A DNA stretch of 28,850 bases from a virus. The stretch lies in IMG/VR virus record IMGVR_UViG_3300027759_000328, positions 1 through 28,850 of that record, one strand, 5' to 3'. Shown here in pieces: positions 1 through 28,850 of this stretch (position 1 is the stretch's first letter; every line of letters begins with the position of its first letter). The position numbers were made by a program, and so were the translations under genes. The notes under the pieces were generated by a model that was given only the letters and a program-made list of their open reading frames with translations, had not been told where the DNA came from and made no database searches.

Positions 1-387
1 GCTGCTGCCTTGGATAGTTCCTAAGTGTTTACGCAACACCACGCTCACGTGGTTGGACAGGGTGCGCATCTCGTAGGTAGCCTGCTCGCGCAGCGCATCC
101 CACTCGTCTTGGGTTAGCTGTATGCGTTCGCGTTGCGTCACGAGTGCATCGGTAGGGTCGCGGGTAGTGGCAGATGTCTTGGGTTTGAACCTCCAGTCGG
201 TGTTGAATCGCACGCACTCCTCTGCCATCGCGTTGCGTAAGCCTCGCAAATAAGAGCGTTTTTCTGCAAGGTCGGCTTCGTATTTAGCCTTGCGTGCGGC
301 ATCTTCTTCGGGTGTTGAGGCGCGGTACTTGCTGACATCGCCCATGTCAGATTTGATTTTTGCTAGAACATCGGTGAGATTGTCCAT
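1..387 (-). CDS. Uncharacterised leftward protein, C-terminus beyond window
   Basis: The reverse strand is open from an ATG at 387 to base 1, giving 129 codons with no stop, so the protein continues off the left edge. It starts MDNLTDVLAKIKSDMGDVSK. Residues about 25-50 are charged and helix-prone (EEDAARKAKYEADLAEKRSY). A second helical stretch begins near LTQDEWDALREQATYEMRTL. An AGGA lies nine bases before the ATG, a weak ribosome site. I recognise no family. The later part resembles short helical DNA-binding or coiled-coil proteins only in general composition. It is transcribed opposite to the virion genes, in the same direction as 1174-1911, so it probably belongs to an early or accessory leftward region. 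Steady codon use over 387 bases and the ribosome site support a real gene. Confidence 0.6.
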   Translation of the reverse strand, partial: MDNLTDVLAKIKSDMGDVSKYRASTPEEDAARKAKYEADLAEKRSYLRGLRNAMAEECVRFNTDWRFKPKTSATTRDPTDALVTQRERIQLTQDEWDALREQATYEMRTLSNHVSVVLRKHLGTIQGSS

Positions 388-443
388 GATTTGCAGTCCT
401 GTTTGAGTGGGTTTGGTGAGGGTTTGATGGATTCTAACACTGT

Positions 444-486
444 TTCGGTGATGGTTTGGGTCACTTCTGACCCGATTTGGTGATGG
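444..486. promoter_or_regulatory. Candidate operator upstream of the left-edge gene
   Basis: A perfect inverted repeat GGGTCA-CTTC-TGACCC lies at 458-473. On either side, oriented the same way, are near-identical words TTTCGGTGATGG (444-455) and ATTTGGTGATGG (475-486). On the reverse strand TAGAAT at 436-431 could be a -10 box for the leftward gene starting at 387, but I see no good -35 box. The layout resembles an operator just upstream of that promoter. No protein is assigned. Confidence 0.3.
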
Positions 487-536
487 TCGGCAAGGGTGAA
501 ATTGAGGTTTTTTGGTGTTTTTAGGGTGAAATCTTG

Positions 537-954
537 GAACACAAGTTGTTACGGTTGTTATTATGGTGTTGCGTCTTTATGGTGAGTGTGACGGAGAGTA
601 TTGACAGTGTAAAGTTTTCTGGAACATGGAGATGCCCTGTTTATGCGGGTCTGCGCGGGATTTTGCGGCCGTGTTCCGATGTTCCAGACCTTTTAGGACA
701 AACGCCAAAAAAAGACCTAATTAAGTGTGGACTTATTTAGCTGCGCCACAGGAACGCCATCGTGCTAGAGCCAGAACAGACTAACCACTACTACTACTAT
801 AAATATAATAAATATAATAATAATAATAGAAAGAAAAAGGCTTGCTTTTCCCTTGTTGCTGTGATGCGTTGTGATGCTGCACGCGCGTTGTGCTGCTCTA
901 TTGTCATGGTTGCCGTGTTCCAGAACATCCCAGAACATGCTGGAACACCGGAAC
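537..954. repeat. Cluster of GAAC/GTTC motifs
   Basis: GAAC occurs at 537, 622, 752, 774, 923, 933, 943 and 951. GTTC occurs at 673, 681 and 917. Most copies extend to TGGAACA or TGTTCCA. The densest block, 916-955, has GAAC starting at 923, 933 and 943, exactly one helical turn apart, with a fourth at 951. TGTTC at 916-920 and GAACA at 923-927 form a short palindrome. Such phasing is typical of sites bound cooperatively by a repressor or initiator protein. Confidence 0.45.
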
Positions 955-1076
955 ACGCTTAGTGGTTTTTCTTAGTGCCTGTTTGAGGTGCTGCGGCGTG
1001 GTGCTGCTGCCTTGTTAGGATAGTACCTTGGGCAGCATGCGTGGGTGCATGCCGTGTCGGTCGGGGTCGCGTGTCG

Positions 1077-1102
1077 ATCCTCATATCCGATATGAGGATA
1101 AG
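1077..1102. repeat. 26-base repeat with 23-base palindrome, copy 1
   Basis: The palindrome has arms ATCCTCATATC and GATATGAGGAT around a single C (1077-1099), followed by AAG. The same 26 bases occur at 2024-2049. This copy lies just beyond the terminator of the leftward gene 1174-1911. Near-perfect dyad symmetry and exact duplication indicate a protein-binding or recombination site. It lacks a T-tract and is unlikely to be a terminator. Confidence 0.75.
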
Positions 1103-1126
1103 GAAAACTTAGGGGATTTTTGAACC

Positions 1127-1155
1127 AAAAAAAAACCCTGCACCGAAGTGCAGGG
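1127..1155 (-). terminator. Intrinsic terminator with UUCG tetraloop
   Basis: On the reverse strand CCCTGCAC, TTCG and GTGCAGGG form a perfect 8-bp stem with the very stable C(UUCG)G loop (1155-1136), followed by nine T residues (1135-1127). It begins 18 bases after the stop codon of the leftward gene 1174-1911. This is a textbook Rho-independent terminator. Confidence 0.93.
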
Positions 1156-1173
1156 TCGAAAGGGCTTGTGGGT

Positions 1174-1911
1174 TTACGCTGCTTTGCGTGCCTTGGTCAC
1201 GGGTTTGGTTGCGGGGGCTGCGGGTTTGGTTGCGGGGGCTGCGGGTTTGGTTGCGGTAGGCGTGGCAGGGATTGCCCACGTATCGCCCCACATGTCCACT
1301 AGCTTCGCGAGTGCAGGGTTCAGAACCAAAACTTGGTTCCAAGTTTCCTGCGTGCACGCTGCGCGAACTGCACAAAGGGCTTTGCCGATCTCGCGCTGCG
1401 CATCTGCGGGTTTGTTGATGCTGTTGGGCTTGACGATCGACAGGGTAGGCACGCTAGGCGCGGTAGGGGTCGCGGTAGGGGTCGCGGTAGGGGTCGCGGT
1501 AGGGGTCGCGGTAGGGGTCGCGGTAGCGTCTGCGGGTCGCGCTGCGGGTTTAGTGGCTTTCGCTTTCGCACGTGACGCTGCAAGGTAGGGGTTAAACGAA
1601 AACTTAGTGCCTTCGTTTATTGCTTTGCGAACAAATGACAGGTAATTATCGCGGGTCGCTGCGCTGAGGGGTTTGCCCGCCTTTGTTTTTGCAGCGTCAA
1701 AGGTCGATTGAAATTTCAGCGCGAGTGCGCACGACTGCTTCACAGTCCCCATCTTGATCTTGAGTTTGCGGATTTTATCGACCTCAACTTGGATCAATTC
1801 AGGGGCTTGCGCTACGGTAACCATTGTGGTCGCGATAACGCCAACCGCAGCAAGGGCGGCTGCGCTTGAATTTGAGGCACGTGCTGCGGATTTAATTTTT
1901 GCGTCTGACAT
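1174..1911 (-). CDS. Uncharacterised basic Ala/Pro/Thr-repeat protein, own promoter and terminator
   Basis: This 245-residue protein starts at ATG 1911 with AAGGA six bases upstream on the reverse strand. Residues about 15-110 look globular: an Ala-rich stretch, then VDKIRKLKIKMGTVKQSCA and LSAATRDNYLSFVRKAINEG. Next come a Lys/Ala linker and a Thr-Pro region of ATPT units (about 131-150, from 12-base DNA repeats). A second globular part contains cysteines (GKALCAVRAACTQETW). The tail repeats PAAPATK and ends KARKAA. I recognise no family. The Lys/Ala/Pro tails resemble flexible nucleic-acid-binding tails. The gene stands alone, with a near-consensus promoter at 1967-1996 and a strong terminator at 1127-1155. 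It looks like an independently expressed phage cassette, and its function is unknown. Confidence 0.85.
   Translation of the reverse strand: MSDAKIKSAARASNSSAAALAAVGVIATTMVTVAQAPELIQVEVDKIRKLKIKMGTVKQSCALALKFQSTFDAAKTKAGKPLSAATRDNYLSFVRKAINEGTKFSFNPYLAASRAKAKATKPAARPADATATPTATPTATPTATPTATPTAPSVPTLSIVKPNSINKPADAQREIGKALCAVRAACTQETWNQVLVLNPALAKLVDMWGDTWAIPATPTATKPAAPATKPAAPATKPVTKARKAA
1202..1256. repeat. 21-base tandem repeat inside the leftward gene
   Basis: Two full copies (1202-1222 and 1223-1243) and a 13-base partial copy (1244-1256) of a unit starting GGTTTGGTTGCGGG lie in the 3' part of 1174-1911. The unit is a multiple of three and encodes the C-terminal PAAPATK repeats. Changes in copy number would stay in frame. 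Confidence 0.85.
1460..1526. repeat. 12-base tandem repeat encoding ATPT units
   Basis: Five exact copies of GCGGTAGGGGTC run from 1460 to 1519, followed by a 7-base partial copy. On the reverse strand they encode Ala-Thr-Pro-Thr units joining the two globular parts of the leftward protein. Exact identity suggests recent slippage expansion. There are no spacers, so this is not a CRISPR array. Confidence 0.92.
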
Positions 1912-1966
1912 GGTATTTCCTTGTGTGTGTGTTTGTTTTCCCTAGCTGAATTGCTAGAGAACCTCC

Positions 1967-1996
1967 AGTATATTCGGGATTACTTTACATTGTCAA
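1967..1996 (-). promoter_or_regulatory. Strong sigma70-type promoter for the leftward gene
   Basis: The reverse strand reads TTGACA at 1996-1991, an 18-base spacer, then TATACT at 1972-1967. That is a perfect -35 and a five-of-six -10. The predicted start near 1960 lies about 50 bases before the ATG at 1911. The short inverted repeat CTAGC/GCTAG (1942-1957) falls within the 5' leader. Confidence 0.8.
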
Positions 1997-2004
1997 GTGA
2001 TAAT

Positions 2005-2030
2005 CCTCACAAAACCTCACAACATCCTCA
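2005..2030. repeat. Three phased CCTCA direct repeats beside the -35 box
   Basis: CCTCA begins at 2005, 2015 and 2026, that is 10 and 11 bases apart, each preceded by A/T-rich bases. The third copy lies within the left arm of the palindrome at 2024-2046. The block starts nine bases upstream of the leftward -35 box. A regulator bound here could act on that promoter; the regulator is unknown. Confidence 0.5.
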
Positions 2031-2049
2031 TATCCGATATGAGGATAAG
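2024..2049. repeat. 26-base repeat with 23-base palindrome, copy 2
   Basis: This is identical to 1077-1102, with the dyad at 2024-2046. It lies 28 bases upstream of the -35 box of the leftward gene. The two copies, 947 bases apart, enclose the whole transcription unit: promoter, gene and terminator. It could be an operator or a recombination boundary. Confidence 0.75.
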
Positions 2050-2067
2050 CAATCCTTAGGCCAGGTA

Positions 2068-2370
2068 GTACGCGCGTCACGCGCTCGCGCACGTCACGCC
2101 ACGCTCGCTTGCGCATCACGCCACGCGCCTAGGCTGGCGATCCTTTTACGCGCGTCACGCGCACGTCACGCCACGCGCATACGCTGGCGATCCCTTTACG
2201 CGCCCGCGCCCGCATCACGCCACGCGCCCGTCACGCGCGTATCGCTCGCTGCTTTGGTTGTCGGATGGCCTCACGCCACGCCACGCGCAGTCTTTACGCG
2301 CCTGACGCGCCCGCATCACGCCACGCGCATGACGCACGTTACGCCACGCGTGACGCGCAAACGCCCGCGA
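2068..2370. repeat. Degenerate GC-rich CACGCC repeat array
   Basis: The core TCACGCCACGC, often extended to TCACGCCACGCGC, starts at 2094, 2116, 2166, 2215, 2271 and 2316, with a variant at 2339. The clearest larger units, 2129-2178 and 2179-2227, are about 50 bases and share GCTGGCGATCC, TTTACGCGC and the core. Many GCGCGTCACGCGC-like words fill the rest. Open frames through it are low-complexity Arg/His/Ala and are not believable genes. It lies between the leftward gene and terS, where a packaging or replication site could sit. Confidence 0.8.
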
Positions 2371-2528
2371 GACCGACCCACCCGCCCCGTACCCCCCAAC
2401 TCCGGCGTGGTCGTGGTCGCTCCCTATGCACTGTATTTCAGAAGCACAAAGACCAAAATCCACTAAGTTACCCTGAGACCCCCCGTCCTTTTTATCCGCC
2501 CCCAACTATATTTTTTTCTAAAAAATTT

Positions 2529-2559
2529 TGCTATACTTCGACCACAACGCCTTAAAAGG
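2529..2559 (+). promoter_or_regulatory. Extended -10 promoter and ribosome site for the packaging operon
   Basis: TGC immediately followed by TATACT (2529-2537) is an extended -10 element, downstream of an A/T-only stretch at 2508-2528. No good -35 box is present, as is common for extended -10 promoters. AAAAGG at 2554-2559 is six bases before the GTG at 2566 and supports that start. Confidence 0.55.
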
Positions 2560-2565
2560 TGCGCC

Positions 2566-3090
2566 GTGTACATTTCGCTTACTCCTGAACTTAGTATGCC
2601 CGTTGGTCTTGGGGTCACAAAACCCGCTGACGTGCACACCGCAGCCCGTGCCATGTTTAGTTCTGCACAGTTTGTTGCAGAATTTGGCGACCCCGAACCA
2701 GCCAACAAGACTGATATAGGCATCGCTCGTGATGTACTACGTGACTTTGCCGCCCCCGCCGATGTGCAACGCTCGGCAACTGCGGTGTATTTGCGCTCCT
2801 TGCTTGCAGAGTACGACCACGAGGTCGTGGAAACGGCTGTGCAAATCCGCCAGTTCGTCACCAACAGCCTAATAGAAGAAGCCGCCCCCGGAAACAAGAA
2901 CCGCATTAGGGCACTTGAACTGCTAGGTAAGATTAGTGAAGTTGGGCTATTCACTGAGCGCACAGAGATTACCGTGCGCCATCAGTCAGCAGATGAGCTA
3001 GAGACCAAAGTGCGCGACAAGCTTGCTAAGCTTATGGGCATGAGCACACCTCAACCGATTGAAGATGCCATCGTGCGCGATGCTAACTGA
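2566..3090 (+). CDS. terS: Terminase small subunit (putative)
   Basis: This 174-residue protein starts at GTG 2566, with AAAAGG six bases upstream; an in-frame ATG at 2596 is the alternative. In packaging motors the small subunit recognises viral DNA and regulates the large subunit. The assignment rests on position directly upstream of terL, fitting size, and the C-terminal half: a long helical part (VETAVQIRQFVTNSLIEEAA), then RALELLGKISEVGLFTERTE. That last pattern is one I associate with phage small terminases that carry an effector-type ending. The tail ELETKVRDKLAKLM is helical. No clear helix-turn-helix stands out in the N-terminal half. The last 11 bases overlap terL, which suggests translational coupling. 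Confidence 0.72.
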   Translation: MYISLTPELSMPVGLGVTKPADVHTAARAMFSSAQFVAEFGDPEPANKTDIGIARDVLRDFAAPADVQRSATAVYLRSLLAEYDHEVVETAVQIRQFVTNSLIEEAAPGNKNRIRALELLGKISEVGLFTERTEITVRHQSADELETKVRDKLAKLMGMSTPQPIEDAIVRDAN

Positions 3091-4606
3091 GCACGAACTC
3101 AATACCCTACACGCTAACCTTCACCTGCTAAAGGCGGAGGAACTAACAGAAGTCCTAGCTGCGCTTGAGGAATTGGAGCGCCGTAAGGTTGCGCAGACTC
3201 GCCACGATGACTTAATTGAGTTCTGCAAGGCAATGGACCCGAACTTTAAAGTCGGTCGCCACACCCGCCGCTTGGGTGATCTGCTCATGAAAATGGAGCG
3301 TGGTGAAGAAGACCGTATTGGGGTCAGCATGCCTCCGCGCCACGGCAAGTCGCAGATGGTGTCTATATATTTTCCTGCGTGGTATCTAGGTAGAAACCCT
3401 GATAAGAAAGTACTGATGGTTTCTCACACCGGGGATCTGGCGGTGGACTTTGGGCGCAAGGTGCGCAACATCGTGGACTGCGATGCCTATAAAGAGATAT
3501 TTCCTGCGGTCACCCTTGCACCAGACTCAAAGAGCGCGGGGCGTTGGAACACCAACATGGGTGGTGAATACTTTGCGTGCGGGGTGGGGTCAGCCCTTGC
3601 AGGGCGAGGTGCGCACTTCTTGATCGTAGATGATCCGTTCTCAGAACAAGATGTGCTTGGGGGCAACTACGATGTTTTTGATCGTGTGTATGAGTGGTTT
3701 ACTTACGGTGCACGCACGCGCTTGATGCCTCAGGGTAAGGTGGCTATTGTCCACACGCGTTGGCATCCGAACGATCTGATCGGCAAACTTGCTAAAGATA
3801 TGGCACGCACTGATCTGGCGGATCAGTATGAACTGTTTGAGTTTCCCGCTATCTTTAACGAAAACACGGATGACGAGAAAGCTCTTTGGCCTGAGTTCTA
3901 CGATCTTGAGGCGCTACATCGCACCAAGGCTTCGATGCCACTGTTTCAGTGGAACGCACAGTACCAACAGAATCCGACCGCCGAAGAGGGCGCACTTGTT
4001 AAGCGGGAGTGGTGGCGCAAGTGGGAGCGCGAAGACCCGCCACAGTGTGAGTACATCATCATGACGCTAGACGCTGCGGCTGAGACCAACAACCGCGCTG
4101 ACTTTACCGCGCTTTTAACGTGGGGCGTGTTTTCGGACGACAGCCTAACGCAGAGTTGCGCCAACATTATGCTGCTCAATGCCATCAACATACGCGTTGA
4201 GTTTCCCGAACTTAAAGAGATGGCAATGCGTGAGTACAAGGAGTGGGAGCCTGACTCGTTCATCGTTGAGAAGAAATCCAACGGCACACCGTTGTTTCAA
4301 GAACTGCGGCGGTTGGGCATCCCCGTGCAAGAATTTACCCCGCATCGCGGTACAGGCGATAAAATAGCGCGTATTAACGCAATATCAGATATATTTAGGT
4401 CTGGCATGGTGTGGTATCCCGAAGGGCACAAGTGGGCAGAAGCAGTCGTAGAGCAGGTTGCGGCATTCCCAGCATCAGAACATGATGACATGGTTGACTG
4501 TGTATCTATGGCGTTAGCCCGATTTCGTAATGGCGGATTTATTCGCTTGCCTACAGATGATATTGACGAACCACGAACATTTAGGCGCAAAGGCGCTTAC
4601 TACTAA
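3080..4606 (+). CDS. terL: Terminase large subunit (ATPase and nuclease)
   Basis: This 508-residue motor pumps DNA into the prohead and cuts concatemers. Walker A is PPRHGKS at residues 85-91, and Walker B is FLIVDDP near 180-186. HTRWHPNDL near 232-240 is the expected coupling region. The C-terminal RNase H-like nuclease shows MTLDAA (first acidic residue), FIVEKKSNG, and the closing pair in EHDDMVDCVSMAL. Length is normal for the family. I chose ATG 3080 because it overlaps the terS stop by 11 bases. In-frame TTG 3059 and ATG 3065 are alternatives, and no strong ribosome site separates them. The P22-like portal nearby hints at headful packaging, but that is inference. Confidence 0.95.
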   Translation: MLTEHELNTLHANLHLLKAEELTEVLAALEELERRKVAQTRHDDLIEFCKAMDPNFKVGRHTRRLGDLLMKMERGEEDRIGVSMPPRHGKSQMVSIYFPAWYLGRNPDKKVLMVSHTGDLAVDFGRKVRNIVDCDAYKEIFPAVTLAPDSKSAGRWNTNMGGEYFACGVGSALAGRGAHFLIVDDPFSEQDVLGGNYDVFDRVYEWFTYGARTRLMPQGKVAIVHTRWHPNDLIGKLAKDMARTDLADQYELFEFPAIFNENTDDEKALWPEFYDLEALHRTKASMPLFQWNAQYQQNPTAEEGALVKREWWRKWEREDPPQCEYIIMTLDAAAETNNRADFTALLTWGVFSDDSLTQSCANIMLLNAINIRVEFPELKEMAMREYKEWEPDSFIVEKKSNGTPLFQELRRLGIPVQEFTPHRGTGDKIARINAISDIFRSGMVWYPEGHKWAEAVVEQVAAFPASEHDDMVDCVSMALARFRNGGFIRLPTDDIDEPRTFRRKGAYY

Positions 4607-4612
4607 AGGCTA

Positions 4613-5440
4613 ATGATGGATGACGAGCTTCTATCCGCGCTGACATATAACCCTCGCCTTGCGGCAAAGGGCGAACAGCGGCGCGAGCGCAATGCAGAAG
4701 TTGGCGACCCGTCTGACATAGCAGAACTTGTTGCGGGTTTTCATCCAGTTATGGGACCTGCATTATCGGCAAAAGACTTAAAAGAATCATATGATAATAA
4801 CGATAAAGTAGGCATGGGTTTGGCTGGGCTAGGTATGCTTCCTATTATTGGCGGTGTAGCAAAACCAATTGCCAAGGCATTAACCAAACCGTCTTACGAA
4901 GTATTTAAAGACATCCCCAACTCAACAACTTTTTTTAAAACTGGTAGAAACCCAGATATGCCATCGTTGTACGCACATATGGACGACACAACAACAAAAG
5001 CGTTCCGTGAGCCGTCTAATATGCGCGGAACCGGTTATGCAATGCAACCTCAGTCCGGTAAAACAATTTATGTTGCGCCGCAAGATTCTAATTTTATTGC
5101 GGGCTATTTGCAGAATCCAGACATGGCAACAAAAATTGTTCCTGAGATGGACAAAAATGGCAAAGCAACCGGCAAAATGTTTGTTGAACTAACGGAAGAT
5201 TGGGGACCCAGAAAAGCAGGCGAAAAGTTATACGCAACATCGTACAAAACAAAACCGGAAGTTGGGCTTGCTCCCATGGAAATTTATAGTTCTGAAAGCA
5301 AAGTTGGCAGCACCGGAGGGGTTCATTTTGGAAGCAAAATTACAGAGGTTTTTCCAAAGCCACCGGCGGGACAATACGCACAAGGCGGCGCAATCAAAAT
5401 GCCAGATAGCTACTCTAATGGTAGCTGGAAGTTAATTTAA
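4613..5440 (+). CDS. Unknown protein between terL and portal, Gly-rich hydrophobic segment
   Basis: The protein has 275 residues from ATG 4613, or 274 from ATG 4616, which is better spaced (six bases) from AAAGG at 4605-4609. It begins with a charged helix, then a hydrophobic Gly-rich stretch at about 66-90 (GMGLAGLGMLPIIGGVAKPI). Similar segments occur before toxin domains of polymorphic toxins and in phage internal virion proteins. A globular region follows (about 95-245). The end, QYAQGGAIKMPDSYSNGSWK, carries a GG-x-x-K element like the basic proteins at 12887-16240. Its codons are visibly richer in AAA, AAT and TTT than those of terL and portal, suggesting later acquisition. I recognise no enzyme motif, and its function is unknown. 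Confidence 0.8.
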   Translation: MMDDELLSALTYNPRLAAKGEQRRERNAEVGDPSDIAELVAGFHPVMGPALSAKDLKESYDNNDKVGMGLAGLGMLPIIGGVAKPIAKALTKPSYEVFKDIPNSTTFFKTGRNPDMPSLYAHMDDTTTKAFREPSNMRGTGYAMQPQSGKTIYVAPQDSNFIAGYLQNPDMATKIVPEMDKNGKATGKMFVELTEDWGPRKAGEKLYATSYKTKPEVGLAPMEIYSSESKVGSTGGVHFGSKITEVFPKPPAGQYAQGGAIKMPDSYSNGSWKLI

Positions 5441-5449
5441 GGATAAGTC

Positions 5450-7855
5450 ATGGAAAAAGGTTTATACGCCGCCCCCCTTGGGATGGACGATCAAGAAGAA
5501 GAAGCCCTTGAGATTGAGATTGTTGATCCCAAAATGGTCACGCTATCGGATGGCAGCGTAGAAATTACCTTGATCCCTGATGCCAAAGAAGATGACGATG
5601 GTGAGTTTTCTGCCAACCTTGCAGAGACGATTGATGACGGTGAGTTGCAATCCTTGGCTTCTGAATTGCTTGAATTAGTCGATGGCGATGTGAACAGCCG
5701 CAAAGACTGGGCAGATACTTACGTCAAAGGGCTAGACGTTCTTGGCTTTAAATACGAAGAGCGCACCGAACCTTGGCAAGATGCCTGCGGGGTGTACTCA
5801 ACAGTCCTTGCAGAAGCGGCGATCCGGTTTCAAGCAGAAGCTATGTCAGAGACCTTTCCTGCGGCGGGTCCAGTACGCACACAAATTATTGGCAAGATCA
5901 CACGCGAGAAAGAAGACGCTGCTAAACGTGTCGAAGCCGACATGAACTACGAACTCACAGACGTAATGGTCGAGTACCGCCCAGAGCATGAGCGTGCGTT
6001 GTACTCGCTAGGGCTAGCGGGTTCGGCATTTAAGAAGGTGTACTTTGACCCAAACTTGAACCGACAGGTTTCAATCTACATCCCTGCTGAAGATGTAATC
6101 GTGCCTTACGGTGCGTCACACATTGAGTCGGCAGAGCGCGTGACCCACATCATGCGTAAGACCAAGAACGAGGTTAAGAAGCTCCAAGCAAGTGGCTTTT
6201 ACTGTGATGTAGATTTAGGCGACCCAGAGACATTTCACACCGACATTGAGAAACGCAAAGCCGAAGAGGGTGGCTACACACTGGCAGACGATGAACGCTA
6301 CTCGTTGTGCGAAATTCACATTGACTACTGCATTCCCGGCGTTGATGATGAAGATGATCTCGCCAAGCCGTACGTCATTACAATTGAAAAGAGTACCTCT
6401 ACCGTTCTTGCTATTCGTAGGAACTGGAACCCCGAAGATGAGCTAAAGCTCAAACGCCAGCACTTCGTGCATTACGTGTATGTCCCCGGCTTTGGCTTTT
6501 ACGGCATGGGGTTGATTCATATCATCGGAGGATATGCTCGTGCGGGTACTTCTATTATTCGTCAGCTTGTTGATGCTGGCACTCTTAGTAACCTTCCCGG
6601 TGGTCTTAAGTCTCGCGGTCTGCGAGTAAAGGGCGACGACACCCCCATTGCTCCGGGTGAGTTTCGTGATGTAGACGTACCAAGCGGTGCGATCAAAGAC
6701 AACATCATGATGATGCCTTACAAGGAGCCAAGCCAAACGCTGCTGACTCTCTTGCAAAAGATCACCGATGAGGGTCGTAGACTCGGTGCAATTAGCGATA
6801 TGAACATCTCTGACATGAGTGCCAACGCACCTGTCGGGACAACACTTGCTTTGCTTGAGCGCACACTCAAACCGATGGCAGCAGTGCAGTCGCGGGTTCA
6901 CTACGCCATGAAGCAAGAGTTCAAGCTGCTCAAAGCGATCATGGCAGACTACGCGCCAGATGAGTATGAGTACGAACCAGACCAAGGCGAGCCAAAAGCC
7001 AAGAAATCTGACTACGCATTGGTAGAAGTCATCCCCGTTAGTGACCCCAACAGCAGCACAATGGCGCAGCGAGTGGTTCAGTACCAAGCTGTGTTGCAGA
7101 TGGCGCAGCAAGCCCCGCAAATTTATGACTTGCCACAACTTCACCGTCAGATGATTGAGGTGTTGGGCATAAAGAACGCCGATAAGTTGGTTCCGACCAC
7201 CGACGACCAGAAGCCAAAAGACCCCGTGTCAGAGAACATGGCAATTTTGATTGGCAAACCGGTCAAAGCGTTCATTTACCAAGACCAAGACGCGCACATT
7301 GCGGCACATACGTCCTTCATGCAAGACCCGATGATTGCCGCAGGCATGGGGCAGAACCCTATGGCACAGCAAATGATGGCGGGGCTGCAAGCTCACATTG
7401 CAGAACACATGGCGTTTAGGTATCGCAAGCAGATTGAAGAGCAATTGGGGGTGACTTTACCCGCACCAGACGAAGAATTGCCAGAAGATATTGAAGTTCA
7501 GTTGGCAAGGCTCGTTGCAGACGCTGGCAAACAACTTACTCAGGTACATCAGCAAGAAGCCGCCCAGCAACAGGCTCAACAACAGCAGCAAGACCCGTTA
7601 TTCCAGTTACAACAGGCTGAAGTTCAGATCAAGAAGGCTGATATTGACCGGAAAACGCAAAAAGACCAAGCAGATGTGCAGTTAGCTGTAGCTAAACTTG
7701 ATTTAGAGAAGGCAAAGCTAAATGTTTCGGCACAAAACGAGGCAAATCGCCTTGCATCGCAAGACAAAAACGCAGAAAACAGCCAAAAACAGGCTGCAAA
7801 CAGCCATAAATTGGACTTTTTAAAGACCTATATGGCTCCAAAAAAGGGTGAATAA
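5450..7855 (+). CDS. Portal protein, P22-like, with long C-terminal coiled coil
   Basis: This 801-residue portal forms the dodecameric ring at one head vertex through which terminase loads DNA. AAGGA sits six bases before ATG 5450. The N-terminus is acidic (1-60). The core runs from about 65 to 640, with typical pieces WADTYVKGLDVLGFKYEER, WQDACGVYSTVLAEAAIRF, AAGPVRTQIIG and LGLAGSAFKKVYFDP. These resemble portals of P22-type and related environmental phages. From about 690 on the protein is Gln-rich and then a Lys/Gln/Ala coiled coil (QQQAQQQQQDPLFQLQQAEV onward). This suits the long barrel of P22-like portals that projects into the head. It follows terL closely, and identification is firm. 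Confidence 0.92.
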   Translation: MEKGLYAAPLGMDDQEEEALEIEIVDPKMVTLSDGSVEITLIPDAKEDDDGEFSANLAETIDDGELQSLASELLELVDGDVNSRKDWADTYVKGLDVLGFKYEERTEPWQDACGVYSTVLAEAAIRFQAEAMSETFPAAGPVRTQIIGKITREKEDAAKRVEADMNYELTDVMVEYRPEHERALYSLGLAGSAFKKVYFDPNLNRQVSIYIPAEDVIVPYGASHIESAERVTHIMRKTKNEVKKLQASGFYCDVDLGDPETFHTDIEKRKAEEGGYTLADDERYSLCEIHIDYCIPGVDDEDDLAKPYVITIEKSTSTVLAIRRNWNPEDELKLKRQHFVHYVYVPGFGFYGMGLIHIIGGYARAGTSIIRQLVDAGTLSNLPGGLKSRGLRVKGDDTPIAPGEFRDVDVPSGAIKDNIMMMPYKEPSQTLLTLLQKITDEGRRLGAISDMNISDMSANAPVGTTLALLERTLKPMAAVQSRVHYAMKQEFKLLKAIMADYAPDEYEYEPDQGEPKAKKSDYALVEVIPVSDPNSSTMAQRVVQYQAVLQMAQQAPQIYDLPQLHRQMIEVLGIKNADKLVPTTDDQKPKDPVSENMAILIGKPVKAFIYQDQDAHIAAHTSFMQDPMIAAGMGQNPMAQQMMAGLQAHIAEHMAFRYRKQIEEQLGVTLPAPDEELPEDIEVQLARLVADAGKQLTQVHQQEAAQQQAQQQQQDPLFQLQQAEVQIKKADIDRKTQKDQADVQLAVAKLDLEKAKLNVSAQNEANRLASQDKNAENSQKQAANSHKLDFLKTYMAPKKGE

Positions 7856-7857
7856 GC

Positions 7858-8055
7858 ATGGCAAATACCGTCTTTGACGCGCTAATTAAAAAGTTAAACG
7901 AGCATAAAAGCTCTGCTACCGAATTACTTGCTGATGGGGCTTGTAAAGATTTTGCCCATTACAAGTATATGTGCGGACTGATTCAGGGTCTAAGTGTCGC
8001 ACAGCGTGAAATCCTCGACCTAGCGCGTAACTATATGGATGATGACAATGACTGA
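7858..8055 (+). CDS. Small conserved-type protein after portal
   Basis: This 65-residue protein starts two bases after the portal stop, with GGTG about eight bases upstream. It is predicted to be helical, with sequence such as VFDALIKKLNEHKSSATELL and GLIQGLSVAQREILDLARNY, and an acidic end (MDDDND). Short proteins of this type follow the portal gene in many environmental podophages and are usually left without function. Two cysteines (CKDF and MCGL) are not arranged as a metal site. Its position in the head operon and overlap with the next gene suggest co-expression and a minor role in head assembly, but no role is shown. Confidence 0.8.
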   Translation: MANTVFDALIKKLNEHKSSATELLADGACKDFAHYKYMCGLIQGLSVAQREILDLARNYMDDDND

Positions 8056-8419
8056 ACAAGTCGAAGTAACCGAAGAAGAAATGGAACAGCAGCTACCTAA
8101 ACCTGTTGGCTACAAGCTTCTAATCGCACTCCCAACAGTTGAGGCAGAGTTTGACTCTGGGATTCTGAAGGCGGAACGCACGCTTAACGAAGAGCGGATC
8201 ATGACAACTATTGGGTTGATCTTGGATATGGGTGCAGAAGCCTATAGCGATAAAACCCGCTTTCCAAATGGCGCTTGGTGCAAGATTGGGGATTATGTTG
8301 TTATTCGTCCACATACTGGCACACGGATTCATGTCAATGGGCAAGAGTTACGTCTAATTAACGATGACAGCATCGAAGCTGTTGTTGCCGACCCGCGTGG
8401 TATTACGCGTGCTATCTAA
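8048..8419 (+). CDS. GroES-like phage co-chaperonin
   Basis: This 123-residue protein has the GroES fold pattern. PVGYKLLIALP opens the barrel as in GroES. SGILKAERTLNEERI occupies the place of the mobile loop, which docks to GroEL. TIGLILDMGAEA, GDYVVIRPHTGTRIHVNGQE and LRLINDDSIEAVV follow as strands of the barrel. A charged N-terminal stretch (about 20 residues, Glu-rich) precedes the domain. I chose ATG 8048, overlapping the previous stop by eight bases and eight bases after GGA; ATGs at 8039 and 8042 are alternatives. T4 gp31 is the known precedent for a phage co-chaperonin needed to fold the capsid protein. Its place just before the scaffold and capsid genes fits that role. Confidence 0.82.
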   Translation: MTEQVEVTEEEMEQQLPKPVGYKLLIALPTVEAEFDSGILKAERTLNEERIMTTIGLILDMGAEAYSDKTRFPNGAWCKIGDYVVIRPHTGTRIHVNGQELRLINDDSIEAVVADPRGITRAI

Positions 8420-8429
8420 AGGATAAATT

Positions 8430-9407
8430 ATGGCAATGGAACCAGTCGAGTTTGGGTTTGAAGACCTAGACAAACAAGACTTTAAAGTTGAGGTTGAAGG
8501 TCGCGTTTCTGAAAAAGAAGTCGAGGTCGAAATCCCACAGGATAAAAAGTCAGAAGTTGAAATCGAGATTGTCGATGACACGCCGCCCAAGGATCGTGGT
8601 CGCAAACCATCTGATCCGCCAGAAGACCCCACAGACGAGGAACTAGAGGGCTACTCTGAAAAAGTGCGTAAACGCATGAGCCATTTAACCAAGGGCTACC
8701 ATGATGAACGTCGCGCAAAAGAGACCGCTTTCCGTGAGAAAGAAGAGGCTATTCGGTACGCCCAGCAAATCCTTGAAGAAAACAAAAATCTAAAGGGTAC
8801 GGTTGGCAAAAACCAAGAGGTTCTTCTTGAGCAAGCCAAACGCGCTACAGCAGGCGAGGTCGAGCAAGCCAAAGCCAAGTACAAGTTAGCTTATGAATCA
8901 GGCGACTCGGATGCCGTTGTTGCAGCGCAAGATGATTTGACTGCGGCAAAGATTAAAGCTGACCGCATAAATAATTTTAAGTTACCTACTGTACAAGCAC
9001 CAGAAACTGAAGTACAAAGACAACAAACCGCCCCCGCGCCTCAAGTTGATGAAAAGGCTGTGAATTGGCAACAAAACAATTCATGGTTTGGTTCAGATGA
9101 CGAGATGACGAGCTTCGCTCTAGGGCTGCACCAGAAATTAGTAAAACAGGGTTTAGACCCTCGCTCAGACGAATACTACGAGAAAATCAATTCTCGCATG
9201 CGCCAAGTTTTTCCAGACGAGTTCGATGCGGATGAAGAAGTTGAGGTTGAAAAACCACGGCAGAGATCAAATGTAGTCGCCCCCGCAACGCGCAGCACCG
9301 CGCCAAAGAAGATTGTGCTGACCCCCACTTCGGTAGCTCTTGCCAAACGGCTTGGAGTTCCACTTGAAGAATACGCCAAACAGGTTGCTTTAGGAATGAG
9401 GAAATAA
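8430..9407 (+). CDS. Head scaffolding protein (putative)
   Basis: This 325-residue protein starts at ATG 8430 with AAGGATAA upstream; an ATG two codons later is possible. Scaffolds guide capsid assembly and leave before DNA packaging. The evidence is its place between portal and capsid genes, very high charge and predicted helicity. An acidic N-terminus with repeated VEVE/VEIE stretches (about 15-55) is followed by a PP/DP-rich linker. A long coiled coil spans about 75-180 (KVRKRMSHLTKGYHDERRAK onward). A Gln/Pro linker near 195-205 and a C-terminal domain ending LAKRLGVPLEEYAKQVALGM follow. That last helix is a plausible capsid-binding helix, as in other scaffolds. The role is inferred from architecture. 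Confidence 0.8.
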   Translation: MAMEPVEFGFEDLDKQDFKVEVEGRVSEKEVEVEIPQDKKSEVEIEIVDDTPPKDRGRKPSDPPEDPTDEELEGYSEKVRKRMSHLTKGYHDERRAKETAFREKEEAIRYAQQILEENKNLKGTVGKNQEVLLEQAKRATAGEVEQAKAKYKLAYESGDSDAVVAAQDDLTAAKIKADRINNFKLPTVQAPETEVQRQQTAPAPQVDEKAVNWQQNNSWFGSDDEMTSFALGLHQKLVKQGLDPRSDEYYEKINSRMRQVFPDEFDADEEVEVEKPRQRSNVVAPATRSTAPKKIVLTPTSVALAKRLGVPLEEYAKQVALGMRK

Positions 9408-9409
9408 TC

Positions 9410-9865
9410 ATGGCTCAAAATCGTTTACCACAAGACATGCAAACTCGCGAAACTGATGTTCGCCCACAATCATGGGTTGACCCAGATAAACTGCCTAGCC
9501 CCAAGCCTCAGGCTGGCTGGTCATTTCGTTGGATTCGTATCTCTACACGCGGCGAGGCTGATGCCACGAATTTTTCGTCACAGATTCGTTCTGGATGGGA
9601 ACCCTGCAAAGCAGTCGATCACCCCGAAATCCAAATTCTGATCGTTGAAAATGCTCAGTTTAAGGACAATATTGTGATTGGTGGTTTGATGCTGTGCAAG
9701 CAACCAAAAGAACGTATTGCAGCACGCGAAAATTACATTAACCAAAAAAATGATAATCAGATGCGTGCTGTTGATAACAACTTCATGAAAGAAAATAATC
9801 CTGTTATGCCGCTTTTTAGTGAGCGCAAATCACGGGTTAGTTTCGGTTCCGGTAATCAAACATAG
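9410..9865 (+). CDS. Head-region structural or assembly protein, unknown
   Basis: This 151-residue protein starts at ATG 9410, two bases after the scaffold stop, with AGGA seven bases upstream. It begins with a polar segment, has a compact core (GWSFRWIRISTRGEADATNF, IQILIVENAQFKDNIVIGGL), and ends in a basic, Asn-rich helix and tail. I know similar short proteins between scaffold and capsid genes in environmental phages, without assigned function. It may be a capsid assembly or minor head protein. No enzyme motif, signal peptide or membrane segment is visible. Confidence 0.78.
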   Translation: MAQNRLPQDMQTRETDVRPQSWVDPDKLPSPKPQAGWSFRWIRISTRGEADATNFSSQIRSGWEPCKAVDHPEIQILIVENAQFKDNIVIGGLMLCKQPKERIAARENYINQKNDNQMRAVDNNFMKENNPVMPLFSERKSRVSFGSGNQT

Positions 9866-9874
9866 GAGTCTTAA

Positions 9875-10480
9875 ATGGCTTATCCAATCGTAAGCGCCCC
9901 TTACGGGCTAAAGCCGATCAACTTGATCGGTGGTCAGGTATTTTCTGGCGCGACTCGTCAAATGGAAATCGCTAGTGGCTACGCTACCAGCATTTTTTAC
10001 GGCGACCTCGTTAAACGCATTTCCGATGGCACAATCGAAAAGGACACCGGTACGACTACGGCTACTCCTTGTGGTGTGTTCCTTGGCGTAAGTTTTACCA
10101 ACGGTTCAACTGGTCAAATCCAGCAACAGCAATTTTATCCTGCCAGTACAAGCATCAAGTCTGGTACGAAAATTTTTGCAGTCGTTGCAGATGATCCAGA
10201 TACGTTGTTTCAAGTTGCCGTTGTTTCTGGCACAACCGTTATTACTGGGGTCGGCATCTCGGCTATTGGTAACAACGCAACGTTAGTTCAAAACGCTGGC
10301 TCGACCACCACTGGTGACTCGAAAGTGGCTCTTTTGGATTCGACTGCCACAACCAACACTCTGCCTATTCGCATTATTGATGTGGTACGAGACACTGCAA
10401 CCGCTGCTGATAATTTTCCAGAAGTGATCGTTAAGATTAACTTCGGAATGCATCAGTACAACAACGCAACCGGCGTATAA
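9875..10480 (+). CDS. Putative head decoration or structural protein
   Basis: This 201-residue protein starts at ATG 9875, with GGAG six bases upstream overlapping the previous stop. It begins MAYPIVSAPYGLKPINLIGG, a start I associate with a widespread family of environmental phage virion proteins found immediately before the capsid gene. The rest is rich in Gly, Thr, Ser and Val with beta-strand character and ends FPEVIVKINFGMHQYNNA. It has no cysteine-rich site, no signal peptide and no charge clusters. Directly followed by the major capsid gene, it is most likely a decoration or minor capsid protein. That role is inferred from context. Confidence 0.78.
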   Translation: MAYPIVSAPYGLKPINLIGGQVFSGATRQMEIASGYATSIFYGDLVKRISDGTIEKDTGTTTATPCGVFLGVSFTNGSTGQIQQQQFYPASTSIKSGTKIFAVVADDPDTLFQVAVVSGTTVITGVGISAIGNNATLVQNAGSTTTGDSKVALLDSTATTNTLPIRIIDVVRDTATAADNFPEVIVKINFGMHQYNNATGV

Positions 10481-10491
10481 GGAGCTAAATC

Positions 10492-11400
10492 ATGGCTATT
10501 TCACGCGCACAACTACTCAAAGAACTTCTGCCGGGCTTAAATGCCTTGTTCGGTCTTGAGTACAAAAAGTACGGCGAACAGCACAAAGAGATTTTTGAAA
10601 CAGAATCTTCAGAGCGTTCGTTTGAAGAAGAGACTAAGTTGTCTGGCTTTAATGCCGCTCCTGTTAAGAACGAAGGTTCTGCAATGGTCTATGACAACGC
10701 ACAGGAAGCTTGGACTGCACGCTACAACCACGAAACTATTGCAATGGGTTTCTCAATCACTGAAGAAGCGATTGAAGATAACTTGTACGACTCGTTGTCG
10801 TCACGTTATACCAAAGCATTGGCTCGCGGCATGGCATACACCAAGCAAGTTAAGGCTGCAAACGTCCTTAACAACGCATTCGCTTCGGGTTATACCTACG
10901 GTGACGGTGTAGTGCTTTGCTCGACTTCACATCCGCTAGTGTCTGGCGGCGTTAACAGCAACACTCAATCTACTCCTGCTGACTTGAACGAGACTTCTTT
11001 GGAAGCCGCCGTTATTCAAATCGCCGCATGGACCGATGAGCGCGGCTTGTTAATTGCAGCCAAGCCAACCAAGTTGGTTATCCCTGCCGCACTACAGTTC
11101 GTTGCAACTCGTTTGCTCGAAACCAAACTGCGTACCGGTACAACCGACAACGACATTAACGCAATCGAAAGCAACGGTTCGATCCCCGGTGGTTACACAA
11201 TCAATAACTACCTGACCGATACCAATGCGTATTTCTTGTTGACTGACGTTCCTAACGGTCTAAAGCACTTCGTTCGTACTCCTATGCAAACAGGAATGGA
11301 CGCAGACTTTGACACTGGCAACTCACGTTACAAGGCTCGCGAGCGTTATTCGTTTGGTGTGTCTGATCCGCTTGGTATCTTCGGTTCGCCCGGAGCCTAA
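10492..11400 (+). CDS. Major capsid protein, Mu gpT-like
   Basis: This 302-residue protein forms the shell of the head. ATG 10492 has AAGGAG seven bases upstream, the strongest ribosome site in the operon. Features of the Mu gpT-type capsid family include the N-terminal helix LLKELLPGLNALFGLEYKKY and ARYNHETIAMGFSITEEAIE. Further on are CSTSHPLVSGGVNSNT, a PTKLVIPAALQFVATRLLET core, and DVPNGLKHFVRTPMQTG. The protein has no long N-terminal delta domain, consistent with a separate scaffold. A strong terminator follows it, so this is the last gene of the first head operon. Mu gpT is the closest family I recognise. Confidence 0.88.
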   Translation: MAISRAQLLKELLPGLNALFGLEYKKYGEQHKEIFETESSERSFEEETKLSGFNAAPVKNEGSAMVYDNAQEAWTARYNHETIAMGFSITEEAIEDNLYDSLSSRYTKALARGMAYTKQVKAANVLNNAFASGYTYGDGVVLCSTSHPLVSGGVNSNTQSTPADLNETSLEAAVIQIAAWTDERGLLIAAKPTKLVIPAALQFVATRLLETKLRTGTTDNDINAIESNGSIPGGYTINNYLTDTNAYFLLTDVPNGLKHFVRTPMQTGMDADFDTGNSRYKARERYSFGVSDPLGIFGSPGA

Positions 11401-11410
11401 GTAGGTTAAG

Positions 11411-11440
11411 AGAAAGGGGGCTTCGGTTCCCTTTCTTTTT
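11411..11440 (+). terminator. Intrinsic terminator after the capsid gene
   Basis: AGAAAGGG (11411-11418) pairs with CCCTTTCT (11429-11436). The stem continues through two G-T pairs and C-G to a TTCG tetraloop (11422-11425), 11 pairs in all. Five T residues (11436-11440) and further T-rich DNA follow. It begins ten bases after the capsid stop codon and should end much of the head transcript. Confidence 0.9.
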
Positions 11441-11442
11441 GC

Positions 11443-11470
11443 TTGCTTTTATTTTTATTTAAGTTATTAT
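11443..11470 (+). promoter_or_regulatory. Possible promoter restarting transcription
   Basis: TTGCTT (11443-11448), a 16-base spacer and TATTAT (11465-11470) form a moderate sigma70-like promoter right after the terminator. Initiation near 11477 would place the structured leader at 11494-11546 in the 5' untranslated region of the next gene. The -35 match is weak and the DNA is generally T-rich, so this is tentative. Confidence 0.35.
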
Positions 11471-11493
11471 TGCTTTACGACTAGGACTAAATG

Positions 11494-11552
11494 CCGTATC
11501 AACCCGCCTAGGGGACGATGCACAGATGATACGGTGACTTGTGCATAAAGGA
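11494..11552 (+). promoter_or_regulatory. Structured leader, possible pseudoknot, upstream of 11560 gene
   Basis: CCGTATCA (11494-11501) is complementary to TGATACGG (11527-11534), and ATGCACA (11518-11524) to TGTGCAT (11540-11546). The pairs interlock, giving either an H-type pseudoknot or two competing hairpins. The second pair ends directly against the ribosome site AAAGGA (11547-11552) of the gene starting at 11560. It could gate translation. It resembles no riboswitch class I know. Confidence 0.5.
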
Positions 11553-11559
11553 TTCCATC

Positions 11560-12087
11560 ATGGGCTTCGCCTCACACCTTGGACCGTGGCAACTCGGTAC
11601 TGTTAAAGACACTACTGGTTCGACTTCGGGTACAGTTCGCAACATGGGTTCAACCATTGTTTCGCAGACTAAAAAAATTGACTACACCGGCACAACAGTA
11701 GCCGCTCCAAATACTACGCAGATTGCAGTTCTTCCTGCTGGCGCACAGATTATTCAAATTAACGTTGATACGACCACAGCCTTTACAGGTTCGACTGCGG
11801 CTAACGTTGTTGTTGGTTACACCGGCACAACTGCTGCGTATGTTGCCTCAACCGACATTACTTCGGCTGGTCGTATGGCTAACTCAGCCTTTGCCGCAAA
11901 ACTTGGCAACTGGGCAGGGGCTGCTACTACGGCATCACCTAACGGCGCAGGTGTTGGCTCAACAGACGTATTGGTAAACGCTATTCTGTCACCTACGGTT
12001 GCTACGGTAACTGCTGGTACGGTTCAGTACACCATCATTTACGCTGTGGCTAACTCTAACGGCTCACAAACGCCTGTGTCAGCTTAA
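11560..12087 (+). CDS. Virion structural protein, unknown
   Basis: This 175-residue protein starts at ATG 11560 with AAAGGA seven bases upstream. An in-frame TTG at 11539 lies inside the structured leader and is rejected. Composition is Ala, Thr, Gly, Ser and Val-rich and beta-prone (YTGTTVAAPNTTQIAVLPAG, ATVTAGTVQYTIIYAVANSN). It has almost no charged residues and no cysteine, as is common for phage surface proteins. Its position behind the capsid gene suggests head decoration or an accessory structural protein. A new transcription start plus a structured leader suggests its expression is tuned separately from the capsid gene. I cannot name the family. Confidence 0.78.
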   Translation: MGFASHLGPWQLGTVKDTTGSTSGTVRNMGSTIVSQTKKIDYTGTTVAAPNTTQIAVLPAGAQIIQINVDTTTAFTGSTAANVVVGYTGTTAAYVASTDITSAGRMANSAFAAKLGNWAGAATTASPNGAGVGSTDVLVNAILSPTVATVTAGTVQYTIIYAVANSNGSQTPVSA

Positions 12088-12095
12088 TCTTCTAT

Positions 12096-12111
12096 AGGGG
12101 GTTCGCCCCCT
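12096..12111 (+). terminator. Short UUCG hairpin between structural genes, weak terminator
   Basis: AGGGGG and CCCCCT form a perfect 6-bp stem around TTCG. Only GTTTAAC follows, with no T-tract, so termination would be weak. It may attenuate readthrough or protect the mRNA end of the upstream structural gene. It lies eight bases after the stop codon at 12087. Confidence 0.4.
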
Positions 12112-12133
12112 GTTTAACATCTAGGAGATTATT

Positions 12134-12640
12134 ATGATGCAAACTGACGTCAAAGCCGGACACCTAAACAACACTGGATTTATGTTGTTAGGTCGTACGC
12201 GGCTCAAAGCATTGTCTATTGTTGGCACTGCCACTGCAGGTACACTTGATGTTTTTGATACAACGACTGCGCCGGTAACAACGGCAACCTACGCTCGTTC
12301 TGGCACAACCGTTACGGTAACTAGCACTGCTCACGGGTTATCAACTGGTGATGTGCGTGGCTTTGCTTTTGCAACTGCTTCTGGTTCGTCTGCAACAAAC
12401 GGTAATTACACAATTACCAAGACAGGCGCAAACACCTTTACCTTGACTGACATTAACTCCGGCACAATTGCGGCAAGTACAGCTATGTCGTACTCAACGC
12501 TTTGGTTGTGTTCGTATGATACAGGCGCAGGTGATTTGTTCGGTAACTTTGCATTGATTCCGGGCGAAGGCATTCTTGTGCAGAACGGTATCTACATGAT
12601 TATGTCTAACATTACGTCTGCGAATATTTATTATGGCTAA
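12134..12640 (+). CDS. Virion structural protein, unknown
   Basis: This 168-residue protein starts at ATG 12134 with AGGAGA five bases upstream; a second ATG follows immediately. After an N-terminal strand-rich part (GFMLLGRTRLKALSIVGTAT) there is an inserted domain. It has a recurring phage pattern, roughly TATYARSGTTVTVTSTAHGL, then NGNYTITKTGANTFTLTDIN. This is a small beta domain found within many structural proteins. A very similar pattern (AAHG-type, NTYTI) appears in the right-edge protein at 28112. The C-terminal part is LFGNFALIPGEGILVQNGIY. It is probably a virion surface or adaptor component. It overlaps the next gene by eight bases. Confidence 0.78.
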   Translation: MMQTDVKAGHLNNTGFMLLGRTRLKALSIVGTATAGTLDVFDTTTAPVTTATYARSGTTVTVTSTAHGLSTGDVRGFAFATASGSSATNGNYTITKTGANTFTLTDINSGTIAASTAMSYSTLWLCSYDTGAGDLFGNFALIPGEGILVQNGIYMIMSNITSANIYYG

Positions 12641-12887
12641 GAAAACCCCCTCCCTTGCTATTGGTCGTGGTGAAAAGCTACCGGTCAAACAAGGGGCGGG
12701 TCTTACTGCCAAAGGTCGTGCCAAGTACAACGCAGCAACCGGATCAAACTTGAAGGCTCCACAGCCTGAAGGTGGTCCACGCAAGAAGTCGTTTTGTGCA
12801 AGGATGAGCGGTATGCCCGGACCGATGAAAGATGAGAAAGGCAGACCTACTCGTAAAGCAGCAAGTCTCAAACGGTGGAAATGCTGA
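12633..12887 (+). CDS. Small basic phage protein, RKSFCARMSG-type
   Basis: This 84-residue, strongly basic protein starts at ATG 12633, overlapping the previous stop by eight bases. It has the pieces GAGLTAKGRAKYNAATGSNL and RKKSFCARMSGMPGPMKDEK, and ends KAASLKRWKC. This belongs to a recurrent family of small basic proteins in environmental phages; from memory it matches a domain of unknown function (possibly DUF6321), not verified. Two cysteines and many Lys/Arg residues suggest nucleic-acid contact or packing inside the head. It opens a run of small basic genes. Function is unknown. Confidence 0.82.
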   Translation: MAKKTPSLAIGRGEKLPVKQGAGLTAKGRAKYNAATGSNLKAPQPEGGPRKKSFCARMSGMPGPMKDEKGRPTRKAASLKRWKC

Positions 12888-13309
12888 TGCCCAGCACATC
12901 TAAGAAACAGCATAATTTTATGTCGGCAGTCGCGCACAACCCTGCGTTTGCCAAGAAAGTTGGTGTATCTCAATCTGTGGGTAAAGACTTCAACACTGCC
13001 GATAAAGGCAAAACATTTAGGGAAGGTGGCGCTATGAAAGACATGAAAATGGACAAGGCTCAAGACAAAGCTATGGTCAAAAAAGCCGTAGGCATGCACG
13101 ACAAACAAATGCACGGTGGCAAGAAGACCGATATGGCTGCGCTCAAGAAAGGCGGCATGCCAATGGTTATGAAAGACGGTAAGAAAATGCCTGCTTTCGC
13201 TGCTAAGAAAGGCGGCATGACCAAGATGGCAAAGGGTGGCGGCGTTGAGTCTAAGGGTAAAACCGAAGGCAAGATGATTAAAATGAAGTCTGGCGGCAAA
13301 GCCTGCTAA
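12887..13309 (+). CDS. Small basic phage protein with KKGGM repeats
   Basis: This 140-residue protein starts at ATG 12887, whose A is the last base of the preceding TGA stop. An in-frame ATG four codons earlier lies inside the upstream gene and is less likely. The N-terminal domain PSTSKKQHNFMSAVAHNPAF...VGVSQSVGKDF is one I recognise from many environmental phages, with no known function. The rest is Lys, Met and Gly rich with repeated KKGGM elements, ending in a GG-x-V/KGKTEGK-type tail. Extreme Lys and Met content and no hydrophobic core suggest a flexible, nucleic-acid-binding or head-internal protein. Confidence 0.82.
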   Translation: MPSTSKKQHNFMSAVAHNPAFAKKVGVSQSVGKDFNTADKGKTFREGGAMKDMKMDKAQDKAMVKKAVGMHDKQMHGGKKTDMAALKKGGMPMVMKDGKKMPAFAAKKGGMTKMAKGGGVESKGKTEGKMIKMKSGGKAC

Positions 13310-13318
13310 GGAACCGAC

Positions 13319-13582
13319 ATGGCAATGATTCCTCAAGTTGAAGATGCAGATACTCTTGTCTCGCCCGTCATGGCTAAAGGCAGGAAAGCGCCAATGAAAA
13401 TGAAAACCCCCGGCATGGGTACGATGATGGGTGCGCCTAAGTACAAGGGTGTCCCCGCAATGGGTAAGATCGAACCCGGCTCGACTCCGTTTGAATCGGG
13501 TGGCATGGCAAAGGGTGGCTCTGTTTCTAAGCGTGCAGATGGTTGCTGCATCAAAGGCAAAACTAAAGGCAAAATGCTATGA
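13319..13582 (+). CDS. Small basic phage protein with KRADG-KGKTKG tail
   Basis: This 87-residue protein starts at ATG 13319 with AAGGA about six bases upstream. It is rich in Met, Gly, Pro and Lys with little predicted structure. The C-terminal 25 residues carry FESGGMAKGGSVSKRADG, a CC pair, then KGKTKGKML. The same tail pattern recurs in the next gene (KRGDG...RGKTKGRFV), in 12887-13309, and at the N-terminus of the 59-residue protein at 15777. It overlaps the next gene by four bases. The tail looks like a shared targeting or binding tag; function is unknown. Confidence 0.8.
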   Translation: MAMIPQVEDADTLVSPVMAKGRKAPMKMKTPGMGTMMGAPKYKGVPAMGKIEPGSTPFESGGMAKGGSVSKRADGCCIKGKTKGKML

Positions 13583-14232
13583 AGAAACGCAAATTTAAAA
13601 CGGGCGGAGAGTTTGAACTTGACGCTGATGCCTTAGCTTCTGGCTTGCGTATGGGTAAAAACGAGCGCATTACCGATGCTGACCGTGAAGCGGGTATCGC
13701 CGCCGTAGAACGCGCCGTAAATGCGGCTAAAGGCATGTCAGACGCAGAGGCTACTCTGCTGATGAAGAATGACCTACTGCCCGCAGACATGCAGACTCCA
13801 GCAGGTCAAGCAGAATCTATTCCTGTACCACGTCCTCGCGCAATTGTGGGTCGTTCGTTGCCTGCTCCTCGCGCCGCTGCACCCAACCTTGGCAATCAAA
13901 ACGACTACAGCATGAACGAAATGGAAGGGTCGGGCAGAGGTTCTGAGCCTGCCCCACGCGCTCGTGCAGGGGCAACCCCGCGCCCTGTTCCCGCACAAAA
14001 TCCAACACTGCCTAACGTTACGCCACGCGTTCGTAATATCCCAAGCTCTCCTGAGGCATCGCCGGGGATGACTGCAAGACCAAGTGAGAGTATGCGTTTG
14101 CGTAGGGAAAAAGAAAGACTACGCCGCGAGCGTCCGTTAGAAGCCATGCCAATGAAAAAAGGCGGCGCAGTCAAAGCCAAGCGCGGTGACGGTATTGCTC
14201 AACGTGGCAAGACTAAAGGTCGATTTGTATGA
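13579..14232 (+). CDS. Proline/Arg-rich protein with KRGDG-RGKTKG tail
   Basis: This 217-residue protein starts at ATG 13579 in an ATGA overlap with the previous gene. Residues about 15-75 form a helical domain (LDADALASGLRMGKNERITD, AVERAVNAAKGMSDAEATLL). The middle (about 75-175) is disordered and rich in Pro, Ala and Arg. A basic helix RLRREKERLRRERP precedes a tail with MKKGGAVKAKRGDG and RGKTKGRFV. The end matches the neighbouring small basic proteins closely. It probably joins a folded part to a shared tail through a flexible linker. I recognise no family; a minor virion or scaffold-like role is possible. Confidence 0.8.
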   Translation: MKKRKFKTGGEFELDADALASGLRMGKNERITDADREAGIAAVERAVNAAKGMSDAEATLLMKNDLLPADMQTPAGQAESIPVPRPRAIVGRSLPAPRAAAPNLGNQNDYSMNEMEGSGRGSEPAPRARAGATPRPVPAQNPTLPNVTPRVRNIPSSPEASPGMTARPSESMRLRREKERLRRERPLEAMPMKKGGAVKAKRGDGIAQRGKTKGRFV

Positions 14233-14513
14233 GAGCCTCTCGCGGGATGGGGGCAATCCTCCCATCTAAGATGCCAAAGGGCAAAACGATGCGCCGCAAG
14301 GATGGCGACAAGTTTCAGATGTTTGCTGAAGGCGGTGAGGTTAAGTCTAAAGTTAATGAGTCGGGCAACTACACCAAACCAGAATTGCGTAAACGTATTT
14401 TTAACAGCGTAAAAGCTGCGGCGGTTCAAGGTACAGGCGCGGGGCAATGGTCAGCCAGAAAAGCACAATTGATGGCTAAACGCTATAAAGCCGCAGGTGG
14501 TGGATATAAATGA
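14229..14513 (+). CDS. Small basic phage protein, YTKPELRKRI/QWSARKAQ type
   Basis: This 94-residue protein starts at ATG 14229 in an ATGA overlap. The N-terminal third is Lys/Met-rich with MFAEGGEVKSK, the GG-x-V-K element shared with neighbours. The C-terminal domain NYTKPELRKRIFNSVKAAAV, then GAGQWSARKAQLMAKRYKAA, is a recognisable small domain from phage and environmental sequences. The last residues are GGGYK. Its function is not known to me. The basic helix suggests DNA binding. It overlaps the next gene by four bases, so translation is probably coupled along the run. Confidence 0.82.
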   Translation: MRASRGMGAILPSKMPKGKTMRRKDGDKFQMFAEGGEVKSKVNESGNYTKPELRKRIFNSVKAAAVQGTGAGQWSARKAQLMAKRYKAAGGGYK

Positions 14514-14752
14514 GCAGCCTAGCAAAACCGCAGCAGTCTTTAAAAGCTTGGGGTGACCAGAAATGGACAACTAAGTCAGGCAAGAAATCGTCTGAGACAG
14601 GTGAACGGTATTTGCCCAAGAAAGCTATTGAGTCTCTTAGCCCTGCGGAGTACGCAGCCACAACTAAAGCAAAACGTGCAGGTAAGGCAGCAGGTAAACA
14701 GTTTGTCGCCCAGCCTAAAAAGATTGCTAAGAAAACATCGGGATTTAGATAA
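14510..14752 (+). CDS. Small basic phage protein, KKSSETGERYLP type
   Basis: This 80-residue basic protein starts at ATG 14510 in an ATGA overlap. The pattern is SLKAWGDQKWTTKSGKKSSE, then RYLPKKAIESLSPAEYAATT and GKQFVAQPKKIAKKTS. I know it from many large and environmental phages, where it is annotated as a domain of unknown function (from memory DUF5872, not verified). The conserved Trp, Tyr-Leu-Pro and a closing KKIAKKT basic helix are intact, so it is full length. It overlaps the adaptor gene by a single base (TAATG). It may bind DNA or RNA; no role is established here. Confidence 0.83.
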   Translation: MSSLAKPQQSLKAWGDQKWTTKSGKKSSETGERYLPKKAIESLSPAEYAATTKAKRAGKAAGKQFVAQPKKIAKKTSGFR

Positions 14753-15459
14753 TGGCTGTTTCTGGAACCACCGCGTTTAACCTAGACTTCGCTGAACTGG
14801 CAGAAGAGGCGTTTGAACGTGCCGGTAAAGAAATGCGTACAGGTTACGACCTACGCACAGCTACGCGATCCATGAACTTGATGACCATTGAGTTCCAAAA
14901 CCGTGGCATCAACATGTGGACAATTGATGAGGGTACAGTCAACCTGATTCAAGGGCAAGCCGAATACGACTTACCGGCGGATACCATTGATTTGATGGAT
15001 CAGGTTATCAGAACGGGTTCAGGCAATTACTCCACGCAATCTGATTTAACTATATCTCGTATTAGCGTATCGACCTACGCCACAATCCCTAACAAGTTAG
15101 CACAAGGTCGCCCCATTCAAGTGTGGGTGCGCAGACTACGGGATAACCCTAAGATTGTTGTATGGCCTGTTCCCGATCAAGGCACAGCGCCCGCCCCTTA
15201 TTACATTTTTAAATACTGGCGGATGCGCCGTATTGATGACGCAGGTACGGGCGCAAATACTCAGGATGCAAACTTTAGATTCTTGCCAGCAATTGCAGCG
15301 GGACTAGCCTATTACGTTGCCATGAAATTTCCTGACCTTGCACCGCGCATGCAAATGCTTAAACAAGAGTATGAGTTTCAGTTTGACTTGGCGGCTCAAG
15401 AAGATCGCGAGAAGGCTTCAGTACGGTTTGTGCCGCGCATTGTGGGCATTCGGAGCTAG
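14752..15459 (+). CDS. Head-tail adaptor-like protein
   Basis: This 235-residue protein starts at ATG 14752 in a TAATG overlap. It has an N-terminal helical part (FAELAEEAFERAGKEMRTGY, TATRSMNLMTIEFQNRGINM). A beta region (NLIQGQAEYDLPADTIDLMD) and a C-terminal helical part (FRFLPAIAAGLAYYVAMKFP, MLKQEYEFQFDLAAQEDREK) follow. The same helical-bundle layout with a beta insertion is found in podovirus adaptor or tail tubular A-like proteins (P22 gp4, T7 gp11), which attach under the portal. Length fits. The assignment is by pattern and position. It is interleaved with the small basic genes, which suggests they act at the same assembly stage. Confidence 0.68.
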   Translation: MAVSGTTAFNLDFAELAEEAFERAGKEMRTGYDLRTATRSMNLMTIEFQNRGINMWTIDEGTVNLIQGQAEYDLPADTIDLMDQVIRTGSGNYSTQSDLTISRISVSTYATIPNKLAQGRPIQVWVRRLRDNPKIVVWPVPDQGTAPAPYYIFKYWRMRRIDDAGTGANTQDANFRFLPAIAAGLAYYVAMKFPDLAPRMQMLKQEYEFQFDLAAQEDREKASVRFVPRIVGIRS

Positions 15460-15461
15460 TC

Positions 15462-15767
15462 GTGGGTAATAAGTTTGCATCTGATAGTAAAGCAATTGCA
15501 GAGTGTGATGTTTGCGGCTTTCGGTATAAACTACGGACATTACGTTACCTGATTGTTAAGACTAAAACCACCAATGTTAAGGCTTGTAATGAATGTTGGA
15601 ATCCCGATCAGCCGCAGCTTCAACTTGGTATGTATCCCGTTGATGATCCTCAAGCCATTCGCAATCCAAGACCAGACTTTACGGGATACCCACAGAGTCG
15701 GTCACAGGTTATAGAAGCAGTAGGCATGACAACGACTTCATTTGTTGGGCAAGTTACAATTTCTTAG
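15462..15767 (+). CDS. Small zinc-ribbon virion-region protein
   Basis: This 101-residue protein starts at GTG 15462, with GGAG six bases upstream. Cysteines at 15, 18, 42 and 45 form two CxxC pairs (CDVC and CNEC) about 24 residues apart, a likely zinc ribbon. The end has FTGYPQSRSQVIEAVG. I associate a related short protein (DRCGF...PKHPQL type) with the adaptor and tail genes of environmental podophages, often without the second CxxC. It may be a structural metal-stabilised connector component. Enzyme function is unlikely given its size. It lies between two adaptor-like genes. Confidence 0.78.
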   Translation: MGNKFASDSKAIAECDVCGFRYKLRTLRYLIVKTKTTNVKACNECWNPDQPQLQLGMYPVDDPQAIRNPRPDFTGYPQSRSQVIEAVGMTTTSFVGQVTIS

Positions 15768-15776
15768 GAGCTTAAA

Positions 15777-15956
15777 ATGGCTTATAAACGTGGCGCTGAT
15801 GGCGTAGCAAAAAAAGGTAAGACGGACGTTAAAAACTTAGGCACTGTTGATGCTAAAGTCTTGGGCATGAAAGGCGGCAAAAAGTCTGCTGGCGTTTCAT
15901 CTGAAGCAATGAAATCAATGGGTCGCAATATGGCTCGCTGTGTTAATCAGGGGTAA
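15777..15956 (+). CDS. 59-residue basic protein with KRGADG-KKGKT start
   Basis: The frame reads ATG 15777 to TAA 15956, with GGAG six bases upstream overlapping the previous stop. The next gene begins three bases later. The protein begins MAYKRGADGVAKKGKTDVKN, matching the C-terminal tails of the proteins ending at 13582 and 14232. It continues with a Gly/Lys stretch (GMKGGKKSAG) and a helix ending RNMARCVNQG. The good ribosome site, tight packing and shared motif make this a real gene despite its size. It probably acts with the other small basic proteins. Function is unknown. Confidence 0.82.
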   Translation: MAYKRGADGVAKKGKTDVKNLGTVDAKVLGMKGGKKSAGVSSEAMKSMGRNMARCVNQG

Positions 15957-15958
15957 TC

Positions 15959-16240
15959 ATGGCTAAATTTAGTCAGAAAATGATGGGTAAAGAAGTGGGC
16001 GCGGCTTCTGTTTACGCTGAACCCCACACCATGCGTGGCGGCAAGATTAACCCACAGCAAGCTGTGAGTGGCTCGGTTGATCCCAACACGTTATCGGCAA
16101 AAGACATGAGATGCGGTATGCCTGCACCTCGCGTCAGCTCAGGCGATCCCGGACGCAATGACGTAAAGACTAGCGGCATTGTCGTGCGTGGCGGTAAAGC
16201 GCAGACTAAAGGCAAAATGGCTAGAGGTCCGATGGCATGA
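15959..16240 (+). CDS. Small basic phage protein ending TKGKMARGPMA
   Basis: This 93-residue protein starts at ATG 15959, three bases after the previous stop. The pieces are KFSQKMMGKEVGAASVYAEP, a central Pro/Gly/Ser part with one cysteine (DMRCGMPAP), and a C-terminal tail VRGGKAQTKGKMARGPMA. That tail again combines a GG element with a TKGK motif, as in the other small proteins here. I have seen very similar endings in pelagic and freshwater phage proteins of unknown function. Overlap of four bases (ATGA) with the next adaptor-like gene suggests coupled translation and equal supply. Confidence 0.82.
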   Translation: MAKFSQKMMGKEVGAASVYAEPHTMRGGKINPQQAVSGSVDPNTLSAKDMRCGMPAPRVSSGDPGRNDVKTSGIVVRGGKAQTKGKMARGPMA

Positions 16241-16887
16241 ACTATGCGGAACTAACAGCCAATATTCAAGACATTTGCGAGAACTCGTTTACCGCAGATG
16301 AATTGGCTATGTTCACGCAGCAAGCCGAACAGAAGATTTACAACACTGTTCAGATTTCAAACCTTCGCAAAAACGTTACTGGCACACTTACCACTAACAA
16401 CAAATACCTTTCTGCACCGGGCGATTTCTTGTCTGTGTACTCACTGGCTGTGATTAAAACTGATGGCTCGTATGAGTTTTTGCTTAACAAAGACGTTAAC
16501 TTTATTCGCCAAGCGTACCCCACGCCAACAAGCACAGGAACCCCCAAGTATTACGCCATCTTCGGACCGAACAGTAGCTCGGTGACCGATCTAAGCCTGA
16601 TTCTTGGACCCACGCCAGATGCAACGTATTCGGTGGAGCTTCACTATTTTTACTACCCTGAGTCAATTGTGACTGCGAGTACGTCTTGGCTAGGCGACAA
16701 CTTTGATTCGGCGTTACTAAACGGTGCGTTGATTGAAGCTCTGCGATTTATGAAAGGCGAGCCTGAGACTACCGCTGTGTACGACAAGTTGTACCTACAA
16801 TCCATCATGCTGCTCAAGAACTTGGGTGATGGCAAACAGCGTCAAGATGCGTACAGGTCGGGTCAATTCCGTCAGGATGTGACATGA
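16237..16887 (+). CDS. Second adaptor or tail connector-like protein
   Basis: This 216-residue protein starts at ATG 16237 in an ATGA overlap. An N-terminal helical part (ELTANIQDICENSFTADELA, QQAEQKIYNTVQISNLRKNV) leads to a beta middle (TTNNKYLSAPGDFLSVYSLA, DLSLILGPTPDATYSVELHY). A C-terminal helical part follows (LLNGALIEALRFMKGEPETT, MLLKNLGDGKQRQDAYRSGQ). The helix-beta-helix order is that of head-tail adaptors. This sequence type is common in environmental podophages, where it is called a tail or adaptor protein. Whether it binds the portal or sits further down the tail cannot be told from sequence. It overlaps the next gene by four bases. Confidence 0.68.
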   Translation: MNYAELTANIQDICENSFTADELAMFTQQAEQKIYNTVQISNLRKNVTGTLTTNNKYLSAPGDFLSVYSLAVIKTDGSYEFLLNKDVNFIRQAYPTPTSTGTPKYYAIFGPNSSSVTDLSLILGPTPDATYSVELHYFYYPESIVTASTSWLGDNFDSALLNGALIEALRFMKGEPETTAVYDKLYLQSIMLLKNLGDGKQRQDAYRSGQFRQDVT

Positions 16888-17315
16888 TTACGCAAACCAT
16901 TGTCGATTCGTACAAGAAGGGCTTGCTAGAGGGCGTATTTAACTTTAGCAGCACGACTACGCAGGTTTTTAAAATTGCGCTCTATACATCTGCTGCAACG
17001 CTTAACGCTAGTACTACGGTGTATTCGGCAACGAATGAATCTACGGGTACAGGCTATACGGCAGGCGGTAAGATTTTAACTATAGCCACTTATCCTACGT
17101 TATCAAACAGCGTGGCGTTTATTAGTTTTGCTACCGTGACTTGGACTGTTACTTCAACTACGGCACGCGGCGCGTTGATTTATAAATTTGACGGTGTAAC
17201 CAACCCTGCAATTGCGGTATTAGATTTTGGTGAAGATAAAACAACTTCTGGCGGTAATTTTGTCATTAACTTCCCATTAGCAGATTTTCAAAACGCCATT
17301 GTGCGTTCAGCGTAA
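16884..17315 (+). CDS. Tail-region structural protein, unknown
   Basis: This 143-residue protein starts at ATG 16884 in an ATGA overlap with AGGATG upstream. It begins SYKKGLLEGVFNFSSTTTQV and FKIALYTSAATLNASTTVYS, a start typical of a family of phage structural proteins that often precede tail fibres. The rest is beta-strand rich with few charges, ending in FGEDKTTSGGNFVINFPLAD. It may form part of the tail tip or fibre base. No catalytic motif, transmembrane segment or signal peptide is visible. The role is inferred from composition and location between adaptor and fibre genes. Confidence 0.78.
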   Translation: MITQTIVDSYKKGLLEGVFNFSSTTTQVFKIALYTSAATLNASTTVYSATNESTGTGYTAGGKILTIATYPTLSNSVAFISFATVTWTVTSTTARGALIYKFDGVTNPAIAVLDFGEDKTTSGGNFVINFPLADFQNAIVRSA

Positions 17316-17324
17316 GGATCAGAA

Positions 17325-17903
17325 ATGTTTAACGATAAAACAACTTCTACAGACCAAATGACAGCAGGACTCGTCATGGGTACACAATCTGGTGAAAAAG
17401 CCGCAGCCACAGGCGTCTACACCATTCAGTGCTTTGACGCACAAGGCAATCTAAAGTGGGAAGCTGAATCAAAGAACCTCGTGGTTAACGTTGGCTTGCA
17501 AGACATGAATGCCAAGTACTTTACAGGCAGTGCTTATACCGCCGCTTGGTATATTGGTCTGTATGGTGCTGGTGCATCAAACACCCCTGCCGCTAGTGAC
17601 ACTATGTCTTCTCATGCCGGTTGGACTGAAAACACGGGCTACAGCAACGCTACACGCCCTGTATGCACGTTTGGCACTCCTACTACGGCTAACCCCTCAG
17701 TGGCTACAAACTCAGCGTCTCCTGCCTCGTTTACCATCAATGCTACTTCTACCGTAGGTGGTGCGTTCTTAGTAAGCAATAGCACCAAAGGCGGAACAAC
17801 GGGAACCTTGTATTCGGCAGCAGACTTTGGCTCGCCGGGAGACAGGTCAGTGGCTTCAAGCGATATTTTAAACGTAACTTACACTTTATCTTTAGCAGGC
17901 TAA
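17325..17903 (+). CDS. Tail-region structural protein, unknown
   Basis: This 192-residue protein starts at ATG 17325 with AAGGA seven bases upstream; in-frame ATGs at 17358 and 17376 are alternatives. The first 20 residues are polar. The core begins ATGVYTIQCFDAQGNLKWEA and contains YIGLYGAGASNTPAASDTMS and WTENTGYSNATRPVCTFG. The end is FLVSNSTKGGTTGTLYSAAD and SSDILNVTYTLSLAG. This pattern is common among phage tail-tip or fibre-base proteins, annotated only as structural. Its final beta strands resemble fibre attachment domains. Direct adjacency (one base) to a fibre-like gene supports a host-contact role. Confidence 0.78.
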   Translation: MFNDKTTSTDQMTAGLVMGTQSGEKAAATGVYTIQCFDAQGNLKWEAESKNLVVNVGLQDMNAKYFTGSAYTAAWYIGLYGAGASNTPAASDTMSSHAGWTENTGYSNATRPVCTFGTPTTANPSVATNSASPASFTINATSTVGGAFLVSNSTKGGTTGTLYSAADFGSPGDRSVASSDILNVTYTLSLAG

Positions 17904-17904
17904 C

Positions 17905-18783
17905 ATGGCTCTGGTTCTTGCCAACCGCGTTCAAGAGACTAGTACCACAACGGGTACAGGCACACTCACGCTTGCTGGAGCTGTTCCCGGCTTTCAGTCA
18001 TTTGCCGCAGGAATTGGTTCTGGCAATACTTGCTACTACACCATTACAAGTACTACGGGTGCATGGGAAGTTGGTATTGGTACGGTGGGTACTGGCACGT
18101 TAGCTAGAACCACATTGCTCTCATCGTCCACAGGATCGCTGGTGTCATTTACTGGCACGTTGAATGTCTACGTCACTTACCCATCTGAGAAGTCGGTAAA
18201 CCTTGACGCATCAAACATTATTACGGGCTATCCCATCACAGTCAAAGACAACGTATTCACGTTACAAGACAACATAGATTCAACTAAGCAAGCTCAGTTT
18301 GAATTAAGTGCCTTGCCTACTGCAAACACCCTTGTTGTTACCTTGCCTACGGGTTTTTCTAACGCAACGACTTTATTAGATAGCCAATCGACTCAATTTA
18401 TTAGCGGGTCTAAAACTTTTACGTCAGGAACTAACGGTTTTGGTTCAGCAACATCTGCATCTACAACTTCAATTGGGTACGGCGCAACCACCACAGGCTT
18501 AACCAAAACCGTCAACATCGGCACAGGTGGTCTAAGTGGCTCGACTACAAACATCACAGTCGGCACAAACGTAAGCGGTGCAACAAGCACTACTACGATG
18601 AACGGCATTACCAAGTTTCAAGTTTACACAGTTGCAACTCTGCCATCCGCTTCAACATCAGGTATTGGCGCAACGGCGTTTGTATCTGACGCACTAGCAC
18701 CAACATTTGGTGCAACGGTGGTTACTGGCGGTGCGGTGGCTGTGCCGGTTTACAGCGATGGCACTAACTGGAAAGTTGGTTAG
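17905..18783 (+). CDS. Tail fibre-like protein
   Basis: This 292-residue protein starts at ATG 17905, one base after the previous stop. The N-terminus (MALVLANRVQETSTTTGTGT, then LAGAVPGFQSFAAGIGSG) is an attachment-type domain I recognise from many phage fibres. The middle is Thr/Ser/Gly-rich and repetitive, with short strand-turn units (SASTTSIGYGATTTGLTKTV, NIGTGGLSGSTTNITVGTNV) that suit a trimeric beta fibre. The end has FVSDALAPTFGATVVTGGAV and PVYSDGTNWKVG, another common fibre ending. It likely contributes to host recognition or fibre assembly. The receptor cannot be predicted. Confidence 0.82.
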   Translation: MALVLANRVQETSTTTGTGTLTLAGAVPGFQSFAAGIGSGNTCYYTITSTTGAWEVGIGTVGTGTLARTTLLSSSTGSLVSFTGTLNVYVTYPSEKSVNLDASNIITGYPITVKDNVFTLQDNIDSTKQAQFELSALPTANTLVVTLPTGFSNATTLLDSQSTQFISGSKTFTSGTNGFGSATSASTTSIGYGATTTGLTKTVNIGTGGLSGSTTNITVGTNVSGATSTTTMNGITKFQVYTVATLPSASTSGIGATAFVSDALAPTFGATVVTGGAVAVPVYSDGTNWKVG

Positions 18784-18785
18784 AA

Positions 18786-19355
18786 ATGTTTGGCTTTAAT
18801 GCCTTTGCTGCAACGCCATTTGCTGCTTCTAGCACCTCTATAGAGACTGAAGGTGGATGGGGTTCTGGCACTTGGGGTCAAGCTGGCTGGGGCATGTCGG
18901 TTTATAATCGTGCCAATAGTGAGACCGCAGCGGCAACAGACGCAGATGCAGCAGTACAGACATTTGCAAGTGTAGTCAGTGAATCAGTAACGGGTACAGA
19001 CGTAGATATTTCCGACGCAAACACGTTTAATCCAAGTTTGACGGAAACGGCAACGGCAACAGATTCTACGAATAGTATTCTTGCAGCAATTGGTGGCGAA
19101 GTTTCTGAGTCTGTAGCAGCAAGTGATGCGTTTGTAGCGCAAGTTAATTTTGCAGTGTCAGTGGCAGAATCAGCCGCAGCCGCAGATGCCGTATCGAATT
19201 TAATGAATTTTGCAACAAGCGTGAATGAAAGTGTTGCAGCGCTAGACCAAGTTACCTCTTTGTTTTTGTGGAATTTAATAGATGACTCACAGACCGCAAA
19301 CTGGCAAAATATCAATGACACACAGTCCGCAGGCTGGACAGACGTTGTAACGTAA
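18786..19355 (+). CDS. Tail-region protein with six 20-residue repeats
   Basis: This 189-residue protein starts at ATG 18786. The N-terminus has a Gly/Trp stretch (GGWGSGTWGQAGWG) also found in the right-edge protein. Residues about 44-156 are six tandem repeats with Glu at 46, 66, 87, 108, 128 and 148 and Asp six residues later each time (pattern E-S/T-x-x-A-x-D). The 20-21 residue spacing suggests stacked acidic turns. The tail reads NLIDDSQTANWQNINDTQSA, a W-containing repeat typical of phage structural proteins. It is acidic, without cysteine. It may be a spacer rod in the tail or fibre. Function is unknown. Confidence 0.8.
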   Translation: MFGFNAFAATPFAASSTSIETEGGWGSGTWGQAGWGMSVYNRANSETAAATDADAAVQTFASVVSESVTGTDVDISDANTFNPSLTETATATDSTNSILAAIGGEVSESVAASDAFVAQVNFAVSVAESAAAADAVSNLMNFATSVNESVAALDQVTSLFLWNLIDDSQTANWQNINDTQSAGWTDVVT

Positions 19356-19363
19356 GGATTACT

Positions 19364-20560
19364 ATGACAACCGCTTATACGCCGATTCTGCAACTAGCCC
19401 TCCCCGTTACAGGGGAATTAAATGGGACGTGGGGAGATGTGGTCAACAACAACATTACGTCAATGGTTGAACAAGCCATTGCGGGTCTTGCCACGATTAG
19501 CACTTGGACGACTGCTAGTCATACGCTGACTACGGCTAACGGGACAACTTCTGAAGCACGTTGTGCAGTTCTTGAATGTTCAGGCGCACCGGGTGCGGCG
19601 GCTACGGTTATCTGCCCTACAGCATCTAAGATATACATTATCAAGAACTCGGTAACAGGCGGCTATGCAGTCACTTTAAAGACCTCTGCGGGTACAGGCA
19701 TTTCGGTTCCCAATGGTTCTACGGCGTTGTTGTACTGCGATGGTACAAACGTGGTCAGTGGTGCAACTTACATGGCAACGATTGTTGCAACGTCTATTAC
19801 AGACACGGGTTTAACCTCTGGGCGCGTAACGTATGCGGGAACAGGTGGGTTATTACAAGACGCCGCAGCGTTTACGTTTGATGGCACGATTCTGTCTGCT
19901 ACTAGGTTTGCCGGTGCGTTAAACGGTACTGTTGGAGCTACCACAGCTAATACGGGTGCATTTACTACCGTCTCTGCTACGGGTGTTATTACATCTACGC
20001 TTACTACAGGCACAGCTCCTTTTACAGTGGCATCAACCACCAACGTAGCAAATCTTAATGCTTCAAGTTTAAGTGGTGCGACCTTTGCCTCGCCCGGTGC
20101 AATTGGCTCAACAACGGCAGGGACAGGCGCGTTCACAACTCTTGCCGCATCATCAACGGTGTCAGGCGCGGGCTTTACGTCTTACTTCGCCTCACCGCCA
20201 GCGTTAGGTACGACTGCTCCCGCTGAAGTAAAAGCTACGACAGGCTGGGCTGCTAACCTTGCGCTGACCGATGCGGCAACGGTTGCTTGGAACACAGCAA
20301 CAAGTCAGGTAGCTACGTTTACGTTTGTGTCAACGAACAGGACTATGGGTGCGCCAACTAACCTGAAAGACGGTGCGTTTTATGCGTTGGCTGTGATTCA
20401 GAATGCCGGTAGCAATACGTTAACTTTTAATTCTGTGTTTAAATGGGCATCAGGAACAGCACCAACTCTCTCCACCGCAGCAGGGGCAAAAGATTACTTT
20501 ACCTTCAGAAGCGATGGAACCAATTTATATCAACAGGGCATTTCTCAGGCGGTTGCATAA
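19364..20560 (+). CDS. Tail fibre protein
   Basis: This 398-residue protein starts at ATG 19364 with AAGGA about seven bases upstream. The N-terminal domain (YTPILQLALPVTGELNGTWG, then VVNNNITSMVEQAIAG) is a widespread phage fibre start. Middle pieces such as GTVGATTANTGAFTTVSATG and GAIGSTTAGTGAFTTLAASS are degenerate Gly-Ala-Phe-Thr-Thr repeats typical of beta fibre shafts. The C-terminal domain contains NRTMGAPTNLKDGAFYALAV and FRSDGTNLYQQGISQAVA, a common fibre-tip ending. It therefore looks full length. Its stop codon overlaps the start of an HNH endonuclease gene (TAATG), so it has not been disrupted by that insertion. Confidence 0.85.
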   Translation: MTTAYTPILQLALPVTGELNGTWGDVVNNNITSMVEQAIAGLATISTWTTASHTLTTANGTTSEARCAVLECSGAPGAAATVICPTASKIYIIKNSVTGGYAVTLKTSAGTGISVPNGSTALLYCDGTNVVSGATYMATIVATSITDTGLTSGRVTYAGTGGLLQDAAAFTFDGTILSATRFAGALNGTVGATTANTGAFTTVSATGVITSTLTTGTAPFTVASTTNVANLNASSLSGATFASPGAIGSTTAGTGAFTTLAASSTVSGAGFTSYFASPPALGTTAPAEVKATTGWAANLALTDAATVAWNTATSQVATFTFVSTNRTMGAPTNLKDGAFYALAVIQNAGSNTLTFNSVFKWASGTAPTLSTAAGAKDYFTFRSDGTNLYQQGISQAVA

Positions 20561-21135
20561 TGGCTAGGCAAACGTGGGAGTACGCATACTCAAACATGAT
20601 GGCTCGTTGCTATCGTGTTGCCAATAAAGACTACCACTCATACGGTGGTCGGGGCATAACCGTTTGCGCCGAATGGAAAAACAACCCCAAGCAGTTTCAC
20701 GCCGATATGGGCGACAAGCCCGAAGGCATGACGATTGACAGAATTGACCCAAACAAAGGGTACTCGCCTGACAATTGCAGATGGGCTACATGGAAAGAGC
20801 AAGGCAGAAACCGCACAAACAACAAGCTTGTTGTGCTTAATGGCGCAGAAATGTGTGTGGCTGAAGCCGCTGAGTTGTCTGGAATTTTGCCAGAAACCAT
20901 TTACGGCAGACTGCGCCGCAACGAGTCAAATTTGTTTGTTGCCCCGTTACCTCGCGGCAAGAACCGTGATAAAACAGCCCAAGTCGTTACACCTTCAGGC
21001 GAGCATATTGTGGCATCAAATATCAAGCAATTTTGTTTGCAGAACAATTTAGACCACAGCACAATGACCAAAGTGTTGCGCGGCGTTAAACCAGCGCATA
21101 AAGGCTTCACCGGTCGCTATCTGGAGGCAGCATGA
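20560..21135 (+). CDS. Free-standing HNH homing endonuclease with NUMOD-like repeats
   Basis: This 191-residue protein starts at ATG 20560, sharing its A with the preceding TAA. An upstream in-frame ATG at 20443 lies within the fibre gene and is rejected. Residues 26-85 match phage HNH-type nucleases: YHSYGGRGITVCAEW, PEGMTIDRIDPNKGYSPDNC and RWATWKEQGRNR. Residues about 90-120 and 143-188 are DNA-binding repeats; the second, VVTPSGEHIVASNIKQFC...VLRGVKPAHKGFTGRYL, is NUMOD1-like. Such enzymes nick or cut at allele-specific sites and copy their gene into rival genomes. It ends in ATGA overlap with the giant fibre gene, so the insertion is seamless. It has no virion role. Confidence 0.87.
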   Translation: MARQTWEYAYSNMMARCYRVANKDYHSYGGRGITVCAEWKNNPKQFHADMGDKPEGMTIDRIDPNKGYSPDNCRWATWKEQGRNRTNNKLVVLNGAEMCVAEAAELSGILPETIYGRLRRNESNLFVAPLPRGKNRDKTAQVVTPSGEHIVASNIKQFCLQNNLDHSTMTKVLRGVKPAHKGFTGRYLEAA

Positions 21136-24100
21136 GTTTTGTTATTGCCGGTAACTCTGCATCCACAGGCTACAACCTCACACGCTCGTTGCGGTTTCGT
21201 AGCTCGGCTTCGGCTTACGTCACTCGCACACCAGCTAGTTCGGGGAACCGTCAAACGTGGACATGGAGCTATTGGATTAAACGTGGCATATTAAGCACAG
21301 GTCAAATATTTTTAGGTACTGCTGATTCAAGCGGAAATAACGGAACATATTTTTATTGGCTTTCTGCCGATACGTTACGCATTGAAGATTATTCAACAAG
21401 TTTTGTTTGGCGTTTAGACACTACACAAGTATTTCGTGACCCATCATCTTGGTATCACATTGTGTTGGCTGTTGACACTACCCAAGCCACAGCAGCAAAC
21501 CGCGTAAAACTTTATGTTAATGGTAGTCAGGTAACGGCGTTTTCTAGCGCAACGTACCCTTCATTAAACTATAACTGCTACATGAACAGCAACGCTAATC
21601 CAATGAGTATTGGCAGAATGGGTGCTTACAACTCTGCCTATGGCGATATGTACATAGCTGAAACGTATTTTATCGACGGTCAAGCCCTAACCCCATCATC
21701 CTTTGGCTCAACCAACGCTCTCACAGGCGTATGGCAACCCGCACGGTACACAGGCAGCTACGGTACAAACGGTTTCTATTTGCCGTTCACCGACAACTCT
21801 GCGCTGACCACAAGCAGCAACGTAGGCTTGGGTAAAGACTTTTCGGGCAATGGCAATTACTTTACTACAAACAATATCAGCGTCTATGGCGGCACGGTAC
21901 AGTCGTTTACATCATCTACTACTTGGACCGCCCCTGCTGGCGTAACCTCAGTTAACTATCTTGTTGTAGCGGGCGGAGGTGGCGGTGGATCTGCTGCTAC
22001 AGGCATAAGCATGGGCGGCGGTGGCGGCGCAGGTGGTTTACTGCAAGGTCAATTAACTGTTATTCCGGGCAACACATATACTGTTACGGTCGGTGCAGGC
22101 GGCGCGTCTACTACAAACGGAAGCAATTCTGTATTTGGCTCTATCACCGCAACAGGCGGCGGAGCTGGTGCAGGCGGTATTTCTTCCGCTGTAGACGCAC
22201 AAAATGGTGGTTCTGGTGGCGGTGGTAGACCATACAATGCTTTGCAAAAAGGTTCTGGAATTTCAGGTCAGGGCTTTGACGGTGGTAGCGCGGGCAATGT
22301 TGATATAGCTGGTGGCGGTGGAGGCTCATCGAGCGTTGGCGGTTCTGTTCCAAGCGGAACAGTTGCTGGTTCAGGCGGTTCTGGTACAGTTGTTAATATT
22401 ACTGGCTCGAACGTCACATATGCAGGCGGCGGCGGCGGCGGCGCGTACTCTGGACAGACCGCTGGTACGGGCGGCTCGGGCGGCGGCGGAAACGGTGGCT
22501 CAAACGCAGACGGTTCTAACGCAACAGGTTACGGCTCAGGCGGCGGTGGTGCAGGTCAATACGGCAACACGCACGTTGGCGGTTCAGGCAGCAACGGTAT
22601 TGTTATTATTGCCTACGGTACAAGCGTTACATACGACTCCATGACGGATGTGCCTACGTTGACGAGTGCTACGGCGGCTAACTTTGGGGTAATGAACCCT
22701 ATTGGTAACGGTAGCGGCACAATATCAAATGGTAATTTGCGAGCAGTAACTTCAACCACGCTTGCTGACGTTGGTACTTTTGCAATGCAGTCGGGCAAAT
22801 GGTATTGGGAAGTCACGCTAACAGTTTCATCTAATCCTCGTGTTGGTATGTACGATATTGGCAAAGCGTTGCCGACAGCCGTAGGTATGGGTGGCACAAA
22901 TAGTTGGGCAATTATTAACGGACCATCAAGACTTTATTATCAAGGCACTATTGTTGCTTACGGTTCATTTGTTGGCAGTTCTGGCAGCGTAGTAATGATT
23001 GCTTATGATCCTACAAACGGCAACCTTTGGTTTGGTGAAAATGGTTCATGGTTCGCAAGTGGCAATCCAGCTACAGGCGCAAGCCCTTCGCTTACCGGAG
23101 TGACAGGCACAGCAATTGTCGCAGCAGCAGGGTCGGGAAGTGGTAGCAACACTTTTGATTACAACTTTGGTCAACAACCCTTCACCTACACACCCCCTAC
23201 AGGCTTTGTAGCCCTGAACACATACAACTTGCCGACAAGCACCATCGTCAAGGGCAACACGGTGATGGATGCTACGTTGTGGACTGGTGATGGCACAAGC
23301 CCACGGACAATTACCAACGCAGCATTATTTCAACCTGACTTAGTGTGGTTTAAAACAAGAAGCACGGCTTTTTACAACCAGCTTTCTGATTCTGTTCGTG
23401 GTGCTACAAAATCAATTTATTCAAATGTTACGTTAGCTGAAGAAAACAATGCAATTAATGGATACTTATCTTCTATTAACTCAAACGGTTTTTCAGTCAT
23501 TAACGGCTCAACTGGCGGCGGGTCTGTTAACGCTAACAGCACAACTTACGTTGCTTGGCAATGGCAAGCAGGACAAGGTTCAACATCTTCAAACACCAAC
23601 GGCACAATCACATCAACGGTAAGTGTCAATGCAAGTGCTGGGTTTAGTGTTGTAACTTACACAGGCAACGGCACATCGGGAGCAACCCTTGGGCATGGTT
23701 TAGGTGTTGCGCCACAATTGATTTTTATAAAAAGTAGAAGCGCAACAGGATATTGGCTTGTCTACAGCGCAGTAAATGGCGCAACCAAATATCTAACTCT
23801 AAATACTACTGATGCGGTACTGACAAACGCAGGGCCATTTAACAATACTGCTCCCACATCATCTGTATTTTCTGTCGGTAATTCTGCCGATGCAAACGCA
23901 AATAGCACAACTTACGTTGCCTATTGCTGGACACCCATAGCCGGATTCAGCGCGTTTGGTAGCTACACGGGTAATGGTTCGACCGATGGTCCTTTTGTGT
24001 ACACGGGGTTTAGACCAAAATTTGTGCTAGTTAAAAATACAGGTTTAGCTTCTAATTGGGCTATTTTTGATTCAACAAGAAACCCGTACAACATAACTAA

Positions 24101-24272
24101 TTTTGGTCTTGTACCCAATCTTTCAGACGCAGAAACTTCTGGTTCAAGTTTGCAACTTTTATCAAATGGTTTTAAATGGACGGATGCCGGAACGACTGTA
24201 AATCAGTCGGGCGCAACTTTAATTTACATGGCATTTGCAGAAAATCCTTTTCGTAATAGTTTAGCGAGGTAG
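21132..24272 (+). CDS. Giant multi-domain tail fibre or receptor-binding protein
   Basis: This 1046-residue protein starts at ATG 21132 in an ATGA overlap. The N-terminal 10-230 is a LamG/ConA-like domain (WTWSYWIKRG, WYHIVLAVDTTQAT, RVKLYVNGSQV, YIAETYFIDGQALTPSSFG). Residues about 265-500 are a Gly-rich domain beginning NYLVVAGGGGGG and ending GIVIIAYG. That type of domain is known from receptor-binding tips. About 503-700 is SPRY-like (NGNLRAVTSTTLADVGTFAM, SGKWYWEVTLTV). About 711-1046 is a repeated beta region I associate with phage receptor proteins (DUF7483-like, from memory), ending IYMAFAENPFRNSLAR. It probably binds the host surface. Endonuclease genes lie on both sides. Confidence 0.87.
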   Translation: MSFVIAGNSASTGYNLTRSLRFRSSASAYVTRTPASSGNRQTWTWSYWIKRGILSTGQIFLGTADSSGNNGTYFYWLSADTLRIEDYSTSFVWRLDTTQVFRDPSSWYHIVLAVDTTQATAANRVKLYVNGSQVTAFSSATYPSLNYNCYMNSNANPMSIGRMGAYNSAYGDMYIAETYFIDGQALTPSSFGSTNALTGVWQPARYTGSYGTNGFYLPFTDNSALTTSSNVGLGKDFSGNGNYFTTNNISVYGGTVQSFTSSTTWTAPAGVTSVNYLVVAGGGGGGSAATGISMGGGGGAGGLLQGQLTVIPGNTYTVTVGAGGASTTNGSNSVFGSITATGGGAGAGGISSAVDAQNGGSGGGGRPYNALQKGSGISGQGFDGGSAGNVDIAGGGGGSSSVGGSVPSGTVAGSGGSGTVVNITGSNVTYAGGGGGGAYSGQTAGTGGSGGGGNGGSNADGSNATGYGSGGGGAGQYGNTHVGGSGSNGIVIIAYGTSVTYDSMTDVPTLTSATAANFGVMNPIGNGSGTISNGNLRAVTSTTLADVGTFAMQSGKWYWEVTLTVSSNPRVGMYDIGKALPTAVGMGGTNSWAIINGPSRLYYQGTIVAYGSFVGSSGSVVMIAYDPTNGNLWFGENGSWFASGNPATGASPSLTGVTGTAIVAAAGSGSGSNTFDYNFGQQPFTYTPPTGFVALNTYNLPTSTIVKGNTVMDATLWTGDGTSPRTITNAALFQPDLVWFKTRSTAFYNQLSDSVRGATKSIYSNVTLAEENNAINGYLSSINSNGFSVINGSTGGGSVNANSTTYVAWQWQAGQGSTSSNTNGTITSTVSVNASAGFSVVTYTGNGTSGATLGHGLGVAPQLIFIKSRSATGYWLVYSAVNGATKYLTLNTTDAVLTNAGPFNNTAPTSSVFSVGNSADANANSTTYVAYCWTPIAGFSAFGSYTGNGSTDGPFVYTGFRPKFVLVKNTGLASNWAIFDSTRNPYNITNFGLVPNLSDAETSGSSLQLLSNGFKWTDAGTTVNQSGATLIYMAFAENPFRNSLAR
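22425..22443. repeat. GGC triplet run in the glycine-rich domain
   Basis: An uninterrupted GGC run of six triplets (22425-22442) encodes a Gly tract within the fibre. Other GGC/GGT-rich stretches occur at 21969-22030 and 22469-22500. Slippage in these triplet runs would keep the frame and change loop lengths of the glycine-rich receptor domain. Confidence 0.65.
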
Positions 24273-24274
24273 TC

Positions 24275-24352
24275 ATGTTTGCAATCATCTCCAACGGCGT
24301 TATCGCCCTCCTAGTACCCGCTGGCACAGCCTTTGAGTGGGATGTAAAGTAA
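24275..24352 (+). pseudogene. Captured 25-codon 5' fragment of the gene at 24956
   Basis: A short frame from ATG 24275 to TAA 24352 begins MFAIISNGVIALLVPAGTAF. The gene at 24956 begins MFAIVANGVIQMLVPAGTAF; 19 of the first 23 residues agree. By my count 48 of 69 bases agree, most differences being at third positions. The upstream ribosome region is also alike (GAGGTAGTCATG against GAGGTAATCATG). Homology stops after the codon for Asp23. The fragment ends in TAATG, whose ATG starts the HNH gene. It reads as the remains of a divergent allele carried in with the endonuclease, possibly kept as a translation leader. Confidence 0.8.
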
Positions 24353-24948
24353 TGTTTGTAACCGCTGACCAAGACTATATGCCTTTGACTTCTACGGAAG
24401 CAAAGCGTCTTGGCTTGGCTATGTACTTTACAGGTGTGCCATGCAAGAACGGTCACGTTACCTCACGGTATGCCTCTAGTGCTGAGTGCTTCTTTTGTCG
24501 TAAAGACAAAAATCAAAGCGCGGCTGTTAAAGAAAAACAAGCAGCATGGGGATTGGCAAACAATGAGCAACGGTCAGCCGTTGGCAAAGAACGATATGAG
24601 CGCAACAAGGTTTGGCAACAGCTAAGAACTCAAGCTAAATGGGTTGCAAATAAAGAAAAAGTTACAGAAACCAACAATCGTTGGAGTTTAAACAATCCTG
24701 AAAAAATGCGTTTGATAATTAGGAATAGAAATAAACTGCGTAACTTAATTGTGCGGCAGCAGCGACCAAAATGGGCAAATTTACAAAAAATTCGTCATAT
24801 TTATGACAATTGCCCAGAGGGGCATCACGTTGACCATGTAATACCATTAAGAGGAAAAACTGTTTGTGGTTTGCATATTGAAACAAATTTACAATACATG
24901 CCAGCGTTAGAAAATATTAAGAAGTCAAACAAATTTCAAGTTTTGTGA
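24352..24948 (+). CDS. Free-standing HNH endonuclease with N-terminal zinc ribbon
   Basis: This 198-residue protein starts at ATG 24352, coupled by TAATG to the fragment before it. A GTG at 24337 in frame is inside that fragment and rejected. The N-terminal ribbon is PCKNGHVTSRYASSAECFFC (residues 30-49). A Lys/Arg/Asn-rich helical middle (55-140) follows. The C-terminal HNH motif has HHVDHVIPLRGKTVCGLH and ETNLQYMPALENIKKSNK (158-194), with conserved His-Val-Asp-His and Asn. Its codons are more A/T-rich than the flanking phage genes, which suggests acquisition. The likely role is gene homing rather than virion assembly. The cut site cannot be predicted, but it probably lies near the 5' end of the following gene. 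Confidence 0.85.
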   Translation: MFVTADQDYMPLTSTEAKRLGLAMYFTGVPCKNGHVTSRYASSAECFFCRKDKNQSAAVKEKQAAWGLANNEQRSAVGKERYERNKVWQQLRTQAKWVANKEKVTETNNRWSLNNPEKMRLIIRNRNKLRNLIVRQQRPKWANLQKIRHIYDNCPEGHHVDHVIPLRGKTVCGLHIETNLQYMPALENIKKSNKFQVL

Positions 24949-24955
24949 GGTAATC

Positions 24956-25489
24956 ATGTTTGCTATTGTCGCTAATGGTGTTATTCAGATGCTCGTTCCT
25001 GCGGGTACGGCGTTTGAATGGGATGGCTTGCAGTACGCCAACAACTGGTGCAATTTGTCTAGCCCCGAAGAAAAGGCGGCTATTGGCATGGTTGATGTGG
25101 TCTACGGCTCACAGCCCTCAGATATCTATTACTGGATATCACAAGACGCGCCTGTGTACACCGGCACGGTAGTTGAGATCAACTACACCGCTACGCCTAA
25201 AGACTTGTTTGAGTGCCAATCAAACGCTGTCAACGCCACAAACGCTACCGCCTACTCAATCCTGTTACCTACCGATTGGATGGTGGTTAAAGCTGTCGAG
25301 ACAGGCGGCGTGGTAGCTCCTGCATGGAACACATGGCGGCAAGACATCCGCACACAGGCGGGTGACTATGTTGTGGCAATCAACGCTTGTACGACTGTTG
25401 CTCAACTTGCCGCGCTGCCACCTGTGGTTTGGGAAAATGATCCTAACTACATCCCGCCTGTGGTTCCTGTTGAACCTGCTCAAGGATAG
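24956..25489 (+). CDS. Fibre-associated protein, possible assembly chaperone
   Basis: This 177-residue protein starts at ATG 24956 with GAGG six bases upstream. The first part (about 1-60) is a compact beta domain beginning MFAIVANGVIQMLVPAG. A linker and a helical C-terminal half follow: LLPTDWMVVKAVETGGVVAP, WNTWRQDIRTQAGDYVVAIN and TTVAQLAALPPVVWENDP. The W-x-x-W/R-x-x-I-R helix resembles tail fibre assembly chaperones of other phages. Position after the giant fibre supports such a role. It is intact, although a divergent copy of its first 23 codons lies upstream of the endonuclease gene at 24352. The family is uncertain, and a structural role is possible. Confidence 0.7.
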   Translation: MFAIVANGVIQMLVPAGTAFEWDGLQYANNWCNLSSPEEKAAIGMVDVVYGSQPSDIYYWISQDAPVYTGTVVEINYTATPKDLFECQSNAVNATNATAYSILLPTDWMVVKAVETGGVVAPAWNTWRQDIRTQAGDYVVAINACTTVAQLAALPPVVWENDPNYIPPVVPVEPAQG

Positions 25490-25604
25490 CGTTTGCGTAC
25501 TGGGGGTAATCTTTTTGCTTCCGGTTATTTTAATTGTGATGACCGCTCTGATCCCTTGGGTAATCTTTGTGGTGTTTAAGGACATACGATGGACTGGCAA
25601 ATAA
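25437..25604 (+). CDS. Possible small one-TM protein
   Basis: A frame distinct from both neighbours ends at 25604. Its last 40 or so residues include VLGVIFLLPVILIVMTALIP plus WVIFVVF, a strong membrane segment, then a basic tail (KDIRWTGK). ATG 25437 gives 55 residues, and TTG 25470 gives 44. Neither has a clear ribosome site, and both lie inside the 3' end of 24956-25489. The membrane segment is the only coding candidate in the 99 bases between the two larger genes. It overlaps the next gene by 16 bases, as is common for lysis genes. A holin or antiholin-like role is possible. Evidence is modest. Confidence 0.4.
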   Translation: MILTTSRLWFLLNLLKDSVCVLGVIFLLPVILIVMTALIPWVIFVVFKDIRWTGK

Positions 25605-25846
25605 TCATCAATATCGGTGCAGGTGGACTGCTGACAGTCGGCGGTTGGTTTGCCCGTCAGCTATGGGATTCTGTCAAAGAACTCAAGAAAGAGATTGCTG
25701 ATCTGCGCCTGCACGTTAGCGAATCCTACGTTAAAAAGTCAGAAGTTGACACCCTGCGTAGTGAGATGGATAAACGCTTCGACCGCCTTGAGCAGATGAT
25801 TGCTCGACTCTACGACAAGATTGATGGTAAAGCGGACAAGACATGA
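25589..25846 (+). CDS. Small membrane protein with coiled coil (lysis cassette)
   Basis: This 85-residue protein starts at ATG 25589 with AAGGA six bases upstream. Residues about 4-25 (IIINIGAGGLLTVGGWFARQ) could span a membrane. The rest is a charged coiled coil (LKKEIADLRLHVSESYVKKS, VDTLRSEMDKRFDRLEQMIA). This N-terminal anchor plus coiled coil is common among small phage proteins in lysis modules. It resembles i-spanin topology, but no lipoprotein partner is visible and it is short for a spanin. Alternatives are a holin regulator or superinfection protein. It overlaps the next tiny gene by four bases (ATGA). Confidence 0.75.
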   Translation: MDWQIIINIGAGGLLTVGGWFARQLWDSVKELKKEIADLRLHVSESYVKKSEVDTLRSEMDKRFDRLEQMIARLYDKIDGKADKT

Positions 25847-25926
25847 CTTACTTAAAAGCAAAGTGGGAAGCGTTCAAAGCGTGGTGCTGGCGCATGGTGG
25901 CTTGGTTTAAAAACGTGAGGTTCTGA
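25843..25926 (+). CDS. Trp-rich 27-residue amphipathic protein
   Basis: The frame runs from ATG 25843 (in ATGA overlap with the preceding gene) to TGA 25926, followed one base later by the holin ATG. It starts MTYLKAKWEAFKAWCWRMVA and has four Trp and six Lys/Arg residues, one Cys, and an amphipathic helical pattern. GGAC about six bases upstream is only a partial ribosome site, so coupling through ATGA matters. Precise packing between two lysis genes argues that it is translated. Pinholin, holin regulator or membrane-active peptide are possible roles. None is proved. Confidence 0.6.
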   Translation: MTYLKAKWEAFKAWCWRMVAWFKNVRF

Positions 25927-25927
25927 C

Positions 25928-26344
25928 ATGTTTCCAATCATGGATATTCTTGGCATTGGCATGAAGGTGCTGGATAAGTTCTTTCCTGACCCCGAGCAGA
26001 AAGCCAAAGCGCAACTTGAACTCATGCAGATGCAGCAGAACGGTGAGCTTGCAAAAATGCAGGCAGATATGCAAGAGCAAGGCGAGCTTACCAAGCGCCA
26101 AGAAAACGACATGCGGTCTGACTCTTGGTTGAGCAAAAACATTCGCCCAATGACATTGATTGCGATTATAGGTGGGTATTTTACGTTTGCCATGATGAGC
26201 GCCTTCGGCTTGGAAACCAACAGCAAGTATGTTGAGCTACTTGGGCAATGGGGCATGTTAATTATGTCTTTTTACTTTGGTGGTCGCACTCTTGAAAAGA
26301 TCATCGACATGAAAAGCAAAACACCTGATAAGAGCGATAAGTAA
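25928..26344 (+). CDS. Holin of the GTA 3-TM type
   Basis: This 138-residue protein starts at ATG 25928, one base after the previous stop. An amphipathic N-terminus (IMDILGIGMKVLDKFFPDPE) is followed by a Gln/Lys/Glu helix (about 23-60). Membrane segments follow: IRPMTLIAIIGGYFTFAMMS (about 73-92) and YVELLGQWGMLIMSFYFGGR (about 100-119). The QEND-x-R-S-DSW-L-S-KNIRP stretch is typical of the holin family first described for gene transfer agent release. The holin opens the inner membrane so that the endolysin at 27003 can reach the cell wall. It shares one base with the next gene's start. Confidence 0.85.
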   Translation: MFPIMDILGIGMKVLDKFFPDPEQKAKAQLELMQMQQNGELAKMQADMQEQGELTKRQENDMRSDSWLSKNIRPMTLIAIIGGYFTFAMMSAFGLETNSKYVELLGQWGMLIMSFYFGGRTLEKIIDMKSKTPDKSDK

Positions 26345-27006
26345 TGGTGACAGCTAAAAAACCTGCGGTTAAACGAGCGCCAGTTAAGCGGGTTACAAAG
26401 CCTGCGTCCGTTAAAAACCCAGACTTTACCGACAAGGTTGTTGACCTCATCAAGTGGGTGGACAGCCCGTTCAAGTTGGTCTCAGTGGTACTGATTGCGT
26501 TTGTTGCGTTTGCTGGCTACTTTGCTTGGGACTCACGACAGGTCATTCTGGGTGCAATTAGTAGCAAGAAGACTGAACTCAAAGAGCCGTTGTTGGTTGA
26601 GGCTATTGCCAAGTCTTTGATTTACGACCTAAGCGCAGATGTGGTGGTGGTTAACTCAGTCAATCTTCAGTCAAACAGTCGCACAACCATCTTAGCAATG
26701 AGCAATCAGGGTCGAGAGAAGTCGCTTGAAGGTGCAATCAATGCTTTGTTTACCAGTACTCCTGAGCATAACCGCGCAGTTATCACAATGTTTCAAGGCG
26801 AGGTGCATTGTGAGACATTTGTGCCAAGCTCAAAGATTGGTGAGTACGCTGTAAAGCATGGCGTAACGTACATGTGCCGTGGCTCTGTACCACCAGAACA
26901 AGGTAGGTTTGTAGGCTACATTGCAGTGGGCTTCAAGATACCTCCCAAAGACATTTCACAAACCAAAACTCGAATTAACCTAGCAAGTACGGAGATGAGT
27001 AAATGA
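26344..27006 (+). CDS. Membrane protein with periplasmic domain, unknown
   Basis: This 220-residue protein starts at ATG 26344 in a TAATG overlap with the holin gene. A basic N-terminus (about 1-28) precedes one membrane segment, LVSVVLIAFVAFAGYFAWDS (about 46-65). The remaining 150 residues would be periplasmic: LSADVVVVNSVNLQSNSRTT, ILAMSNQGREKSLEGAINAL, and a strand-rich end with two cysteines (HCETF and MCRGS). The N-in, C-out topology could suit a spanin or lysis regulator, but no coiled coil is evident. I do not recognise the family. Overlap with holin and endolysin (ATGA at 27003) places it firmly in the lysis operon. Confidence 0.72.
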   Translation: MVTAKKPAVKRAPVKRVTKPASVKNPDFTDKVVDLIKWVDSPFKLVSVVLIAFVAFAGYFAWDSRQVILGAISSKKTELKEPLLVEAIAKSLIYDLSADVVVVNSVNLQSNSRTTILAMSNQGREKSLEGAINALFTSTPEHNRAVITMFQGEVHCETFVPSSKIGEYAVKHGVTYMCRGSVPPEQGRFVGYIAVGFKIPPKDISQTKTRINLASTEMSK

Positions 27007-27539
27007 TTGATAACTGGAAACTAGCTTTTGAACAGATGCTCGCCTCAGAAGGTGGCTTCACAGACGACGAGCGTGACAACGGCAACAAGCTACCAGACGG
27101 GCGCAAAGGCTCAACCATGCTTGGCGTCACACAGTTTAACTGGGAACAACACGTTGGGCATCAGGTCACTCATGACGATATGCGTAAGCTAACCCCTGCG
27201 GATGTTGAACCCCTGTATAAGAAAAAGTACTGGGACGTTGTGCGGGCTGACGAGCTACCTTCTGGGATTGATTATTTGGTCTTTGACATGGGCGTGAACG
27301 CCGGTCCGGGGCGTTCTATTAAGTTGTTACAGACTGCTGTAGGTGTACCCGCTGACGGTGGGTTTGGACCGATGACAATGGCTGCTGTGCAGGCTGCTGA
27401 CCCTGTTAAGTTAATTGAAGACTTTAGCCAAGCCAAAGAAACTTTTTACCGCAGTCTTGATTCTTTTACCGTCTACGGCACGGGCTGGCTTAATCGTGTT
27501 GCAGCAGTTAAACTGAAAGCATCTTCAATGGTGGCGTAA
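27003..27539 (+). CDS. Endolysin, GH108-type N-acetylmuramidase
   Basis: This 178-residue protein starts at ATG 27003 in an ATGA overlap. It cleaves peptidoglycan glycan strands at lysis. The catalytic Glu is E16 in SEGGF. Usual DxGG-T-x-G region is here extended: DERDNGNKLPDGRKGSTMLG followed by VTQ (residues 22-43), a few residues longer than typical. KKYWDVVRADELPSGIDYLV and FDMGVNAGPGRS complete the domain. A peptidoglycan-binding part follows (LLQTAVGVPADGGFGPMTMA, ending VYGTGWLNRVAAVK). No signal peptide is present, so it depends on the holin. The pair of domains (GH108 plus PG-binding type 3) is normal for this family. Confidence 0.9.
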   Translation: MIDNWKLAFEQMLASEGGFTDDERDNGNKLPDGRKGSTMLGVTQFNWEQHVGHQVTHDDMRKLTPADVEPLYKKKYWDVVRADELPSGIDYLVFDMGVNAGPGRSIKLLQTAVGVPADGGFGPMTMAAVQAADPVKLIEDFSQAKETFYRSLDSFTVYGTGWLNRVAAVKLKASSMVA

Positions 27540-28102
27540 TGAAAACAACTGTTACTTTAGCCAGCGCAGTCATTTTGTTCTGGGTATCTGCCTTAGTTTC
27601 TACAATCCAAGCTCAAACAATTGCTATTTGCACGGGTGAATACGCCCTATGTGCGGCCTCAAGCACCTCGCTTACTGGCAATCTCATTAAGGTAAACGGC
27701 AAGATATTTAAAGAAGGCGTGGCAATCTGCCCTGTGCTAACGGGTGCTGCGGTTGCCAACATGGATTTAATGCAAGGTTCTTGCGCCGCACCCAAGGGTA
27801 AGGTATGGTCGCTATTTGGCGTACCGCCATTGACAGCCTATCCACAAGCCCCAAGCTGGACGGTGCAACCTGCGGTCTTTCGTAGCTTTACGGTTGGTAC
27901 AACGCCCACGACCGGTATGAGCAATATGTGGTCGTTTCTGTGCGAGAAACAAGCTAAGCAATTTAGTGGCGTGACCTTAGCCTCTTGCTATGGACCAGTC
28001 ATGGAATCGCCTTGGACAGGCAACCACGTTGTAGCGGGCGAAACAGCGTTTACACAAGCTCCCACAGGCGCAACATACCCTGTTGGTGGTAATTTACCGT
28101 AA
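27539..28102 (+). CDS. Exported six-cysteine protein after the endolysin
   Basis: This 187-residue protein starts at ATG 27539, sharing one base with the endolysin stop (TAATG). Residues 1-25 are a signal peptide (VTLASAVILFWVSALVSTIQ, with likely cleavage after QA25). There is no lipobox. Mature cysteines at 31, 38, 64, 82, 135 and 150 could form three disulfides. The start of the mature part, TIAICTGEYALCAASST, resembles proteins I have seen in environmental phages without function. KVWSLFGVPP and SPWTGNHV are other patches. Export suggests a role outside the inner membrane, such as outer-membrane disruption or virion release. Why a phage would encode it is unclear. Confidence 0.82.
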   Translation: MKTTVTLASAVILFWVSALVSTIQAQTIAICTGEYALCAASSTSLTGNLIKVNGKIFKEGVAICPVLTGAAVANMDLMQGSCAAPKGKVWSLFGVPPLTAYPQAPSWTVQPAVFRSFTVGTTPTTGMSNMWSFLCEKQAKQFSGVTLASCYGPVMESPWTGNHVVAGETAFTQAPTGATYPVGGNLP

Positions 28103-28111
28103 GGTTTAGAT

Positions 28112-28850
28112 ATGGCGTTAACGAAACTCGCACTCAAACCCGGCGTTAATCGCGAAAACACTCGCTATACAAGCGAGACGGGTTGGTACGTGTGCGACAA
28201 GATTCGTTTTCGGCAAGGCACACCTGAGTCTATTGGCGGGTGGGTGCGTATTTCTTCTGCAACCTATCAGGGCGTATGCCGTGCGTTATGGAACTGGATC
28301 ACGCTGCAAGGTGCAAACCTCATGGCGGTTGGCACAAACTTAAAGTATTACATTGAGAACGGCGGACTGTATTACGACATTACGCCAATTCGCTCCACCA
28401 CGACTGGTTCGGCAAAGTTTGCAGCAACAAACGGATCAGCGGTTTTGACCGTTACCGATACGGCGCACGGGTGTGTGGTAGGCGACTTTGTAACCTACAC
28501 CCTTGCTGTATCTTTGGGCGGAGCTATTACTGCCACGGTGCTTAATCAAGAACGTCAAATTATTTCTGTACCCACAACAAATACCTACACAATTAACGTC
28601 ACAACTTTAGCCAACGCAAGCGATACAGGCAACGGTGGTGGTGCAACGGTTGCAGCATACCAACTTAATGTGGGTCCTGAATACCAAATCCCTCTTGTGG
28701 GCTGGGGCGCAGGATTTTGGGGTTCTGGGTATTGGGGGATTGGCGGGTCTTCAGGCGTGTCATTGCGCCTTTGGTCGCAAAACAACTTTGGTGAAGACTT
28801 AATCTTCGGACCACGCGGTGGTGCGATGTACTACTGGGTGGCTTCTACGG
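28112..28850 (+). CDS. Tail or DNA stabilisation-like structural protein, C-terminus beyond window
   Basis: The frame from ATG 28112 (AAGG seven bases upstream) is open to the right edge, 246 codons without a stop. It begins ALTKLALKPGVNRENTRYTS and contains GWYVCDKIRFRQGTPESIGG and WNWITLQGANLMAVGTNL. A beta insertion with TDTAHGC...NTYTINVT resembles the one in 12134-12640. A Gly/Trp part (WGAGFWGSGYWGIGG) matches the start of 18786-19355. The end reads SLRLWSQNNFGEDLIFGPRG. I know this sequence type from environmental podophage genomes near tail genes. The closest role is a tail tube-closing or P22 gp10-like stabilisation protein. That is by analogy, not motif proof. Confidence 0.75.
   Translation, partial: MALTKLALKPGVNRENTRYTSETGWYVCDKIRFRQGTPESIGGWVRISSATYQGVCRALWNWITLQGANLMAVGTNLKYYIENGGLYYDITPIRSTTTGSAKFAATNGSAVLTVTDTAHGCVVGDFVTYTLAVSLGGAITATVLNQERQIISVPTTNTYTINVTTLANASDTGNGGGATVAAYQLNVGPEYQIPLVGWGAGFWGSGYWGIGGSSGVSLRLWSQNNFGEDLIFGPRGGAMYYWVAST

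What the first reader, a model, noticed from the sequence alone, without database searches (positions are those of the whole stretch)
12887..16240. Family of small basic proteins sharing a KR-DG-KGKT(K)G and GG-x-V-K tag
Tails KRADG..KGKTKGKML (ends 13582) and KRGDG..RGKTKGRFV (ends 14232) match the N-terminus KRGADG..KKGKT of the 59-residue protein at 15777. Weaker versions end the proteins at 13309 (KGKTEGK) and 16240 (TKGKMARGPMA). GG-x-V/I-K elements recur at 14229 and even in 4613-5440. Folds before the tags differ, so the tag itself looks like the conserved unit. It could be a capsid-targeting signal, a protease or scaffold handle, or a DNA-packing tail for internal head proteins, and may be a new phage protein-sorting system.
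Basis: partly seen in the sequence, partly recalled or inferred. Interest (0 to 1): 0.72.

Follow-up and report, generated by a model that had tools for sequence, protein, structure and literature searches.

The report
Shared C-terminal tag on phage proteins
A group of mostly uncultivated short-tailed phages makes many unrelated, floppy, basic small proteins that all end in the same roughly 17-residue peptide; the peptide is conserved while the rest of each protein is swapped out, which looks like a sorting or anchoring tag, although what it does has not been shown.

Summary
A tag-only profile built without close relatives finds it in the window at 13529-13579 (E 2.6e-14), 14179-14229 (7.4e-10) and at the N-terminus of the 15777 protein (3.7e-4); the copy near 13309 is a worn version of a tag its orthologues carry in full. 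The GG-x-V-K elements are not the tag, 16240 is a separate conserved tail, and 4613-5440 ends in a different tag (MPxxYSxGxWKLI). In virus contigs I collected 285 distinct tagged proteins; 214 stop exactly three residues after GKTKG. Their bodies form 140 sequence clusters (117 singletons), yet all 120 pattern-selected loci belong to this phage group, and 28/28 tags in 16 long records lie between capsid and adaptor genes. Between phages with 75-85% identical adaptors, 3% of tagged bodies but about 100% of flanking genes have a detectable homologue. Synonymous sites vary nearly freely, so selection acts on the peptide. Bodies are mostly basic and predicted disordered, so 'folds differ' is wrong. 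The logic resembles T4 capsid-targeting sequences, at the other end of the protein and with no protease identified. Virion location, partner and function are untested.

The parts
13319..13582 (+). 87-aa tagged protein; tag KRADGCCIKGKTKGKML at 13529-13579
   Evidence: tag HMM E 2.6e-14, 46.7 bits; no PHROG or Pfam match for the body
13579..14232 (+). 217-aa tagged protein; tag KRGDGIAQRGKTKGRFV at 14179-14229; body Pro/Arg-rich, no confident fold
   Evidence: tag HMM E 7.4e-10; AlphaFold2 mean pLDDT 56, pTM 0.19
12887..13309 (+). 140-aa protein: N-terminal module MPSTSKKQHNFMSAVAHNPAFAKK (12887-13018) and a degenerate tag ESKGKTEGKM...GGKAC (from 13250)
   Evidence: tag HMM sequence E 0.0057; orthologues carry the full tag with extension; N-terminal module matches phrog_16759 at 3.6e-21
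15777..15956 (+). 59-aa protein with the motif KRGADGVAKKGKT at its N-terminus (15786-15824), conserved in its family as MA[FY]..[SG]ADG[IV]AKKGKT
   Evidence: tag HMM E 3.7e-4; 59 distinct homologues listed
10492..11400 (+). major capsid protein gene: upstream border of the interval that holds the tagged genes
   Evidence: phrog_371 1e-20; PF25209 1.1e-11 and PF10124 2.6e-7
14752..15459 (+). adaptor-like protein gene: downstream border of the interval
   Evidence: PF24175 SU10_adaptor 1.4e-10
4613..5440 (+). 275-aa protein with a different C-terminal tag, KMPDSYSNGSWKLI (MPDSYSNGSWKLI at 5399-5437), between terminase and portal
   Evidence: 98 distinct proteins end in MPxxYSxGxWKLI exactly at the last residue; body confidently folded around residues 90-250

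Best explanation
The peptide KR[AG]DG[CI]A.[KR]GKT[KR]G[RK][MFI][VIL]-COOH, usually behind a GG linker, is a short docking motif. From the interval between the capsid and adaptor genes the phage makes one to several small, basic, largely disordered proteins. Their shared C-terminus docks on one conserved component of the assembling head (scaffold, capsid interior, portal or adaptor), so that different bodies are brought to the same place, most likely the inside of the head or the neck, where they would accompany the DNA and perhaps be ejected with it. Shown: the motif, its fixed C-terminal position, its conservation against body turnover, peptide-level selection, restriction to one phage group, gene position, and basic, disordered-looking bodies. 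Inferred: docking, the partner, virion location and ejection.
For: 285 distinct tagged proteins, 214 ending exactly 3 residues after GKTKG; 140 body clusters with 117 singletons; body turnover against near-100% detectable flanks, bimodal at adaptor identity of 95% or more; diverse codons at invariant residues; 28/28 tags between capsid and adaptor genes in 16 long records; all 120 pattern-selected loci in one phage group; bodies 78% pI above 9 and 78% on the disordered side of a charge-hydropathy plot; tags within a genome slightly more alike than permuted (78.6% vs 75.9%, 0 of 500 permutations), as a shared partner would give. The N-terminal module of one tagged family matches PHROGs named virion structural protein. 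T4 packages small basic proteins with unconserved bodies through a short shared peptide (PMC9026906).
Against: No proteomics, no partner, no structure of the tag (predicted unstructured). Bodies have no recognisable enzymatic domain, so it is unclear what would be worth delivering. Several cultured relatives examined (HTVC027P, HTVC023P, CRP-902, DSL-LC04) show no tag in the stretches searched, so the tag is not essential to this kind of head. Gene conversion could explain part of the within-genome similarity.
Confidence: 0.45

Rival explanations
1. The tag is the working part, not an address: a basic Gly/Lys peptide that binds DNA, RNA or phosphate, and the bodies are disposable spacers that vary freely.
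For: The tag is rich in Lys, Arg and Gly; bodies are disordered and unconserved, as spacers would be; the motif happens to fit GxxxxGK[ST].
Against: A merely basic peptide would not need fixed D, T and C/I-A positions and a fixed end; no P-loop fold around it.
Confidence: 0.25
2. The tagged proteins are simply one rapidly evolving, duplicating family with a conserved end and no sorting role; the bodies only look unrelated because disordered sequence diverges quickly.
For: Neighbouring tandem tagged genes, disordered bodies; some bodies remain recognisably related (clusters of 39, 22 and 14).
Against: In near-identical phages bodies are mostly near-identical or without counterpart, and other equally small basic disordered genes alongside (14229 family) stay recognisable. 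Origin by duplication does not exclude a docking role.
Confidence: 0.18
3. The C-terminus is a processing or stability signal (cut by a phage protease or read by a host protease).
For: Fixed distance from the C-terminus and hydrophobic last residues.
Against: No prohead protease recognised among the head genes; a class of tags is followed by 10-13 more residues and one family has the motif at its N-terminus, which does not suit an end-reading protease.
Confidence: 0.08
4. The conserved thing is a DNA or RNA element (recombination hot spot, packaging or regulatory site) that happens to be translated.
For: It recurs in neighbouring genes and could help bodies recombine.
Against: Invariant residues use many codons; fourfold sites differ in 54% (within locus) to 60% (between loci) of comparisons against about 65-74% expected from codon usage.
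Confidence: 0.02

Closest known systems
[quoted passage not shown]
   Same: A short shared terminal peptide on small basic proteins whose bodies are not conserved among related phages (PMC9026906).
   Different: T4 CTS are N-terminal, 10-19 residues and removed by the gp21 protease; here the peptide is C-terminal, unrelated in sequence and no protease was recognised. Packaging has been shown for T4, not here.
Encapsulin cargo-loading peptides (from general knowledge)
   Same: Short C-terminal peptides behind flexible linkers that dock unrelated proteins on a shell of the same capsid fold.
   Different: Different sequence, cargo there is folded enzyme; here mostly disordered small basic proteins inside a complete tailed phage. 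No docking shown.
Polyvalent proteins packaged with phage DNA (PMC5512222)
   Same: Predicted to be packed into heads of terminase-portal phages and injected; one protein with the second tag (L228) matches the metallopeptidase family DUF6782.
   Different: Those are large multidomain enzymes; the KRADG-GKTKG proteins have no recognised domain.
Planktothrix phage Pag-Yong1, Pelagibacter phages HTVC023P/HTVC027P, Roseobacter CRP-902, phage DSL-LC04
   Same: Same head module (capsid 58-72% identical, GroES, adaptor order).
   Different: Of those examined only Pag-Yong1 carries the tag (GRDGCAKRGRTKGRFI on a 308-aa protein, E 1.7e-5).

Membership tests
T4-type capsid targeting sequence | short peptide shared by several otherwise unlike proteins of one phage | tested here: met
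T4-type capsid targeting sequence | small basic proteins with bodies not conserved among relatives | tested here: met
T4-type capsid targeting sequence | located at the N-terminus | tested here: not met
   C-terminal in 280 of 285 tagged proteins; only the 15777 family has the motif at the N-terminus
T4-type capsid targeting sequence | cleaved by a prohead protease encoded in the head module | tested here: inconclusive
   no protease recognised among head genes by Pfam or PHROGs; three head-module genes are of unknown function
T4-type capsid targeting sequence | directs the protein into the head | not testable with these tools
   needs proteomics or a reporter
Encapsulin-type cargo-loading peptide | C-terminal peptide that binds the shell interior | not testable with these tools
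   position met; binding untested
P-loop (Walker A) NTPase | GxxxxGK[ST] within a strand-loop-helix fold | tested here: not met
   sequence pattern present, but only three residues follow GKTKG in most proteins and the tag is predicted unstructured

The most novel reading that the evidence does not exclude
A dedicated C-terminal protein-sorting code in tailed phages: one address (KRADG....GKTKG) for swappable basic disordered proteins made between capsid and adaptor genes, and a second (MPxxYSxGxWKLI) for folded proteins made mostly between terminase and portal, each recognised by a different part of the assembling particle.
Probability: 0.28. Interest if true: 0.82.

Novelty: new variant of a known kind. 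Interest (0 to 1): 0.62.

Why it matters
If the peptide is a head-targeting address, it would be a C-terminal counterpart of the T4 capsid targeting sequence in a widespread, mostly uncultivated phage group; it would predict which of these phages' many unknown small proteins enter virions, and offer a small tag for loading proteins into phage capsids. None of six tag strings searched occurs in 5.39 million open-access papers; subscription journals and preprints were not searched.

Tried and rejected
DNA- or RNA-level element: rejected by codon diversity. Chance: in 84,980 bacterial and archaeal genomes (257 Gb) a slightly stricter pattern hit 3 places, none of them ordinary cellular sequence: L205 (a phage cassette), L206 (a close relative of the window binned with a gammaproteobacterium) and L207. 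Acyltransferase cargo (PF01757, on L207): rejected, the domain stops and the GC content changes where the tag begins, so it looks like an assembly chimera. tblastn with a 28-aa consensus tag against 50,697 phage records found nothing although Pag-Yong1 has one: short queries are insensitive there, so that negative is weak. Similar short searches with the 15959 tail and an HTVC023P tail gave nothing useful. PDB fold search with the 4613 body: nothing at E<=0.001. Strong within-genome co-variation of tag variants (D to N): only isolated cases.

Full report
What the window is. The window is a 28,850-base virus record from IMG/VR. It carries a large terminase (3059), portal (5450), GroES (8039), a scaffold-like acidic protein (8430), a major capsid protein (10492) and two genes that match the SU10 adaptor family (14752 and 16237). 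Annotated relatives are phages of about 50-65 kb such as HTVC023P, HTVC027P, CRP-902, DSL-LC04 and Planktothrix Pag-Yong1.

Checking the observation. I built a profile of the tag alone from 171 tags, leaving out loci whose adaptor is 85% or more identical to the window's, and searched every stop-to-stop frame of the window. It finds 13319-13582 (E 2.6e-14), 13579-14232 (7.4e-10), the N-terminus of 15777 (3.7e-4) and, weakly, 12887-13309 (0.0057). The best score in 20 shuffled windows was 9.6 bits. The weak one is supported by homology: its orthologues, recognised by the N-terminal MPSTSKKQHNFM module, often end in the full tag followed by TM[VI]xMxxGGxxC. 15959-16240, 14229 and 4613 do not carry this tag.

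How widespread and how conserved. All 120 pattern-selected loci belong to the window's phage group: 117 have a homologue of a core head or tail gene and the other three have homologues of the cassette genes. From all loci I took 285 distinct tagged proteins; 214 end exactly three residues after GKTKG and 66 have a short extension. Columns not fixed by the search are strongly conserved as well, and in loci chosen by the adaptor alone 78 of 80 proteins ending in GKTKG plus three residues have R.DG at the right spacing. Loci that fail the strict pattern often carry near variants such as SSANGIAQRGKTRGKMC.

The tag stays, the body goes. With the end removed, 275 bodies form 140 sequence clusters, 117 of them singletons. 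Between phages with adaptors 85-95% identical, 36% of tagged bodies have a detectable homologue in the partner; at 75-85%, 3%; flanking genes, some equally small, are detected in essentially all pairs. At 95% or more, bodies are mostly near-identical (median 96%) or have no counterpart (71 of 345), which points to replacement or gain and loss, not only drift. Tags on unrelated bodies are 75.8% identical. Codon choice at invariant residues is diverse, so the peptide and not the DNA is conserved.

Where and what. In 16 long records all 28 tags lie between the capsid and adaptor genes and on the same strand. Bodies are short (median 88 aa), 78% have pI above 9 and 78% fall on the disordered side of a charge-hydropathy plot; 90 representatives gave no credible Pfam domain (the one strong match is the L207 chimera), and the largest window example has no confident fold.

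A second tag. The gene at 4613-5440 ends in MPDSYSNGSWKLI. 98 distinct proteins end in MPxxYSxGxWKLI, always at the very last residue, on 10 body clusters, behind the same kind of GG linker. Where both genes could be located, 92 of 94 lie between terminase and portal; others sit among tail genes. The window's body is confidently folded but unlike solved structures at E<=0.001. The two tags sit on different kinds of protein at different loci.

Mechanism. I favour a docking peptide that brings interchangeable, basic, disordered proteins to one site of the assembling head or neck, by analogy with T4 internal proteins, where a short shared peptide packages small basic proteins with non-conserved bodies (PMC9026906). 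The slightly higher similarity of tags within a genome fits a shared partner, but gene conversion could contribute. Virion presence, partner, cleavage and ejection are not shown. The main alternative is that the tag is itself the active, nucleic-acid-binding part.

Novelty. None of six tag strings occurs in 5.39 million open-access papers. It is not a T4 CTS (wrong terminus, no protease found), but works by the same logic if the inference holds.

Noticed in passing
window 5399-5437 (gene 4613-5440); loci L208-L286: A second conserved C-terminal tag, GG[SA]VKMPxxYSxG[NS]WKLI, on 10 clusters of bodies, mostly between terminase and portal, some among tail genes.
   Followed up: partly
window 12887-13018: The N-terminal module MPSTSKKQHNFMSAVAHNPAFAKKVGV is 76% identical over 42 residues to PHIKZ165.1 of jumbo phage phiKZ and also begins an 844-aa protein of GAP32 and a 263-aa 'virion structural protein' of PBECO4: possibly an N-terminal module shared by very different phages.
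   Followed up: partly
window 12633-12887: DUF6321 protein (E 1.7e-23); the same domain forms the C-terminal end of several much longer phage proteins in PHROGs.
   Followed up: no
window 15959-16240: Family with a conserved tail [IV][RK]G[TAG]GAATKG.M.RGPMA, reminiscent of but not matched by the tag profile.
   Followed up: partly
window 14752-15459 and 16237-16887: Two genes of the same genome both match the SU10 adaptor family (1.4e-10 and 1.9e-21), with a CxxC...CxxC zinc-ribbon-like protein (15462) between them.
   Followed up: no
L205 (Chitinophagales MAG), L206 (Gammaproteobacteria MAG), L207 (Patulibacter MAG): Phage sequence binned with bacterial genomes; L206 is a close relative of the window and L207 joins an acyltransferase gene to a tag at a GC break near the contig end.
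   Followed up: yes
window 1174-1911, minus strand: 245-aa protein with a run of TPTA repeats and AAPATKP repeats near its end.
   Followed up: no
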